64,000 bases of DNA from Atopobiaceae bacterium (GTDB lineage: Bacteria > Actinomycetota > Coriobacteriia > Coriobacteriales > Atopobiaceae). Positions 1 through 64,000 of the stretch are shown here, piece after piece; the first letter of the stretch is position 1; the number at the start of each line of letters is the position of its first letter. The translations under genes were made by a program, and so were the position numbers. The notes below the pieces were generated by a model. The model worked only from the letters and a program-made list of their open reading frames with translations, was not told the DNA's origin and ran no database searches. The stretch covers positions 1 through 64,000 of the forward strand of contig JAFWMH010000001.1 in the NCBI GenBank assembly GCA_017510785.1, written 5' to 3'.

Positions 1-396
1 ATCCGGGCAAAGCGAATTCCTGTCGAACGGTAGGACGTCGATGATGATGTGCCGTTCATCCACCAGATGATTCAAAGGCCTAGTCACTGCATTGTGCTCA
101 AATGGAGTAATGTACACATATTCGCCATTCTGAAGCCCAAGTCCCAGAAGGATGCGATTCAGCGCATCGGTCGCAGACGAAGTGAATACGATCTCCTTAG
201 CTGGGCATTCGTAAAGACCCTTCAAGTTGTCCTTCGCTTGACGAGCTATCGCTCCGGCCGCTACGGCAAGAGCATTGCCGCCTCGACCAATGTTGCCCCC
301 ACTGCCACGATAGAACGAATCCGCAAACTCGTAGACACACTCGGGCTTAGGGAATGTCGTTGCCGCATTGTCGAAGTACGCTACACGCCCGCTCAT
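1..396 (-). CDS. sspA: Cysteine desulfurase / class V aminotransferase, SspA-like (partial, cut by window edge)
   Basis: The 132 visible codons form the N-terminus of a PLP-dependent class V aminotransferase. Residues 7-15 read YFDNAATTF, the family's signature opening, and later segments (GGNIGRGGNA, IVFTSSATDALN, ITPFEHNAV) match the cysteine desulfurase fold. In phosphorothioation systems this enzyme takes sulfur from cysteine and passes it to the ATP-pyrophosphatase partner. The ATG overlaps the stop of the upstream ATPase gene (TGATG), so the two are translationally coupled. The catalytic lysine and cysteine lie beyond position 1 and cannot be checked. It could be DndA/IscS-like in sequence; the SspA name rests on the neighbouring DUF4007 and ATPase genes. 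Confidence 0.75.
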   Translation of the reverse strand, partial: MSGRVAYFDNAATTFPKPECVYEFADSFYRGSGGNIGRGGNALAVAAGAIARQAKDNLKGLYECPAKEIVFTSSATDALNRILLGLGLQNGEYVYITPFEHNAVTRPLNHLVDERHIIIDVLPFDRNSLCPD

Positions 397-3300
397 CAGC
401 ACAACCCCTCAAGCACCTCAAACACAATCTGCCTCTTCTCTTCGGGCCTCAACGCACCACCCATCTCAGACAGACACGCCAAAATGCTGTTCTTGAGCAG
501 CCTTGAACGACCACCGCACTCAACGGCCTCGAATGTCTTCTGTCGCGTTGTCCCGTCCTCACCGACGAACACAAGGCTGATCGTACGCTCACCAGCATTT
601 GTGTCATCTCGGTCGCCTATGCCCTCGACCTCGGACTTCATGCCGCTCATAATGCGCAGGAAATCATCGAACCTGGCATCGTTCCAGTCGTCAATGCGCA
701 ACGAAGTTGCCGCTTTCGCCAATCTGTTTACCGTCACCCTATCGTCACCGTTCGCTGCCCTCAGCACATTCAAGACCTGATTGTTTACTCCAGAGAATAC
801 GTGCGTCAGCGTTGCGGGATTCGCATCCACCCAGTCGCGCAAAACGGATCCGAGGGTCGCGTCTGCATGCGCATCCGAATCAAACATGGCGATCAGCTCC
901 GCGGCAAGTCTATCGGTAGTTCTTGTGAGGTAGCCGTCGCACGCCTCCTTCTCTGCGGCAATCGCAGCCACGAGCTCAGATGATCCCACGGAAGCGCGGA
1001 ACACCTTAGGCAACTCCTCGAAAAGGAACGAGTTCGAATCCGATTCCATCCGGCGAATGGTCCGGAAGAATGCCGTACGACCCTTTGGAATCGGCACCTT
1101 CTTCTCACCAGCCGTATGGTCGAAGCGACTGTTTCGGGTCACCTGTGGCAAACTTACATACCACTGGCGTACGGCATCGGCCACATCGTTCCTGCTTGCA
1201 ACGCTCGTGTTGCATTCAAACAGCCTGGCGAGATCACGTAAGTACTCGCCCATCTCGGGCGTCCAGTGAAGGCGCGTCAGGGCATACATGTCAGGGTGTT
1301 TCGACATGTCATCAAGAATCACCTCGTTGAAGGGCCGTTCAATGCCATCTCGGGTGATTCTTATCTCGTCACGATACTCTCGCATCACATAGGCGAGATA
1401 CAGGGGTATCGGACCCTCGCGAAGGCCGACCTTTAGATCTGGACCCTTTAGCTCGTCGTAAAGCACCTTGAACGGAGTCTCGTGAGCATGCTCCACAAAG
1501 TTTCGTATGGCGTCGAGGACCTTAGTTATCCCTGGTTTGCGTTTAGCAACTGGCAGTTCAATCGCATTCACCAAATCAAGAATTCCAGTCTTCTCAAATG
1601 CGCTGCGCGCCATCGATGTTTCTTGACCATTGCCCACGAAACCAAAATTGCGGGGCAAATTCGACGCACAGAGGGCTTTGAGGATTTTCGTCCTGCTACT
1701 AAATGCGGCACCCGTAAGCTCGTTCTTGTTTAAGGCCTCGCTCGTGATGCGCGGCGTATCACAGTAGGCTTCGTCACAGAGTATCGAGAGCGCTTCGGAT
1801 AGCCTCCTCTTGCGAGTGATGCCTTTCTCCTGCGAAGCGCCTATGTAGTAGAGCGAACGACCGAGTTCAGGTCGAAAGTAGCCTGCAACAAAGTCATCGA
1901 TGATTTCCTCATAGTCCTCGACAACGATCTCATACTCTTCCGCAAGAACCACATCCGCTTCGGCCTCGGCCTTTAGCTGACGTGCTGCCTCGAGACGGAA
2001 TGCAGCATCCGCGACGTCGACATACCTTCGGGGAAACACAATGACGGTCATCAGTTTTGCCGACAGAGAGTCCTTAGCCATCTCTTTCATTGACTCTAGC
2101 TCGTCAGGAGTCTCTGCACATATGGCCACGACCTCGCCGTCGCCACTCGTATCTGTGAGAATGCGCTCCCCCCTCTTCCAGCCATTCGTCGACGCCTGGC
2201 TCGCAAAGCCACAATCAAAATATCTGACGATGGCTCGCTCCTCGTTGTAGCGCGAGGGATACAGCGCCTTGCCCCTCATTATCTTGTTAAGCAAGTCGGT
2301 AAAAGTAGTAGCGTTGCGCAGCTTTGCCGCCCTATCCGACACCTCGTTGTCAATGTGTACGCCAGACGTCTCCTTGAGCTTGAGATACGCATTGCTGCGC
2401 TTCAGATACACGACGGAGTCGTTTGCCACCAAATTGTCGAGCGCATCGTTGACCTCAAAGGACTCGTACCCGCAGTCGGTATAGATGTCGATAATGGTCT
2501 GCCGTGTCGGTGCCACTCGGTCGTACTGTGCAACGATATCGATTGCCGCAATGGTCATTATGATGCGACGTTCAAGGCTGGCATTGTCAACCTTGCTCAT
2601 GGAGGCACGCGCAAGCTCGTACGTACGATGCAGCGGGCTCGCATAGAATTCCTTGCGAAGGAGCGGCTCAAAGTAGGCGTACACGTAGTCAGGTGCGACA
2701 AACGCGTCTTTGGCTTTAAGTGCGTCGCAAAGAGTATTCTCTTCGTCAGAACAGATGAAGGTAAAGAGTGTTCTCTCGTTTTGCGCAATCTTTTCCGACA
2801 TGCGAGCAAGCAAGTAAGTCGTCAATGGGTGCAGCGGAAAGCATCCATACGTAATCATACTTATAACATCGTTATCGAAAAGTCCTTGTCCCACGTATCT
2901 AAGACCGACGTCATCCAGCCTGCGTTTGTTCTCCCCGCCCCTCTCGGCAAGCCATTGCTTCCAGAGATCATCGTTCTTGACAATGGCGCTACTGAGCAGC
3001 CTGTAATACTGGTTGGCGTCATCGGCCATCTCTATCTCGCGAAAACGCCCGGAAACGCCCAACCAGCCGTCAACCTTTTCCTTGGGCAAGTTCGAGTCAA
3101 TGTAATTTGACAGGCTCTTGTGGCTGATGAGTAGCAGGTGCAACTGTCTGTCAATACCGCTACGATTGCAGGCCTCGGCGAAGTCCTGCAAAAGCTTCGT
3201 ATCCTCGAATGTTGCCCTGTCGAGCGAGGTTTCAAGGTACTTGCTAAACTCATCGTAGACGACGTAAATGCCATCGATGTCATGCCGCTCAAGCCCCTTC

Positions 3301-3986
3301 AGGACACGCTCATACACGTCGATGACCTCAGCACCATCAAGCGCATCGAAAGTGCCTCCAGAGGTAAGATCCGGATAGGCACTTGCAAAGAGTTCATATG
3401 CCGCAGTATCCATGCTACGAAGACGGGACACGATGGAGGCGGAACTGTTTCCTGTAAGCTCTTCGAAACGCTTGAGCGTGTCTGGGTAGTCGTCTTTCCA
3501 GCGCTTGAGGACATTGATTGCGCCGTCGTAGTTGGTGGACGGCATAAGGTCATCGAGCCCAGCAAATCGCAACGCGTTGCGCAACGCATGCAGTAGTGAG
3601 TGCCGCAAATCAGAGGTGCTCCCGGACACCACGACGGGAAGAAGACGCTTGCCCTCGCTTACGAACTGCTCGAATGTCTCGCCGAAACCTAAGCCGCGCT
3701 CCTTGTATGCTTCAAGAATTCGACTGAAGCTGCTTGCATCCTTGACCCACATCGCAGTCAGCGCCGCAAGTACGACATGCGACTTTCCCTTACCATAGGC
3801 ACCGACAAGAAGCTTCGCACGCTGATTGGACGAGACGATAATGTCGCGAATTATCTCCTCAAGGTAGCGACAAACCGAATCTGTAGGGATGAGACTTTCA
3901 ATCTTCGCCTTTGAGCCGAAGTCAAACTCTATGTTTATCGATGTCTGGAAGTCCTTGTTCGGGACAATCATATCTCGGAGATTCAT
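396..3986 (-). CDS. sspC: Large P-loop ATPase, SspC-like component of DNA phosphorothioation system
   Basis: This is a 1196-residue protein with a Walker A motif near residues 62-69 (GAYGKGKS) and a Walker B-like segment (IYVVYDEFSKYLE) around residue 255. It resembles the large ATPase (SspC) that works with DUF4007 protein SspB and PAPS-reductase-like SspD in single-strand phosphorothioation. I chose the ATG at 3986 because a strong Shine-Dalgarno (AGGAGGTGG) sits four to six bases upstream, overlapping the stop of the preceding gene. An upstream in-frame start at 4025 would overlap that gene and lacks this signal. The gene ends in a 1-base overlap with the desulfurase start. Function is inferred from operon context more than from the protein itself. 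Confidence 0.7.
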   Translation of the reverse strand: MNLRDMIVPNKDFQTSINIEFDFGSKAKIESLIPTDSVCRYLEEIIRDIIVSSNQRAKLLVGAYGKGKSHVVLAALTAMWVKDASSFSRILEAYKERGLGFGETFEQFVSEGKRLLPVVVSGSTSDLRHSLLHALRNALRFAGLDDLMPSTNYDGAINVLKRWKDDYPDTLKRFEELTGNSSASIVSRLRSMDTAAYELFASAYPDLTSGGTFDALDGAEVIDVYERVLKGLERHDIDGIYVVYDEFSKYLETSLDRATFEDTKLLQDFAEACNRSGIDRQLHLLLISHKSLSNYIDSNLPKEKVDGWLGVSGRFREIEMADDANQYYRLLSSAIVKNDDLWKQWLAERGGENKRRLDDVGLRYVGQGLFDNDVISMITYGCFPLHPLTTYLLARMSEKIAQNERTLFTFICSDEENTLCDALKAKDAFVAPDYVYAYFEPLLRKEFYASPLHRTYELARASMSKVDNASLERRIIMTIAAIDIVAQYDRVAPTRQTIIDIYTDCGYESFEVNDALDNLVANDSVVYLKRSNAYLKLKETSGVHIDNEVSDRAAKLRNATTFTDLLNKIMRGKALYPSRYNEERAIVRYFDCGFASQASTNGWKRGERILTDTSGDGEVVAICAETPDELESMKEMAKDSLSAKLMTVIVFPRRYVDVADAAFRLEAARQLKAEAEADVVLAEEYEIVVEDYEEIIDDFVAGYFRPELGRSLYYIGASQEKGITRKRRLSEALSILCDEAYCDTPRITSEALNKNELTGAAFSSRTKILKALCASNLPRNFGFVGNGQETSMARSAFEKTGILDLVNAIELPVAKRKPGITKVLDAIRNFVEHAHETPFKVLYDELKGPDLKVGLREGPIPLYLAYVMREYRDEIRITRDGIERPFNEVILDDMSKHPDMYALTRLHWTPEMGEYLRDLARLFECNTSVASRNDVADAVRQWYVSLPQVTRNSRFDHTAGEKKVPIPKGRTAFFRTIRRMESDSNSFLFEELPKVFRASVGSSELVAAIAAEKEACDGYLTRTTDRLAAELIAMFDSDAHADATLGSVLRDWVDANPATLTHVFSGVNNQVLNVLRAANGDDRVTVNRLAKAATSLRIDDWNDARFDDFLRIMSGMKSEVEGIGDRDDTNAGERTISLVFVGEDGTTRQKTFEAVECGGRSRLLKNSILACLSEMGGALRPEEKRQIVFEVLEGLC

Positions 3987-3997
3987 GCGCCCACCTC

Positions 3998-4921
3998 CTA
4001 GCCAATCCAGTCGTAGTACTCGCATAGGCAGTCCTCTTTAGTCATGCGAGGATCGGCAAGACGCACGACATCGAGACCAGCGGTACGGTTGATTCGCAGC
4101 TTCTCGTCGCTTTCTAACTCATAGAGCTTGGTCAGGAGGGCAACGGAATCGAGGTTGTAAATCCGCCCTGGCCCGTACGCGGCATTGAGAAGTGCTTCAA
4201 GCTTGATTTCCCTCTCGGGGTTTGATTCAGTCTTTTTCAATTGATTCTCTGTTGGGCAAGTCGGGTATAGCACCAGCAAGCTTGGCAGCATTCCGAGGTT
4301 CGCGGGCTTCTTTCGGTATGTTTTTGCAGCACGGCTCTCGACGTCCATGAGCCCAAGTTCGCTCAGCGGACAGTCGATAATGCTCTCGGGCGAATGCCTC
4401 TTATTGCTTGTACGCTCACGCGGTATGTATGTATTTATAATGCAGCTAAAATCCGACTCAAGTGAAGTCAGCGCCACCTTCGGCTTGTCGTTATGAAGAA
4501 AGATGTAACGCTCCAACGCATGCGTAAAGGCGTCCTTATCAAATGCGCCAGCAGCATGGAATTCGTTGAAGAAGAAGTACCAAGCGGACGCCATTGTCAT
4601 GGCAGAAGCGATGTTGCAGTGTATCGCCCAAAGGGTGCCGATTTCCTCGATATAGGGATCCCTCTCGAGTATTATTTGGCCTAGACGCTCGATGACATGA
4701 TCCTTGCTTCTCTTCCTAATCAGGCCAGCAGCCTCGAGCCAATACCTCATCGATACAACCTGATTTGCTCCGAGCCCCAGTTCGTCCATGGCATTCTTGC
4801 TGTTGCTCGGCATCAAGATCGCCTGGTTATCGGATACGGCCCTCAAGCCCTTGCCAAGCCAGCCCTTTCGAAAGGCAAAGGTCTGATGCGCCTTGAACTT
4901 CATCTTGAGCTTTTCTTCCAT
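3998..4921 (-). CDS. sspB: DUF4007 family protein, SspB-like
   Basis: The 307-residue protein opens with FKAHQTFAFRKGWLGKGL, the typical start of DUF4007 proteins, in which a 'target/gain-of-function' winged-helix region is followed by a helical part (IERLGQIILERDPYIEEIGTLW). In described Ssp systems the DUF4007 member is SspB, a nickase required for single-strand phosphorothioation; I rely on memory for that assignment. Only 3 bases separate it from the upstream sspD-like stop and 11 bases from the sspC-like start, so it belongs to the same transcript. No nuclease motif is obvious by eye. Confidence 0.72.
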   Translation of the reverse strand: MEEKLKMKFKAHQTFAFRKGWLGKGLRAVSDNQAILMPSNSKNAMDELGLGANQVVSMRYWLEAAGLIRKRSKDHVIERLGQIILERDPYIEEIGTLWAIHCNIASAMTMASAWYFFFNEFHAAGAFDKDAFTHALERYIFLHNDKPKVALTSLESDFSCIINTYIPRERTSNKRHSPESIIDCPLSELGLMDVESRAAKTYRKKPANLGMLPSLLVLYPTCPTENQLKKTESNPEREIKLEALLNAAYGPGRIYNLDSVALLTKLYELESDEKLRINRTAGLDVVRLADPRMTKEDCLCEYYDWIG

Positions 4922-4924
4922 AGC

Positions 4925-6640
4925 TCATTCGCCCTTCGTCTTGAGATATTTGCGCATCAGGCACCCGCCTTCGAGGTACTTGTCCGTGACGCACTGCTTG
5001 CAATGGACGCACTTGGCCGGGTTGATGCGGTATCCATCCCCCGTAATCGATATCGCGCCAAATCGGCACAGCGATTCGCATTTGAGGCACTGCCGACAAG
5101 CGTTATATTTGACCACCTGATATCTCGCCTGCCTCAGAAGTACCTCGGCATCACGGCTGCGCAAGATGCGGATCTTAGCCGCATACTCGTATCCAGGCTG
5201 TGTGAATGGCATCACCGCGATTATGGGCTCGTTCGTACGCGGGTCGACAAATACGTGCTCGTCAAGTAGCTTACGCCCCAAGCCAGGGGCATAGTTTCCG
5301 ATAGGCGTCATGAGGCCAACGAACTCGCTCGTGAAAGGACGCTCAAGCGAAAAGATCATCGCGTTATCTTCGGTGGCACAGTGGCTCGCGTCAACGAGAA
5401 TCGACTTCGCCGCCGCGACGCCATTGCCTCCCTGACGCGCCTTCCACTTTCCGGTATCGACGTATACTTCTGGATCGGGCTTCCCAATCCGACGGGCAAA
5501 GTCCACCAGAAAGGCGTGCCACTTCTTCGACTCCTCAGGCATGTAGACCGCCGACAAGAACTGAGCCCGGGGATTGTTGTTTGGACAGCACCAGCATCCC
5601 ACGCGCTCGTAGCCAAGGCGGTACGCATCGTTAAAGTCGAGATCTTCGGAAAGGATGTAGAGCCAGACATCGATATCGTTCCAATGAAAGATGGGGGATG
5701 CGACTTTTTGACGCTGTATCTTTACCGACTCGGCGCTGTCCTCTATTCGGTTGTACTTACTGCGCGCAACCGATTCGCCCTTGCGCACCCCATAAAACGT
5801 CAAGATTGGCTGGTCGCCGAAGAAGCCCTTGAATGCGCGGGATATGGGGCCGGTCTTGAACATCGAGCAGCACCATCGCATGAGACGCGCTGGCGGTCCA
5901 ATCTCGTTCGCCACCTCATAGAAATCCTGCTCGTAGTTCCTCGCTGTCTTGAAGATAGCGAGCGGGTGGTTTGCTCTGAACCGTTCCACGTACTCGATTG
6001 TACTCGGAAACTCAAGCGTAGTGTCTCCAAAGATATGCACGAGGTAAGGGTTACTCAAGGCGCGCACTGCGAGGTCGGCCGTGACCGTTGAGTCTTTTCC
6101 GCCCGAGAACGATACCACTAGGTTTTCTTCCTCGTACCCCCTTGCTGCGTCAACGATGAAATCGCACGCCTCTCGCACAAGCTCTGCCTTATGAGCCTGG
6201 TTCGTCTTGGCAAATGTCTCGATGTTGCGGCGAAAGAAGGTGTCGTCGTTGTTCGCGGAGTAGCAATCAAGCTGCTCGCGTATTCTCGCTGGGTCGAGCG
6301 AAAGAATCTCGGCGACGGTAACGCCGTGCGGCTTCCCGTTCACGTAATACTTGCTGCCAACGGCCCACACCGAGTCGTGCATATACGCATACGGCTCTGC
6401 TGCCACTATCTCAAAGAGTAGTCTCTCCTCGGGAAACACGGGTCGCAAATCGACGCAGAGGTATTTGGCCTCGCCACCACAATTCGGGCAAGTTGTCCTG
6501 TTGCCCTCGGGCACGCGAATGATGGGGATATTGCACGATTCGCACCAATATACAACGTGGGGAGCCTCCTCAAGAGTCTCCCTACCACACTCAGGACAGT
6601 TTTTGCTATCCGTATATCGGTTACACTTCGTGCAGTACAC
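4925..6640 (-). CDS. sspD: PAPS-reductase-family ATP pyrophosphatase with zinc ribbon and 4Fe-4S cluster, SspD/DndC-like
   Basis: This 571-residue protein is the sulfur-activating enzyme of the operon. The N-terminus carries zinc-ribbon pairs (CTKC, CPEC, CESC, CPNC within residues 3-54). The PP-loop SGGKDS at about residues 179-184 binds and activates with ATP, and CWCCPNNNP is a metal- or cluster-binding cysteine patch. The C-terminus has a ferredoxin-type set (CRQCLKCESLC and CVHCKQC). The start is GTG at 6640, preceded by GGGAGGA. It is the first gene of the four-gene minus-strand operon. Homologues include DndC and PAPS reductase; adjacency to the DUF4007 and ATPase genes favours SspD. 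Confidence 0.75.
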   Translation of the reverse strand: MYCTKCNRYTDSKNCPECGRETLEEAPHVVYWCESCNIPIIRVPEGNRTTCPNCGGEAKYLCVDLRPVFPEERLLFEIVAAEPYAYMHDSVWAVGSKYYVNGKPHGVTVAEILSLDPARIREQLDCYSANNDDTFFRRNIETFAKTNQAHKAELVREACDFIVDAARGYEEENLVVSFSGGKDSTVTADLAVRALSNPYLVHIFGDTTLEFPSTIEYVERFRANHPLAIFKTARNYEQDFYEVANEIGPPARLMRWCCSMFKTGPISRAFKGFFGDQPILTFYGVRKGESVARSKYNRIEDSAESVKIQRQKVASPIFHWNDIDVWLYILSEDLDFNDAYRLGYERVGCWCCPNNNPRAQFLSAVYMPEESKKWHAFLVDFARRIGKPDPEVYVDTGKWKARQGGNGVAAAKSILVDASHCATEDNAMIFSLERPFTSEFVGLMTPIGNYAPGLGRKLLDEHVFVDPRTNEPIIAVMPFTQPGYEYAAKIRILRSRDAEVLLRQARYQVVKYNACRQCLKCESLCRFGAISITGDGYRINPAKCVHCKQCVTDKYLEGGCLMRKYLKTKGE

Positions 6641-6688
6641 GTTCCTCCCTGCTCGTGCTCAGGTCTTGGTATCGGATTCCAAGGGCTT

Positions 6689-6745
6689 ATCATAGCAGAT
6701 TAATGAATGATTGTGCGCTCTTTTACATATATTATAGATAGCTCT
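6689..6745 (-). promoter_or_regulatory. Possible promoter region of the ssp operon
   Basis: The 328-base gap between the DUF2971 gene and the sspD-like start contains no gene. Reading on the minus strand there is an AT-rich patch with a perfect TATAAT (near 6731) and a second TATGAT (6689-6694). Neither has a convincing -35 box at 17 bases, so the exact promoter is uncertain. Confidence 0.3.
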
Positions 6746-6968
6746 TGATATCCTCCCTTCAAGAACGTCGACGGAAGCGAATCTTCGCTAGTATCTTAGT
6801 CTCATGCATTATTCGCATGCGCGGTAGGCATACCACTGAAAAACGCAATCCACTCCGCCGTCTCGCACCTCAATGCCACGGCGAAGGAGCTACCGTACCA
6901 TGGAAGACCAATACCAATCCGATGCGCATATATATATCTCTGTAGTTGACTACCCTTCGTTCTCTGTC

Positions 6969-7751
6969 TTACCACACATTCAAATCGTCGATGCCTTGTT
7001 CCATACAATAGTCCGCAACTTGCTTCCTAAGTTCAATTCCGGCACGACCGAGCTCGAGGCCAAAAGGAATGACTCTCACACGTTGTATCCAGTTAGCAAC
7101 ATATGTCGAATAGACAGGAATACCGCGAGATTTGCACACCCCACGTATGAAATTCACTGTAGGTACCGAGCAGTTCTCCCCAAGGATCACAGCCGTAGGA
7201 TTGCCCACACCAACGCTAACGTACCCTTCGGCGTCAACTTCTCCTTCGCTAAAAAGTCCCCTCCACTCCTGCTCGTAAGCCCAGTCAACGTGCTTTGTCG
7301 TCAAAGCACCCCTGCTGATATCTTCGGAATCGTAAACCGTACATGCAGAATCACCGAGAATCTGAATGGGACGCGCTGCATAACGAACAGGTACTACCTC
7401 AAACGGGAAGCTTGCAGTATTGAACCGAATGCACGCCCCTGTATACCCCCCACCATAGTGTGCCCACATCTGAGGGCTTGACGCTAACTCGGTAAGGGAA
7501 AGCACCCGATATTCGCTAGCCTTGTTCAAGCCTTTACCTTGACGTTCCATGGCAACATGAATCGAACAGCCCGCGTAGCTTCCTGTGTGCACTACACCAA
7601 AACCTTCCATCGGGTCGTTCAGCTGTTTTGGCGTAGGAATATATATTTTATTGTGCACGATTACATCAAGCACACTTGACAGGTCGTCAGAACTAGATAG
7701 CGGCTTGTACTTGAACAGATACTGCGGAGCTACTTGTTTCACAAGACTCAC
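6969..7751 (-). CDS. DUF2971 family protein
   Basis: The 260-residue protein begins with the DUF2971 pattern (QYLFKYKPL, then YIPTPKQLNDPMEGF) and has the conserved middle segment LSLTELASSPQMWAHYGGGYTG. The biochemical role of the family is not known to me; members are common in defence islands. The start is GTG at 7751 close to a GAGAGGAA ribosome site; GTG at 7742 is a possible alternative. It lies on the same strand as the ssp operon, 328 bases upstream of it. Its 5' end abuts the broken 5' end of the helicase gene on the other strand, which suggests both entered with one inserted block. Confidence 0.8.
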   Translation of the reverse strand: MSLVKQVAPQYLFKYKPLSSSDDLSSVLDVIVHNKIYIPTPKQLNDPMEGFGVVHTGSYAGCSIHVAMERQGKGLNKASEYRVLSLTELASSPQMWAHYGGGYTGACIRFNTASFPFEVVPVRYAARPIQILGDSACTVYDSEDISRGALTTKHVDWAYEQEWRGLFSEGEVDAEGYVSVGVGNPTAVILGENCSVPTVNFIRGVCKSRGIPVYSTYVANWIQRVRVIPFGLELGRAGIELRKQVADYCMEQGIDDLNVW

Positions 7752-7762
7752 TTCCTCTCACA

Positions 7763-8005
7763 AACGCCGATGAGATTCCAGTTCACATTATACAGTACAA
7801 CCGAAACGACGGTATCTGCGACCCGCCGACCGATGGCAGGGCTTTCGACTACTCACTTTTCACCAGCAAGCAAAACTCTTGTCAACGTCTCGGCATAAAA
7901 CTCTTTCGTTTCTCTACCGAGGACATCCGCTTCGCCGGACGGTTCGAGGACGACATCCGCTCCTTCTTTGGCCCCACTACCAGCGACTTCACCGATACGG
8001 GCATC
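7763..8005 (+). pseudogene. Start-less 5' portion of the helicase reading frame
   Basis: The helicase frame stays open upstream of its GTG to about 7715 (stop at 7712-7714). It reads as plausible protein (IIQYNRNDGICDPPTDG, then FTSKQNSCQRLGIKLFRF) without any ATG or GTG. This looks like authentic N-terminal coding sequence whose start has been removed. The break falls just beyond the start of the oppositely oriented DUF2971 gene. I infer a 5' truncation of a longer helicase. Confidence 0.55.
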
Positions 8006-9811
8006 GTGGTCAACCGACCCTTCGAGCTCTACGAGCACCAAGAAGGCGCCCTCGAAGAGATGGCACGCAGACGCACCGAGGGCGCGAAGAGCTTCTTGGC
8101 GGTTCTTCCCACCGGTACGGGCAAGTCGCACATCGTGCTCGAAGACCTCGCCCGCTTCGCGCATACAAAACCTTCCTCGAAGGCTCTTATCTGCGCACCA
8201 AACACAACCATTGTCGACGACTGGCGCACGCGCATTTCCAACACCCTCCCCCACCTGCGCGACCGCATCACCGTGTGCACGTACGGCTGGATTTGTCGGC
8301 ACTACGCAGAGTTCTCGCCCGACCACTTCTCCTACGTCGTCATCGACGAGGCGCATCACGCCGTGGCCCCCGCTCTCAAGCGCGCCATCCAGCACTTCGA
8401 CCCCGACTTCCTCGTTGGCCTTACCGCCACCGACCAGCGGCCCGACAAGAAGCGCCTTGAAGAGGTGTTCGGCTCTTATCGCGTGGGTCTTTCATTGCCC
8501 GAGGCGATGGAGAAGGGCATCGTCGCCACGGCACGCGCATTCCGCATCGAGACGAACGTCGATCTCAGCCGCGTGCGCGTCAACGGGCGCGAGTACGTAA
8601 ATGCCGACCTCGAAAAAACAATCCGCGTGACCTCGCGCAACGAACTCATTGTGGACGTACTGCAACACTACTTCACGAAAGGTGCGGCCGGCCAGCGCCA
8701 AGGCGTCGTGTTTTGCGTCAACGTGCGGCATACCAAGGAAATGGAGCGACTTCTCAACGGCGCCGGCATCTCCGCGAAGGCGATTAGCGGACAAACGCGC
8801 AACATTCAGCGAATCATGGAGAACTTCCGCGCGGGACGCATCCGCTTTCTCTGCAGCTGTCAGATGATCTCCGAAGGCTGGGATTATCCCGAGCTCGGGA
8901 TTCTCGTTATGGCCCGCCCCACGCTCAGCCGCGTGCTCTACCTGCAGCAGCTCGGCCGCGGACTGAGGCGCACGAGCACGAAGCGCGACGTGTTCGTCGT
9001 TGACGTGGTGGACGAGTACGGGGCCATGGTGCAGCCCTGCTCGCTGCACTCCATATTCCAGAACCCGTACTACGTGCCGTTCGGCGACGTGCTGCGCCGC
9101 GACTACGAGCCGGGCGAGTGGGTGGAGGTCGACGGCATTCGCGAGCGCGTGGAGCGCATCGTCCCCGTGGAGGTGGCCTCCTTCGCAGAGAAGTACGAAG
9201 GGTGGCTCAGCGTCGAGCAGGTGGCCCGCGACTTCTTCGTGAACACGGGCACCGTCAACTCCTGGATCAAGCGCGGCCGCATCACGCCGAGCGTGTCGTT
9301 CCCCTTCGGCAACAAGACCATCCACCTCTTCAGCCCCGAGGACGTGGTGGCCACGCGCGAGCGCCTGCGGATCCCCGTGCACGACGACTCGACAATCCGC
9401 GACGACTTCTTCGCCTTCCTCGAGGAGCGCGACTACTCGCTCTCGTACAAGATGCCGTTCTTGCTCTCGCTGCTCGGCCACATGGACCCGCGAACCGGGT
9501 CCGCGGCCATCGAGGCCGTGCTCGACGGCTACGCGGGCTTTTATCTGCGACGCATCGAGCGGGGGCTTCCCGTGGACAGGCCGAGCTGCCCCTACACGGC
9601 GGAGTTCCTCGCAAACCGCAAGGCCGTGCGCGAGTCCATGCTGCGCAACCCCTTCGAGAAGTTCGAGCGCAAGAGGTTCATGTACCACTCCCGCGACCTC
9701 GGCGAGATCGCGCTCAACCACGCGCTGCTGGCGCGCATGGGAGACGGCGACTGGGAGCGCGTCCGTGCCCAGATGCGCGAGGACCTGGAGGACTACTACG
9801 CGCGGGTATGA
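8006..9811 (+). CDS. SF2 DEAD/DEAH-box helicase, probably 5'-truncated
   Basis: This 601-residue reading starts at GTG 8006. It contains the SF2 motifs: PTGTGKS (residues 35-41), VIDEAHH near 115, and QLGRGLRR near 316. The region after residue 390 is a distinct C-terminal domain. It starts with a MerR/excisionase-like segment (LSVEQVARDFFVNTGTVN, then WIKRGRITPS), continues with LRIPVHDDSTIRDDF, and ends in EDLEDYYARV. That domain is what recurs as fragments downstream. The open frame continues upstream of the GTG without a start codon, so translation from 8006 may not reflect the ancestral protein. A nucleic-acid-dependent ATPase role is expected; a defence role is inferred from context only. 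Confidence 0.8.
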   Translation: MVNRPFELYEHQEGALEEMARRRTEGAKSFLAVLPTGTGKSHIVLEDLARFAHTKPSSKALICAPNTTIVDDWRTRISNTLPHLRDRITVCTYGWICRHYAEFSPDHFSYVVIDEAHHAVAPALKRAIQHFDPDFLVGLTATDQRPDKKRLEEVFGSYRVGLSLPEAMEKGIVATARAFRIETNVDLSRVRVNGREYVNADLEKTIRVTSRNELIVDVLQHYFTKGAAGQRQGVVFCVNVRHTKEMERLLNGAGISAKAISGQTRNIQRIMENFRAGRIRFLCSCQMISEGWDYPELGILVMARPTLSRVLYLQQLGRGLRRTSTKRDVFVVDVVDEYGAMVQPCSLHSIFQNPYYVPFGDVLRRDYEPGEWVEVDGIRERVERIVPVEVASFAEKYEGWLSVEQVARDFFVNTGTVNSWIKRGRITPSVSFPFGNKTIHLFSPEDVVATRERLRIPVHDDSTIRDDFFAFLEERDYSLSYKMPFLLSLLGHMDPRTGSAAIEAVLDGYAGFYLRRIERGLPVDRPSCPYTAEFLANRKAVRESMLRNPFEKFERKRFMYHSRDLGEIALNHALLARMGDGDWERVRAQMREDLEDYYARV

Positions 9812-9830
9812 GGAAGGCTCGACTCGACAA

Positions 9831-10150
9831 TCACACCCTGACGTAGCGCTGGTTGGGGCTCCTTGGCTTGTCCGGAATGGTCTGCACGAGACGACCATCT
9901 TCAAGGAGGGGCTATATGACCTCCCCGATCACGTATCGGCGGGAGCTGATACCGAGATGCCGCTGGATTTCCGCCCTAGTGCGCGGCTCCGAGCAGTATT
10001 CGAGGGCACTCTCGAGCGTGCCGATACCGTTGGCTTGGCCATCGGCATGTTCACCAGCTTGACCACCAGTGGTTAAGCTGGTGGTCAAGCTCGGCCCTAC
10101 CAACGGCAGGATGAGCGTCGTACGATCGGGCACGCCGGAGCCAAAGCGCC
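9831..10150 (-). pseudogene. C-terminal remnant of an AlbA_2/divergent-AAA type ATP-binding transcriptional regulator
   Basis: On the minus strand this stretch reads DRTTLILPL, then a linker, then ALEYCSEPRTRAEIQRHLG, an in-frame TAG, and PLLEDGRLVQTIPDKPRSP to NQRYVRV and a stop at 9831-9833. This is the winged-helix end of the common DNA-binding, ATP-binding (HATPase_c_4/AlbA_2) proteins. The internal stop (where the family has Lys) and the missing front mark it as a pseudogene. It ends only 19 bases after the helicase stop and reads towards it. Confidence 0.6.
10056..10091. repeat. 14-bp perfect inverted repeat
   Basis: AGCTTGACCACCAG is followed after 8 bases by its exact reverse complement. 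It lies inside the remnant of the ATP-binding regulator, where the protein reads SLTTSLTT, so it may come from the repeat-rich linker codons. As RNA it would form a stable hairpin, but no T-run follows. Confidence 0.6.
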
Positions 10151-10271
10151 CTGTGAGGCATGCTCCCCGTTTGCCACACCCCCGACCACATCGAGCGTCG
10201 ACGGGAGTTGAACGATAGACCCGCCCCGGCCTCTGTTTACCACCCCTTGCCCCCACGCCGCCGCATTGTTA

Positions 10272-10327
10272 TAGGTACAAGATAATTGTCGTATAATTAC
10301 CCTCGGAACCATCGGAGGGGGTAACAC
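10272..10327 (+). promoter_or_regulatory. Promoter/operator and ribosome site of brnT-brnA
   Basis: TATAAT at 10292-10297 has TTATAG 17 bases upstream as a weak -35. The short inverted repeat ACAA-GATAA-TTGT lies between them, as expected for autoregulation by the BrnA antitoxin. GGAGGGGG lies just upstream of the ATG at 10328. Confidence 0.5.
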
Positions 10328-10618
10328 ATGAGGTTTGAATGGGACGAGGCAAAGGCGCAGACAAACATCCACAAACACGGGGTCTCCTTCGTCGAGGCGA
10401 CCAGCGTGTTCGACGACCCCTATGCCCGCGTCATAGACGACCCCGACCACTCGTGGAATGGAGAGCGCTTCATCATCCTCGGAATGAGCATCAAAGCCAG
10501 AGACCTCGTCGTTTCTCACTGCCTACGAGGGGTGACGGACGACGCCATCAGAATCATATCGGCAAGAAAGGCCACAAGGAACGAGGCCAAGCAGTATTGG
10601 AGGTACGTCCATGCGTGA
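10328..10618 (+). CDS. brnT: BrnT family toxin (type II toxin-antitoxin)
   Basis: The 96-residue protein has the BrnT signature: FEWDEAKAQTNIHKHGVSF at the N-terminus, EATSVFDDP, and the C-terminal IRIISARKATRNEAKQY. BrnT toxins are RelE-fold ribonucleases that inhibit translation. The ATG is preceded by GGAGGGGG. The gene overlaps the following brnA start by 8 bases, the usual order for this system. It sits between the helicase and the first helicase-tail fragment, in a block of accessory genes. Confidence 0.88.
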   Translation: MRFEWDEAKAQTNIHKHGVSFVEATSVFDDPYARVIDDPDHSWNGERFIILGMSIKARDLVVSHCLRGVTDDAIRIISARKATRNEAKQYWRYVHA

Positions 10619-10814
10619 AGAGTACGATTTCAGCCAGTCCACGGCAAACCCCTACGTGAGGAAGCCGCACAGCCAAGTGACGATGAATCTGGATGACGAC
10701 GTCATCGCGTACTTCAAAGGGCAGGGGGCAAAGACGGGCATCCCTTACCAGAGGCTCATCAACCTCTACCTCTCGCAGTGCGTCGAGGAGGGCAAGACGC
10801 TCGCGTTCGTGTAG
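10611..10814 (+). CDS. brnA: BrnA family antitoxin
   Basis: The 67-residue protein has the BrnA layout: a charged N-terminus followed by a ribbon-helix-helix segment (SQVTMNLDDDVIAYFKGQG) and AKTGIPYQRLINLYL. It should bind BrnT through its N-terminus and repress the shared promoter upstream of brnT through the RHH domain. It starts inside the 3' end of brnT, so production is translationally coupled. It is near the lower end of the usual size for the family. Confidence 0.85.
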   Translation: MREEYDFSQSTANPYVRKPHSQVTMNLDDDVIAYFKGQGAKTGIPYQRLINLYLSQCVEEGKTLAFV

Positions 10815-10901
10815 AACATCTGGAACGGGAGCGGGCTTTTCGTCCAATGTTCACGAGGCGGGGTGGCTGCGCACCCCAGCGCCCACCGCATGGAGTTTGG
10901 A

Positions 10902-10960
10902 GGCGCCTCGGGTTCCGGGCAGTCGCCGCACAGCGAAGGAGATTTCGCTCGGGCCACATC
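10902..10960. repeat. Repeat R, copy 1 (beside helicase tail B)
   Basis: This segment (GCCTCGGGTTCCGG ... TTCGCTCGGGCCACATC) recurs with minor changes at 13880-13940. Copy 1 joins directly to helicase tail B, and copy 2 lies before the next toxin-antitoxin block. It may mark a recombination border; it contains no recognisable gene. Confidence 0.5.
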
Positions 10961-11506
10961 ACGCCGAGCGTGTCGTTTGCCTTCGGCAACAAGACCATCC
11001 ACCTCTTCAGCCCCGAGGACGTGGCGGCCACGCGCGAGCGCCTGCGGATCCCCGTGCACGACGACTCGACAATCCGCGACGACTTCCTCGCCTTCCTCGA
11101 GGAGCGCGACTACTCGCTCTCGTACAAGATGCCGTTCTTGCTCTCGCTGCTCGACCACATGGATCCGCGAACCGGGTCGGCGGCCATCGACGACGTGCTC
11201 GACGGCTACGCGGGCTTTTATCTGCGACGCATCGAGCAGGGGCTTCCCGTGGACATGCCGAGCCGCCCCTACACGGCGGAGCTCCTCGCAAACCGCAAGG
11301 CCGTGCGCGAGTCACTGCTGCGCAACCCCTTCGAAAAGTACGAGCGCAAGCGCTTCATGTACTACTCCCGCGACCTCGGCGAGATAGCGCTAAACCACGT
11401 GCTGCTGGCCCGCATGGAGGACGGCGACTGGGAGCGCGTCCGCGAGCAGATGCGCGCCGACCTAGAGGAGTATTACAAGCGGGCGCAAGGGGATGCCATA
11501 CTGTAG
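10959..11506 (+). pseudogene. Helicase tail fragment B
   Basis: From ITPSVSFAFGNKTIHLF to EYYKRAQGDAIL the translation closely matches the last ~180 residues of the helicase ending at 9811, with scattered substitutions and a slightly different C-terminus. The helicase motor domains are absent and no plausible start or ribosome site lies upstream. The fragment ends shortly before the AbiE operon. I read it as a broken paralogue rather than a functional gene, though an unusually short protein cannot be excluded. Confidence 0.75.
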
Positions 11507-11595
11507 CATCTAGATAAGCCAAGCCAGAATAGTCTCCTTAGTGAAATTCACTGATGTCCGAAAGGGTTCTCGACCACAAGGAGTCTCTCATGCTC

Positions 11596-11633
11596 TTGAG
11601 TTGTGGCACGATTGTATTAGAATTTGCTACAAT
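11596..11633 (+). promoter_or_regulatory. Promoter and operator of abiE operon
   Basis: TTGAGT (11596-11601) and TAGAAT (11618-11623) are spaced 16 bases apart. The inverted pair ATTGTA (11611-11616) / TACAAT (11628-11633) flanks the -10 box. AbiEi antitoxins are known to autoregulate through inverted repeats at their promoter, so this is the likely site. Confidence 0.5.
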
Positions 11634-11639
11634 CATGCC

Positions 11640-12278
11640 ATGAAGAGAAGAGACAACAGAGCAATAATCAACGAGCTTTCGGCATCCGAACGCGTGTTCA
11701 CCACCTCCCAGGCCAAGCGCCTTGGCGTTACGCGAGACGCCTTGGCAAAGGCATGTGCCGCCGGGAATCTGGTCCGCGTCGTGCACGGGGCATATCGCAT
11801 GGCGGGCGTGCCTCCGACGGAGATCGACGAGCTTGTCGCGATCTGGAAGCTCACCAAGCCTGCCCTCTTTTTCCACGAACGGGCGAGTCGAGAGCTTTGG
11901 GACGGCATCGTAGTCTCTGGCCATACGGCCGCATCGATGCTTGGCATCGGCGATTTTTACTTGTCGCCCTACCGTCTGACAGCTCCATACCGCATGAGGT
12001 CCAACGCGTCGAGCGCCACGTTTGTCACTAGACGCGTCGAACGGAAGGACGTGTCCTTCTCGGAGGGGCTTCCCGTGACAATGCCGGAACGCACGCTCGT
12101 CGACCTGGTCCTAGATGACGAGGATCCCTCACTTGTCAACGACGCGCTTATCGATGCGAGAGAGAAAGGTGTCGACGAGGCCCGCCTCGAAGAACTCGTG
12201 CGAAGCGAGTGCAAGCGCACAAAGGTTGGAATGGCGATGAGCCTACTGTTTGGGAAGGGGCTAAACGATGAAGTATAG
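11640..12278 (+). CDS. abiEi: AbiEi-type antitoxin / transcriptional regulator (type IV TA)
   Basis: The 212-residue protein begins with an AbiEi winged-helix domain: SERVFTTSQAKRLGVTRD, ALAKACAAGNLVRVVHGAY. The C-terminal AbiEi_4-like part includes LPVTMPERTLVDLVLDD. It neutralises AbiEii without direct binding and represses its own operon. I chose the ATG at 11640, just downstream of a good promoter with an inverted repeat. It overlaps the abiEii start by 11 bases. It lies between helicase tails B and C. Confidence 0.85.
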   Translation: MKRRDNRAIINELSASERVFTTSQAKRLGVTRDALAKACAAGNLVRVVHGAYRMAGVPPTEIDELVAIWKLTKPALFFHERASRELWDGIVVSGHTAASMLGIGDFYLSPYRLTAPYRMRSNASSATFVTRRVERKDVSFSEGLPVTMPERTLVDLVLDDEDPSLVNDALIDAREKGVDEARLEELVRSECKRTKVGMAMSLLFGKGLNDEV

Positions 12279-13191
12279 GACGCCAGAGGCCTTGGGGATG
12301 GCCGTCACGACTGCGGCGCGCAAGTCAGGAATGGACGTGGGGCATGCCATCTCAGGCTTCTACTTCCACCGGCTACTCTGCCGCATCTTCAGCGTGTCCG
12401 ATTCGCCGTTCCTCCTTAAGGGCGGTCAGTCGATGCTTGCGCGGACTCCTTCCGCCCGTGCAACGCGCGACATCGACCTACTCTCGCAGGAGGAGAATCT
12501 CGACAAGGCGCTTTCGGAACTTCGGAGACTGGCCTCGCTCGACTTAGGTGACTTCGTTAGATTCGAGTTTGCGGGCTCAAAGCCCATCAAGGCAGAGGAC
12601 GAGTACCGCTCAGGTCTCAAAGTGACGTTCGTCCCCCTGCTTGGCGCGCGAAAACTCCAGCCCATTTCGGTCGACTTGGTAATCGATCAAATCCCTTGTG
12701 GGGAACCACAAGTGTTAACGCCTGCGGACAGGATTGAGGTCGAGGAAGTCCCCGTCTTCAACTACAAGGTCTACCCAATAGCAAACTCCATCGCCGACAA
12801 ACTCTGCGGAATCATTGAAATGCATAACGGCAGGCCATCATCGCGCGTAAAGGATCTCGTCGACCTCCTCGTTTATGCGACAAACGAGAATCTCAACGGG
12901 AACGAGCTGTGCCATTGGTGCAGGCTCGAGGCACGCGTGAGGGGACTCGAACTGCCGTCCCAATTCTCCGTGCCGGAGTCATGGAGAACGCATTACTCGA
13001 TGAGCTTCAAGAAGCTCGCAAGAAGCACGGAGCTTGATGAGACTCTTCTAGACCTGGACGCAGCGGAGAGTCTTGTCGCAAGGGTGCTCGATCCCGTACT
13101 GAGCGGTAACGCGCACGATCACATGTGGAATTGCCACCTACAAGAGTGGGTGCAGGTTCACCGTGGAGACAGCGGCCCTACCGCCAAATAG
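12268..13191 (+). CDS. abiEii: AbiEii/AbiGii-type nucleotidyltransferase toxin
   Basis: The 307-residue protein has the nucleotidyltransferase core LKGGQSMLARTPSARATRD followed by IDLLS, which contains the paired aspartates of motif I. Further in, VYPIANSIADKLCGIIE and RVKDLVDLLVYA match the conserved middle of the family. AbiEii toxins transfer nucleotides to targets such as tRNA acceptor stems and cause bacteriostasis or phage abortive infection. Coupling to abiEi (11-base overlap) supports the assignment. The last dozen residues (WVQVHRGDSGPTAK) run up to helicase tail C and may have been changed by the junction. Confidence 0.85.
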   Translation: MKYRTPEALGMAVTTAARKSGMDVGHAISGFYFHRLLCRIFSVSDSPFLLKGGQSMLARTPSARATRDIDLLSQEENLDKALSELRRLASLDLGDFVRFEFAGSKPIKAEDEYRSGLKVTFVPLLGARKLQPISVDLVIDQIPCGEPQVLTPADRIEVEEVPVFNYKVYPIANSIADKLCGIIEMHNGRPSSRVKDLVDLLVYATNENLNGNELCHWCRLEARVRGLELPSQFSVPESWRTHYSMSFKKLARSTELDETLLDLDAAESLVARVLDPVLSGNAHDHMWNCHLQEWVQVHRGDSGPTAK

Positions 13192-13203
13192 CGTTGGGCA
13201 ATC

Positions 13204-13555
13204 GAGCGAATTGGCGTCGAGCAGCTCGCGCGGGACTACTTCGTGAACACGGGGACGATCAACGGCTGGATCAGGCGCGGGCGCGTCACGCCGAGCGTTT
13301 CGTTCCCCTTCGGCAGCAGGACCGTCCACCTGCCCCTACACCACGGAGTTCCTCGCAAACCGCAAGGCCGTGCGCGAGTCCATGCTGAGAAACCCCTTCG
13401 AGAAGTTCGAGCGCAAGAGGTTCATGTACTACTCCCGCGACCTGGGCGATATTGCGCTCAACCACGCGCTGCTCGCGCACATGGAAAACGCCGACTGGGA
13501 GCGCGTTCGCGAGCAGATGCGCGCCGACCTGGAGGACTACTACGCGCGGGTGTGA
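13204..13555 (+). pseudogene. Helicase tail fragment C with internal deletion
   Basis: The first part reads VEQLARDYFVNTGTINGW and FPFGSRTVHL. A change of frame at about 13333 then leads into PYTTEFLANRKAVRESM and finally DLEDYYARV. Compared with the intact helicase, about 85 codons are missing, with the junction in a short CTGCCCCTACAC-like stretch. It cannot encode one continuous tail and is a pseudogene. It follows the abiEii stop by about 12 bases. Confidence 0.75.
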
Positions 13556-13994
13556 CGGTATCGCAACGCACCAGTAGGACAACGCAAACCCCAAACGAGC
13601 CGCCATCCTCCGCAGCCGTTTGACAACCCCGTCGGCGGTCCCATGGCACACCGCACCAGATTCCAAACAAGGGCGGCTGGATTTTGGGACAGTAAGTTTC
13701 CCTCCTCAACCCAAAGACACATGTGGCATGATAAGTAAAAGGACCGCGTCTTTCCCGAATGGGACAACGGCAACATAGACATAGCTCCGGAAGGGCTGTA
13801 CCATCGTACCTACGAATACACGCCATTCTCTGCGGTATCGTAACGGCTAGCTTTGCCTCGCATCGCCCGAAATCTGAGGGTGCCTCGGGTTCCGGAAAGG
13901 CGTCGCATGGCGAAAGGAAACTTCGCTCGGGCCACATCGGGACCGGCTGGATTCGAACGATGCGGCTCGTTAGTAGGCATCCCTGTCACCAATC
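13556..13994. other. Gene-free stretch with repeat R copy 2
   Basis: No convincing gene is visible. Positions 13880-13940 repeat the sequence at 10902-10960. Next to it a GGATTCGAAC stretch recalls a tRNA T-loop in reverse orientation, but the flanks do not pair as a tRNA arm. Confidence 0.4.
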
Positions 13995-14282
13995 CTAGAG
14001 CACGGCGGCCCGATCTACGAAGTTCTGCACCGCCTGTTCCAGCGTGGCCCGTATGAAGGCGGAGCGGCTTTGATGGGCGGCCTTCGCGGCCGCGTCGAGC
14101 CCGTCGCGCGTCGACGGGGCCAGCTTGACCGTGACGGGGACGAGCTTCTCTTCGCCGAAGCGTGGCCTCCCCGCATGGCGAGAACCGACGTGGCCGGACC
14201 AGTCGCCCTGCTCGTACTCGGCGGCCATCTCGTCGAGCAGCTCGTCCGTCAGCTCCACGCCGTTGTATGCCTTGTTAGCCAT
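13995..14282 (-). CDS. Putative ribbon-helix-helix antitoxin, copy 1 of an unnamed TA family
   Basis: The 95-residue protein has an acidic N-terminus (ELTDELLDEMAAEYEQGDW) followed by GRPR, a basic turn, and an RHH-like segment (VPVTVKLAPSTRDGLDAAA, then SAFIRATLEQAV). The same layout (acidic part, GRPR, then TVRLPISQIAALD) occurs in the protein at 40133-40414. Both lie directly downstream of a related small protein. I infer that it is the antitoxin. The start is ATG 14282, 8 bases after the upstream gene's stop, with GAGAGGT as ribosome site. Confidence 0.7.
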   Translation of the reverse strand: MANKAYNGVELTDELLDEMAAEYEQGDWSGHVGSRHAGRPRFGEEKLVPVTVKLAPSTRDGLDAAAKAAHQSRSAFIRATLEQAVQNFVDRAAVL

Positions 14283-14290
14283 TGAACCTC

Positions 14291-14569
14291 TCACCTCAGT
14301 CCCACTTCCCTGAGCGTCCTCGCGGTCGGGGGACACATCGCATGGTAGATGAGCCACGACCCGTCCTGCTGGAAGACGCCGACCATCTCCAAGATTCTTC
14401 CACCACTCGAGATGCCCACCGCGACCGTCTCGTCAAAGGCGCTCCTCGTCCTCTCGACCCATCGCAGCGTACCCTCCCATGCGGAGAACACCTCCTCCGC
14501 AGTCAAGTCGGGATGCCGTTCGAAGACACGCGGATGGACCCTCACCGGCTCATGCGTATCCACCAGCAT
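14291..14569 (-). CDS. Putative toxin, copy 1 of an unnamed TA family
   Basis: The protein of about 90 residues contains RVHPRVFERHPDLTAEEV, AWEGTLRWVER, GGRILEMVGVFQQDGSWL and IYHAMCPPTARTLREVGL. The second copy at 40417-40635 shares GRLLEMIARDTGGGTWVIF, HAFTPP and ALRELG. It has no family name I recognise, and it resembles small RelE/BrnT-like toxins only in size and context. It could start at ATG 14569 or at GTG 14563, which has better spacing from GAGAGGGG. It shares an operon with the downstream RHH protein. The toxin role is inferred. Confidence 0.65.
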   Translation of the reverse strand: MLVDTHEPVRVHPRVFERHPDLTAEEVFSAWEGTLRWVERTRSAFDETVAVGISSGGRILEMVGVFQQDGSWLIYHAMCPPTARTLREVGLR

Positions 14570-14585
14570 CCCCTCTCGAACGGAT

Positions 14586-14606
14586 AATAAGGTAATACCT
14601 ATTCTA
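14586..14606 (-). promoter_or_regulatory. Likely promoter/operator of TA copy 1
   Basis: On the minus strand TAGAAT (14601-14606) overlaps an AT-rich palindrome centred on GGTAATACC (14586-14603). A palindrome at the -10 of a TA operon is the usual autoregulation site. No clear -35 was seen. Confidence 0.4.
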
Positions 14607-14839
14607 GCGACCCGGGGGCTGCTCGGCAACCCCAAGTGGCGCATCGCCCGCAGGAGACATAGCCGCACAGCCTATTGCACAAGATGCAGTTTGTCGGCGT
14701 TCATGAACCGCATGGACTCCACGAAACCCAGGCGGAAGCCTATGATTGTTCGAGCGCCATTCGCAAATCCGCAGGCATGAGAAGCCTCCCGGCGCGGGAT
14801 AATCTCATTGCCGAAGCGCCATTGGCGCAGAGGTTCCAA

Positions 14840-14868
14840 GCGCCAGGGGCGGTCCCCCGGCGCTTTTT
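14840..14868 (+). promoter_or_regulatory. Hairpin H1 with T-run before DUF3800 remnant
   Basis: GCGCCAGGGG and CCCCCGGCGC pair (one mismatch) around a short loop and are followed by TTTTT. This is an intrinsic-terminator shape located 18 bases upstream of a GTG and just after a GATAAT -10-like box. Similar hairpins lie at 15666 and 16542. Confidence 0.6.
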
Positions 14869-15245
14869 CATCTGGGAGATGTCGCGTGAAAGCACTGTCG
14901 ATCTTTTGCGACGAAGCCGGCCAGCAAGACATGTCCGCAGGGTACTATCTCATCACCATGGTATCGCACAACCAAAACGCGCGCATCCCCCAAGAAGAGC
15001 ATCGAGAGCTCGTGCAGGCGCTCGTCTGCCACCAGATAGATCACCTTCGTGGTCCGAGGCACCGGGTAGCTGCGACAGGGCACCGGTGGCCTGGCAGCCT
15101 CGTACTGCGGGTCGTAGCGGCGCGCGAGTCCCGGATTCGACGCCAAGACATCGACGGAACTCTCGACCCGATCGTAGGTGGCGTCGGGAAGCTCAGCCAG
15201 CTGCTCGGCGAACTGGCGCGCGTAGCGCACGTCCCAGGCGCTCAC
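14868..15245 (-). CDS. RelE/YafQ-family toxin, C-terminus altered
   Basis: The 125-residue protein starts WDVRYARQFAEQLAELPD and contains YRSYPVPRTTKVIYLVAD-like strands (from CRSYPVPRTTKVIYLVA) typical of RelE/ParE mRNA interferases. The stretch FLGDARVLVVRY is the normal last strand. The following ~27 residues are encoded by the reverse strand of the DUF3800 remnant, so the authentic end has probably been replaced. It overlaps the stop of the upstream relB-like gene by 4 bases, so both are coupled. Activity is uncertain because of the changed C-terminus. Confidence 0.75.
   Translation of the reverse strand: MSAWDVRYARQFAEQLAELPDATYDRVESSVDVLASNPGLARRYDPQYEAARPPVPCRSYPVPRTTKVIYLVADERLHELSMLFLGDARVLVVRYHGDEIVPCGHVLLAGFVAKDRQCFHATSPR
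14886..14985 (+). pseudogene. N-terminal remnant of a DUF3800 gene
   Basis: From GTG 14886 the translation reads VKALSIFCDEAGQQDMSAG and then YYLITMVSHNQNA. It lines up with the start of the intact DUF3800 protein at 16589 (VLSIFCDESGDMG, PYYIVALVFHDQ). Homology stops after about 33 codons, where the frame enters the reverse strand of the RelE gene. The ribosome site GGGAGA and hairpin H1 upstream are preserved. It is a truncated copy. Confidence 0.65.
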
Positions 15246-15532
15246 GACATAACCCCTGAGGTCCGCATCGCGCGGGCCTCCTCGCGGGTGACGACGTCGC
15301 CCGCCGCAACGTCGGCCAGTCCACGCCTGATTCCGTCGGCCACCGAAAGCTCGTAGGCCCGCGCCGCGCGCTCGGCCGAGCTCATGGCGGAGAGGGAGAA
15401 GGGGATGGCCCGCTCCCGCACGACCGCCCGGGCGAAGATGCCGATAGCGGTCGAGGGCGGCAACCCTATTTCATGGCACACCTCGGTGAAGTCGCGCTTG
15501 AGGTCGTCCTCCATGCTGTTGGTCATCGCCAT
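15242..15532 (-). CDS. RelB/DinJ-family antitoxin
   Basis: The 96-residue protein opens with a ribbon-helix-helix typical of RelB/DinJ (DDLKRDFTEVCHEIGLPPS followed by TAIGIFARAVVRERAIPF). FxLS-like residues follow (FSLSAMSSAERA), and the C-terminal region should wrap the toxin. ATG 15532 has GGAG nine bases upstream. It is the first gene of a two-gene operon with the RelE-like toxin, with a perfect TATAAT and an inverted repeat upstream. Confidence 0.82.
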   Translation of the reverse strand: MAMTNSMEDDLKRDFTEVCHEIGLPPSTAIGIFARAVVRERAIPFSLSAMSSAERAARAYELSVADGIRRGLADVAAGDVVTREEARAMRTSGVMS

Positions 15533-15553
15533 GGTATGCTCCGTTCATATATG

Positions 15554-15580
15554 CTCAACATCTATTGAGTATATATTATA
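15554..15580 (-). promoter_or_regulatory. Promoter and operator of relB-relE operon
   Basis: On the minus strand TATAAT (15575-15580) is followed by the inverted repeat CTCAA-N6-TTGAG (15554-15569), which sits between the -10 and the antitoxin start. This is the expected place for RelB binding. No clear -35 element was seen. Confidence 0.5.
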
Positions 15581-15665
15581 CCCCTACTCGACATCCTTCA
15601 CGCCATGCATCTCCACGCAACTGCGGTATAAAGGCATTGGCGGCGCGAACGCGCGGCTATCAAGC

Positions 15666-15760
15666 GCCAGGGGTTTTCTCCTGGCATTATTGTTTTGGAG
15701 GGCACCGTGCCAGAGGTCGGCATCTTCATCGGCGAAAGCGCACCCGGGAAGGCTCTTCGT
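15666..15760 (+). promoter_or_regulatory. Hairpin H2 with leader and degenerate ORF start
   Basis: GCCAGG (15666-15671) pairs with CCTGGC (15680-15685) and is followed by a T-rich stretch, then GGAGGG and a GTG at 15707. A TATAAA box lies at 15627-15632. The first codons give PEVGIFIGESAPGK, reminiscent of the IFxDESG opening of DUF3800 proteins, but the rest is not. It repeats the promoter-hairpin-ribosome site layout seen at 14840 and 16542. Confidence 0.4.
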
Positions 15761-15842
15761 CTCTTTTGGCGCGTTCGTACGTCGCCTGCCCATAAAAGGA
15801 CGTTATACACGATGCGTTCTCGTACGCGCTCGCAAAAGACAC

Positions 15843-16043
15843 GACGCTCTACTCGAAACCGGCGACAAGCTGCTGTTCTACGACCTCGGCGATGGCTCGG
15901 TGGCGATGAGGAGCGCGAGGCTCAGCGCCCTGCGCGAGCTCCAGGGCGCATTCGACGGCGCGGCCGATGAGGCCGGCCTCGAAACCGAGGAGGACGTCGC
16001 CGCGCTCGTGCGCGAGGTCCATCGCGACATGGCGGGCCGCTAG
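15843..16043 (+). pseudogene. Probable antitoxin partner of the PIN toxin, 5' end broken
   Basis: The frame ending at 16043 reads LLETGDKLLFYDLGDGSVA and MRSARLSALRELQGAFD, then AGLETEEDVAALVREVHRD. This looks like a small antitoxin directly abutting the PIN gene. No start codon with a ribosome site exists in this frame nearby. A different frame just upstream reads DAFSYALAKDTTLYS, so a one-base frameshift near 15850 may split the gene. Confidence 0.45.
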
Positions 16044-16496
16044 ATGCGCGTCATGCTCGATACGAACGTCCTCATCTCCTACGCCATCTTCGGGTCGGGA
16101 ACCATTGCGAGGGTGGTCGAGGATGTCGCCCTGAACCACGAGCTAATCCTGTCCACCTATGTGATTGACGAGTTCCGAGAGGTCGTGGCAAGGAGGTGGC
16201 CGGCCAGGTCGGTCGCTGTGGAGCGGTTTCTCGCTCGCGCACCTTTCGAGACTGTGGTCACACCCAAGCTCATCGAGGATGGGTTGTTCGAGATACGCGA
16301 CGAGCTCGACTACCCGGTGTTGTACTCTGCCGTGGTGGGCTTCGCCGACGTCCTTGTAGCGGGCGGCAAGGATTTCGCCGACGTGGACGTGGAGAGGCCG
16401 GACATCGTCACCCCCGCCCAATACCTCGAGCGCTACGCAAGTTTGCCACGCGCGATTCGGCGTATCGGATGTATAGAACTCCCGCGATCGTGGTAA
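16044..16496 (+). CDS. PIN-domain toxin (VapC-like)
   Basis: The 150-residue protein begins MRVMLDTNVLISYAIF, the classic PIN-domain opening with the first metal-binding Asp. It continues with LSTYVIDEFREVVARRW (second acidic residue) and ADVLVAGGKDFADV (C-terminal acidic cluster GGKDF). PIN toxins are Mg-dependent RNases cutting tRNA or rRNA. The ATG follows the antitoxin-like stop without a gap. Since the antitoxin frame looks broken, it is unclear how this toxin is kept in check; a start elsewhere or a paralogous antitoxin are options. Confidence 0.82.
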   Translation: MRVMLDTNVLISYAIFGSGTIARVVEDVALNHELILSTYVIDEFREVVARRWPARSVAVERFLARAPFETVVTPKLIEDGLFEIRDELDYPVLYSAVVGFADVLVAGGKDFADVDVERPDIVTPAQYLERYASLPRAIRRIGCIELPRSW

Positions 16497-16541
16497 AATG
16501 AGTACATATTTGGGGCGCGCCAGAGGCGGGTCCCACCCAAC

Positions 16542-16567
16542 GGCGGGGGAGGTACCCCCGCCATTTT
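16542..16567 (+). promoter_or_regulatory. Hairpin H3 with T-run in the leader of the DUF3800 gene
   Basis: GGCGGGGG (16542-16549) and CCCCCGCC (16555-16562) pair perfectly around a 5-base loop and are followed by ATTTTC. A TAAAAT -10-like box lies at about 16491-16496, overlapping the PIN stop. AGGAAAGCGAAGG leads to the ATG at 16589. Confidence 0.6.
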
Positions 16568-16588
16568 CTACAGCAGGAAAGCGAAGGT

Positions 16589-17269
16589 ATGGAACGGGTA
16601 CTGTCGATTTTTTGCGACGAAAGCGGCGATATGGGAATGGCCAGCGCGCACTCTCCCTACTACATCGTTGCCCTCGTATTCCACGACCAGTCACAACCCA
16701 TCAATGAGCAGGCCGACCGTCTCAAATCAAGCCTAACAACAGAAGGCTTTTCGCCTGACGAAGCCATACATACCGGTCCCCTCATCAGGCGAGAACAGCA
16801 GTACCGCGAGCACACCCCTCGAGACAGGCGACGAATACTCTCGCACCTGGAACGTTTTGCGCGCCATTGTCCCATAACCGCCAAGACCTTCGCCATCGAC
16901 AAACGAGTCTACGGAGGAGGCCGTGACCTCGCCGAGCGTCTGGCGCGTGAGATGGGATCTTTCGTGTCCGAGAACCTCTCCATGTTCCAGTCGTTCGAGC
17001 ATGTTATCGTCTACTACGACCATGGGCAGACTGAGGTATTCAACACCTTAAGGACCATCTTCGGGACGGCACTCTTCGGCGCGGAGTTTCGAACTGTCGA
17101 TCCCAAGGACTACCGCCTTTTTCAGGTCGCCGATCTCGTATGCACCCTCGAACTCCTCAGCCAGAAGCTCGAAGCGGGAACGATGAGCAACTCGGAAAGG
17201 TCCTTTTTCGGCAACGCAAAGGCGCTTCGGAGAAACCATCTTCGACTACTCCACAAACTGAAACGCTAG
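16589..17269 (+). CDS. DUF3800 domain-containing protein
   Basis: The 226-residue protein starts VLSIFCDESGDMGMAS, the DUF3800 pattern with conserved acidic residues. It has SPYYIVALVFHDQ, a middle VIVYYDHGQTEVFNTLRTIF and the terminal DPKDYRLFQVADLVCTLELL, again with paired Asp residues. DUF3800 proteins are thought to have an RNase H-like fold, but their activity is not established to my knowledge. The gene has its own leader with hairpin H3. A truncated sister copy lies at 14886. It ends just before helicase tail D. Confidence 0.82.
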   Translation: MERVLSIFCDESGDMGMASAHSPYYIVALVFHDQSQPINEQADRLKSSLTTEGFSPDEAIHTGPLIRREQQYREHTPRDRRRILSHLERFARHCPITAKTFAIDKRVYGGGRDLAERLAREMGSFVSENLSMFQSFEHVIVYYDHGQTEVFNTLRTIFGTALFGAEFRTVDPKDYRLFQVADLVCTLELLSQKLEAGTMSNSERSFFGNAKALRRNHLRLLHKLKR

Positions 17270-17360
17270 CGCACATAACGCCTCCAAGCTCAGTCATGCC
17301 TGTTTTGTCACTTGGGACTTCTCGGCAAGCTCCTAGCGATAAAACCGTCCGCAGGAGACT

Positions 17361-17427
17361 GCGTCTTGTCTACTCGCGCGACCTCGGCGAGATCGCGCTC
17401 AACCACGCGCTGCTCGCGCGCATGGCA
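17361..17427 (+). pseudogene. Helicase tail fragment D
   Basis: About 22 codons (VYSRDLGEIALNHALLARM) match the helicase C-terminus. Right after LARMA the sequence switches to the reverse strand of a second rloA 3' end. It has no start of its own. Confidence 0.7.
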
Positions 17428-17435
17428 GATATTCG

Positions 17436-17580
17436 CTACTCCTCTCCGTAGTGGACGAAGGCCGGTACGGCACCGTAGCGCCCCTCGAGGCACGCTTTGG
17501 TTATGTCCTTATCAAAACGGTCCTTGAAGCGGTCGAGCGAGTAGAGCTTGCTGTTCCCGTTGGCCCCGCGGTCAACAACC
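17436..17580 (-). pseudogene. Duplicate 3' end of rloA
   Basis: About 145 bases are nearly identical to 19506-19650, covering the last ~48 codons of the intact rloA gene, including its stop. The equivalent of the rloB start that should follow is mutated and runs into helicase tail D. This shows that another rloA copy once lay here or that its end was copied. Confidence 0.8.
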
Positions 17581-17597
17581 TTTTCGTGAGCCAAATC

Positions 17598-18587
17598 CTA
17601 TTGACGGGATTCATTGTGGCGGAGCGAGCGGGCGGATTTCAGCCCATGGGCGTCGGTCGCGCTGAGTGCGGCATCCACGATGGCACCCTCGAGAGCCTCG
17701 GCGGCAAGCACGCCCACCACGTCGAGCGCGGCGTCCACGACACCTGTCGCCATAACGAACACGGTGTCTCCGTCGGCGGTGGTGTGGGTCGGTCGAATCG
17801 CATGCGCGTAGGCATCCGCACACATCTGGGCGACCTTGGTTGCCTGCGCCTTGGTGAGGTTCGCGTTGGTCACCACGCATGAGATGGTGGTATTCGTGCG
17901 CAGAGGCATCGGCTCGGCCTGCTCGAGCAGCGCCTGAGGCCCGTCGATGATGCGCGTCAGGCTCTCGTCGAGCACGCCCGCGAGATTCTCGCCGCTTGCC
18001 GGGTCCACGACGTTTCCGAGCGCATTGACGGCAGCAACCGCACCGCAAACGAGTTCCCCACAGGTGCGGACCGACTCGCCGAGGCCTGTCTTCATGCAGC
18101 GCGACATGCCGCAAACCTTGCCGGCGGTGCAGCCGGTGCCGGAGCCCACGTTCCCTCGCTCGAGCGGTACGCCAGCGGGCCTGTCGAGTGCGGCTGCCAC
18201 GGCGGCGGCCCCGTCATCGGCCGTCGGCCTGACGTCCGGACGTCCGCAGGGGAGGTCGAAGACGCTCGCTCCGCACACGATGGGAACCTTGGCAACGCCC
18301 ACGTCGAAGCCGATGTCGCGACGCTCGAGCTCGTCGGCAATGCCACAGGTCGCGGCCAATCCGAAGGCACTTCCCCCGGAGAGGGAGACGGCATGCACGA
18401 CCTGCACTGTCTCCTCCGGTCGCAACAGGTCCGTCTCCCTCGTTGCGGGAGCTCCGCCGCATACGTCCACGCCGCCGGTCGCCCCCGCAGGACACACGAT
18501 TACCGTGCAGCCGGTGCCACCCTCCTCGTTGGTGGCATGACCCGCGTAGATTCCCTCGATGTCGGTGATGCTTTCGTATTTCGCCAT
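17598..18587 (-). CDS. P1 family peptidase (DmpA/NylC-like aminopeptidase or amidase)
   Basis: The 329-residue protein starts with ITDIEGIYAGHATNEEGG, as in the P1/S58 family. It has VHAVSLSGGSAFGLAATCG, NVGSGTGCTAGK and the autocleavage region RTNTTISCVVTNANLTKAQ. In this Ntn-hydrolase-like family a Ser or Thr in that last segment becomes the N-terminal nucleophile after self-processing, here most likely a Thr in NTTIS. It should hydrolyse N-terminal residues or cyclic/short amides in the cytoplasm. It is flanked by the rloA remnant and helicase tail E, so a housekeeping-type enzyme is lodged in the accessory region. Confidence 0.85.
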   Translation of the reverse strand: MAKYESITDIEGIYAGHATNEEGGTGCTVIVCPAGATGGVDVCGGAPATRETDLLRPEETVQVVHAVSLSGGSAFGLAATCGIADELERRDIGFDVGVAKVPIVCGASVFDLPCGRPDVRPTADDGAAAVAAALDRPAGVPLERGNVGSGTGCTAGKVCGMSRCMKTGLGESVRTCGELVCGAVAAVNALGNVVDPASGENLAGVLDESLTRIIDGPQALLEQAEPMPLRTNTTISCVVTNANLTKAQATKVAQMCADAYAHAIRPTHTTADGDTVFVMATGVVDAALDVVGVLAAEALEGAIVDAALSATDAHGLKSARSLRHNESRQ

Positions 18588-18693
18588 GACGTCTCCCTAG
18601 TCTCGAACGAACCGTTCATGATACGTTTTACCATGAACTACGAAGGGTTTGTCGCCTTTGATAAAGGAGGTGGCCCCATTTGCCACTCTTGGT

Positions 18694-18745
18694 GACCGGC
18701 GAGCGGATGCGCGCCGGTCTCGAGGAGAACTACGCGCAGGTGTGA
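18694..18745 (+). pseudogene. Helicase tail fragment E
   Basis: The last codons before a TGA read GERMRAGLEENYAQV, closely resembling the helicase end (REQMRADLEDYYARV in tail C). It is the shortest fragment and lies one base from the end of rloB on the other strand. Confidence 0.55.
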
Positions 18746-18746
18746 G

Positions 18747-19502
18747 TCAGTCAGGATTATTGTTCGACTGGGTATAAGAGTAATCTTCTCGAATGCTTTC
18801 GATGATGCGCCCGATGTTACACGTCAGCTCACCCAACGCGCCATCGAGACTCTGGTTGAGATGCCTCTCCGCCCTGATCGCTGTGTCCACCTCCTTGGCG
18901 AGCATCCCCACGCCCGGATTCCGCTTCGGATTCATCTTGTAGACACTGGTGAAGAGCCTCTGCACGAACCGCTGTTTTCCGCACTTCCTATTCTCCAGAA
19001 TCTCTTTTGCGTTCGGTCGAACAAACTCGTCGTATGCCCCGTCTGCATGCAGGAGCAGGAACAGCTCGAAACTCGGATTGGTCACGGCAAGTATGTCGTT
19101 GGCGTCGGCGGACTCCTTGACCTTATCGAACTCTGTCGCTTTGCCCTCGCCTCCCCCACGCCCCTCGCCGACCCTACTGTAAACATCAAGGTCGAACACG
19201 ATTATCATTCGATCGTACCTCGAGTCGAACAGCCATCTATTGCTCTCCTTTTCCCTCTGGGCAAACTTCACCAGAGCTTGTGGATTCGAGAGGCCTTCGT
19301 CAGCCTCAGTCTTCTCCCAAAGGCACAAGTCAACCAAGGGGTGAATGCCGAGCTCGTTGCGGCGATCAACCAGCGCCCTGAAGTAGTGGACCTCAGTCTT
19401 GCTCCCCTCGCAAATGAAAACGTACTTCCTACGAGGTTCCTCTTGATCCAGCGTGTCCGTCTCGCGCTTGTTCCAACTACCGTACTCGCGTATGGGAGGC
19501 AT
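18747..19502 (-). CDS. rloB: RloB-like protein (TOPRIM-type nuclease partner)
   Basis: The 251-residue protein shows RloB features: RRKYVFICEGSKTEVHYF with the catalytic-type Glu, MIIVFDLDV with paired acidic residues, and LAVTNPSFELFLLLH. RloB is predicted to have a TOPRIM-like nuclease fold. RloA/RloB pairs resemble AbiLi/AbiLii abortive-infection genes and occur in defence islands. The start lies 3 bases after the rloA stop, with GGAGAGGAG as ribosome site inside the rloA end. A GGGEGK-type glycine-rich insertion interrupts the middle. Confidence 0.85.
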   Translation of the reverse strand: MPPIREYGSWNKRETDTLDQEEPRRKYVFICEGSKTEVHYFRALVDRRNELGIHPLVDLCLWEKTEADEGLSNPQALVKFAQREKESNRWLFDSRYDRMIIVFDLDVYSRVGEGRGGGEGKATEFDKVKESADANDILAVTNPSFELFLLLHADGAYDEFVRPNAKEILENRKCGKQRFVQRLFTSVYKMNPKRNPGVGMLAKEVDTAIRAERHLNQSLDGALGELTCNIGRIIESIREDYSYTQSNNNPD

Positions 19503-19505
19503 TCC

Positions 19506-20849
19506 CTACTCCTCTCCGTAGTGGACGAAGGCCGGTACGGCACCGTAGCGCCCCTCGAGGTACGCTTTGGTTATGTCCTTGTCAAAGCGGTCCTTGAAAC
19601 GGTCAAGCGAGTAGAGCTTGCTATTCCCGTTGGCCCCGCGGTCGACAAACCAGATCTCGTCGCGTCTGAAGAGCTCTTGGTCCATGATTGACGCCTCGTG
19701 CGAGCTGAAGATAATCTGACACGACCCCTCGGAATTCGACTCCATGAACAACTCCAAGAAGTGCCTGACCAACATGGGGTGAAGGCTCCTCTCGAGCTCA
19801 TCCACCACATACACCGTGTCTTCGGCCGCGTCGAGCAGCATGCCCATGAGGTCGAAGAGGCGACGGGTACCATCCGACTCCTCGCGAAAGTCGAAGAGCG
19901 ACGAAACGCCTCCGTGGCGCAAGCGTAGCACCGACACGTTCGAGATGCCATCCGCGCTAATGTCGAAGAAGAAGAAGCCGTCTCGTGTCTGGAGACACCC
20001 ACGAATCATGCCCCCTCCCAGACCCCTAAGCTTCGAGTTCGCATCCAAGAGAATCTGCTCCATTGACTGCTCACCCGCAGCGTCAGCCAACGCCTCCGGT
20101 GTTATGGCCTCCGGACAGACCCCAGAGACGCCCGTGTCGAAGGAAGCGAGTAGCCTACCGGCACGATCCATTCCCCTCCAGCTCAGGAGGTACTTGGCAT
20201 CGCGCATCGGCCCCATGGGCGTGATGACAACGATGTTTTCCGTCAGCCACCGATATGCGTCAACGAACACTTGGAACGCAGAATCGCTCGCATAGCGCTT
20301 CGAGCGGTTGAGCTCACTAAGGAAAAGGGTGCCAGTCCCAACGTCGAAGTCATCAGCGTACGTCCGGAACCTGCCCTCGTCACGGTCCGAGAACTCCACG
20401 TTCGAAGTGATGGGGTCATCCGATAAAGCGTCAACGACGAGCAGGGGCGTGGAGCGATCTCCGTGCAACTCATACAGCCACTCTTCCATTATCTTCATCT
20501 CGGAGAGAATGGCAGAGAATCCATATGCGAACACGTGCCCGCCAACCGTGAACTGAAGCTCGAAGACACTCTTGCGCGTCCGGTTTGCGTCGTCGTTTCG
20601 GCAGTAGCGGCCGCTAAAAGAAATCTCGAGCCCTTCCCTCAGCACCCGCTGCACGAAAGAGAAGAGGTCGATAAGGTTCGACTTGCCGGCTGCGTTCGCG
20701 CCATACACGGCTGCGTACTTGAGCACCTTGGCCCCGTTCAGCCTCCTTACGTGCTCTTCCTTGCGCCTGATCTTCGAAGACGAGATCATCACCAGCTCCG
20801 TGGGTTCCTTGAAGGACTTGTAGTTCTCCACCGTAGCACGAATGAGCAT
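19506..20849 (-). CDS. rloA: RloA-like AAA ATPase (ATP-binding defence protein)
   Basis: The 447-residue protein begins MLIRATVENYKSFKEPTEL, continues with the Walker A GANAAGKSN, and has the late ABC/OLD-type elements VYVVDELERSLHP (Walker B plus signature region) and IIFSSHEASIMD (H-loop). This is the AAA_15/AAA_21 class used as the sensor/motor of many two-gene defence systems. The start has a strong AGGAGGTG. It is followed by rloB in the same operon. A 145-base near-identical duplicate of its 3' end lies at 17436. Confidence 0.87.
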   Translation of the reverse strand: MLIRATVENYKSFKEPTELVMISSSKIRRKEEHVRRLNGAKVLKYAAVYGANAAGKSNLIDLFSFVQRVLREGLEISFSGRYCRNDDANRTRKSVFELQFTVGGHVFAYGFSAILSEMKIMEEWLYELHGDRSTPLLVVDALSDDPITSNVEFSDRDEGRFRTYADDFDVGTGTLFLSELNRSKRYASDSAFQVFVDAYRWLTENIVVITPMGPMRDAKYLLSWRGMDRAGRLLASFDTGVSGVCPEAITPEALADAAGEQSMEQILLDANSKLRGLGGGMIRGCLQTRDGFFFFDISADGISNVSVLRLRHGGVSSLFDFREESDGTRRLFDLMGMLLDAAEDTVYVVDELERSLHPMLVRHFLELFMESNSEGSCQIIFSSHEASIMDQELFRRDEIWFVDRGANGNSKLYSLDRFKDRFDKDITKAYLEGRYGAVPAFVHYGEE

Positions 20850-20880
20850 TGCGCACCTCCTCAGAAACGATCGCGTGTGT

Positions 20881-20913
20881 CCTAACTATAGTTATATTTA
20901 GTGAAAGTTTCAC
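20881..20913 (-). promoter_or_regulatory. Promoter/operator upstream of rloA
   Basis: On the minus strand TATAGT within the palindrome AACTATAGTT is a -10 candidate. The perfect inverted repeat GTGAAA-G-TTTCAC (20901-20913) lies directly upstream. No regulator gene for it is adjacent. Confidence 0.4.
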
Positions 20914-20994
20914 CAAATCGACTCTCATAGGCCATAAACAGCACGCAGGCGGCAAGGATCGCGTTGCTTGACAAGATTGCGACGCGTCACATGT

Positions 20995-21082
20995 GTTCGA
21001 GCGCAAGCGTTTCGTGTACCACTCGCGCGGCCTGGGCAAGATCGCGCTTACCCACGCGCTGCTCGCACGCATGGCAGGATAA
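20995..21082 (+). pseudogene. Helicase tail fragment F
   Basis: FERKRFVYHSRGLGKIAL followed by HALLARMAG and a stop matches the same C-terminal segment as tails A-D. It lies upstream of rloA and before the HipA-like gene, forming the last fragment found. Confidence 0.7.
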
Positions 21083-21256
21083 TCCACCACGATGGATGCG
21101 CGTTTCTGCGGCGCGTCTCTCACAAAGAGATTGGCCTCTTCACGTGGGAGGAGGCAGCATGGCACAGAGGTCCATCTGCCGTCCACCTCGTTCAACACGA
21201 AAGCCCAAAATAGTATGCTATGTTTGCATGCGTTCGCTCGAGGCAGGAGTACGGCC

Positions 21257-22033
21257 ATGGCACGCTTTAGGCTCATGAACAAGGACTATCCGGTGCTCGA
21301 GTTCGAATACGACCTCGAGTTACACGTCGCCACGCGCATCGTAGAGGTGCTGGACGCCTCCCACGCCCCGCTGGGTCTGTTCGACGAGCACGGAAACGTA
21401 AGCAAGCGAGACCTCAACTACTGGTGGCGCCATCGCGCCATTCCCGCCTCTCGCGAGCAGGTGGAGCGCCTCCTGGAAAACCTCCGCTTGGACTCGACGC
21501 TGGAGCTTGCCGAGCGGAACTTTGGGCTCTCGCTCTCCGATTGCTACTGGATTGACGACGTTGACGCGCCCCAACGCTGGGAGGACATCAACTTTTTTGA
21601 CAATGACTTCTCGGATGACCTCGGCATCCTCACGCTCGGTCAGGACTCCAGCGCGTCGATGGAGACGCCCGACTACGCACGCGTGAACCTCACCTCGCCA
21701 AACTCCACCGTCGGCGGAGACCTGCGCAAGAAGTGGAAGATCATCGACGGGAAGCGCGTGCTCGTGAAGTCGGGCGTCCCGCAGCTGGAGCTGCCCATAG
21801 ACTTCAAGTACACAGCGAAGCCCTTCAAGTACGACGGCATGCGCCCCTACGACCAGCTTCGCCTCTTAGAGGGACACCTCGGCTGGGTAAGCGAGAAGGC
21901 GCTAGCGGACTTCTGCGACTGCGTGGGCGACGTACTTGGCGCAAACCCGAACATCGCACCCGCCCGCATGGACGTCATCGTGCGGAAGGTCCGGGACTTG
22001 GCAAGCGACGTGGTGTTCGTGTCGCACCGCTAA
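21257..22033 (+). CDS. HipA-like protein lacking the kinase core
   Basis: The N-terminal ~170 residues follow the clostridial/coriobacterial HipA-like pattern: LMNKDYPVLEFEYD, LNYWWRHRAIPASREQVE, FGLSLSDCYWI, WEDINFFDNDFS, then LRKKWKIIDGKRVLVKSG. In full-length relatives as I know them, an ATP-binding kinase domain follows this lysine motif. Here the protein jumps to the C-terminal segment (LPIDFKYTAKPFKYDGMRP) in frame, so roughly 130 residues with the catalytic loop are missing. The start ATG 21257 has AGGCAGGAG upstream. At 258 residues it is too short to be an active kinase; it is either decaying or a truncated regulator. Confidence 0.6.
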   Translation: MARFRLMNKDYPVLEFEYDLELHVATRIVEVLDASHAPLGLFDEHGNVSKRDLNYWWRHRAIPASREQVERLLENLRLDSTLELAERNFGLSLSDCYWIDDVDAPQRWEDINFFDNDFSDDLGILTLGQDSSASMETPDYARVNLTSPNSTVGGDLRKKWKIIDGKRVLVKSGVPQLELPIDFKYTAKPFKYDGMRPYDQLRLLEGHLGWVSEKALADFCDCVGDVLGANPNIAPARMDVIVRKVRDLASDVVFVSHR

Positions 22034-22287
22034 GGTGACAAAACATCACACCTTTAGATGCGATTGATATCTGCTGAAGCCATGCTGCACGGCGTGCGTT
22101 CGCGAGGTTTTGTTAGCTCCTTTAACAAGGCGCCACGGGTGCGTCCTGCCCACCAGACATGCCTGCGCAGCAGCAGCCATTCAAGCTTCGCGCTTGTCTA
22201 AAGACCTTCGGAACGTCGGCCATAAAAGTAATCTAATAGGTATAAGATACAGAGCATCCAAGGATTCTCCGAAGTCGAAGGGAAGAA

Positions 22288-24468
22288 ATGGGAACAAAAC
22301 AAAAGTTCCTCAGGGCTACCGTGTTTTGCGCTGCGTGCATCGTACTTAATTGCGCGAGCTCATTCTTTGCCTCGGCCCTGAGCCTACCCGTCTACCTCGA
22401 TAGCTTGGGAACGGTCTTCGCATCCATGATGGGAGGATACATCCCCGGCATTGTCGTGGGCTACGCTACCAACATGCTCAACTCCGTCATGGAGAGCGCG
22501 TCAATCTATTACGGTATTGTCAACGTACTTATCGCTGTAATCACCGCTTACCTAGCACAACGCGGCTGGTTTAAAAAGTTGGGATCGACCCTGCTTGCGA
22601 TTCTCGTCCTCTCGCTCATGAGCGGCCTCGTGGGAACGGTGCTTTCCTACTTCCTCAACGGGGGAAGTTTGGGCAACGAAATATCGGCATCGTTTGGGGA
22701 CCAGCTCTTCGCCGCAGGCATATTCGACCTCATAACCTCGCAAGTGGTGGCAAGTCTGTTCGTAAGCTTCATTGATAAAACCCTCGTCGTTCTTTCTGCC
22801 ACGCTCGCCTACCACATGACGAGCGAGTCCTTTATTGCGTCGCTCGACTTTGTTCCATGGCAGCAGGCCCCTCTCTCCAAGAGCGAGCTCGACGACGCCA
22901 TGAGCGAGAAGCCCCGTCGCATATCCCTCGGCGCCAAGGTCGTCATACTCGTCGCAAGCATCGTGACGTTTGTCGCGGTTGCCACGACAGCGTTTAGTTA
23001 CATAACGTATCATCGCTCGATGGTTGAGTCGGAAAGCCTCAAGGCCAAGGACATCGCGGCCCTCATGGAATCGGTGGTCGACCCCGAAAAGGTCCCCTCC
23101 TACCTCAAGGATGGCGAGGACGCGCCGGACTACCTGGAAACCGAGGCAAAGCTCGCAGCCATACGCGACTCGTTCGACAACGTCCAGTATGTGTACGTGT
23201 ATCAAATCCTTCCGGACGGATGCCATGTTGTACTCGACCCCGATACCGCCGACGAGCCAGGGTCCGACCCAGGATCGGTCGTCGAATTCGACGCGTCCTT
23301 CCAGAAGTACCTGCCCGCGCTCTTGGCCGGCAAGGAAATCGAGCCGGTTATTTCCAACGAAACGTACGGTTGGCTGCTCACGGTATACCGGCCGCTCAAA
23401 AACCGCGTGGGCGAAACCGTTTGCTACCTCGCCGTGGACCTTTCGATGGAGCGTCTCATTGCAGACGAGTCCTCGTTCTTGATGGGCATCATCACGCTCT
23501 TCGCGGCGTTCTTCATTCTCGTGTGCGCTGTCGTGCTCTGGCTTTCGAGGTACAGCATAATCGTCCCCGTCAACTCCATGTCGCGCGCGTCAAACAGCTT
23601 CATGCTGAGCAGCGAGGGCATTCGTCCCGAGAGCCTTGAGCCCATCGAGTCGCTCAACATCCGCACGGGCGACGAAATCGAGAACCTCTACATTGCCATT
23701 CAGGAAATGGCGCAACAGGCCGTGCGTTCCATTAACGAGGCCCAAGAGCAAAACGAAACCATCAACCGCATGCAAAGCAACCTCATTATGGTTATGGCGG
23801 ACCTCGTCGAAAGCCGCGACAAATTCACTGGGCATCACGTGCGCAACACGGCCGCCTACGCGAGGATCATCATGAACCAAATGAGGCGCGAGGGCATTTG
23901 CTCCGACGTGCTCACGAACGAGTTTATCTCCAATGTGTACCAGTCGGCGCCCCTGCACGACATCGGCAAAATCGCCGTTTCCGATACGATCCTCAACAAG
24001 CCGGGCCGCCTCACCCAAGAGGAATTCGAAATCATGAAGAGCCACACCATAGCCGGGCAACAAATCCTGGAAGGGGCGAAGAGCGCCGTTTCGGAGTCGT
24101 CGTATTTGGACGAGGCGCAGCGGCTGGCGGCGTATCACCACGAGAAGTGGGATGGCTCGGGATATCCGTACGGACTGAAGGGCGAGGAGATTCCGCTTTC
24201 GGCGCGCATCATGGCCGTTGCGGACGTCTTCGACGCGCTTGTATCCAAGCGTAGCTACAAGGCGGGATTCCCCGTCGAAAAGGCGTTCGCGATTATTGAG
24301 GAGGGAATCGGCACCCACTTCGACCCGCAGGTGGCGCGCGCGTTCCTGCACGCACGCGACAAGGCATGCGTAATTGTTGAGAAAACCAGTAAGCAAATCG
24401 AGGAAGAGGAAGCCCGACGCAACGAGAGCGGCGAGGCGCCCAGCGCGCCCTCCGCGAACGCGTCCTAG
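22288..24468 (+). CDS. Membrane-anchored HD-GYP protein (c-di-GMP phosphodiesterase)
   Basis: The 726-residue protein starts with an integral-membrane region resembling ECF-S/LytS-type sensors (VYLDSLGTVFASMMGGYIP and several hydrophobic helices to about residue 190). A further membrane helix near 225, an extracytoplasmic sensor part and a second helix (ITLFAAFFILVCAVVLWLS) follow, then a HAMP-like linker. The C-terminal HD-GYP domain has HDIGKIAVSD, HHEKWDGSGYPYGLKGEEI and DVFDAL, so the catalytic HD and GYP residues are present. It should degrade c-di-GMP. The GGDEF-like gene begins 17 bases after it and is probably co-transcribed. Confidence 0.85.
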   Translation: MGTKQKFLRATVFCAACIVLNCASSFFASALSLPVYLDSLGTVFASMMGGYIPGIVVGYATNMLNSVMESASIYYGIVNVLIAVITAYLAQRGWFKKLGSTLLAILVLSLMSGLVGTVLSYFLNGGSLGNEISASFGDQLFAAGIFDLITSQVVASLFVSFIDKTLVVLSATLAYHMTSESFIASLDFVPWQQAPLSKSELDDAMSEKPRRISLGAKVVILVASIVTFVAVATTAFSYITYHRSMVESESLKAKDIAALMESVVDPEKVPSYLKDGEDAPDYLETEAKLAAIRDSFDNVQYVYVYQILPDGCHVVLDPDTADEPGSDPGSVVEFDASFQKYLPALLAGKEIEPVISNETYGWLLTVYRPLKNRVGETVCYLAVDLSMERLIADESSFLMGIITLFAAFFILVCAVVLWLSRYSIIVPVNSMSRASNSFMLSSEGIRPESLEPIESLNIRTGDEIENLYIAIQEMAQQAVRSINEAQEQNETINRMQSNLIMVMADLVESRDKFTGHHVRNTAAYARIIMNQMRREGICSDVLTNEFISNVYQSAPLHDIGKIAVSDTILNKPGRLTQEEFEIMKSHTIAGQQILEGAKSAVSESSYLDEAQRLAAYHHEKWDGSGYPYGLKGEEIPLSARIMAVADVFDALVSKRSYKAGFPVEKAFAIIEEGIGTHFDPQVARAFLHARDKACVIVEKTSKQIEEEEARRNESGEAPSAPSANAS

Positions 24469-24485
24469 CGAAGGCGGTAACATTC

Positions 24486-25859
24486 ATGAAAGAGAACGAC
24501 GCAAACAAGAGCTCCGGCCGCGGAATCAGCATTCGAATTATTGGCAGCATCGCCACGCTCGTCGCCATACTGCTTGCGTTTTACGCATTTGTGCTGGCCA
24601 GTCGTGTTGGACAGGCGCAGGATGCCGCCATGGCAAACGAACGACGGTATCTTGAGTGCAGCGAGGCGATAAAAGACTTGCAGATGGCGTCGGACTACCT
24701 TACCTCGCAGGCGCGGTCGTTTGTTATTACGGGCAACAGGAATTATCTAGATAATTACGTTAACGAGTTGAACGTCGCGAACCATCGTGGTAAGGCCGTC
24801 GAAACGCTCAAGGCGAGCTTCTCGTCCGACGGCGAGGCGGCGCAGGAGCTGCGAGAGGCGCTCTCGGCCTCCGACGCGCTCGCGCAAACCGAGTTGGTAG
24901 CCATGAAGCTCGCGGCGTGGCATTACAGCGTTAAAGACTTGCCCGACGAGGTGGCGGCCGCAAGCGTGGAGTCGTATTTGCGGGAGGGCGCCCAAAAAAC
25001 CGACATTGCCGTTGCGACCGACCTCGTGTTGGACGACAACTACAACAACGCGAAGGAAAACATCCGCGCAAAGGTTAAAGCGAGCTCGGACGCGTTGCTC
25101 GCCGACCTCGACCAAGGCGTGGCAGAGCACGAATCGCTGGTGCAAAACCTTTTGTTCCAGCTGCGAATCGCGGTCGCGCTGTTGCTGTGCGTCATTATGG
25201 TACTGGTGCTTGCGGTGTTTATGTACGTGCTCAAGCCTCTCAGCAACTACGTGAATCGCATCGGGAAGAGCGAGCCGCTGGTTGCCGACGGGGCCTACGA
25301 GCTACACTACCTGGCTACCGCCTACAACGCCATGTACGAAGACAACGCCAAGCGCATCGAGCAGCTGCGCGCCTTCGCCGAACGCGACCCGCTCACGGGC
25401 ATTAGCAACCGCAGCGGTTACGACAGCTTCCTGGCAACGCACACCCGCGACATCGTGCTGCTTCTCATTGAAATAGATAATTTCTCCGACTTCAACGCCG
25501 TGTACGGGCGCGATACCGGCGATGCCGTACTCGTGGAGCTTTCGCATGCGCTCAACGACGTGTTCCGTCTAACCGACTTCCCATGCCGCATCGAGAATGA
25601 CATGTTTGCCGTTATCATGACCAACATGAACACCGACCTGCGCGAGGTAATCGTGCGCAAGATTGAAAACGTGCAGGCCCGGCTCGCGGACGATACGGAC
25701 GAGTTGCCGCTCGTAACGCTTTCGGTTGGTGCCGCCTTCAGCACGGAGGGCATGAGCGACAAGGACATTTTCCACGCCGCCGACGTTGCCCTCAGCGACG
25801 CGAAGAAGTCGGAGTCGAACAGCATCGTATTTTACGGCGAGAGCGGCGCGGCACTGTAG
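24486..25859 (+). CDS. Membrane protein with degenerate GGDEF domain
   Basis: The 457-residue protein has a membrane helix at about residues 15-37, a helical extracytoplasmic bundle (residues ~40-215), and a second helix (IAVALLLCVIMVLVLAVF). A linker and a GGDEF-type domain follow, starting with ERDPLTGISNRSGYD. The position of the GGDEF signature reads RIENDMFAVIM, so both glycines and the catalytic Asp/Glu pattern are lost, and cyclase activity is unlikely. It may act as a sensor or GTP-binding partner for the HD-GYP protein immediately upstream. ATG 24486 follows GAAGGCGG. Confidence 0.8.
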   Translation: MKENDANKSSGRGISIRIIGSIATLVAILLAFYAFVLASRVGQAQDAAMANERRYLECSEAIKDLQMASDYLTSQARSFVITGNRNYLDNYVNELNVANHRGKAVETLKASFSSDGEAAQELREALSASDALAQTELVAMKLAAWHYSVKDLPDEVAAASVESYLREGAQKTDIAVATDLVLDDNYNNAKENIRAKVKASSDALLADLDQGVAEHESLVQNLLFQLRIAVALLLCVIMVLVLAVFMYVLKPLSNYVNRIGKSEPLVADGAYELHYLATAYNAMYEDNAKRIEQLRAFAERDPLTGISNRSGYDSFLATHTRDIVLLLIEIDNFSDFNAVYGRDTGDAVLVELSHALNDVFRLTDFPCRIENDMFAVIMTNMNTDLREVIVRKIENVQARLADDTDELPLVTLSVGAAFSTEGMSDKDIFHAADVALSDAKKSESNSIVFYGESGAAL

Positions 25860-26034
25860 CCGGCGCAGCGCCCGCGGGCGTGCGGCGGGGGTGAATCGCG
25901 CGGGCGGCGGATTGCTGCGCCCGCGCTGGCCGTTTGGGCCGCACCTCCCAGCAACGAGACGTGCGGCCCAAAAACGAGCGACATGCTTTAACATCGTATT
26001 GCCAAGACTGTTTGAGTCCTTCTCTGGTCCCGGA

Positions 26035-26721
26035 CTATAGAGGCGCCACGAACAGGTCGTCGAGGTCGACCACGCTCGCCACGCTTTGTGAGTGCTTGTT
26101 GCGTCTCAGGCCGTTAACGGTCACGACCGTCTCAAGCAGCGCATGAGGTGTGCGGCTCTCTTCCCGAAACACCTCGACCTTCCTACGCAGTTCACGTTCG
26201 TCCGCCTCCCTCATAGCGTATACATCATCCGTGAACTTCATCTCACATATGTTGGTGACGTTGTCGGCACGCTCTATGACCATGCCTATCTGGACGCCGG
26301 GCGACGTGCTCCAGCTCGTCCAAGGGAAGCTAATCGCCTCGACCCCAAGCACGCCAAGCGCATGCCGAATCTGCGCCGTATGCAGCGTGCACGCCAACTC
26401 GAAGGCGTTGCCTCTCCAAGCATAGTATGCCTGGGTTCCGCTATAGCTTGTCCAATTGGCAACGGCTTGCGGCCCATCCATGAACCTGAACGCGAAGAGC
26501 AGGAATGGGTCAACCAGTTGGTACATTTTCGGCTTGTAGGCAGCATACTTGTTGACATACGAGCGAACGTACCCGCACTGCTCCAGGTCGTCCATAACCC
26601 GCTTGAATCCGCCACCATCGGCAGCCCCGACCGCTTATATGCATATGAGCTCGGCCTTGCTCGACCTGCAGTACTCCTCCAAGTCTTCTTGGTCGCGCTT
26701 TCTTCCAATGAGGATACCCAT
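26035..26721 (-). pseudogene. DUF234-type AAA ATPase with internal deletion
   Basis: From ATG 26721 the first 28 codons read MGILIGRKRDQEDLEEYCR then SSKAELICI, the standard N-terminus before the GRRRxGKT P-loop of archaeal-type ATPases. A stop follows immediately. The same frame then continues with GGFKRVMDDLEQCGYVRSY, YQLVDPFLLFAFRF and the C-terminal DUF234/nuclease-like part ending LFVAPL. The P-loop and AAA core are missing. The downstream open frame could be translated from ATG 26595 but would lack all ATPase motifs. Confidence 0.7.
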
Positions 26722-27333
26722 GCCGAATCCTTACGTGAGGAAATGATTTCCGCCAGTATAAAGTTATGACATACACAACGCGGCGGTGCCACAATAACCT
26801 TGCAACCGTCACGCAACGGAAATCGTGTCTCGCCCGAACGCAGGGTTGCCGCGTTAGCAGCTTGCGCCTATCGCGCGACGGGAGGCGCGTCCCGCGCGAC
26901 GCACAGCCACCCCAATCGATAACATGATAATGGAGAACTAGGAATGCGCTGTGAGAAACCCCTTGGGCGCGCTGCTTCAAGGATCGCGCCATGCGAGCCA
27001 TGTTTGACATCCCCACCGACTGGACGGCGTTCATCGCGACGAAGGTTGTCGCCATGACGCCCATGGATCATTCGACCGGAAATACCCGGCCGTCGAATCG
27101 GCACTCCAAACGCAAGAACATCGAGAACCCTACTGTTTCGTTTAGCTCCCTATGATTCTCAAGATACTTCGTGGTAACCGAGGCAGTTTGTTAAGTTACA
27201 TTTAGTGCGAAAATTTCTAATTTGAATACTATTCTAGCAGACAAAATCGCAATACAATTTTTATAGTCGCGACAAGAAGGAGCCGCGGCCGCAACGCACC
27301 GCAACCGTCCCACCGCTACGGAAGGAAGCACGC
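26722..27333. other. Gene-poor stretch
   Basis: No gene is recognised. A short plus-strand frame at 26991-27155 (MFDIPTDWTAFIATK) has a protein-like composition but no ribosome site or known match. The AT-rich part near 27170-27270 probably holds the promoter of the following lipoprotein gene. Confidence 0.4.
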
Positions 27334-28236
27334 ATGAAACGCGCCATGCAAATCCTATGCCTTACATGCCTTTGTCTTGTTGTGGGCGTACTCGCCTCAT
27401 GTGCCTCGCGCGCCACCGAACGCGACGAGCCGCCCATCTTCGAACGGGGAACCTGGGCGCTTTCCTCGTTCAAGGGCAAACAAGCACCGTACCACTACGC
27501 CATATCAAACTACAAATTCGACTACAACGAGCAAGGTCAAATCGTGCAGTCGCGCAAGAGCATCAATGCGGCGAACATCGTTAGCGGAGAAAACCTTACC
27601 TGCACATGGGCCGACGATGGTTTTTCGTACGATTGCTCCTATACACTTACTGGAGGAAACTTCGGCGAACTCGGTAGCTCCGGAACGGCTAAGGCCAGCT
27701 TCCAGGTGGAGTACAATGAGCTTTCGGCTACCTACACCGCACATGGAGAGAGCATCCCCCCTGCTTGGAAACAAGACGTCAGCACAGTCCACTATACACT
27801 GGAGTACCGAACTGACGGCACACTCAAGCACAAAGAAGTCGTAGGCAATGATTTCGCAGACGCGTTGGAGGTCTACGACTATGACGAATATGGCAACTTG
27901 GTGCACTACGAGCGTACCGCAAGCGGAGAGGATACGCCCAGCGAGATTCGAACGTACGATATTGTCTACGAGGATGGCGTACCCAAAAGCGTCTCGGTAA
28001 CAAAGACCTTCCCGCCCGACAGCAGCGAGGCGTCGTCTGACGCCGAAGGGAGCCAGGCAGAACGCTCCCACACGTACGAACTCGTGCTACATACCGACGA
28101 AGGGGGTAACGTCGTGTCGGCCGATTGCGACGGAAGGAAGATGGCCACCATGTCGTGGACCTACATCGAGAGGCCCGATTCCTTGTCGCGCCTGCGCATT
28201 CAGTCCGAGGCGGCGAGCGCGTTCGAGCTGCTGTAG
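27334..28236 (+). CDS. Putative lipoprotein of unknown function
   Basis: The 300-residue protein begins with a basic N-region and a hydrophobic stretch ending in the lipobox LASC (around residues 20-23), so it should be lipid-anchored on the outer face of the membrane. The mature part is rich in short Tyr-containing beta motifs (YKFDYNEQGQIV, VYDYDEYGNLVHYERT) like the YD-type strands of extracytoplasmic beta proteins. I do not recognise a family. ATG 27334 follows GGAAGG. It is monocistronic by position. Confidence 0.75.
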   Translation: MKRAMQILCLTCLCLVVGVLASCASRATERDEPPIFERGTWALSSFKGKQAPYHYAISNYKFDYNEQGQIVQSRKSINAANIVSGENLTCTWADDGFSYDCSYTLTGGNFGELGSSGTAKASFQVEYNELSATYTAHGESIPPAWKQDVSTVHYTLEYRTDGTLKHKEVVGNDFADALEVYDYDEYGNLVHYERTASGEDTPSEIRTYDIVYEDGVPKSVSVTKTFPPDSSEASSDAEGSQAERSHTYELVLHTDEGGNVVSADCDGRKMATMSWTYIERPDSLSRLRIQSEAASAFELL

Positions 28237-28440
28237 GCGCGCATCCGGCTGAGGGACACAACTCGTAGGTACGCACGTGACGCCCCCACCCGGGCTTGAG
28301 CGCCAAAAGGTAATAGTCATCGTACTAGCGCACTAAATCGAGGGGCTTTCTGCTCAGCGCATGCTCTCAGGACAGCCTCCGTGTTTGCTATTATTTCCTT
28401 TGAGCTGTAATCCAACTGTTCTGGCTTGGAAGGCGGGCGC

Positions 28441-31029
28441 ATGGAGGCATTCGGAACGTTCTACCTCGACAAAGAGAAGGACCTCGTCGTCGACCTCTTC
28501 CGCAAGGGGGACGAGCTGCGCTATGTGCTCAGGACGCCGAACCACGGGACGGGCAACCTCATCGCCAACCTCGCCTCTCTGTGCGACCTCGAGCTCCAAA
28601 CCGACGAAGACGGTCTCAGGGTGATTCGGGGCACGCTGCCCTGCTACATCGACGGAGATAACCGCATGCTCTACGTCCTCCGTCTGCTCGACACAAAGGT
28701 CGCCAACATCTACCCGGACGGGCGCATCGAGCGCAAGGCGTCCATACCCGCTATCGCCAAAACTCTGATGAGCCAAACCAAGGACTATCGTCAGGACTTT
28801 CGCAAAACCGTCGTGAAGACCTACATCCTGCGCGAGTGCAAATTCCGGACGGACCTGCACACCCACATGAACGCCAACCTCGACCCCGACGTCCTCATCG
28901 CCCTCGGCATCCACCACCAAATCCGCTATCCGCTTTACTACATCAGGAAGCTGGGGCTTAGGGTGTCGCCCGAGCAGGAGCGACTCCTCGCCGAGCGGCG
29001 GGCCCAAGAGGTACTGCGGCTTCGCAACTCCCCGCTCAAAGGCAAGTTCCTCGACCGCAGGATCGACGACGGGACGTTTTTGAACTTCGCTTCTCTTATA
29101 CTCGAGAACCTCGACAACGCCGCATGGAACATCCCCAAGATACGGGCGTCGCTGGCGATAATGAAGGACGGACAGGCTGTTTTTACAAACCTGGAGAAGG
29201 TCTACCTGTACCGCTACGTCTTTTGCAAAGGCGTCCCCGCCGACGATCCGATTCGGCTCCACAACACGGGTTTTATCCCCGACCGCGAGATTGTGCGAGC
29301 CCTCGTCGCGATGGAGCGCGACCGCAGCAACCCGGCATTCCGCACGAACACTCTCTTCCAAAACAAGCTGCTGTGGATTGCGCGGAGCTACGCTAGATGC
29401 GGCGTCGACTACGCCGAGATATCCGATACGACCCTGGCGAAGCCCGAGGACGCGCCGCGCATGCTGGCTGAGGTCCATACCGTGATGCCGGCAATCACAC
29501 GGGAAACCGGGGTCACGCTGCGCTTTTTGGCCGCAGTCCGGCGGACGCCACTCACGATTGTTAAAGACAAAATCGCCTCGGACGACTATCTGCGCAAGAA
29601 CCTGCAGGCCATACGGGCGGTAGCGGGCGACCCATACGTGGCGGGCAGCGACATCGTCGGCGAGGAGATAAACGACATACGGGACCTTGCGCCACTGCTG
29701 GCGGCGCTCGACCGAATCGCGGCGGACCATCCCACCTTCACGATTCGTATCCATGCCGGAGAGAACGACGGCCTGCGGGACAACGTGGCCAACGCGATCA
29801 GGTGCGTCCGAGAGGGACTCGCCCCCGGTCAGCCCATGCCTCGCATCCGGATCGGCCATGGGCTCTACACCCGAAACCTCGCCTCGGCCAAGGGACGACA
29901 GCTGCTGGAGGATCTGAGGAACAGCGGCGCCGTGCTGGAGTTCCAAATCACCTCGAACGTCCGGCTAAACAACCTGAGTCAGCTGGAACGCCATCCTTTA
30001 CGACAATACCTTGCGGCAGGCGTGCCCTGCGTGCAGGGGACGGACGGCGGGGCCGTGTACGGGACGGACTCGATTGACGAGCAGCTCGCGCTCGAAAAGA
30101 CGCTCAACCTCTCGCACGCCGAGCTCGTCGCCATGCATCGCGCGGAGGACGCGGTACGGCGATGCGGCCTCGCCGCCCTCACGGAGAAGATGCGTGCCTT
30201 CGCCACGGAGTCGGGCACGGCGGGCGCCACGGCGGGCGTCTCCGCCGCGGAGTCGGGCACCGAACCGGCGGTCACGATGGGTGCGCCCGACACGGATGGC
30301 GCGACTACTGCCGCGGCCGACGTCGCCAAGCACGTCGAGGCCTTCTACGCCGCAAAAATGCGAGCGCAGCAGCCGCCCGAGGAAACCCTGATGGACCTCC
30401 CGAACACCGAGGCCAGCGCCACGATATTATCTGATAAAATCGAGGAACTGCCGTACGACCGGGTGCCGGTAATCCTCGTGGGTGGGTCCTTCAACAACGA
30501 CCGCCACATGACCAGACGCAACCGTGACGTATGCGCCCTGCTCGACGATGTACTCGCCAAAGGGGACCCCAGCAAGATGTTCCTCGTCATCGGCCACAGC
30601 CTCTCGGGCTACGAGCGCTATGTGGCCACGCAGAATCGGGGAAAGTTCGACCTCTTTGCCTTCGTGCCTGCCCGAATCGCGCCGGAAGAGGCGGAGACCC
30701 TTACGCGAGCCGGGGTCCGCATACGGCCCTCCATCGAACCCAGCCCCATGGGCATTTACAAGAGCGTTGCCTTCGAGGTGTTCAAACGCAGGCCGTCGGT
30801 TCTCATCGCGCTCGACGGCAACTCCTCCGGCGCGAACATGATTCAGGATGCCAAGAACGGCAAACGAAAGTGTCACATATTCGTCCTCAACAAGAGGGGC
30901 ATGCTGCGAGAGAAGGCCAAGAGCCTCGAGGGGTACGCGACCCTTTTCGGAGTCGGCGACGACCTGGCAGCTTTTGTCTGCGATGCAGTAGAAACGTGCT
31001 ACCCGGAGCACTGGCTGCGAAAAGAGTGA
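28441..31029 (+). CDS. Adenosine deaminase-like protein fused to a C-terminal SLOG-like Rossmann domain
   Basis: This is an 862-residue protein. An N-terminal region of about 135 residues with no known match leads to a deaminase TIM barrel: DLHTHMNANL (metal ligands, residues 140-142), IRIHAGEN near 438 (HAGE with catalytic Glu), RIGHG, and CVQGTDGGAVYGTD near 533 (TDG metal site). All catalytic landmarks are present. An Ala/Thr-rich linker (about 590-640) connects to a C-terminal domain starting PVILVGGSFNNDR near 674, with FLVIGHSLSGYERYV and SVLIALDGNSSGANM. This resembles SLOG/LOG-type nucleotide-binding Rossmann folds. ATG 28441 has GGAAGG upstream; a TTG 15 bases earlier is less likely. 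It stands alone, without an adjacent RdrA-like ATPase. A nucleotide-signalling or antiviral role is inferred. Confidence 0.75.
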   Translation: MEAFGTFYLDKEKDLVVDLFRKGDELRYVLRTPNHGTGNLIANLASLCDLELQTDEDGLRVIRGTLPCYIDGDNRMLYVLRLLDTKVANIYPDGRIERKASIPAIAKTLMSQTKDYRQDFRKTVVKTYILRECKFRTDLHTHMNANLDPDVLIALGIHHQIRYPLYYIRKLGLRVSPEQERLLAERRAQEVLRLRNSPLKGKFLDRRIDDGTFLNFASLILENLDNAAWNIPKIRASLAIMKDGQAVFTNLEKVYLYRYVFCKGVPADDPIRLHNTGFIPDREIVRALVAMERDRSNPAFRTNTLFQNKLLWIARSYARCGVDYAEISDTTLAKPEDAPRMLAEVHTVMPAITRETGVTLRFLAAVRRTPLTIVKDKIASDDYLRKNLQAIRAVAGDPYVAGSDIVGEEINDIRDLAPLLAALDRIAADHPTFTIRIHAGENDGLRDNVANAIRCVREGLAPGQPMPRIRIGHGLYTRNLASAKGRQLLEDLRNSGAVLEFQITSNVRLNNLSQLERHPLRQYLAAGVPCVQGTDGGAVYGTDSIDEQLALEKTLNLSHAELVAMHRAEDAVRRCGLAALTEKMRAFATESGTAGATAGVSAAESGTEPAVTMGAPDTDGATTAAADVAKHVEAFYAAKMRAQQPPEETLMDLPNTEASATILSDKIEELPYDRVPVILVGGSFNNDRHMTRRNRDVCALLDDVLAKGDPSKMFLVIGHSLSGYERYVATQNRGKFDLFAFVPARIAPEEAETLTRAGVRIRPSIEPSPMGIYKSVAFEVFKRRPSVLIALDGNSSGANMIQDAKNGKRKCHIFVLNKRGMLREKAKSLEGYATLFGVGDDLAAFVCDAVETCYPEHWLRKE

Positions 31030-31103
31030 GGGCCATAGCGCTACGTCGTCCGCTCGCTTTCCAGCTGTAGCGAAGAGTGTTCGAGCACCTTGCAGACTGT
31101 GCT

Positions 31104-31217
31104 CAGCGCCTCGAAGACGGCTTTTGCTAGCCTCGCCACGCACCCGCCCTTAAACTGCGCCTGCCCAGCGCCTCGAAGACGGCTTTTGCTAGCCTCGCCA
31201 CGCACCCGCCCCTTAAA
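31104..31217. repeat. Two direct repeats of ~51 bp, period 62
   Basis: The unit beginning CAGCGCCTCGAAGACGGC and ending in TTAAA occurs at 31104-31154 and again at 31166-31217 with one extra base. It fills much of the 323-base gap between two convergent genes. No gene was seen there. Confidence 0.85.
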
Positions 31218-31352
31218 GAAGCGTCAAATCGAAAAGTGACCCGAAGGAGCAGCCAGCGCAGTTCCGCATGCCCGATAGCTGTTTGGGCTTTGCCTTCCGG
31301 CCACTGACGGAACATTTGACAATCTTTGGGAGCAAGGTCACATGCATGTTGC

Positions 31353-32231
31353 TTAAAAGAGCCGCGACTGCAACTCCGGAAACGCAGCCGTGTACGCAAA
31401 GCACTCGTCGGGAGTGCGCAAAATGCCATGCTGCTCGCATGTTTTTTCGAATCGGGCCATCAAGCGATCATTGTTTTCGCTCACCACGTTGTAGGCGTTC
31501 CCGTACGTAGAGCGATATCGACTCGAAAGTCCCGGAAATCGCCGGTCGAGAAACGCGTAATAGTGCTCTCGGCTACCCTCGCGCAAGGTCATCCCCACAC
31601 CAAAGCACACGATTCCCCTGACCTGAGCCTCCACGCACCAATCGAGCAGCTTGAGGAAATTCTCGTCCGTGTCGGTAAGCCACGGAAGGAAGGGACACAA
31701 CCACACGACCGTAGGAATATGTCGGTCGCGCAGCTCGCAGAGTACCTCAAAGCGCCGGCTCGACGGACACACGCCCGGCTCCACCACGCGCGACAGCTCG
31801 TCGTCGACGATGGTAAGCGTAACTTGCACGACCGCCTTCGTTCGGCGATTGATCTTTGCCAACAGGTCGATGTCGCGCAGAACAAGGTCCGACTTGGTGA
31901 TGACCGACGCGCCAAACCCATAGTCGCAGATAAGTTCAAAACAACGGCGCGTGAGACGAAGGTCGCGTTCGATGGGTTGATAGGGGTCGCTCATCGAACC
32001 CGTGCCGATCATGCAGGGCTTGCGACGGCGACGCAACACGTCCTCGAACAGCTCGGGCGCGTTGGCCTTTACCGCCACATCCTCGAACGCGTGGTCCATG
32101 CGATAGCACTCGCTGCGACTGTCACAGTACGCGCAGCCATGCGTGCACCCGCGGTACAGGTTCATGCCATTCCACCGAGTGAGCAGCGATTTTGCCTGAA
32201 TGAAGTGCATCGGAAACCCTTCGCTCGACAA
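31353..32231 (-). CDS. Radical SAM protein, spore photoproduct lyase-like
   Basis: The 292-residue protein has the radical SAM cluster motif CTHGCAYC after MNLYRG, and the SPL-type segments GTGSMSDPYQPIERDLRLT and VITKSDLVLRDIDLL. It should bind a 4Fe-4S cluster and S-adenosylmethionine. The substrate is unknown; relatives are annotated as SPL-family radical SAM proteins and also occur in non-sporulating bacteria. Translation may start at 32231 or at ATG 32210 (MHFIQAKSLLTRW). It is transcribed towards the deaminase gene. Confidence 0.82.
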   Translation of the reverse strand: MSSEGFPMHFIQAKSLLTRWNGMNLYRGCTHGCAYCDSRSECYRMDHAFEDVAVKANAPELFEDVLRRRRKPCMIGTGSMSDPYQPIERDLRLTRRCFELICDYGFGASVITKSDLVLRDIDLLAKINRRTKAVVQVTLTIVDDELSRVVEPGVCPSSRRFEVLCELRDRHIPTVVWLCPFLPWLTDTDENFLKLLDWCVEAQVRGIVCFGVGMTLREGSREHYYAFLDRRFPGLSSRYRSTYGNAYNVVSENNDRLMARFEKTCEQHGILRTPDECFAYTAAFPELQSRLF

Positions 32232-32636
32232 CGTCTACAGCCACAGCGCCCGCGATTGCAGCGCCTCCGGTAAGGCGCCTGCGGCTGCTGCGCCTACGGC
32301 TGCAGCCACTGAGATTAGTTTACCTCAGGGGTTGACGACCTTACGATGCAGGATGGGCGTCATAGGCACCCCGATTTACGGGAGTATATCTCAGAGTTGA
32401 CAACGCTGCTCCGCAGACAGTGTCCGCCGCACTTAGCGAGGATAGGCGGCACTGCGACGAGGCAACGCGTGAGTCGTTTCGCGTCGAATCAGGCTTTATG
32501 CTTCCCAAGGCGCCGCATAGTCGATGGACAATGTCCACTTATGGCCAATGTCGGCTTCGGTTGCTCCCGCAGCGACGGCAGGTGGGATCGCGACCTGTGC
32601 GGTGGCCGAGCCGTCGCGAAAGCCGGGAGAGAAAAT

Positions 32637-32740
32637 CCTGTCGGAAACGCGACCTGTGCAACTGAAAGGTTTGCACAGGTCGATATTCCGACAGATTCCG
32701 CCCCCGCGACTTGCACAGGTCGACATTCCGACAGACAGGC
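32637..32740. repeat. CACAGGTCG palindromic repeat, cluster 1
   Basis: One inverted half unit (CTGTCGGAA ... CGACCTGTGCAA) faces a direct unit (TTGCACAGGTCG ... TTCCGACAG) across an 8-10 base loop, making a long imperfect hairpin. A second direct unit follows about 40 bases on. The same family is present at 37078-37275 and 49542-49571. Confidence 0.8.
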
Positions 32741-33099
32741 TCCCCATCCTGTCGCTCTCCGGCCTGGCCCGTTTGCGCCTCATGCACCCCATCGCGGCCC
32801 CCGTCCTCGTCCCTTCTCGATGCCATCGTTTTCCGGGGCGCGACACCAATCGAGCTGCGACTATGAGGCATCGTGGGGAGCATATTATGCTTTTTATGCT
32901 ATTATCTAGAACCATCGATGATTGTTTCCATTGTATTAACTACCCATTGGTTGATTGTTTAGAGAATTGCATTTGCAAATGCGCAGGTAGATGGCTCATG
33001 CTTTTGAGCATGCATCGTCTACAAACAAGCAATGTGTCGTTTACATGCTGGACACATACCTTAAAACCTTGTTTTATCAGACAAAACCACGCGCTAGGC

Positions 33100-33170
33100 G
33101 TCACGCGCCACGCCCCACGCGCCGGGCGCCATATGCTAGCCGTCACGCGCCACGCCCCACGCGCCGGGCC
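33100..33170. repeat. GCGC-rich tandem repeat
   Basis: GTCACGCGCCACGCCCCACG followed by CGCCGGGC occurs twice with a 42-base period (33100 and 33142), with related CACGCG blocks on either side. It has no coding meaning that I can see. Confidence 0.75.
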
Positions 33171-33324
33171 CCACGCGCTAGGCGCCACGTGCTACGCTTC
33201 AGAGAAAAGCGCCAGGATTGTCTCCTGCCCAACGTTTGAGCGCGCCATTGCGGCATCGATGTGCGCAAACGAAGGGCGTTTTCACGAAGGACGCTTTTCC
33301 GAAAGGACAAGGACCTGTGTAAGG

Positions 33325-34041
33325 TCAAGCTTCCTTCTCCGGCCCCAATCGGCTCTGAATGCCACCCTCCGCCGTAGCAGCAAAGAATTCCGCCAGCGCA
33401 TCCAAACCCGCCGCGAGACGCTGCTCGACGTTCTCGAAGTGACTCCCCGGAACTACCGCGTAGCGCATCGAGCACCCAAGCTGTTCCAGAACTCTCACGC
33501 ATTCCTCCGTGTTTTTTTGCACGCCTTTAAGAATGGACCGCGCGGCTCGCTTTTCCTTTGCCCCCACGCTCAGGTATGCAAACGCGCCGCTCAAGTCGGC
33601 GCTCGCCTTGTGCATATAGTCCACCCAGCCCTCGTACCACAACGAGCCCGACAAGCAAGCGCAGGCATCGAACGACCCGCCCACGAACGCATACAAAGAG
33701 AAGAGCCCGCCCAACGAGTATCCGCATACGGCGCGCCGCTGCGGAATGAGTCCCCACTTTTCCTCGGCCGCCGGCACGGATGCGTCCACAAGCTCGGCAA
33801 GCGTCGCTGCGGCCTCACCGCCAAAGTCCGGCTCGCCGCGGTAGATACCAGCAGCCGGCCAAGGAGTAAGCGCGTCGTTCCAGTCGCGAACGGGCACGCG
33901 AACGATCGCCATGTTGTGCATCGCATCGACCGCATGAATCGGCAAGGGGTGTTCAACCGAATCCACGAGGTAGACAACGGGGCAACGCGGGTCCTCTGGC
34001 GCGGCGACCAACTCCATTTGCCCAATGAATACGTGGCCCAT
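33325..34041 (-). CDS. Alpha/beta hydrolase, putative esterase (esterase D family)
   Basis: The 238-residue protein has the nucleophile elbow GYSLGG (RRAVCGYSLGGLFSLYAF) and a late SHFENVEQR segment likely carrying the catalytic His. That pattern resembles the putative-esterase/IroE-like group. The start is ATG 34041 with GGAGGAGAAC directly upstream; the reading frame extends further back without a signal. The substrate is unknown. It diverges from the chimeric ABC/CPBP gene. Confidence 0.75.
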   Translation of the reverse strand: MGHVFIGQMELVAAPEDPRCPVVYLVDSVEHPLPIHAVDAMHNMAIVRVPVRDWNDALTPWPAAGIYRGEPDFGGEAAATLAELVDASVPAAEEKWGLIPQRRAVCGYSLGGLFSLYAFVGGSFDACACLSGSLWYEGWVDYMHKASADLSGAFAYLSVGAKEKRAARSILKGVQKNTEECVRVLEQLGCSMRYAVVPGSHFENVEQRLAAGLDALAEFFAATAEGGIQSRLGPEKEA

Positions 34042-34288
34042 CGTTCTCCTCCACGTCCGATTCCACACAGCAAGCAAGGTACTATGCATCGTTTGCTATT
34101 CTGCAGCCCTTGCGTCTCCCACCTTACCACACGCGCGCGGGTCTCGATCGCAGAGCACTGGGTTACGGAGCGCAGGGCCACGGGGCGCGGCGCACGGAGC
34201 GACACCCGACCCGCACGCCCAGCCGCACGTACCACGCGCCGCATGCTACTATACTATACAGCCCGCAAGCCCGACGAGGGAGCGCCCC

Positions 34289-36898
34289 ATGCTCGAAGTC
34301 TCACATTACACAAAGAGATACGGCAAAACCGTTGCCTGCAACGACCTCTCGTTCTCCCTCTCCGACGGGAGTGTCACCGTGCTCCTGGGGCCAAACGGCG
34401 CCGAGAAAAGCGTCGCGCGCCTGTTCCTACCGGCAGACGTAAACCTCCTGTTCGCGAGCCCGCTCTCCGCTCAAGGCGTCCTCGCGTTTCGCATCGCCGA
34501 CACATTGGCACCGACGGCAATCCTCGCGATTCCTGGCATCGTCGCAGCGCCCACTTTGGCTGCGCGCCTTGGCGTTTCTGTGCCGGGCGCGCTTTCGCTC
34601 CCCCTCGCGTGGTGTTTCACGCTCCTGTTTTCCGCGCTGCTCAAGATGCTCGTGTTTGAGCTTGGCAGCCGACATCCGTGGATTCGGCATAACCTGCGAT
34701 GGGTGCTTTATGGCTTTTTGGGAGCGGCGGGTTTTGTCTTCTACATGGTCTATCGCGCGCAAGACGATCAAAGTTTGATTCTTGCCGCCCAACGCGTGTT
34801 CAACGCGCCGTGGACGCGGTGGGTTCCCGTGTGGGGCTGGACTAAAGGCATGGTACGCTACGCGATGGAAAACAATTTCGCGATGACGCTCTGCCTTCTT
34901 TCGTTGTGCGTGGTCCTGTGCATCACACTTGCGGTCGCAGCGCTTCGGATGCGCGTCGAGTACTACGAAGACGTCTTGAGCACCACCGAACTCATCGCGC
35001 GCTTCGCAGAGAAGGTCACCGGAGAGAACCCCCTCGTGCTAGCCATGTCGACCGTGCGGGGCGCCTCAACAGCGCGGGGCTCCACGAGCGTGACGCGCGA
35101 GGGATTCGGTTACGGACGCGGGTCGAGCGCGACACGCGAGGGATTCCGCTACGGACGCGGGTCGAGCGTGTACTTCTTCAAGGCGTTGCATCAGCGCGCA
35201 CGCTTCGCGCGCTATGGGATAATTACAACGACAATGCTAACCTATTTGTTCGCTGCGGTTGCGGCGGGCTTGGCCGTGCACCTCTTTATGGACGAACCGG
35301 CTCCCTACACCCCCGCCCTCGTGCTCGCGGCGATGGTGTTCTTCCGCACAGTTATATCTCCCGCAATTGAAGACGTGCGGAAGGATCTTTTTTTGCTGCA
35401 GCCTGGCTCCATTTGGGCGAAGCTCTTCTTCTCTTTGCTGGGCGGAAGCGCGTGCTGTGCGCTGGACGTTGCCGTGCCACTTATGGCGGGAAGCATGGCA
35501 GCGGGCTTCTCTTTGCTGGACGGCCTTGTTTACCTGCCGTTTCTTGCGACAGCCGACTTCTTCGCCTCAGCCGTCGGGGCGTTCGCCGATGTTTCCATAC
35601 CATCCTCCATCGGCGTCGCCCTCAAGCAGATAGCGCAGATTCTCGTCATTTATTTGGCGCTCATACTCGATGGGTCGGTGCTGGCCATGAGCATCGGAGC
35701 CAGCGCGAGCATCGTTGGCTTTGCGGTGGTTTGTTTGCTGAATGCGCTCTTTGGGGGTACGTTGCTTGGCCTTGTTGGAGTGTGGTTGTATCCCAACCAC
35801 GGGTTGCAACCGCGGACGACGGGTTGCGATCCCTCGCTCAGCACAGACGGCCGGGGCGTTTCGCATAAACGGCGTCCGGACTCGTCGGACCGCGCTTCCG
35901 ACGTCGTCGACGCTCGGCGCGAGTATACGCGCGTCGGTTTGGCTCTTGCGGCGATGTTTGTTTCCATTCATGCGATGCAATACGCACTCACACGGGTGGC
36001 AGGTCCGTTGGTGGGCACGTATTTCCCCATCTACGGCGTGGGGCTCCCGATGTTCCTATTGGTTTTGGGCAGGAAGAGACCGAGAGGAGCTGCGTTCGCG
36101 CCACTCGCTAAGAAGGACACGCCAAGGGCATCCCGTTTCTGGCGGTCCTGGCCTCGTGGGCTCGCGCCGCTCGCTAAGAAGGACACGCCAAAAGAACCCA
36201 CCTGTCACAAGCTGGGCATTCGCGAAATGCTTTTACTCTATCCAGCGTGCGTTTTTGTCATGTATACCGGAAGCGTCGCGGGCAACCTCCTGCAGGCGGG
36301 CCTGCATGCCGTCATTCCGTTTTCGCTCCTGCCGCCGCTCGAGACCACCTCGGAGCACATGCCGCTACAAATTGCGCTGGCCACGCTCGCATCCCCTCTT
36401 ATGGAGGAGTTTGTCTTCCGCCGCTGCGTCATCGACCGGCTCCGTCCATACGGCGATAAAACCGCCCTCCTAACATCTGCCATTGCGTTCGGTCTGTTTC
36501 ATGGCTCTGTGAGCCAGCTGTGTTACGGCGCGTTGCTGGGACTGGTGTTTGGATACGTGTACCTGCGGACCAATCGGTTGCGTTATTCCATAGGTTTGCA
36601 CGTGGCCATCAACGCGATTACAACAATTGTACTGCCTTTGCTCCTGACGCTAGCATATGGCGCTGGTGGAACCGATCCCGGAAACGTGGCGCTCCGTGAT
36701 GTACTACTGGAGCCGGGCGTGCTCGCGCTTTTGGTGTTTCTTACGCTCGCCTTTGTGCTCTATCTTTTTGGTGCCGTGGCTTTTGCGTTCGGCGTGCACG
36801 AACGAGAGCTTTCTCCCGACGGCGTGAGCATGCGTGCGGCGTTCTCGTCTTGGGGGATGCTGGTTTTCGTGGGGCTTACGCTCATTGCGCTCGCGTGA
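34289..36898 (+). CDS. Chimera: ABC ATPase N-terminus + ABC permease + CPBP metalloprotease domain
   Basis: This is a single frame of 869 residues. Residues 1-43 are the start of an ABC ATPase (MLEVSHYTKRYGKTVACND) up to the Walker A, which reads GPNGAEKS instead of GPNGAGKS. The protein then jumps to DVNLLFASPLSAQGV, the middle of an exporter permease with many membrane helices. The final ~170 residues are a CPBP/CAAX-type protease (MEEFVFRRCVIDRL, FGLFHGS, HVAINAI). The ATPase body is gone. Two internal direct repeats occur: REGFxYGRGSS (13-residue period) and APLAKKDTP. It looks like a deletion fusion; function of the membrane parts is uncertain. Confidence 0.7.
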   Translation: MLEVSHYTKRYGKTVACNDLSFSLSDGSVTVLLGPNGAEKSVARLFLPADVNLLFASPLSAQGVLAFRIADTLAPTAILAIPGIVAAPTLAARLGVSVPGALSLPLAWCFTLLFSALLKMLVFELGSRHPWIRHNLRWVLYGFLGAAGFVFYMVYRAQDDQSLILAAQRVFNAPWTRWVPVWGWTKGMVRYAMENNFAMTLCLLSLCVVLCITLAVAALRMRVEYYEDVLSTTELIARFAEKVTGENPLVLAMSTVRGASTARGSTSVTREGFGYGRGSSATREGFRYGRGSSVYFFKALHQRARFARYGIITTTMLTYLFAAVAAGLAVHLFMDEPAPYTPALVLAAMVFFRTVISPAIEDVRKDLFLLQPGSIWAKLFFSLLGGSACCALDVAVPLMAGSMAAGFSLLDGLVYLPFLATADFFASAVGAFADVSIPSSIGVALKQIAQILVIYLALILDGSVLAMSIGASASIVGFAVVCLLNALFGGTLLGLVGVWLYPNHGLQPRTTGCDPSLSTDGRGVSHKRRPDSSDRASDVVDARREYTRVGLALAAMFVSIHAMQYALTRVAGPLVGTYFPIYGVGLPMFLLVLGRKRPRGAAFAPLAKKDTPRASRFWRSWPRGLAPLAKKDTPKEPTCHKLGIREMLLLYPACVFVMYTGSVAGNLLQAGLHAVIPFSLLPPLETTSEHMPLQIALATLASPLMEEFVFRRCVIDRLRPYGDKTALLTSAIAFGLFHGSVSQLCYGALLGLVFGYVYLRTNRLRYSIGLHVAINAITTIVLPLLLTLAYGAGGTDPGNVALRDVLLEPGVLALLVFLTLAFVLYLFGAVAFAFGVHERELSPDGVSMRAAFSSWGMLVFVGLTLIALA

Positions 36899-37077
36899 TC
36901 GCACTTGTCTCGCGTGCGACCGCTCGCCTGTGGCTACCTCTTCGCACGACCTTCCGATGCCGACTGGGCGCGAGAGCAAAAAACGAAGGGGAAACCATCG
37001 CCGCGGGATGCCCAACGCGCCGGCCCAGGCGGAATTGCGACCCATGTTGCGCACGGGTTGTCGCCGAGCCGGCTAAG

Positions 37078-37275
37078 AGAAAAACCTGTCGGAATCGCGA
37101 CTTGTGCAACTGAAAGCGTTGCACAGGTCGATATTCCAACAGATTCCGTCCCGGGATTGTTGCACAGGTCGATTTTCCAACAGATTCCGTCCCGGGATTG
37201 TTGCACAGGTCGATTTTCCAACAGATTCGGCGCCGGCGATTTGCACAGGTCGATTTTTCGGCAGATTTCGTCCTG
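37078..37275. repeat. CACAGGTCG repeat array, cluster 2 (one inverted + four direct units)
   Basis: An inverted half unit (CTGTCGGAA ... CGACTTGTGCAA) is followed by four direct units of about 41 bases, each beginning TTGCACAGGTCGAT and containing CAACAGATT or a variant. Between units 1-3 the linker TCCGTCCCGGGATTG is repeated. The last unit runs into the truncated dppB coding sequence. Confidence 0.85.
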
Positions 37276-37281
37276 CTTCGC

Positions 37282-38121
37282 ATGGTGCCGGGCAATCCCG
37301 TGGCAACCCTTTTGGGCGAGCATGCCGACAACGAGACGGTGGAGCGTATCTCATCCTCGCTCGGATTAAATAAACCCCTGCACGTGCAGTTCGCCGACTA
37401 TCTGTTGGGCGCGCTGCGCGGCGACTTTGGCGAGAGCTATACGCTTGGCAAGCCCGTCTCCGAGCTCATCGGCCCAGCGTTTGTCAACACGCTCTGGCTC
37501 GCGCTCGCCGCAGCCCTTGTCGCGTGGGTCGTGGGCATCGCGTGCGGGCTCGTCGCCGCAGTACACAAGAGCAGCATCATCGACCGCCTCTTTATGGGCT
37601 TTTCTCTGCTAGGTGTGTCGCTTCCCGTGTTCATGGTCGCCATGATGCTTCAGTACGTCTTCGCGCGATACCTGCACTGGCTTCCCGTCGCCGGGGTATC
37701 CGACTGGACCGGATACATCCTTCCGGCAATCGCCCTGGGATGGGGCTCGGCCGGCAGCATCGCGCGGCTCGTGCGCTCCTCGGTTATTGAGGTGCTGCAG
37801 CAGGACTACATCGACACGGCGCGCGCCAAGGGACGCACGAACGCGCAGGTCCTCGTGTTCCATGCGCTCAGAAACGCCATGCTGCCCGTTATAACGCTCA
37901 TGGCCATGCAGTTCTCGGGCCTGCTTTCGGGTGCCGTCATTACGGAAACGGTGTTTTCCATTAACGGCATCGGCAGACTCTCCGTGCAGGCAATCGCGGG
38001 TCGCGACATCCCGCTGCTACAGGGAACGACGCTGCTGTGTACCTTCGTAATCGTTATGGGCAACCTCGCGGCCGACCTCCTGTATAGCGTTTGCGACCCA
38101 CGCGTGCGAAAGGGGGCGTAA
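37282..38121 (+). pseudogene. DppB/OppB-like peptide ABC permease, 5'-truncated
   Basis: From VLLRMVPGNPVATLLGEHA onward the protein is a normal binding-protein-dependent permease. It has GDFGESYTLGKPVSELI, several membrane helices, the EAA-like loop YIDTARAKGRTNAQVLVFH and the ending DLLYSVCDPRVRKGA. The usual N-terminal ~25 residues with most of the first helix are missing and replaced by the repeat array. ATG 37282 is in frame but has no ribosome site. Translation could instead enter from within the repeat (37198). It heads a three-gene operon. Confidence 0.7.
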
Positions 38122-38217
38122 CGGCAGTGGACCCCTCCGCAAATAGTAACGCGGCATCCAAGGCAAAGGGCGAGCTGAATCTCCCCCTCGCCCACCACCT
38201 TTGAGGAACCCCCGAGC

Positions 38218-39045
38218 GTGCTGCGCCGTCTCGCAGCCGACCACAAAACATCCATCGTATCGGCGGCAATCATCGTTCTCTTTGTGCTGGGCGCCATTTT
38301 GGCCCCGGTGCTCACGCCATACGAATACGACTCCATCAACCTTGCCGAGCGACTGGCGGCGCCCTCGGCGGAGCATCTTTTTGGTACGGACGAGGCTGGT
38401 CGCGACGTGCTCACGCGCATGCTCTTTGGCTCGCGCGTGTCGCTCGTCATCGGCATAGTGCCCTCGCTGCTCTCGGTTGTGGTGGGCACGTTCGTCGGCA
38501 TGGTCGCCGGCTTCCACGGCGGCAAGGTCGACACCGTAATCATGCGCGTGGCCGATGTCGTCATGTCGTTTCCCACCATGCTCCTCGCTATGGTCGTAAT
38601 GTACACGCTCGGCGGCGGCACTGAGGACGTGTTCCTTACCCTGGTGCTCGTCGGCTGGGCCGCCGTCGCACGCGTCGTACGGGCCGAAACGCTCAAGCTC
38701 AAGGAAAGCGAGTACGTGGAGGCGGCACGCATCATAGGCGTACGGCGGGCACGCATCATCTTGCGACACATTCTCCCCAACTGTTTGCCCACGATCATCG
38801 TGCTCTTCACGCTCGAAATTCCCTCGTCCATGCTTACGGAGAGCAGCCTGAGTTTTTTGGGCATGGGAATCCAGCCGCCCAACGCCTCATGGGGGCTCAT
38901 GGTAAGCGCGGGGAGGGCGTTTCTTTACCACGCTCCGTGGCTGTGCTTCGCGCCGTGCTTGGCCATCATGGCCATCGTGCTCGCTTTCAACTATTTGGGC
39001 GACGGGCTGCGCGACGTTTTGGACCCGCACCTGCAAAGCCAATAA
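38218..39045 (+). CDS. dppC: DppC/OppC-like peptide ABC permease
   Basis: The protein of about 275 residues has the DppC pattern: PYEYDSINLAERLAAPS, HLFGTDEAGRDVLTRML, membrane helices, the EAA loop YVEAARIIGVRRARII, and the C-terminal GDGLRDVLDPHLQ. It forms the inner-membrane channel with DppB. A GTG at 38127 starts a typical N-terminal tail (VDPSANSNAASKAKGELNL) in the neighbouring frame. The two frames meet in a C-rich run near 38180, so a one-base frameshift may separate the true start from the body. As written, GTG 38218 is the first usable start. Confidence 0.78.
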   Translation: MLRRLAADHKTSIVSAAIIVLFVLGAILAPVLTPYEYDSINLAERLAAPSAEHLFGTDEAGRDVLTRMLFGSRVSLVIGIVPSLLSVVVGTFVGMVAGFHGGKVDTVIMRVADVVMSFPTMLLAMVVMYTLGGGTEDVFLTLVLVGWAAVARVVRAETLKLKESEYVEAARIIGVRRARIILRHILPNCLPTIIVLFTLEIPSSMLTESSLSFLGMGIQPPNASWGLMVSAGRAFLYHAPWLCFAPCLAIMAIVLAFNYLGDGLRDVLDPHLQSQ

Positions 39046-39054
39046 GGAGGCGCC

Positions 39055-40005
39055 ATGGCGCAACGCACACTTGAGGTGTCGCACCTCCACACGAGCTTCT
39101 TTACCGAACGAGGCGAGATAAAGGCCGTACAAGACGTGAGCATGCACGTAGACAAAGGCCAAGTGGTAGGCGTGGTGGGCGAATCGGGATGCGGCAAGTC
39201 CACCCTCGGGCGCATGCTCATCGGCGCGCTTCCTCCCACATCGGGCGAAGTGCGCTTTAAGGGCCACACGATTACGGGACTTAAGGAAAGGGACTTCTCT
39301 GCGTATCGGCGCCAACTCCAACTGATTTTCCAGGATCCCTACGCGTCGCTCGACCCGCGTATGAAGGTGCGCGACCTCATTGCCGAACCGCTCGTTACCC
39401 ATAAGGTGTGTGCGTCCAAGGACGAGGTGACGCAACGCGTGCTCGGCCTCATGAAGGCGGCTGGCATTCCTGCGGATTATCTCAATCGCTATCCGCATCA
39501 GTTCTCGGGAGGTCAACGGCAGCGCATAGGCATCGCGCGAGCCATAGCGCTCGACCCCGCGCTCATAGTGTGCGACGAGCCCGTCTCGGCGCTCGACGTT
39601 TCGGTGCAAAACCAAATCCTCAACCTCCTTCGCGAACTGCAGGAGGAGCGGGGCCTTACGTATGTGTTTATCAGCCACGACCTCTCGGTCGTACGCCACA
39701 TCTCCGACCGCATTTGCGTAATGTTTTTGGGCAAGGTGATGGAGATGGGCCCCACCGAGGACGTCTTCACCGAAGCGCGCCACCCCTACACGCGGTTCCT
39801 CTTGGACTCCGTGCTGCCACCCAACCCACACCGCAGGGGCCAGGGCATGCGGCTTTTGGAGGGCGAACCGCCGAGCCCCGTAAATCCGCCTTCAGGGTGC
39901 TGCTTCCGCACGCGATGTCCCTTTGCGACAGAGACCTGCGCCGGTGAGGAGCCCAACCTTCGCCGAATGGAGCCCGTCGAAGTCGCCTGCCACCACCAAC
40001 GGTAG
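39055..40005 (+). CDS. Peptide ABC transporter ATPase (DppF-like, possibly DppD/DppF chimera)
   Basis: The 316-residue protein has Walker A GESGCGKST, the QDPYASLDPRM Q-loop typical of DppF/OppF, signature SGGQRQRIGIARA, Walker B LIVCDEPVSALD, and a C-terminal oligopeptide-binding Cys motif (CCFRTRCPFATETC). The first 40 residues (LHTSFFTERGEIKAVQD) look like a DppD N-terminus rather than DppF. There is no separate DppD gene, so recombination at the shared P-loop may have fused the two. AAGGAGG precedes ATG 39055. No substrate-binding protein is nearby. Confidence 0.82.
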   Translation: MAQRTLEVSHLHTSFFTERGEIKAVQDVSMHVDKGQVVGVVGESGCGKSTLGRMLIGALPPTSGEVRFKGHTITGLKERDFSAYRRQLQLIFQDPYASLDPRMKVRDLIAEPLVTHKVCASKDEVTQRVLGLMKAAGIPADYLNRYPHQFSGGQRQRIGIARAIALDPALIVCDEPVSALDVSVQNQILNLLRELQEERGLTYVFISHDLSVVRHISDRICVMFLGKVMEMGPTEDVFTEARHPYTRFLLDSVLPPNPHRRGQGMRLLEGEPPSPVNPPSGCCFRTRCPFATETCAGEEPNLRRMEPVEVACHHQR

Positions 40006-40132
40006 AGGGCCGCGCCATGCCCTCGGCAAGCCACCGACCGCCCCATGAAGCTGCATGTTCGCCGCTCGAGCAGAAACGCGACGCAACCGTCAGAAGCCAG
40101 GCGGCGCATGCAACAGGACCTCTGGCACTCGC

Positions 40133-40414
40133 TTAAAGCGCTGCCACGTTCTTAAGCCAAGCCCCAAGGACATCCCGCATAGCCGCAGAACGGGTCTTAC
40201 CGCCCAGATTCGCTACACGGTCTAACGCCGCAATCTGAGAAATTGGCAAACGTACGGTCACGGCCCGCGTCTCCTCGTCTGCCAGGCGCGGCCGTCCCAT
40301 CACTACCTTTCCAAGCTGCGACGCATCCCACTCGTCAGATTCGTAGGCATCGCCGAGTTCGTCAAGCTCAGCCTCGCTCATTCCCAACGAAAGGCTAATC
40401 GCCTCGCGATCCAT
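40133..40414 (-). CDS. Putative ribbon-helix-helix antitoxin, copy 2 of the unnamed TA family
   Basis: The 93-residue protein has an acidic N-terminus (MSEAELDELGDAYESDEWD), then GRPR and an RHH-like segment (AVTVRLPISQIAALDRVAN, TRSAAMRDVLGAWL). The layout matches the protein at 13995-14282. ATG 40414 lies two bases after the toxin stop, with AGGAGG overlapping the toxin's last codons, so translation is coupled. Confidence 0.7.
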   Translation of the reverse strand: MDREAISLSLGMSEAELDELGDAYESDEWDASQLGKVVMGRPRLADEETRAVTVRLPISQIAALDRVANLGGKTRSAAMRDVLGAWLKNVAAL

Positions 40415-40416
40415 CG

Positions 40417-40635
40417 CTACCTCCTCGTCATCCCGAGTTCTCGAAGCGCTTTGATGGTGGGTGGCGTAAATGCATGGAAGATAACCCACGTGCCACCCCC
40501 TGTGTCTCTGGCAATCATCTCAAGAAGGCGACCCCTCGAATCCGATCTCACCGCGATGTAGTCAATCCGATCACCCCCGAAACGCGGCACAGAGCGTATA
40601 CACGCCTCCCATGCGTCGAGCACGTCTTGCTCCAA
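40417..40635 (-). CDS. Putative toxin, copy 2 of the unnamed TA family, 5' end missing
   Basis: The 72 residues (VLDAWEACIRSVPRFGGD, GRLLEMIARDTGGGTWVIF, ALRELGMTRR) match the C-terminal three quarters of the protein at 14291-14569. The usual RVHPRVFERHPDL-type front is absent. Upstream the frame runs back through CTG/TTG codons to the transaldolase stop at 40654. A TTG start at 40635 is possible but has no ribosome site. It is probably a 5'-truncated copy. Confidence 0.55.
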   Translation of the reverse strand: MEQDVLDAWEACIRSVPRFGGDRIDYIAVRSDSRGRLLEMIARDTGGGTWVIFHAFTPPTIKALRELGMTRR

Positions 40636-40653
40636 CAGTTCAGCCCATCGCAG

Positions 40654-41319
40654 CTACAGCGTGGTGCGACCGTAGGCCTTCTCCCAGTTGGCGGTAAACT
40701 CCTCCATGGCGATGGCAGTGCCGGGGTGGCCCACCATGTCGCGAATGGTGCCGGGGTTCACGGTGATCGCCGGCACGCCAGCGGCCAGCAGCTGATGCAC
40801 CTGGTCCACGTTCTTGAAGCTCGCGGCACACACCTTGGCGTCCATGCCATACGCGTCGAGTGTCTCTACGAGTTCGATAACCTGGCCCACGCCGTCGCCG
40901 TAGTTGCACATGCGGTTGACGTAGGGCGCCAGATAGTCTGCGCCGGCCTTGGCCGCCCAAAAGGCCTGGTCGGGCGAGTAGATTCCCGTGGCGAGCACGC
41001 AGATGCCCTTGGCCTTGACGGCGGGGATGGCGCGCAGACCCTCGCGGGTGACGGGGATCTTAACGACGATGTTCTTGCCGCCGCGAATCTGCGCGATGCG
41101 CTCGGCTTCGGCCAGGATGCCCTCGTAGTCGAGGCTGACGACCTGGGCGATAATCTTTTGGTCCTCGGTGAGCACCTCGCAGAGCTCAGCAAAAACCTGG
41201 TCCGGCTCCTTGCCCGACTTAGTGATGATGGTGGGATTGGTGGTCACGCCGTCGATGGGCAGAAAGCTGCACAGCTCGCGGATGGCCTCAATGTCGGCAC
41301 TGTCAATAAAGAACTCCAT
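40654..41319 (-). CDS. Transaldolase-like / fructose-6-phosphate aldolase family protein
   Basis: The 221-residue protein starts MEFFIDSADIEAIRELCS and has DGVTTNPTIITKSG, VKIPVTREGLRAI (Schiff-base lysine region), ATGIYSPDQAFWAAKAGA and a C-terminal VGHPGTAIAM. These are marks of the short TalC/FSA subfamily. It makes or cleaves C-C bonds using dihydroxyacetone or similar donors. ATG 41319 has AGGAAAGG upstream. It lies 191 bases downstream of the glycyl-radical enzyme gene, as in several GRE operons, so a shared sugar-alcohol or triose pathway is plausible. Confidence 0.88.
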   Translation of the reverse strand: MEFFIDSADIEAIRELCSFLPIDGVTTNPTIITKSGKEPDQVFAELCEVLTEDQKIIAQVVSLDYEGILAEAERIAQIRGGKNIVVKIPVTREGLRAIPAVKAKGICVLATGIYSPDQAFWAAKAGADYLAPYVNRMCNYGDGVGQVIELVETLDAYGMDAKVCAASFKNVDQVHQLLAAGVPAITVNPGTIRDMVGHPGTAIAMEEFTANWEKAYGRTTL

Positions 41320-41414
41320 GGCATTTCCTTTCCTAATACAGGGCGTGCGAAGCACGCACATACTTTCCCACTTTTGTTTGCCCCGCGCGCGGCCGGGCGC
41401 GTTCCTCCGTGAGG

Positions 41415-41502
41415 GGCCGGCGGACCTTCTCCGCCGCGAATCGCGCGTAGCGCGCAGCGAGCGAAGCGAGCGCTGAGCGGGCGGGGAAGGCCCGCCGGCC
41501 TA
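41415..41502. repeat. GC-rich inverted repeat between GRE and transaldolase genes
   Basis: GGCCGGCGG at 41415 pairs with CCGCCGGCC at the other end, enclosing GCGCGTAGCGCGC and an AGCGAGCGAAGCGAGCGCT palindrome. As RNA it would fold into a branched hairpin between the two operon genes. It may tune the ratio of their products. Confidence 0.55.
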
Positions 41503-41510
41503 GCACGAGG

Positions 41511-43928
41511 CTACAGCACCTGCTCAGTACGGTCGATGATGTCGTCCTGGGTGGCCTTGCTCAGCACGTTGAAGAACGCGCTGTACCCGGCCACGCGCAC
41601 GATGAGGTCCTTGTGCCGCTCGGGGTGCGCCTGCGCGTCGAGCAGCGTGGCGCGATCAACCACGTTGAACTGCACGTGGTAGCCATGCAGACGGTTGAAG
41701 AAGGTGCGCAGCATCATCTGCAGCTTGAGCTTGTTCTCCTCGCGCGCGAGCATCGTCGGCGTGACCTTCTGGTTGAGCAGCACTCCACCCGTGATCTTGT
41801 CGGTGGGGAGCTTGGTGACGGACTTGAAAACGGCCGTCGGACCTTGCTTGTCGCAGTTGTGCGCGGGACTGCATCCCTCGGCTAGCGGCTCATGGGCATG
41901 GCGCCCGTCGGGCGTGGCCATGGTGCCCATGCCCTGTCCCACGTTGGCGCTGATGGAGCTCGTCCCGGCGTAGCGGATGCCACCGATGGGCCCGCGACCG
42001 TAGCGCGTGCTCGGGTACTTGGCCACCTCGTCAATGTAGGGGGCGTAGCAGTCAACGGCCAGCTGGTCCACGTAGTCGTCGTCGTTGCCGTACTTGGGTG
42101 CGTCGTCGACGAGCATCTGCTGGATGCGCGCGCCCTGCTCGCCGGCAAAGTCGCTTAGCAGGGCCTCCCACAGCTCTTGTCTGCTAATCCTACCCTCCTC
42201 GTACACGAGCTTCTTGATGGCGGCGAGGGAGTCGGCCATGTTTGCAATGCCCACTTGAAGTCCGCTGATAAAATCGTAAACGGCACCGCCCTCCTTAATC
42301 GTCTTGCCACGTGCGATGCAGTCGTCGGTGAGGGCGGAGCAAAGCACGTCGGGCACCTCGCGCTCGGAGGCCTTGTCGATGGCGTTCTCCACCACGGCGG
42401 ACCACTTGGTCATTTCGCGCAGGCTGGCGTCCCAGGCGGCCATGAGCTCGTCGAATGTCTCCCACTCGAGGAAGGTCCCGTGTCCCTCGACGAAGCGCTT
42501 GCCAGAGGTGAGGTCCACGCCGCCGTTCATGGCGCACAGGAGCAGACGCGGGAAGTTGATGTAGCTCATACCGGTGCAGCGGTACCCCCAGCGACCAGGC
42601 ACGGCCGTCTCCACGCAGCCGATGGCGGAATAGTTGTACGCGTCGTACTCGCTCACGCCCCAGGCGATGAAGCTCGGGATGATGATCTCGTCGTTGTTGA
42701 GGGCCGGCATGCCGAAGCCTAGGCGCATGACCTCGATACACTCGGCGAAGAAGGCCTTGTTGAGCCCTGCGTGGTAACGCACGGTGAGGTTGGGCTGCGT
42801 GAGGCGGGTCTGTGCCACGGAGCGAAGCACAAGCCAAGAGAGCGGGTTGACGGCGTCTTCGTGGGTGTCGGGCGTCTGGCCACCGATGGTCACGTTTTGG
42901 TACATGGGGCTACCGGCGGAGCTGTAGGTGTGCGCCTGGGAGCGAATCTTCTGCACCGTGAGGGTTTTTATCCAAAGGTTTGTGAGAAACTCCAGCGCCT
43001 CGCCCTCGCTGATGCGACCCGCCTCGAGGTCGGCCTTGTAGTACGGATACATGTACTGATCGAAGCGGCCGAAGGAGAGGCTATGGCCGTTGGACTCGAT
43101 TTGCAGGAGCACCTGGCTAAACCACACGGCCTGCACGGCCTCGAAGAAGGTCTCGGCCGGCTCGTAGGGCACCTTGGCGCAGGCAGCGGCGATGCGCTCG
43201 AGCTCGGCCTTGCGTGCTGGGTCGGTGGTTGCCGCAGCCTGCTCGGCAGCCAGCTCGGCGTAGCGGTTCGCCCAGCGGCGCACGGCGTCGATAACCACGA
43301 GCACGGCCTTGTAGAAGGCGTACTTGTTCACAGCCTCGGGGTCGGTGAGGTCGAGCCCGTCCTTGGCGGCACGGGTGCGCTCCTCGTAGCCGCGCAAGCC
43401 CTCCCTGAGCAGGCGGGCGTGGTTTATGGCCAGGTGCGCGTCGCCGGCGTTGAGCTTGCCCTCCATGCCGAAGACGCCCGTCTCCATGAAGGGAGACAAT
43501 TCGTCGGGCAGCATCGCCAGGCCGTGGTCGCGCAGAGTGTTGCCCTCCCAGAAGGACGCGATGTCGCGAATGGCCTGCTTGTCGACCTCGGTCATGTAGA
43601 AGACGTCGCCGTCTCGCTTCTCGAACTTGTCGAGTTCGTCAAGCACGAATCCCAGCGTGTACTCGGGGAAGACGGGGGCGTTGCAGTTTTTGGTCGCCTG
43701 GTTGCCGGCGATGAGCGTCTTGTCCTCGATGTAGATGCTCATGTTGTCCAAGATGTGAGCAAAGCTGAGGGCTCGGCGCATGACGGGCGGCTGATCGGTC
43801 GTCTGCCGGTAGGACTCGGTGCAAAGGACGGCACGCTCGGCGTCCACGAAGGGCTTCTCGTCGAGCACCTCCTCGCGAAAGGCCTGCATACGGGGCGTGA
43901 GGGTTCCGAAGTGCTCGCTGTTCTCCAT
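41511..43928 (-). CDS. Glycyl-radical enzyme (PFL2/glycerol-dehydratase-like)
   Basis: The 805-residue protein has the glycyl-radical motif RVAGYSAFF near the C-terminus and the active-site loop SAIGCVETAVPGRWG. There the Cys and following Glu (GCVE) match diol-dehydratase-type GREs rather than pyruvate formate-lyase (adjacent Cys-Cys). It requires anaerobic activation by the radical SAM enzyme encoded divergently at 44244. ATG 43928 follows AAGGAG. A consensus promoter and an operator-like site lie upstream. The substrate cannot be read from sequence; the transaldolase neighbour suggests a polyol or related compound. Confidence 0.88.
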   Translation of the reverse strand: MENSEHFGTLTPRMQAFREEVLDEKPFVDAERAVLCTESYRQTTDQPPVMRRALSFAHILDNMSIYIEDKTLIAGNQATKNCNAPVFPEYTLGFVLDELDKFEKRDGDVFYMTEVDKQAIRDIASFWEGNTLRDHGLAMLPDELSPFMETGVFGMEGKLNAGDAHLAINHARLLREGLRGYEERTRAAKDGLDLTDPEAVNKYAFYKAVLVVIDAVRRWANRYAELAAEQAAATTDPARKAELERIAAACAKVPYEPAETFFEAVQAVWFSQVLLQIESNGHSLSFGRFDQYMYPYYKADLEAGRISEGEALEFLTNLWIKTLTVQKIRSQAHTYSSAGSPMYQNVTIGGQTPDTHEDAVNPLSWLVLRSVAQTRLTQPNLTVRYHAGLNKAFFAECIEVMRLGFGMPALNNDEIIIPSFIAWGVSEYDAYNYSAIGCVETAVPGRWGYRCTGMSYINFPRLLLCAMNGGVDLTSGKRFVEGHGTFLEWETFDELMAAWDASLREMTKWSAVVENAIDKASEREVPDVLCSALTDDCIARGKTIKEGGAVYDFISGLQVGIANMADSLAAIKKLVYEEGRISRQELWEALLSDFAGEQGARIQQMLVDDAPKYGNDDDYVDQLAVDCYAPYIDEVAKYPSTRYGRGPIGGIRYAGTSSISANVGQGMGTMATPDGRHAHEPLAEGCSPAHNCDKQGPTAVFKSVTKLPTDKITGGVLLNQKVTPTMLAREENKLKLQMMLRTFFNRLHGYHVQFNVVDRATLLDAQAHPERHKDLIVRVAGYSAFFNVLSKATQDDIIDRTEQVL

Positions 43929-43961
43929 GGGTTTCTCCTTGCGCTCGTGCAAATCGTTTTG

Positions 43962-43977
43962 CTTTCGTTCGTAACTC
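43962..43977. promoter_or_regulatory. Operator-like site O1 (GRE promoter)
   Basis: CTTTCGTTCGTAACTC sits just downstream of the minus-strand -10 box of the GRE gene. The same core occurs at 44046-44059 and, with small changes, at 46774-46790 before the deoR gene. It is a good candidate for DeoR-family binding. Confidence 0.6.
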
Positions 43978-44006
43978 ATAGTACGCGCGTTCAAAGCTAT
44001 TGTCAA
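43978..44006 (-). promoter_or_regulatory. Consensus promoter of the GRE operon
   Basis: On the minus strand TTGACA (44001-44006) and TACTAT (43978-43983) are spaced exactly 17 bases apart. Operator-like site O1 abuts the -10. Confidence 0.8.
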
Positions 44007-44041
44007 GCGTGATGAGAGAAAATATTTCGTTCTGAATTATA

Positions 44042-44071
44042 TTGACTTTCGTTCGTAAGTTCTGTTACATT
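44042..44071 (+). promoter_or_regulatory. Promoter of the activating enzyme gene with operator-like site O2
   Basis: TTGACT (44042-44047) is followed after 17-18 bases by TTACAT/TACATT. Site O2 (CTTTCGTTCGTAAG, 44046-44059) lies in the spacer, where a bound repressor would block polymerase. Confidence 0.55.
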
Positions 44072-44172
44072 GTACGAGGCAATGGGTGGTTGTAGGGGGA
44101 CCGGCCTCGCGGCCACGGGTGCATATGCATCCAGTCGTACGAGACAATGGGTGGTTGTAGGGGGACCGGCCT
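44072..44172. repeat. Two direct repeats of 36 bp in the activase leader
   Basis: A unit beginning GTACGAG(G/A)CAATGGGTGG and ending GGGGGACCGGCCT is found at 44072-44107 and 44137-44172 (period 65). It lies in the untranslated leader of the activating enzyme gene. A third partial GGGGACCGGCC follows. Confidence 0.85.
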
Positions 44173-44243
44173 AGGGGACCGGCCATCGACTTGACAGCCG
44201 GCGGTCGCCGCACGAATCGATTGGTCATCAAGGAAGGACTGCC

Positions 44244-45182
44244 ATGCAAACTGCAACGGTATTCAACATACAGAAGTTCAGCCTCAACGACGGCCCCGGC
44301 ATCCGAACGGTGGTGTTCCTCAAGGGATGCCCGCTGCGCTGCGCGTGGTGCGCCAACCCCGAAAGCCAGCGGCGCTCGCCGCAGCTCGAGTGGAAGGAAA
44401 GTGCCTGCGTCGGTTGCGGGGCGTGTCTTGTGGCGGCTGCTGGCGTCGCGGGTCCGGGCGCCGTCGCCGCGGGTCCGGCCGCCGTCGAGTATTGCGGCAA
44501 GCGCCACGTGGACGTACGCAGCATGCGCGGCGACTCGGACGAGGCCCGTGCGGCTGTGGCTGCCTGTCCCGCGCGCGCCCTCTCCATTGTCGGCAAAGCC
44601 AAGACCGTCGACGAGGTTCTACGGGTTTGTCTCCAAGACCAGCCCTTCTATGAGGACTCCGGCGGCGGCGTCACGCTCTCCGGAGGCGAGGCGCTCACGT
44701 GGCCCGACTTCTGCGCAGAGCTGCTCGATCGCCTGCGCGAGGAGAACATCGACACCTGTATCGAAACCGAGGCGCACGTGACGCCACGAGTCTTCCAGCG
44801 CATGGCAGGCAAGCTCGACCACATGCTCATCGACCTCAAACACGTGGATCCACAGAAGATCGCAGATCACACCGGAGGCCGCGCCGACCTTATGCTCGAC
44901 AACCTTCGTTGGGCACTGGCAAACCATCCGGACGTCTTGCCGCGTACGCCCGTCATTCCCGGCTTCAACGACGGCCTGGAGGATGCCCGGACCATGGCCC
45001 GGTGGCTCCGCGAGTCCGGCGGCACGCGCGTACAGCTCCTCCCCTTCCACAACTTCGGCGAAGGCAAGTACGCGCTCGTCGACATGCCGTATTCCCTTGG
45101 CGGCGTGAAGAACCTCTCGCCGGAGAATCTCGTTGCCTACCGCCAGGTCTACCTCGACGAGGGCATAGAGGCCTTTTTCTAG
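44244..45182 (+). CDS. Glycyl-radical enzyme activating enzyme (PflA/PflC-like radical SAM)
   Basis: The 312-residue protein has the radical SAM motif in GCPLRCAWCANPES, preceded by FSLNDGPGIRTVVFLKG. It carries a partial ferredoxin insert (CVGCGAC ... CPARAL), and GGGVTLSGGEAL, CIETEAHV and DLKHVDPQ. It generates the glycyl radical on the partner enzyme using S-adenosylmethionine. It is divergent from the GRE gene and shares the operator-like region. ATG 44244 follows AAGGA. The insert is Ala/Gly-rich (VAAAGVAGPGAVAAGPAAV) compared with relatives. Confidence 0.9.
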   Translation: MQTATVFNIQKFSLNDGPGIRTVVFLKGCPLRCAWCANPESQRRSPQLEWKESACVGCGACLVAAAGVAGPGAVAAGPAAVEYCGKRHVDVRSMRGDSDEARAAVAACPARALSIVGKAKTVDEVLRVCLQDQPFYEDSGGGVTLSGGEALTWPDFCAELLDRLREENIDTCIETEAHVTPRVFQRMAGKLDHMLIDLKHVDPQKIADHTGGRADLMLDNLRWALANHPDVLPRTPVIPGFNDGLEDARTMARWLRESGGTRVQLLPFHNFGEGKYALVDMPYSLGGVKNLSPENLVAYRQVYLDEGIEAFF

Positions 45183-45242
45183 CCGTCTAGCTTTTCCGTT
45201 CTCGGTTCACCGCCCGTTGTACTTGTCAAGAAAGGAACTGTC

Positions 45243-45316
45243 ATGAGCACCACCGTCACCGTATATGCCGTCTCCGACATGACCGGAGAGACCGTCGAGC
45301 GCATCGTCCGTCATCT
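45243..45316 (+). pseudogene. N-terminal remnant of a ppsR-type (DUF299) regulator
   Basis: The first ~24 codons read MSTTVTVYAVSDMTGETVER followed by IVRHL. This is the standard opening of pyruvate,phosphate dikinase regulatory kinase/phosphorylase proteins, with a preserved ribosome site (AAGGAAC). After that the frame enters a 59-base direct repeat and loses homology. Only the front of the gene remains. Confidence 0.65.
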
Positions 45317-45427
45317 GCCGTGCACGCTGCCAGTCGCACCCCCCCTGCGCCGCGTGCGGGCATTCCTCGTCACGTGCCGTGCACGCTGCCAGTCGCACTC
45401 CGGCCCCTGCGCCGCGTGCGGGCATTC
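45317..45427. repeat. Two direct repeats of ~50 bp, period 59
   Basis: GCCGTGCACGCTGCCAGTCG ... CGCCGCGTGCGGGCATTCC occurs at 45317-45366 and 45376-45427. It begins exactly where the ppsR-like coding sequence ends. Confidence 0.8.
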
Positions 45428-45650
45428 CGGACCACGCGCGCTGGCGCCGCGTACAGATTTTTGCCACGCCTGCCGCGCTTTTGTCACATATGTAAGACAT
45501 TATGCACCCTAAGATGCTTCATAGCTTGTGCGATGGCGAGAGCCCCGGAGTCTTCCGCCCTGGTCCAGGTTTGCCCCGCCCAATCCGCAGCGCCCGGCCC
45601 CGCCCAATCCGCTCCGTTCCGCCCCGCCTGCCAATACCAAGGGGGTCGCG

Positions 45651-45852
45651 AGTGTACATTCTGCCGTATGGCTTTTCCGCATATGGGCGTCTACCTGCGC
45701 TTTCTTAGATAAAACATTTTCGGGGGTCGTCCAAATGTACACTTTGGGTTGCTTTCAGTGCGCATTCTGCCGCATTACCTTTGTGCATATGGCCCTCTAC
45801 CTGCGCTTTTGTTCATCAGATATTTTCGGGGGTCGGCAGAATGTACACTTGG
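45651..45852. repeat. Tandem GTACA-palindrome element, two units of ~100 bp (period 106)
   Basis: Each unit starts with (AGTGTA)CATTCTGCCG and ends with TTTCGGGGGTCG followed by a TGTACACTT segment, so the ends are inverted relative to each other. The two units share GCATATGG and CTACCTGCGCTTT inside. Elements with similar TGTACA ends occur at 52025 and 60194. The rest of the 45.2-46.0 kb gap holds no gene that I can see. Confidence 0.75.
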
Positions 45853-45984
45853 ACCGGGCGACTCGCTCGGACGTCACCGCTCGGCCGAGGCTCGACCGCA
45901 CGGACGATCCGCAGACGACCAATCCCGCGGCTATGAAGCACCTCCGGGGCAACCACGCCAGTGCGCGACTCCCCGCCCACGTCG

Positions 45985-46731
45985 TCACGCAACAAGCACA
46001 GCAACGCCGAGGGCCTCCACGCCATGGCGCGACTCCCCGCTCAAACCGTCATCCGTAACAAGCGTGACTGGCTTTCCCTGCAAGCGCAGGGGCACGGCGC
46101 TATGGCGTGCGAATTTCTCTGATTCGGTGAGCACGATGACCTCAGCCGCCGACTCCGCCATACAACGCACGGCATCGGCGCGCATCTGGTCGGCGTTAGT
46201 GAAGCCCACACCGTCAATCCAGCCATCAGCGCCAACGAAGAGACGATCGACGTAGAACTCCTGCGCGCAGGTTCGAACGAGGGGACCCACCATAACCTGC
46301 GAGTCACGCTGATACGTTCCGCCCAAAAGCAGTACCTCAACATTCGCAGCGTCGCGCACATAACTGGCGATAAAAGCACTGTTGGTCACGACCGTCACGT
46401 TTTGCTTAGCATCGGCGAGCACGCGTACAAGAAGCGCGCAGCAGCTGCCACTTTCCACCATTATTGTCGCCCCGTCCGGCACGAGCTCGGCCGCGCGGCG
46501 AGCAATGAGGAGCTTCTCATCGTAGTGGTATGCAAGGCGGCCGCCGACGTCATTGGGATTGGCGAGCATCGCATATCCGTGCTCGCGGATTACGAGGCCC
46601 TTTGCTTGAAGCGCGTCAAGGTCCTTGCGCATGGTGACGGCCGATACGCCAAGGCGTTCGGCCAAGCTTGTTACCTCGACTTTCTTTTCCGCGGTAACAA
46701 TCTGCAAGATAATACTGTCGCGCTTTGCCAT
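45985..46731 (-). CDS. DeoR/GlpR family transcriptional regulator
   Basis: The 248-residue protein has the DeoR helix-turn-helix at the N-terminus (IVTAEKKVEVTSLAERLGV, SAVTMRKDLDAL, GLVIREHGYAM). The C-terminal sugar-binding DeoRC domain includes ATIMVESGSCCALLVRVLA, VVTNSAFIASYV, LLLGGTYQ and FVGADGWIDGVGFT. It should repress in the absence of a phosphorylated sugar effector. ATG 46731 has GGAG five bases upstream. Operator-like site O3 before it matches O1/O2 at the GRE locus, so it probably controls both itself and that locus. Confidence 0.88.
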   Translation of the reverse strand: MAKRDSIILQIVTAEKKVEVTSLAERLGVSAVTMRKDLDALQAKGLVIREHGYAMLANPNDVGGRLAYHYDEKLLIARRAAELVPDGATIMVESGSCCALLVRVLADAKQNVTVVTNSAFIASYVRDAANVEVLLLGGTYQRDSQVMVGPLVRTCAQEFYVDRLFVGADGWIDGVGFTNADQMRADAVRCMAESAAEVIVLTESEKFARHSAVPLRLQGKPVTLVTDDGLSGESRHGVEALGVAVLVA

Positions 46732-46773
46732 ATGGGCTCCAGGGATTTGCGGGTTTCGCTTAACTACATAATC

Positions 46774-46796
46774 GCTTGTGTTCGAAACTCATTTTA
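46774..46796 (-). promoter_or_regulatory. deoR promoter with operator-like site O3
   Basis: On the minus strand TGCTAAAAT is an extended -10 (box at 46791-46796). It is followed at once by GAGTTTCGAACACAAGC, which aligns with GAGTTACGAACGAAAGC at the GRE promoter, in the same position relative to the -10. Confidence 0.6.
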
Positions 46797-46897
46797 GCAT
46801 GAAACCTCAACGCGCTTGGGACAGCAGACGCACGGGATGGCTTGACAAACCAGTAAAGAGTAGTAAAAACATAATTAATCACATATATGGAGGGGAT

Positions 46898-47932
46898 ATG
46901 CCCAGGAATCCATACACCCTCGTATTTGGTCGCGAGCCACTGCAGCTCATCCCGCGCGTATCTCATATCACAGAGATAACCGAGTCCTTTGATGACGACC
47001 CACCTTCACAGCAGGTCTTCCTCCTCACCGGCGTCCGTGGCAGCGGCAAGACGGTGCTCATGACCGAGATCGCCAAGCAGCTCGCAAAGAGGGACGGCTG
47101 GATCGCCGTCGGGCTCAACCCCGAGAGGGACATGCTTAAAACCCTTGCGGCCAAACTCGCCAGCGAACAAACACTCGCGAAGCTTTTTCAATCGGCGAGT
47201 ATCAACCTTTCCTTCTTTGGAATCGGCCTCGAGGTAAAGGGGGCCGTACCCATCGCCGACGTAGAGCTGGCGCTCGAAAAGATGCTGTCGAGTCTCGTGC
47301 GACATGGGAAGAGGCTGCTTATAACCGTTGACGAGGTGGCAAACACGCAGACGATGAGGGAGTTCGCGAGCACCTTCCAAATACTGGTCCGCAAGGACCT
47401 GCCCCTATGCCTCCTGATGACCGGGCTCTACAACAACGTTAGACGGCTCCAAGACGAGAAAACGCTTACCTTTTTATACCGTGCGCCGAGAATCGACATG
47501 GGACCGCTCAACATAGGGGTCATAGCAAACAACTACCGCAAGACTCTCGGTGTTGACGGAGACGAGGCAATTCGCATGGCCAAGCTCACGAGGGGATATC
47601 CCTTCGCGTTTCAGGTGTTCGGCTTCTTCGCTTGGCGGCATGGCTCTTTGGACGACGAGGCACTCATGCAGGCTAAGCAATACCTCGACGACTATGCGTA
47701 CGAAAAAATCTGGTCCGAGCTTTCGGAGGGAGACCGCGTTGTAGCGCGCGCCATTGCCAATACCCCGAGTAGCAGGATTCGCGACGTGCGTCAGGAGGCA
47801 GGGCTGAGTACGAACCAGTTCAACCCATATCGCGACAGGCTCATAAAGAAGGGCGTCGTGAACGGTAGCACCTACGGCCACGTTAGTTTCACACTTCCAC
47901 TTTTCGAGCAATACGTGCTCGAACATGCGTGA
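46898..47932 (+). CDS. AAA ATPase (AAA_16/STAND-like) of unknown role
   Basis: The 344-residue protein has Walker A LLTGVRGSGKTVLM, Walker B LLITVDEVANT, a sensor-1-like CLLMTGLYNNV, and a C-terminal winged-helix-like part (SSRIRDVRQEAGLSTNQFN). The start at ATG 46898 (MPRNPYTLVFGREP) follows GGAGGGGAT; the frame is open further upstream without a signal. Proteins of this type are often stand-alone and linked to defence or signalling, but nothing adjacent fixes the function. Confidence 0.78.
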   Translation: MPRNPYTLVFGREPLQLIPRVSHITEITESFDDDPPSQQVFLLTGVRGSGKTVLMTEIAKQLAKRDGWIAVGLNPERDMLKTLAAKLASEQTLAKLFQSASINLSFFGIGLEVKGAVPIADVELALEKMLSSLVRHGKRLLITVDEVANTQTMREFASTFQILVRKDLPLCLLMTGLYNNVRRLQDEKTLTFLYRAPRIDMGPLNIGVIANNYRKTLGVDGDEAIRMAKLTRGYPFAFQVFGFFAWRHGSLDDEALMQAKQYLDDYAYEKIWSELSEGDRVVARAIANTPSSRIRDVRQEAGLSTNQFNPYRDRLIKKGVVNGSTYGHVSFTLPLFEQYVLEHA

Positions 47933-48037
47933 GCCTCCGGCCCTTCTGACAAACCCCAAAACCATACCAGCTTTTGGAGGGATACAGTACCTCCGGAAGT
48001 AGCAGCCTTGCAGGTCCAGCGGCTTTCGCAGATAAAA

Positions 48038-49420
48038 TCATTTACAAAGCATGTCGCCGGCATGCAGCTCAAACGGCATCTGGAGGCGGTAGCGTCGCAT
48101 GTTTTCGGCAAGCCGATCTGCCGGTTGCCAAAGCTGCCAGTTGTTATCATTCGGGAACGCAGTCTCGCCGTCCTGCCCGTTCTCGCCGGATTGATCAGCA
48201 TTGTCGAATTGTTCGCCCTCGGCAATCCGTTCGTCCTCGCTGGTCCGCTCGCCTGCACCGGGCCGCTCGGCCGCGCCAGCCCGTCCGGCCCCGCACTCGT
48301 CACCTGCCTCTTCAAGCCGCTCGACCTCTCCAAGCACGAACGAACGCAACGGCTGGTGCGGCGCAAGCACAGTAATAACATCGCCGGGAACCGCCCGGTT
48401 GCGACAGGTCACCGTGGTAACCCACGCGTCCCCACAACGCTCACTGCCGTTGGCAACGGCCACGAGCAAGCGCTCGCGTTCGTACTCCGCATGCCCAGGA
48501 TTCTGCGTCGGCTTGCCAAAATAGAACCCCGTCGAAAAAGGACGATGGCTCGTAGCCTCAAGCTCCCCCATCCACGCGCTTGCAGGCTCGCCGTCGAGCA
48601 CATGGCGATAGGCGTTCGTAACAGCCGCGACGTAGTACGCACCCTTGTTGCGGCCCTCGATTTTTAACGATGCCACGCCTGCGTCGGCAAGCTCATCCAA
48701 ATGGTCCAGCATGCAGAGGTCGTTGGCCGAAAGCAAATAGCTGCCTCGCGAGTCGGCCTCCAGGGGCATGGGCTGGTCGGGCCGCGTTTCCTCCGTAAGA
48801 CTCCACGTCCATCTGCAAGGTTGCGTGCAGTTCCCGCACGAGGCCGAGCGCTCCGGACCCACCAAGGCGCTCGAAAGCAAGCATCGCCCCGATACCGCCA
48901 TGCACATCGACCCATGCACGAACGCCTCGAGCTCCACGGCATCTCCCACTCGCCGATGCAGCTCGGCAATGCGCTCCAACGTTAGCTCGCGAGCCAGCAC
49001 GATGCGCGACGCCCCAAGGCGGGCATACGCGAGCGCAGCCTCAGCATTCGAAACCGACGCCTGCGTCGAAACATGCGCCGCCACGTGCGGTGCATGACGC
49101 CGGAGCAACACGAGCGCCCCAAAGTCGGCAACGATGGCTGCATCCACACCCAAGTCATCAAGCCGCTCAAGATACACGGGCAGCTCGTCGATGTCATTAT
49201 CAAACATCATAGTGTTTATTGTCACATGCACAGCAACGCCCCGCTCGTGAGCATACGCAATCGCCCACGCGAGGTCCTTGTCGTCGAAGTTGTTCGCACG
49301 CGCCCGCATGCCCCAGCGCTTACCCGCGAGGTACACCGCGTCCGCTCCAAAGCGAATCGCAGCTCGCAGCTGTTCCGGCCCGCCGGCGGGTGCAAGCAGT
49401 TCGGGAGTCGATGTGTTCAT
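48038..49420 (-). CDS. U32 family peptidase / hydroxylation-type protein
   Basis: The 460-residue protein starts TPELLAPAGGPEQLRAAIR and has FGADAVYLAGKRWGMRA, VHVTINTMMFD, LEAFVHGSMCMAVSGRCLL and a cysteine cluster SCGNCTQPCRW, all marks of peptidase U32. Related proteins (TrhP, RlhA, UbiU) modify RNA or quinones, so a peptidase role is not certain. ATG 49420 has AAAGGAG upstream. Near the C-terminus is a low-complexity acidic insert (AERPGAGERTSEDERIAEG and following) not typical of the family. Confidence 0.85.
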   Translation of the reverse strand: MNTSTPELLAPAGGPEQLRAAIRFGADAVYLAGKRWGMRARANNFDDKDLAWAIAYAHERGVAVHVTINTMMFDNDIDELPVYLERLDDLGVDAAIVADFGALVLLRRHAPHVAAHVSTQASVSNAEAALAYARLGASRIVLARELTLERIAELHRRVGDAVELEAFVHGSMCMAVSGRCLLSSALVGPERSASCGNCTQPCRWTWSLTEETRPDQPMPLEADSRGSYLLSANDLCMLDHLDELADAGVASLKIEGRNKGAYYVAAVTNAYRHVLDGEPASAWMGELEATSHRPFSTGFYFGKPTQNPGHAEYERERLLVAVANGSERCGDAWVTTVTCRNRAVPGDVITVLAPHQPLRSFVLGEVERLEEAGDECGAGRAGAAERPGAGERTSEDERIAEGEQFDNADQSGENGQDGETAFPNDNNWQLWQPADRLAENMRRYRLQMPFELHAGDMLCK

Positions 49421-49541
49421 GGGCGCTCCTTTCGCATGTCTCGCCACATGGTAGCACGCGGGAGTCGCGTTGAAGCGCGAAAGGCTAACAGACAAAAGCC
49501 TCGTCGTCTCGCATCCTCCTCCGCCCAATCACAATTCAGCG

Positions 49542-49571
49542 ATTTGCACAGGTCGATTTCCAACAGGACTT
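49542..49571. repeat. Single CACAGGTCG unit, cluster 3
   Basis: TTGCACAGGTCGATTTCCAA plus CAGG is one unit of the family found at 32637 and 37078, here alone between two minus-strand genes. Confidence 0.7.
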
Positions 49572-49627
49572 CCCCGGGAATATGATTTTGCCCGGTGGCG
49601 TGGAAGGGGCCAGTCTCCCTTGTGGCC

Positions 49628-50500
49628 CTACGCAGGTGCGTAGTTCGAGTCGTGCACACGCGCCACACCGGCGGCAACCGCAGCCCCGTCCAACGAACGT
49701 GCTCGATCAAGCAGCTCGTCCGAGGCGCGCACAAGCTTCACAAGCTCGAGATGCGCTGCCTGGCGCAAAACCTTTTCGAACTCGGTTCGAATCTCGGCAT
49801 TGGGAATGCGAGCCCAGCCATGGCCGTTGAACTCCTCCTCGAAGGTAAGGTAGCCCAAGTGAATCATGAGCGTGAGCGCGTCGTCACGGCTCCCAATAAG
49901 GGCAGGGTCGTTTTTGAAGCCTCCCGTCTCTACCTCCAGCTCCTCGCCCGCCATGAGACGCACCACATCGTTCTGCAGACCCTCAAAGTCGAGGTCTATA
50001 TATGTAAGAAGCATATCTGCTGCCGACGTATAGCGCCAATACGAGCCGTACTTGCGTGCACGCACCGCACGCATAACCGCATAGGGGTTGTAGACGGATT
50101 TTATCTCATTTAGCTCATACCCGTCGTACCAGTGTTTCATTTGCCCGAAATCCAAACCCGTATCGTCGCAAAGCGCACGCACATCACTCTCGAGGAACCC
50201 GACGTAGGGCGCGAACGGCCCGGGCGCAAGCATCGAGAACTCCCAAAAGTCCGAAACAGCTGACTGGCCCTTGTCCTGTTTTATGGGGAAGATTCCCGTC
50301 ATGTATGCGGCAGCGAAAATGCGGTCGGTCGTGGCACTGTTCTTGAAGAGCGCGCGCAACAGCTCAAGATATTCGTGCGCCGTGTTTGGCGTCTCGCGAA
50401 TGGGTGCGTCCCACTCGTCGAGGATAGCCACGAATCGCCGTCTGCTTGCCTCAACGACATTCGCGAGCGACACGGAAAGCGCGTCGTCTGTCCGCGCCTC
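49628..50500 (-). pseudogene. Remnant of an AAA-ATPase-like/DUF1703 nuclease protein
   Basis: The frame reads FVAILDEWDAPIRE, YLELLRALFKNSATTDRIF, YMTGIFPIKQDKGQSAVSD, FWEFSMLAPG, WYDGYELNEIKSVYNPY and LIHLGYLTFEEE. These are the middle of the AAA-ATPase_like (PF09820-type) proteins. The N-terminal P-loop part is missing, and the PD-(D/E)XK nuclease end is cut after ARVHDSN. Both ends are lost, so it is a decayed gene. Confidence 0.7.
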
Positions 50501-50932
50501 CGGCGGCCGCGAGCGGTCGGAATCGGGGGGCGGGCGGCGGGTGTGCCCTGCACCCGACCTCCAATGGACCAAGGGGACACGCCGCCCCGTGCCGCCTGCG
50601 CAAAGCCGAGCGGCGGAGGTCCGACCTCCCGCTGCGCCTCGGCGATGCGGCGGGCGTGCCACCGGCCCCGGCGTCGTAGGTCGCGGCCACCAGAAGGATC
50701 GGGACGCCGAGGCCGTGGACGCGTTGCGGGAACGCGAGAGTCACTTAGCTTCGCATCATTGAGGACAAAGCCCGGGCACAACGGCGATGAGCAGCCACGC
50801 GGCGCCTTGGACGTCGACGGAATCAGTCTCATAATTCACAAAAGGAGACTCCACGGAAGACTGTTTCGGCAAATCGCGAGTCGCCGCTTCGAATGCGGTA
50901 TGCTAATACGAGCTCGAGAGACAGGAGACCTC
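50501..50932. other. GC-rich gap
   Basis: No gene is recognised. Very GC-rich sequence (50510-50720) joins the front of the decayed ATPase gene. The last ~100 bases likely hold the promoter of the MBL-fold gene. Confidence 0.35.
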
Positions 50933-51574
50933 ATGGACACAAGTTTTATAACCATCAACACGCATAGCTCGATTCGCCTGCAAGCCAAGCAGGGGACGGT
51001 TATTTACGTTGACCCATACGGGTTCGAGACGGCCCCGCACGATGCGGACCTTATCCTTATTACGCATACGCACTTCGACCACTTCTCGCTCGAAGACATC
51101 GCGAAGGTGAGGAAGCCCCATACCAGCTTTGTGATGCCCGCTAACAACATGGGTGACTTCATACGCGCCGGGTTTACCCAAGAGTCCGCTGCATTTCTCG
51201 TGCCGTACGAGCACGCAGTGCCGATACCCGGCATCGAAATTGAGACCGTGCCTGCGTACAATATTTCCAAGCGCTTCCATCCGGCGGACGAGGCTTGGAT
51301 GGGGTACGTAATCGATGTGGACGGCACGCGCGTTTATGTGGCGGGCGACACCGACGACCTGCCCGAGAACCGCAACATCGATTGCGACATCGCGCTCGTG
51401 CCCGCAGGCGGAACCTACACCATGGACGCCCGCGAGGCGGCCGCCTTCGTCAACGCACTGAGGCCGACCGTCGCGATTCCCGAGCACTACGGCACCGTAG
51501 CCGGCTCTCCCACCGACGGCAAAACGTTCGCCTCGTTGGTCGACCCCTCGATTGAGGTCGTTTTTAAGCTTTAA
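50933..51574 (+). CDS. MBL-fold metallo-hydrolase (UlaG-like)
   Basis: The 213-residue protein has the zinc-binding motif THTHFDHFS, preceded by IYVDPYGFETAPHDADLIL. It also has VYVAGDTDDLPEN (bridging Asp) and AIPEHYGTV (terminal His), so all metal ligands of the fold are present. The compact UlaG/YtnP-like subgroup hydrolyses lactones or phosphodiesters; the substrate is not known. ATG 50933 follows AGGAGA. It is monocistronic by position. Confidence 0.85.
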   Translation: MDTSFITINTHSSIRLQAKQGTVIYVDPYGFETAPHDADLILITHTHFDHFSLEDIAKVRKPHTSFVMPANNMGDFIRAGFTQESAAFLVPYEHAVPIPGIEIETVPAYNISKRFHPADEAWMGYVIDVDGTRVYVAGDTDDLPENRNIDCDIALVPAGGTYTMDAREAAAFVNALRPTVAIPEHYGTVAGSPTDGKTFASLVDPSIEVVFKL

Positions 51575-51924
51575 ACAAGAACGGGCGGGCTCGGATTTCA
51601 CACTCGTTGGGTCGCGCTGAAGCGGACAACGAGCGGTCTCGGATTCCATAGCACGAACGTAGTTGATCCTGGACGCGAACCGATCCGCGCCGTTCTCCCG
51701 GACTGCAGAGGCCCGAGGGGGAGGAAGCCCGTACGGATTTGCGACCTCTGCCACGCGCCGGGAGGCGCGATTGGACGGACTCGCGACCTCTGCCACACGG
51801 CCGTGGCCCGGTTGGTCCATCCCCTAAACACCCGCCAACGGTACGCCATGCATCATAGACGGTCGTTTCCGCGCCCGTCCCTGCCGCTGCGCGAGGCAGC
51901 TCGATTGCAGTCGGGGTCTGCCGG

Positions 51925-52000
51925 ACGGGCTGTCGGACGGCCCGCCGACCGGGTCTGCCGGACGGGCTGTCGGCCGGGCCGTCGGACGGGCTGTCGGCCG
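51925..52000. repeat. GGACGGGCTGTCGG short tandem repeats
   Basis: The 14-base motif GGACGGGCTGTCGG or a one-base variant occurs about four times, alternating with GGCCGG/GACCGG spacers. The arrangement resembles slippage-prone sequence. Confidence 0.7.
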
Positions 52001-52024
52001 CATCGCATTCAGCTAATTTTTGGC

Positions 52025-52117
52025 GTGTACAATTTCTTGGACGAAAAACCGGCTCAATGTACGATTCGGAGACAAAATCGTACATTGGGACCCTTTTTCG
52101 TCCGGAAAATCGTACAC
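52025..52117. repeat. GTACA palindrome element, second locus
   Basis: GTGTACAATTTC at the left and GAAAATCGTACAC at the right form an outer inverted repeat. Inside, TCAATGTACGATT faces AATCGTACATTGGGA. The whole ~93-base element is closely related to 60194-60286. Confidence 0.8.
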
Positions 52118-52485
52118 ATTGAAGCTTTTATGCCTACAGATGATGCGAAGGGGCGCGGGCATCGCCTGAGGCCGTATCCCGACGTCACGGACAAGAGCCT
52201 GCGGCCCGTTTGCCGAGCACGCCCCTCGCAGACGTGCAGGCAGCGGTGAGGCGAGGGTTGGCACGCCCCTCACAGACGTGCAGGCAGCCGCCATCGGGAG
52301 TCGCGCACCTTGAACGGTCTTTCTGTGACCACCTGTGCCGCCACGCACGGCGACATGGTCGCAACTGGGCTTTTACAAAGTGTTCGAAACTTTGTGCCCA
52401 CTATTTTTATGTTGCGTTAGCCCGCGACCGATCGTCGCAAATCGGCTACCATAGGCAGAACGTCCATCGCGCGAAAGAAGGCACC

Positions 52486-55400
52486 ATGCGAACGTTGCGA
52501 ATATCGGTGCGTAGGCTCGTAGAGTTCCTCCTACGCGCAGGCGACATCGATTCAAGCAATGACTGGCGCGCCGGCATCGAAGCCATGCAGCCCGGAAGCA
52601 ACATCCACCGAATGCTACAAGCGTCGGCCGACGAAGCCTATCGAGCAGAGGTCCCCCTCGCAGGGACCGTCTTCTTTCCCAACAACATCTTCGACCCATA
52701 CGCTGCACGCCTCGAAATTCGCGAGGAGACCATAGGCGACCAAGCAGGCTTTTTTCTCCGCATCGAAGGCAGGGCCGACGGCATCATCGACGCAACCGCG
52801 CCCTTCGGCAACACGACTAGCAGCAACATCGGCGTCGAAGGCAGCAACCACATGGCTCAGGGCAACAACAACGGAGCCGCTCACAACAGCTCCAGCGCCG
52901 GAACCGTTAGCAACGGAATCGGACCCGACGGCGCCCTTGGAGACTTCGACATAGCCAATGGCGACAGCGTCGGGCCCAACAATCTCGGTCGGCCTGGCGT
53001 CAAATCCAACGGCACGGGCAGCAATTTCGAACCCAGCGCCATCCATCCGCTCGTCATCGACGAAATCAAAGGCGTCACGCGCGATGTCTCCGCCATCGAG
53101 GAACCCGCCGTCATCCACGAAGCGCAGGCACTTTGTTATGCCTACCTCTACCTTCGAAGCTCGCGGGGGTCGTCCGCACTCGCGACCGCCTTCGAACAAC
53201 AAGTCGTCGTTCGGCTCACGTACGCGAGCATTACCACCGGCGAGGTACGCCAACTCGAGCGCATACACAGCGTGTCCGACATCGAATCTTGGTTTTTCTC
53301 TCTTCTCGAGAAGGCCCAGCGCTGGGCCGCATGGCGAGTCCGCCACGACGAGCTGCGCAAACGTTCCCTCTCGTCGCTCACGTTTCCCTTCGAACCGCGA
53401 GACGGCCAGCAAGAAATAATGAACGCCGTCACCACCACCATCCGCGAGGGTGGACGTCTTTACGTGCAAGCTCCCACCGGTTCTGGCAAAACAATTGCAA
53501 CCATGTACCCCGCTCTCAAGTCTATGGGAGAAAACAAAACCTCGCACATTGCATATCTCACATCCAAAACCATGACGCGACGCGCCGCCCTCGAGTGCCT
53601 CGAGCTGCTCAGACGGCAGAGCCACGAGCAGCACCAAACTGGAAGACAAGACCTCTGGCAAGAGGAACGCTTTAAGCCGGAACGCACGCAGCAGCCCGAC
53701 CGGCAAGCCCTCGGGCAACCGCAGCCCACCCACCAAACCTTCGACGCAAACGTTTTGGTCGTAACGGCTCGCAACAAAATTTGTCCGCTCCGCAGCAAAG
53801 CGCACAACACGGACCTGCGCGCGCGTCCCCTGGCGTCGCTCTGCAATCCCATTGAGTGTCCGCTGGCTCGCAAACACTACGACTTTGTCAACGACGCCCT
53901 CTTCGAGGCGATTACCACCTACGACGTGCTCGACGCCCGCCACATCGAAGAGGTAGCTGCGCGCCACCATGTGTGCCCGTACGAACTCCAGCGCGATGCC
54001 GCGCCGTGGTGCGATGTTATCGTTTGCGATTATCACTATGCGTTCGCCCCTTCAGCCGGCCTCATCGGCCTCTCAGACGAGCCGAGCGCCAGCACCGTCT
54101 TCCTCGTCGACGAAGCGCACAACCTGCCAGAACGGATGCGAAGCATGTACAGCTCCGAACTCGCCGTGGGTGATCTTAAGCTACTCGAAAGGATTCTTCG
54201 CGCACGACGCACCTCCAACGAGCTGCTCAAAACGGTGCAATCCGCCATATCCGCATTTCCCGCATGGAACAAAAGCCTGCAGGACGCAACACCCCCAAAC
54301 GCGGGTCGTGCGAATCGACCGACCTACCAGGCCACTCGCCTGAGCGACGCGTTCGCAGATTCCCTCTCGGCAATCGTCGAAGGCATCGATGCAACTTTGG
54401 AAGATTTTTTCGCCACTGCGGACCGCGCGCCCAACATGGGACCCGTCACAGCAGGCGAAAAGAGGCATCACAATGGGACAACGCCCGCGGCAGGACGACG
54501 CGCGACGGTAAGCGACGTGGTGTATCGCGCGGAGAGCATAGGCGTGGCCGGGCGGCGCACGGCGGACGGGGCGGCGCACCACACAGAGGAAACACCCAAG
54601 GCGGGGCGCAACATAGGGACGACCGGAGAGGCGGCCGAGGCTTTTCTTACCCTACGCGACGTCAGCTTTAAGATTCGCGCATTTCTTGGCGCGTGGCAGC
54701 GTAGTGAAGCTGGCTACGTCACGTTCCTCGGCCGAGCCGAGAACGGCAGCCGAAAGATCAAGGTGTACTGCGTAGACCCGCACCACGACTTGGCCGAACG
54801 TCTTAAGCAAGCCAAGGCGGCCATCTTCTTCTCGGGGACGCTACTACCTATGGATTACCACCGCAAGTTGCTCGCGGCACAAGACGACGACACGACGCTA
54901 TACGCCCAATCCAGCTTTGACTATCGCCGTCAGCAGGTTCTTATTGCGTCGGACATCAGCGCTCGCTATTCCAAGCGCGGACCTAAGCTCTATATCCACA
55001 TCGCAAAGTATCTTATGGCGTTGATGCGTGCGCATCCGGGCAACTACCTCGCGTTCCTTCCCTCTTACGCCATGATGGAGGAAGTCACGAAGGCTCTTAG
55101 CTCCCTCGTAGACAATAGCGTCGAGGTTATACATCAGCATCCCAGCATGCGCGAGAGCGACCGCGAGCACTTTGTCGCCAGGTTTCGCGAGCCGCACGCC
55201 AGAAGCACAAGCCTGCTTGGCCTCTGCGTGCTAGGCGGAATCTTCGGCGAGAGCATCGACCTGCCGGGCGAGGCGCTCGTAGGCGTCGTCGTTGTGGGCA
55301 CGGGCATGCCGAGTGCTTACGCCGAGCGCGAAGTGATACGCGATTACTTCGATGCCAAAAAGGACAAAGGTTTTGCCTACGCCTACACATATCCGGGCAT

Positions 55401-55569
55401 AATCAAAGTGCTGCAAGCCGCGGGGCGTCTCATGCGCACTGAAAAGGACCATGGCGTGGTGCTACTCCTCGACAACCGGTTTCTTGAGGACGAGCTGCAG
55501 CAAGCGTTTCCCAAGGAGTGGCAAAACGTTCGAACTTGCACGCTCGAAACCCTCCAAAACATGATGTAG
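52486..55569 (+). CDS. Nuclease-helicase of the Rad3/DinG (XPD) superfamily
   Basis: This is a 1027-residue protein. The front carries a PD-(D/E)XK/Cas4-like segment (LVIDEIKGVTRDV, then EAQALCYAYLYL). The helicase part has QAPTGSGKT, Fe-S-type cysteines (NKICPLRSKA, SLCNPIECPLARK, HHVCPYE), VFLVDEAHN and the C-terminal motifs SYAMMEE, LGGIFGESIDLPGEAL and QAAGRLMR. This composition matches bacterial ATP-dependent DNA helicases with an iron-sulfur cluster, likely in DNA repair. The nuclease part is split by an Asn/Ser/Gly-rich stretch of roughly 80 residues, and another disordered insert lies near 640-700. ATG 52486 follows GAAGG. Confidence 0.85.
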   Translation: MRTLRISVRRLVEFLLRAGDIDSSNDWRAGIEAMQPGSNIHRMLQASADEAYRAEVPLAGTVFFPNNIFDPYAARLEIREETIGDQAGFFLRIEGRADGIIDATAPFGNTTSSNIGVEGSNHMAQGNNNGAAHNSSSAGTVSNGIGPDGALGDFDIANGDSVGPNNLGRPGVKSNGTGSNFEPSAIHPLVIDEIKGVTRDVSAIEEPAVIHEAQALCYAYLYLRSSRGSSALATAFEQQVVVRLTYASITTGEVRQLERIHSVSDIESWFFSLLEKAQRWAAWRVRHDELRKRSLSSLTFPFEPRDGQQEIMNAVTTTIREGGRLYVQAPTGSGKTIATMYPALKSMGENKTSHIAYLTSKTMTRRAALECLELLRRQSHEQHQTGRQDLWQEERFKPERTQQPDRQALGQPQPTHQTFDANVLVVTARNKICPLRSKAHNTDLRARPLASLCNPIECPLARKHYDFVNDALFEAITTYDVLDARHIEEVAARHHVCPYELQRDAAPWCDVIVCDYHYAFAPSAGLIGLSDEPSASTVFLVDEAHNLPERMRSMYSSELAVGDLKLLERILRARRTSNELLKTVQSAISAFPAWNKSLQDATPPNAGRANRPTYQATRLSDAFADSLSAIVEGIDATLEDFFATADRAPNMGPVTAGEKRHHNGTTPAAGRRATVSDVVYRAESIGVAGRRTADGAAHHTEETPKAGRNIGTTGEAAEAFLTLRDVSFKIRAFLGAWQRSEAGYVTFLGRAENGSRKIKVYCVDPHHDLAERLKQAKAAIFFSGTLLPMDYHRKLLAAQDDDTTLYAQSSFDYRRQQVLIASDISARYSKRGPKLYIHIAKYLMALMRAHPGNYLAFLPSYAMMEEVTKALSSLVDNSVEVIHQHPSMRESDREHFVARFREPHARSTSLLGLCVLGGIFGESIDLPGEALVGVVVVGTGMPSAYAEREVIRDYFDAKKDKGFAYAYTYPGIIKVLQAAGRLMRTEKDHGVVLLLDNRFLEDELQQAFPKEWQNVRTCTLETLQNMM

Positions 55570-55583
55570 CGCGCTTTCCGGGA

Positions 55584-55690
55584 CCTGCCGAACGACGTAC
55601 CCGCGAGGCGCGTCTGGGGGGCACGCCGAGCGATGGACCCGCAAGGCGCATCCGGGCACCTGCCGAACGACGTACCCGCGACGCGCGTCC
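55584..55690. repeat. Three tandem ~37-bp units
   Basis: CCTGCCGAACGACGTACCCG followed by CGAGGCGCGTC is present at 55584 and 55659, with a diverged unit at 55622. It follows the helicase stop codon directly. No T-run is present. Confidence 0.7.
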
Positions 55691-55851
55691 TCGAGGCGTT
55701 TATCTCATGGACACGTCGCGGAACAGGCGTCCGCATCCACGCGTGAAGAAGCCCCAAGCAAAAAATCCCTGAGACAAACCCGCGCGACGGGCGTAACACA
55801 TCACGACTCAAAAAACCAAGCAGCTCTGAGGGTGAGGAAAGGAGAACGAAC

Positions 55852-56793
55852 ATGAAGACCAACATCACAACCGAAAAGAAGCTCAACCGCACGGGGTGGA
55901 AAGTGCTCTTCCTCTCCTTGCTCGCTCTCGCGGGAGCGCTCGTTGTGCAGGTAGTCGGATACATCACGGCGGTTTTGCTCAACGTACCCGAGGAGGGCCT
56001 TGCGTTCGTAACCATAGCCGAGGCCATAACCGCAGGCACCACGGCGGTAGCCATGATCGCACTGGGAGGCGCTGCGTGGCTCAAGCCGTCGTGGGCGGAC
56101 GTCAAGGAGATGTTCCGCACGGGCTGGCCCATCGTCGCCGCCAACGTTGCCCTGCTCGTATTCGCCGGCATCAGCTTCGTTACAGAAGGCTCAACTCTCG
56201 CAACCGGCTGGCTCCCCAACCTCGCCGTTACAACATTCCTGTGCCTGTGCATCGGCATCTCTGAGGAAGTAATGTATCGTGGTGTTTTGCTCAACGCCGT
56301 GCTTGCGGTAACGGGAAGGAGCCATCGCGGAACCATGGCGGCAATTGCCATCATCTCGCTGCTGTTCGGCTTGGCGCACGTGAGCATCACAACCGACTTC
56401 GCAACTCCGTTCCTGGCAACGCAAGGCGTGCTCAAAATCATCCAGACGGGACTCTTCTCCGTAATCATGTGCTCTGTGGTTCTGCGCACGCACCGTCTTG
56501 GCGGGGCCTCCATCTTCCACGGGCTGAGCGACTTCCTGCTCATGGTTCCCACCCTAGTGATGGCCGGCGAGCAGCTCACCACGAACTACGTGAGCGCAGG
56601 CGACGAGGGCATATCCACCATTGTGCTGTATCTCGTAATAATCGCCTTCTATCTCCCCATGGCCATAAGGGCCCTGCGGAAGATGCACCGTGAGCACGTG
56701 ACGTATCGGGGCGTCTTTATGGAGCATGCCTCAACTACGCAACAACACGCGCAGCTTCCAGCCGCACCCGCGAATACGCCGAACGCCGCGTAG
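55852..56793 (+). CDS. CPBP family intramembrane metalloprotease
   Basis: The 313-residue protein has eight or so hydrophobic segments and the CPBP motifs SEEVMYRG (EExxxR), FGLAHV and FHGLSDF, whose Glu and His residues form the active site. Family members process prenylated or other membrane substrates and can act in bacteriocin immunity. ATG 55852 has AAAGGAGAACGA upstream. It converges with the phosphatase gene, separated by a strong hairpin. A second CPBP domain is at the end of the chimera at 34289. Confidence 0.87.
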   Translation: MKTNITTEKKLNRTGWKVLFLSLLALAGALVVQVVGYITAVLLNVPEEGLAFVTIAEAITAGTTAVAMIALGGAAWLKPSWADVKEMFRTGWPIVAANVALLVFAGISFVTEGSTLATGWLPNLAVTTFLCLCIGISEEVMYRGVLLNAVLAVTGRSHRGTMAAIAIISLLFGLAHVSITTDFATPFLATQGVLKIIQTGLFSVIMCSVVLRTHRLGGASIFHGLSDFLLMVPTLVMAGEQLTTNYVSAGDEGISTIVLYLVIIAFYLPMAIRALRKMHREHVTYRGVFMEHASTTQQHAQLPAAPANTPNAA

Positions 56794-56870
56794 GATTCAA
56801 CACGAGGAACAGAGAAAAGCGTTCGAAATACGGGCCCAGCAAGAAGGGTCGAGTCGACAACAAACCAAAC

Positions 56871-56912
56871 GCGATGGCGCCCGAGGGAATCGACTTCCTC
56901 GGGCGCCATCGC
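56871..56912. terminator. Perfect 16-bp hairpin between convergent genes
   Basis: GCGATGGCGCCCGAGG and its exact reverse complement enclose a 10-base loop. It lies between the stops of two convergent genes, so it may act as a bidirectional terminator, although no T-run follows on either side. Confidence 0.55.
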
Positions 56913-57020
56913 GCACGGGTCGGTAAGGTATACCCGCGTGCGAAGTCCCGCGTGCGCAGTACGACAAACCCTCGTTCCCCCTGCAACACTGTGCCAACGA
57001 AACGGGGTTATCACATTTGT

Positions 57021-59861
57021 TTACCACGAAACGCGGAAGGCCACCACGTTGCGATCGTCGTCACGCACGTACGCGGCGTCATCAACGTCGTCAAACACGG
57101 AAGCAATGCCTGCGCCAGCACCTTCGGCGTCCTCGCCCGCCGCATGCTCGTAATTCAGCGGGTCGGTAGGAGCGCCCCAGTCCGTAACGCTCATGGTAAT
57201 CGAAGCGGGATTGGCGTCGTAAATGTACGACACCTCGATGTCGCCAATCTCGCCCACATATGCGTTTTGAATCACATTGGTTACGATACTATCGAGAATG
57301 TCATCCATTTGCTGTTGTACCGAGTCGGGACACTGAATTTGCGAGAACTCGTAGTGGAGCGCGCGGGCAAGATTCCTTAAGCCTTGCGCGTGCGCCCGCA
57401 CCCGGATGTTGCCCGAAACCTCGGGAGAGTGTCCATACTCCAGGCAAAGCATGGTGATGTCGTCCGACTGTTCGGCGCCTTTCGCCCATCGCGCCACATC
57501 GGTACGCAACACGTCGACGAGCATCCGCGGATGCAAGGCAACGTGCTTGGCCAAAAACGCCTCAAGCCGCTCGTTACCATACTCCTCCTCGTCAACCGAG
57601 AACGCCTCGTTCACGCCATCGGTGTAGAGCAGCAGCTCGTCTCCAGGAACCAGCGTAAGGGTGTGCGAGCGATACTTCGCCCGTTCGAAGGTGCCCAGGA
57701 ACAATCCGCCCTTCTGCTTGAGCCACTCCCATGTATCGCCATGACGCAACAGCGGCGGGTTGTGTCCGGCGTTCACATAGGTGAGCCGGCCCGTCTCGTA
57801 GTCGAGCGTGGCCGCCCACACCGTAACGAACATGCCGGCATCGTTGCCTTGGCACAAGTTCCAGTTCGCGCTGTGAACCGCCTCGGCAAGATCCATGCCA
57901 CTCTTCATATAGTTGGCGAGCTCGGACTTCGCAGCCATCATAAAGAGACTCGCAGGAATGCCCTTGCCAGATACATCCGCAATCAAGAAGCCAAGGGTGT
58001 GTCTGTTTATGAGGAAGAAGTCGTAAAAATCGCCCCCCACCTCGCGCGCCGCCTTCATCGACGCATAGATGTCGAACGCGGTGATATCGGGGAACGGCGG
58101 GAACGAACGCGGCAGCGCCGACTCCTGGATGGCCTTCGCCGTCGCAAGGTCACTCTCGATGCGCGCGCTCTCGGCGGCGATGGCATCGCGCAGCGCCGCG
58201 ACGGTAGCGTTAATATCGTCGGAAAGCGACCTGAACTCGCTACTATCGCGCACATCCACCTCCACGCTGAGGTCGCCGCGCGTTATTTCGCCCAGCCGCT
58301 CGTTAACTTGCCAAATGCTGCGCACTACCACGCGATCGATAAGCACATATATAGAGAGGAACAGCGCCGCGAATACGAGAACCTCCATGTGCGAGGTAAC
58401 CATAACCGGAAGGATCCGCGGCATCTCTTCTTGCACCGTCGGAATAAGTGATATAACCTTTAAACTGTTTACCGTTGCGTACATCGCGAGATGAGAGATT
58501 CCTCCCAGCCGCGTCCCGAACACCTCACCCTCTTGCACGCCCTCCATACTGGCAATGAGCGCATGCACGTCGTCATAGCTCAGGTCTACGTCCTTGCGTG
58601 TCGCCAAAAGCTCGGAGCGCTCGGTCGTAACGGCAAGCAGTCCCTCATTTCCCACGTGGCGATTTGCCACCGAAGAGCTAATTTGGTTCTTGAGGTCGTC
58701 GGTAAACCGCGTGGTGTCGTAGCTCACCTGCACGAAGCCATCTTTAATGCTCATGCCACCGTACTTGCGCCACTCCGTATCGTCTATGGTTGTGGGCTGG
58801 TAATCCTGCGCCAGCTGGGTTCGCCCGCCCCCCGGCAACAACGCGAGAAACTCGGCCGCTTGTTTCCCACTCGCCATGTCGAACCCCACAAAAGCATCGT
58901 TGCTGCTCGCCACAATGATGCCATTCTCGTCCACGACGTGAATCTCCGCCAGGTTGAGCTCGTCTGCCAGGCGATTTATGGTATCTTGATTTGCTTCGGC
59001 CGTCGTTGGTATCTCCACCGCAACGCGCCTCGCCAACGCAAGCAAGTCGGCATCGGAGGCATCCTCAATATCGCTCTTGGTATCCTCGAGCGCAACCTGA
59101 AGCGTGTCGTGTGTATCGCGCTGGGCGATACTCGTCTGCAGGACCTCCACGAACCCAGCCGTAAACACGAATCCCACGGTTACGGTAATCAGCATGCCCG
59201 TTTGTATGCGAGTTGATATATCGGGAATGTCGGAGCGTCTCCTAAGACCTTGTCCGCTCATCAAGGCCAAAACCACGCTCGAAAGGGCAACCGAGATGGC
59301 GTTGCACAGCACCATGGGCAACGTACACGCCCGCGCAACGAGAAACGCCCGGACAGGCTCGTCAAGGTTGGTGACAAACACCAGCAGCATGTGGACAACC
59401 TCGGCCACAATGCCAATGGCAAACGCGATGGGCCAGCTCGGGCGCCGGCCACCAAACAGGTGCTTCCGCAGCAACGCAGCGTAAATGCCTGAGAGCACAG
59501 TGGCCAAGCTGCATGCGAGGCGCGTAAACATGCCGCGGCCCCACAGCGCCGCGAACCATCGCTCCACGCCGCCAATGACGCCGGCGATAATACCCGCCGG
59601 ACCGCCAAAGTAAAGACCTGCGACGAGTGGCGCAGCATCGCGCACGTTCATCGAAACGCCCTCAACCGCGATTCCTGCCTCGGTGCCAAACACGGCAATC
59701 GCGCCGAATATAATGCCGATGAAGATCTGTTTGGGCCAATAGCCCATTTTGATGTTCCAGGAAGTTCGCTCAAAGAGCTTCGTGATAACCACGCTCGCAA
59801 GAACGGGTAGTAAGGTGGCAATCCCGAATTGCAGAACTACGAGGACGTTGGAAAGTAACAC
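57021..59861 (-). CDS. Membrane sensor with SpoIIE/RsbU-type phosphatase and HATPase-like C-terminus
   Basis: This is a protein of about 946 residues. The N-terminal LytS/5TM-like membrane region (AIAVFGTEAGIAVEGVSMN, LYFGGPAGIIAGVIGG) is followed by an extracytoplasmic sensor between two helices and a HAMP domain (LGEITRGDLSVEVDVRD). A PP2C/SpoIIE phosphatase comes next (AREVGGDFYDFF, ADVSGKGIPASLFM, SDDITMLCLE), and the C-terminus is an RsbW-type ATPase-like domain (DSIVTNVIQNAYVG, MSVTDWGAPTDPL). The combination suggests partner-switching control of a sigma factor. I place the start at GTG 59861 (GGGGG upstream, just after TATAAT); an upstream TTG at 59960 is possible. Confidence 0.82.
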   Translation of the reverse strand: MLLSNVLVVLQFGIATLLPVLASVVITKLFERTSWNIKMGYWPKQIFIGIIFGAIAVFGTEAGIAVEGVSMNVRDAAPLVAGLYFGGPAGIIAGVIGGVERWFAALWGRGMFTRLACSLATVLSGIYAALLRKHLFGGRRPSWPIAFAIGIVAEVVHMLLVFVTNLDEPVRAFLVARACTLPMVLCNAISVALSSVVLALMSGQGLRRRSDIPDISTRIQTGMLITVTVGFVFTAGFVEVLQTSIAQRDTHDTLQVALEDTKSDIEDASDADLLALARRVAVEIPTTAEANQDTINRLADELNLAEIHVVDENGIIVASSNDAFVGFDMASGKQAAEFLALLPGGGRTQLAQDYQPTTIDDTEWRKYGGMSIKDGFVQVSYDTTRFTDDLKNQISSSVANRHVGNEGLLAVTTERSELLATRKDVDLSYDDVHALIASMEGVQEGEVFGTRLGGISHLAMYATVNSLKVISLIPTVQEEMPRILPVMVTSHMEVLVFAALFLSIYVLIDRVVVRSIWQVNERLGEITRGDLSVEVDVRDSSEFRSLSDDINATVAALRDAIAAESARIESDLATAKAIQESALPRSFPPFPDITAFDIYASMKAAREVGGDFYDFFLINRHTLGFLIADVSGKGIPASLFMMAAKSELANYMKSGMDLAEAVHSANWNLCQGNDAGMFVTVWAATLDYETGRLTYVNAGHNPPLLRHGDTWEWLKQKGGLFLGTFERAKYRSHTLTLVPGDELLLYTDGVNEAFSVDEEEYGNERLEAFLAKHVALHPRMLVDVLRTDVARWAKGAEQSDDITMLCLEYGHSPEVSGNIRVRAHAQGLRNLARALHYEFSQIQCPDSVQQQMDDILDSIVTNVIQNAYVGEIGDIEVSYIYDANPASITMSVTDWGAPTDPLNYEHAAGEDAEGAGAGIASVFDDVDDAAYVRDDDRNVVAFRVSW

Positions 59862-60193
59862 GGCATGCCCCCACGACAAAATTATAGTTACTATTTCATC
59901 ATAGCACCGTCTTGCGGAGTCTCGCGTGAGACAAGCCATCTGGGTAGGTGCTAACGCCAAAGAATGGCGTCCCCGTCACTTGCGTTACGGCCTGCGCCTC
60001 ATCTAAAGGCGAGCCAAATACGCTGCGCGTGGCCGGGGCCGCCGCGCTCGAACGGCCCCCGCCCCCGCCCGGCGCTGCGCATCTGTTCCCTCTCCGGGCC
60101 ACTCCTCGATTTGGCCGTTCTTAAGGAGTGGGCGAACGACAAGCGTGCCCCGAATCGTAAGATTGCTCAATAGTCTTTATATCACGTTTCAAT

Positions 60194-60286
60194 GTGTACA
60201 ATTTCCTCGTAAAAAAACGGCCCCAATGTACAATTCACAGTGAAAATCGTACATTGGGCCGTATTCTTATCCATAAAATCGTACAC
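60194..60286. repeat. GTACA palindrome element, third locus
   Basis: GTGTACAATTTCC (left) and AAAATCGTACAC (right) are the outer arms. GGCCCCAATGTACAATT and AATCGTACATTGGGCC are the inner arms. The rest of the 59.96-60.4 kb gap shows no gene. Confidence 0.8.
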
Positions 60287-60415
60287 ACCAAAAACTGGCT
60301 GAAAGCGCGTGGCCTTGTTAAATCAGCCAGACCTAAGTGCCTCCGCTAGCGTCGTCGGCCGCAAGCGCGTGAGCCCTCCCGTCGTGACAACGCCCTCCGT
60401 CCCCGTTGTCACGCC

Positions 60416-63007
60416 CTAGGCGACGAACGCCTTGGCGAAGGCCTGCGTCTGTCCGCGGTACGTCGCCGCGGGGGCCTTTCCGCCCTTCGGCACGAGGACC
60501 ACCTGGACGGCCTCGGCGCGGCGGGACATGCCCGCGGTGCCGGCCTTGGCGCCGTTCTTGGCCCAGCCCATCCAGCCGTAGCGCTGCGAGTGGACGCGGT
60601 ACCACACGTCGTACTTCTTCGCCACCTCTCCGGTGAGCCGTATCTGGATAGCCTCGATGCGCCTCGACTGGCCGACGGTGCCGCTCGTGGCGCCGTCGGA
60701 GGCCCACTTGGGCTCCCAGCCCCTCCCCTGGAGGTGCGAGCGGTACTGGATGGAGCCCTTGACGGGGAAGCCCTTGGGCAGGCTGAGGGAGAGCGCCTCC
60801 ATGCGCAGCGACTGGCCCGTGGTGCCGTAGAAGGCGGGGTCGGACCTCGTGGCCTGCCAGCCCGAGCCCTGCAGGTGGGCACGGCCGGAGGTGGTCGCCG
60901 CGACGATCCTGAAGGTCGTCTTGACGGTGCCGGCGTAGTTGCCCCTGCCCGTCGCGGTGACGGTCGCGGTGCCCGCCTTGACGTTGCTCTTGTAGGAGTA
61001 GCTGAAGTCCGTGCCGGCCCTGAGCGCCTTGGAGCCGCTCTTCACCGCCGGCTTCGGGGCTATCGCCTTGCCGGCGAACGCCTGGTCCGCCACCTTGGCG
61101 ATGCTCGTGAGCTTGGCCTTGGCGATGGCGAACTTCTGCGTCGCTGCAGCGGGCAGCTGGTAGTTGGCATTGCCGAGCTTGGTGGCCGTAGCCGTGTAGC
61201 TGCCGGCATTCGTCTTCGCGCCGCCCACGGTAACGGCACACGCGTCACCAGCGACTAGGTTGATCACACTCGCCGCAGGCTTGTGGCTCTTGCCGTCGTA
61301 GGTGAAGGAGGTGTCCTTCCAAGAGAGCTTCGCCTCGCGTGGGGCAACAGGTAGCTTAGCCACGCACTGGGCTGACTCGTAGGCCTCGCCGTCGGCAGGC
61401 GTGAACGTCACGGCGTACTCGGTCTGCCCACCATCGGATACGGAGGGCACAACGCCAGGATCCGCCCACGAGAAGGTGCCGGGCACGACCTTGTCCGCGA
61501 CCTTGGCCTCGCCCCCGGAGAGCGTGCTCTCGCCAAGCGTCTGGCCATAGGTCACGCCCGACGCCGTGGGCGTGGAGGTGACCTCCGGCGTGGCCTTGCC
61601 GATGACGAACTCCACGGCAGCGGTTGCGCCGCCGAAGCTCACCTCGGCGACGTAGGTGCCCGGAGCCACCACATCGTTGGCGTCTACCTCTACGCCGCCG
61701 CAGCGATAGCATATGACGTGTTCGCCGGGGAAGGCAACCTCGCTGTAGCCCCCCTCAATTGTGGCAGCCTTGGGGGTGCCGTCGTAGGTAAGGTTGGCGG
61801 GCGCCAAGATCTTAAGCCCCAGGCCTTCGGTAACGTCGCACTCGCCCTCGGCCTTGCACTCCGCATTGATGGTGTCACCCTCGGCGTTGTATGAGAAATT
61901 GTGGTTGTGGGCAGGGAACTCGACCCGCTTGAAGTCATTCAGGACCTGACCATTGTCGCTCGTCTCGATGGCCTTCCTACCCTGCGTACCCTCCGTATCC
62001 TCCCAACCTGCGCCGACAACTGCGTTCTTCACGATCGCGCCATTATTGAAGGCACCCTCCTCACCCACGGCGACGAGGGAATCGATGCCATCCCCAACGA
62101 GCACCGAAGCATCGGAGTGCAGACCGTACGAAGAGCCGGTCGCCGTCACGGCGCCGCCGACGAAGGACAGCTCACCCTTAGCGAGGATGCCGATCGATCC
62201 CCCCTTCGCAGTGAGGCTACCCGTTCCTTCGATCTGCAACGCTCCATCGGAGTATATAGCAGAAGACTCTTTTGCAACATCCTGCGGGTCAACAGCCGCC
62301 GTGACGGCGTTCTCGCCATCGAGCTCGATTACCAGCGGGTCCCCACTGCCCCAGTAAATCGGAGCGGTACATTCAGCACCCGAATGGCCCACTTCGTTGC
62401 ACACGTAGCCGTTCAGGCTGAGTTTGGCGGGGGCGCCGTTCGCAGCAGGAACGAAACTCACCGTACCGTCGTCAAACACGTTGGAAGCGTTATCCTCAGT
62501 AACCCGGATACCTCCAACCCACAGGGGGTAGCCCTCATCAATCACAAGCTCAAGACGGTACTCAGCACCATCCGCCCCACGATCCCAAACGAGCACGCTC
62601 TTGACGCCCTTTATCTTCTCCTGACCGGTGAGTCCTTTGCCACCGCCAATGCTGGCAGAGAAGGGATTACCACTACCACTGCTACCCACCAAGAAATAGC
62701 CATAATTCGGACCGTTCCATTGTAATGAAAGGCTAAATGTATCTGGCCCATTTACACGTTGGAGGGTCGGATTTGCTTGATCTGTCGAGTCTATCCAACC
62801 ACCGGAGCTTGGAAAATATAATGTATCTAAAAATGCATTCGCTGCGCTGTCATATCGGAAGATAGCCCCATTCTGAATTGTAACGCTTGACGCCAACGCG
62901 TCCCTTATGCCGACGCCGGGGACCAGACCAGTCACCATGGCGAGGGCCACCACGAAGCCCAACGCAAGTCTAGCCAACCCCTTAGATTTCCGTTTCGTCC
63001 TTGTCAT
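60416..63007 (-). CDS. Secreted surface protein with MBG-like and ChW repeats
   Basis: The 863-residue protein has a signal peptide (basic start MTRTKRKSKG, hydrophobic LALGFVVALAMVTGL, AxA-type site near DALASS). The middle has bacterial Ig/MBG-type segments (LTYDGTPKAATIEGGYS, FVIGKATPEVTSTPTASGV, SFTYDGKSHKP). The C-terminus has three ChW-type repeats (GSGWQATRSDPAFYGTTGQ, GRGWEPKWASDGATSGTVG, RYGWMGWAKNGAKAGTAG) each ending in (R/M)EAxxxxL. ChW repeats are found in cell-surface proteins of clostridia and relatives. ATG 63007 follows AAGGAGGGAG. It is probably an adhesin or cell-wall-associated protein; no LPXTG anchor is visible. Confidence 0.85.
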   Translation of the reverse strand: MTRTKRKSKGLARLALGFVVALAMVTGLVPGVGIRDALASSVTIQNGAIFRYDSAANAFLDTLYFPSSGGWIDSTDQANPTLQRVNGPDTFSLSLQWNGPNYGYFLVGSSGSGNPFSASIGGGKGLTGQEKIKGVKSVLVWDRGADGAEYRLELVIDEGYPLWVGGIRVTEDNASNVFDDGTVSFVPAANGAPAKLSLNGYVCNEVGHSGAECTAPIYWGSGDPLVIELDGENAVTAAVDPQDVAKESSAIYSDGALQIEGTGSLTAKGGSIGILAKGELSFVGGAVTATGSSYGLHSDASVLVGDGIDSLVAVGEEGAFNNGAIVKNAVVGAGWEDTEGTQGRKAIETSDNGQVLNDFKRVEFPAHNHNFSYNAEGDTINAECKAEGECDVTEGLGLKILAPANLTYDGTPKAATIEGGYSEVAFPGEHVICYRCGGVEVDANDVVAPGTYVAEVSFGGATAAVEFVIGKATPEVTSTPTASGVTYGQTLGESTLSGGEAKVADKVVPGTFSWADPGVVPSVSDGGQTEYAVTFTPADGEAYESAQCVAKLPVAPREAKLSWKDTSFTYDGKSHKPAASVINLVAGDACAVTVGGAKTNAGSYTATATKLGNANYQLPAAATQKFAIAKAKLTSIAKVADQAFAGKAIAPKPAVKSGSKALRAGTDFSYSYKSNVKAGTATVTATGRGNYAGTVKTTFRIVAATTSGRAHLQGSGWQATRSDPAFYGTTGQSLRMEALSLSLPKGFPVKGSIQYRSHLQGRGWEPKWASDGATSGTVGQSRRIEAIQIRLTGEVAKKYDVWYRVHSQRYGWMGWAKNGAKAGTAGMSRRAEAVQVVLVPKGGKAPAATYRGQTQAFAKAFVA

Positions 63008-63115
63008 GAACTCCCTCCTTTTCCGCGAGCCACTTGCCCGCAACGAAGCAATGCTTACAGCCAATAACCTAACACCTGCGAACGTAACCTCGCGTCGCAA
63101 ATCGGCAAAGCGCCT

Positions 63116-63228
63116 TTCTCTGCCCCTTGGTGCCGTGAGACGCCTCCGTTTGGCACAAACAACAAGGTTCGGCATCGGCAGGGCATGGCTGACCTTCTCT
63201 GCCCCTTGGTGCCGCGTGACGCTTCCGT
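63116..63228. repeat. Two direct repeats of ~34 bp, period 79
   Basis: TTCTCTGCCCCTTGGTGCCG followed by a GTGACGC-TCCGT segment is found at 63116-63149 and 63195-63228, upstream of both divergent genes. Confidence 0.8.
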
Positions 63229-63296
63229 CCCCTTCACCTACGCTTCACCTACGCTATAGTAAAGGACAAGGAACGACCACCCGAAAGCGAGGGAAC

Positions 63297-64000
63297 ATGG
63301 GTAACGGAATCGTTGTAATCGGAGCCACCTTTGTGGACATCAAAGGTCATCCATACGCCAAGTACATTCCCGAGGGCAGGAACGCCGGCAGGGTGTATCA
63401 AGTTCACGGCGGGGTAAGCCGCAACATCGCCGAAGACATCGCCAACGTGGAGCTGCGCCCGACCTTTTTAAGCGTGGTCGACCAAAGTGGCATTAGCACC
63501 GACGTTCTCGAAAAACTCAAGCAGCATCGTTGTAATACCCGCTACATTCGTCGAACCGACGATGGCTTGGGAACATGGCTGGCCATCTTCGACCATAAGG
63601 GCGACTTGGTCGCCTCCATCTCGAATCGGCCAAACCTCAGCGAACTCGAGGTCATTCTCGACGAGGAAGGGGACGAAATCTTCTCGCAGGCCGATAGCAT
63701 CGCAGTGGAGATGGACCTCGAAGTGCCCATCCTCAAGCGCATTTTCGCCCTCGCCGAAAAGTATGGCAAGCGGATTTACGCCCCCGTCACTAATATGTCC
63801 ATCGCGAGCGAGCGTCGCGATTTGCTCAGGAGGGTTGACTGCTTTGTGTGCAATCAGCAGGAGGCGGGAATCCTTTTTTCCGAGGACTACGACGAGGCGA
63901 CGCCCGAGGAAATGCGCCGTGCCCTCGTAGACAAAATCAAGCAGGCGCGCATTCGCAGCATGGTCGTAACGCTCGGCCCAAACGGCTCCGTTTTTGCCGA
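63297..64000 (+). CDS. PfkB-family carbohydrate kinase (partial, cut by window edge)
   Basis: The first 234 codons read MGNGIVVIGATFVDIKGHP, VYQVHGGVSRNIAEDIANV (substrate-binding GG region), LAIFDHKGDLVASI, DCFVCNQQEAGIL, and end in VVTLGPNGSVF, just before where the catalytic GAGD motif is expected. It phosphorylates a sugar, nucleoside or related substrate (ribokinase/pseudouridine-kinase-like). ATG 63297 follows GCGAGGGAAC. The catalytic end lies outside the window. Confidence 0.87.
   Translation, partial: MGNGIVVIGATFVDIKGHPYAKYIPEGRNAGRVYQVHGGVSRNIAEDIANVELRPTFLSVVDQSGISTDVLEKLKQHRCNTRYIRRTDDGLGTWLAIFDHKGDLVASISNRPNLSELEVILDEEGDEIFSQADSIAVEMDLEVPILKRIFALAEKYGKRIYAPVTNMSIASERRDLLRRVDCFVCNQQEAGILFSEDYDEATPEEMRRALVDKIKQARIRSMVVTLGPNGSVFA

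Follow-up and report, generated by a model that had tools for sequence, protein, structure and literature searches.

The window (the whole 64,000-nucleotide stretch of DNA that was analysed) contains a gene whose product joins an adenosine deaminase (ADA) domain to a C-terminal domain with a predicted SLOG-type fold, a kind of domain that frequently serves to sense nucleotides (Table 1). Translation of the reading frame gives zero internal stops, and the start codon is the ATG at 28441 rather than the TTG at 28426, the first methionine being kept in at least 97% of homologues. A lipoprotein-like ORF upstream ends at 28236, and the downstream neighbour, a radical SAM gene (32231 to 31353), lies on the opposite strand; the ADA-SLOG gene is therefore probably transcribed alone.

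Other features of the window include an AbiEii-like toxin gene of AbiE type (PADLOC E 3e-88), for which the ORF just upstream may be a candidate partner, an AbiLi/AbiLii-like pair (PADLOC E 7e-79 and 3e-16), and a candidate defence protein, PDC-S27, represented by a C-terminal fragment (profile positions 288-473 of 474, E 7e-51) that looks truncated, the remainder being missing in the same frame. A dispersed repeat contains TTGCACAGGTCGA in spaced units; this sequence has 8 matches with at most one mismatch versus 0.07 expected, and two 77-nt copies of the repeat, 91% identical, are 4448 nt apart. Repeated 14-nt units with the pattern CACGCGCCACGCCC form an array in a region that has no convincing gene.

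Table 1. Coordinates of the ADA-SLOG gene, its domains and motifs, and other features noted in the window
Feature	Position	Strand	Evidence or remark
ADA-SLOG fusion gene	28441..31029	+	Intact ORF, 862 aa plus stop
N-terminal domain, residues 1-135	28441..28845	+	Mostly beta strands in predicted model; very conserved
ADA (amidohydrolase) barrel, residues 136-585	28846..30195	+	Pfam; VIA-align
H140-T-H142-M-N144, metal-binding HxH motif; N144 at position of mouse Asp19	28858..28872	+	6n9m alignment; invariant or 92/93
H438-A-G-E441, third metal histidine and catalytic glutamate	29752..29763	+	93/93
H473, catalytic histidine of GHG motif	29857..29859	+	93/93; 6n9m alignment
T534-D535-G536, metal aspartate, then Gly at position of ADA Asp296	30040..30048	+	D535 92/93, G536 93/93
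Low-complexity linker insertion, about residues 593-628	30217..30324	+	Homologue alignment; pLDDT <50 at 597-618
C-terminal SLOG-like Rossmannoid domain (predicted), about residues 665-862	30433..31026	+	Separate fold; Foldseek, VIA-align; conservation
AbiEii-like toxin gene	12268..13191		PADLOC
ORF upstream of AbiEii-like gene	11541..12278		Candidate partner
AbiLi/AbiLii-like pair	18747..20849	-	PADLOC
PDC-S27 fragment	26038..26595		Profile match
Dispersed repeat	32649..32723; 37119..37253; 49544		Spaced units
Array of 14-nt units	33088..33213

Domain organization

The only Pfam domain found in the fusion protein is A_deaminase (residues 314-566; E 1.9e-15; 57.3 bits against a curated cut-off of 27). 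An AlphaFold2 model of the whole protein, built from a 62-row alignment, has a mean pLDDT of 80.7, and its residues 128-582 superpose on ADA structures, best on the Pseudomonas ADA 3ou8 (VIA-align Z 20.3 over 299 residues). The protein belongs to the ADA superfamily (PF00962) and, by fold, to the SLOG superfamily, and it scores below all NCBIfam equivalog cut-offs for canonical adenosine deaminase (EC 3.5.4.4). Compared with mouse ADA, the barrel has about 100 additional residues in the stretch that leads from the HxH motif to the third metal histidine. The linker interval is 43 residues long here versus 6-7 in most homologues. Four loops (110-118, 243-249, 505-513 and 536-547) are strictly conserved, yet have pLDDT below 50 in the model, as would be expected if a ligand or an oligomer orders them, although other causes may be at work.

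The C-terminal domain matched no Pfam family by sequence, and the Pfam family LSDAT_prok had no match in this genome. Folded separately, the last 208 residues gave a pLDDT of 92.9. The top Foldseek matches of this domain were the MHR1/2 regions of TRPM4 and TRPM3, LOG enzymes and DprA (E 2.1e-6 for TRPM4, 8.6e-5 for LOG and 1.8e-4 for DprA), and VIA-align matched it to SLOG folds with Z scores of 12-14 across 155-189 residues. MHR1/2 of Nematostella TRPM2 ranked first (Z 14.2, rmsd 3.5, 189 residues), in effect tied with the Moco carrier protein fold, whose Z of 13.3 is within one unit. A Toprim identity, indicated by weak Pfam matches below any cut-off, is contradicted by the fold. Assignment of the domain to SLOG is thus supported by predicted structure rather than by sequence. 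The sequence-only reading of this locus had described an 862-residue protein with a Rossmann-like, SLOG-resembling C-terminal domain and an unknown N-terminal region. The uninterrupted ORF bears out the length and the predicted structure agrees with the fold; as for the N-terminal domain, which is 92% identical to that of the nearest relative, neither Pfam nor PDB searches returned a convincing family match.

Residues of the deaminase and SLOG sites

Active-site residues were assigned by HMMER alignment to the Salmonella ADA 6n9m and to 93 homologues of full or nearly full length. All of the ADA metal ligands and catalytic residues (H15, H17, H214, E217, H238 and D295) are present, as H140, H142, H438, E441, H473 and D535; the first five are kept in 93 of 93 homologues and D535 in 92. 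The position of mouse Asp19, however, is occupied by Asn in 92 of 93, and that of mouse Asp296 by Gly in every one. Thus the complete ADA active site claimed from the sequence alone holds as far as the metal site and catalysis are concerned, but not for the binding of substrate, and the accompanying claim that the protein deaminates adenosine is doubtful, both nucleoside-binding residues having been replaced. The dN/dS ratio against seven relatives is 0.11-0.14 for the whole gene (0.05-0.15 per domain), and the gene is under strong purifying selection; this, with conservation in 92-93 of 93 homologues, argues that the pattern at the active site is not due to chance. Asn at the first position is compatible also with an AMP-type substrate, as in N6-methyl-AMP deaminases. 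In TaqCad1, which converts ATP to ITP, both positions are altered, to Gly and Asn, the residues there touch ATP, and putting the second Asp back abolishes ATP conversion (PMC12669630). A phosphorylated substrate is therefore likelier than adenosine for the ADA-SLOG protein, an expectation that rests on matching positions rather than identical residues.

Conservation within the SLOG domain is equally strict: GGSF (681-684), E766, YKS (773-775), E779, G793, N799, Q802 and N806 are kept in 93 of 93 homologues. From the fold and the conservation of this pocket, the domain is predicted to bind a nucleotide. The catalytic motif of LOG enzymes is PGGxGTxxE, which was not found; the corresponding stretch here is DGNSSGANMIQ (792-802), ending in the invariant Q802. 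A LOG-type reaction is thus disfavoured and a binding role is favoured. Among the structural matches, MHR1/2 of TRPM2 contains an ADP-ribose site (PMC13143021).

The least probable of the explanations considered is a bifunctional enzyme, in which the product of the ADA domain would be an inosine nucleotide and the SLOG domain would remove a base from a nucleotide as LOG phosphoribohydrolases do: Foldseek ranks LOG enzymes among its best matches and the SLOG pocket is conserved as strongly as the deaminase site, but the lack of a clear PGGxGTxxE counterpart makes this quite improbable.

Distribution and genomic neighbourhood

Scanning GTDB genomes yielded 473 stretches, and tblastn showed 435 of them to encode a relative; the best 80 of these 435 were retained, nearly all of them from rumen and gut anaerobes. 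The family has a single domain architecture. The gene is present in 14 of 16 genomes of the window's own genus (one per species), in one of them (G005) merely as a 56-residue remnant. The fusion was found in 16 of 250 genomes of Lachnospiraceae, in 23 of 146 of the Erysipelotrichaceae-type family of locus L048, and in 2 of 398 of a wider phylum sample; elsewhere in the window's own phylum, matches were to ordinary ADAs and covered the ADA region only. A SLOG profile searched against the 250 Lachnospiraceae genomes retrieved the same 16 genomes with one match each, so no free-standing SLOG copy was seen among them. In a 90-row tree with midpoint rooting only, the window groups with the 20 named Actinomycetota rows in one clade (SH-aLRT 100) nested among Clostridia, which is consistent with a single acquisition followed by vertical descent. 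No published description of the fusion was found in a literature search that did not extend to the 2015 SLOG survey (doi 10.1093/nar/gkv1267).

No neighbour recurs widely across the 80 homologous loci (best 80 of 435), and no rdrA was recognised among the neighbours. The nearest genes are scattered and largely housekeeping, and the homologues were not found in purine metabolism operons. At a PADLOC threshold of 1e-10, the 137 nearest neighbours gave scattered, mostly generic matches, five of them amylase-type, and among 83 distant genes (more than 5.5 kb away) six families matched; the nearest neighbours are no richer in defence families than the distant genes, and a defence-island context is unsupported. 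TIR-domain genes are directly beside the ADA-SLOG gene at two Lachnospiraceae loci (L050 and L072). Neither these nor a SIR2/Dsr1-like neighbour at L023 is recurrent, and Thoeris-like partners were rejected. Nor were the varied neighbourhoods accepted as a sign of gene mobility: the surroundings of the flanking radical SAM gene also differ between two congeneric genomes, so synteny there is simply poor. No copy was found in collections of phages, plasmids and viral contigs at the sensitivity used, nor in E. coli genomes at the level of near-identical DNA, at which distant copies could still exist. The only match of the fusion protein itself in the defence library was to CARF_ADA, weakly (E 1.9e-5) and through the ADA part. 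On balance, the genomic evidence speaks slightly against its being a typical defence gene. The sequence-only reading had proposed a stand-alone gene lacking an RdrA partner, and in this it was right; the antiviral system that it envisaged fits poorly with neighbours that are not rich in defence genes, with the lack of matches in phage, plasmid and viral-contig sets at the sensitivity used, and with occurrence in 14 of 16 species of the genus.

Proposed function and comparison with known systems

The reading preferred here, to which we give a probability of about one half, is a stand-alone, ligand-controlled deaminase of a phosphorylated adenine compound that would work like Cad1, with the SLOG domain as sensor, and not be a member of Cad1; it is suggested by the kept catalytic residues, the replaced Asp19 and Asp296 equivalents, and the changes at both positions in Cad1. 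The SLOG domain would bind a conserved nucleotide-like ligand, perhaps derived from ADP-ribose or NAD, or an adenine nucleotide. Binding would shift its packing against the ADA barrel and order the active-site loops, and the metal-dependent site would then convert a phosphorylated adenine compound to its inosine form by deamination, ATP/dATP or AMP being the likeliest substrates; both substrate and ligand are proposed from conserved and replaced residues, fold and pocket. Adenine nucleotide would fall and inosine nucleotide rise, either in a stress or abortive response or in control of the purine pool. The latter role is equally possible because the fusion is nearly always the sole ADA-domain protein in its own genus. 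Against the Cad1-like reading, a ligand-making partner gene is not conserved beside the fusion at the 80 loci.

Somewhat less favoured, though the strongest of the rivals, is an enzyme of purine salvage or of the nucleotide pool for which deamination of adenosine or AMP would be part of normal metabolism and the SLOG domain would provide feedback control or no more than structural support. Thirteen genomes of the window's own genus contain most of the gene, and in 12 of them no PF00962 protein other than the fusion exceeds the Pfam cut-off; in the remaining one (G008) the gene is divided between two contigs, and the pieces do not reach the cut-off. The genome with only the remnant has a different ADA-like protein (L123), roughly 535 aa long, in which the motifs LHVHDASG and HCGE occur. 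In Lachnospiraceae, an additional ADA is present in 3 of 16 carriers versus 9 of 20 non-carriers, at most a weak trend (Fisher one-sided p 0.10). Strong purifying selection and a chromosomal location beside housekeeping genes would also suit such an enzyme, but canonical ADA does not share the replacement of both nucleoside-binding residues throughout the family, the gene is outside purine operons and patchy beyond its own genus, and 11 of the 20 Lachnospiraceae non-carriers have no ADA at all, so that ADA is dispensable there.

A single-gene antiviral system, in which the SLOG domain would sense a phage-altered nucleotide and the ADA domain would convert ATP/dATP to ITP/dITP so that the infected cell stops growing, is judged unlikely. 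Cad1 and RdrB use related domains in this way (PMC11645235, PMC9994260), ThsA of Thoeris senses through a SLOG domain, the distribution is patchy over two phyla with an actinobacterial clade inside Clostridia, and AbiE- and AbiL-like genes are 8-16 kb from the ADA-SLOG gene, in this window alone. This stands against the comparison of 137 nearest with 83 distant genes, the empty searches of mobile-element collections, near-universal occurrence within the genus, and a dN/dS that is low in every domain. Similarly doubtful is the boldest reading considered, a one-protein immune or stress effector whose SLOG domain would sense a nucleotide signal, for example an ADP-ribose derivative, and directly switch on conversion of ATP/dATP to inosine nucleotide, with help from an N-terminal domain whose family would be undescribed.

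Among known proteins, canonical adenosine deaminase (PF00962) shares the barrel, metal site and catalytic residues of ADA-SLOG but retains Asp19 and Asp296 and lacks its two further domains. TRPM MHR1/2 regions (LSDAT SLOG domains) are the best structural match of the C-terminal domain, at merely 10-15% identity and tied with other SLOG folds, and LOG/lysine-decarboxylase-like phosphoribohydrolases have the same fold with a catalytic motif that ADA-SLOG does not possess. ThsA of Thoeris (SIR2-SLOG) likewise joins SLOG to a nucleotide-consuming enzyme, although its effector is SIR2 instead of ADA and no TIR partner gene is conserved here. RdrB of RADAR, whose substrate is (d)ATP rather than AMP or adenosine, is also a large ADA protein, extended at its N terminus and carrying an insertion that separates HxH from the third metal histidine (PMC9994260), but its insertion 3 has no apparent counterpart here (62 residues separate H473 from D535), and ADA-SLOG has a SLOG domain and no RdrA partner. 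The RdrB profile gave no PADLOC match at E up to 1, and with no adjacent rdrA either, membership in RADAR was rejected; the RdrB structure 8FNV was not among the matches listed in the structure comparison, which speaks neither for nor against likeness.

Closest in design is Cad1/CAAD, the CARF-fused adenosine deaminase of type III CRISPR systems, in which an ADA barrel (Z 18.4 to 9c6c) is joined to a Rossmannoid sensor-type domain and both nucleoside-binding aspartates are replaced at the same positions. Cad1, however, has an N-terminal CARF domain for cyclic oligoadenylates where ADA-SLOG has a C-terminal SLOG domain and an extra N-terminal domain, and it has Gly and Asn where the ADA-SLOG family has Asn and Gly. 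Membership in the CARF-ADA group, which would call for an N-terminal CARF domain and a type III CRISPR context, was rejected on the N-terminal domain, which has no recognised family by sequence, the lack of a conserved neighbour, and the confinement of the PADLOC match to the ADA part. The family is well defined and common in rumen and gut anaerobes, and the preferred reading predicts a phosphorylated substrate and SLOG-dependent activity. Were it true, the family would show whether loss of both nucleoside-holding aspartates is a general mark of deaminases of nucleotide triphosphates, and would represent a third route to controlled formation of inosine nucleotides after RADAR and Cad1, one that is outside CRISPR and free of partners.
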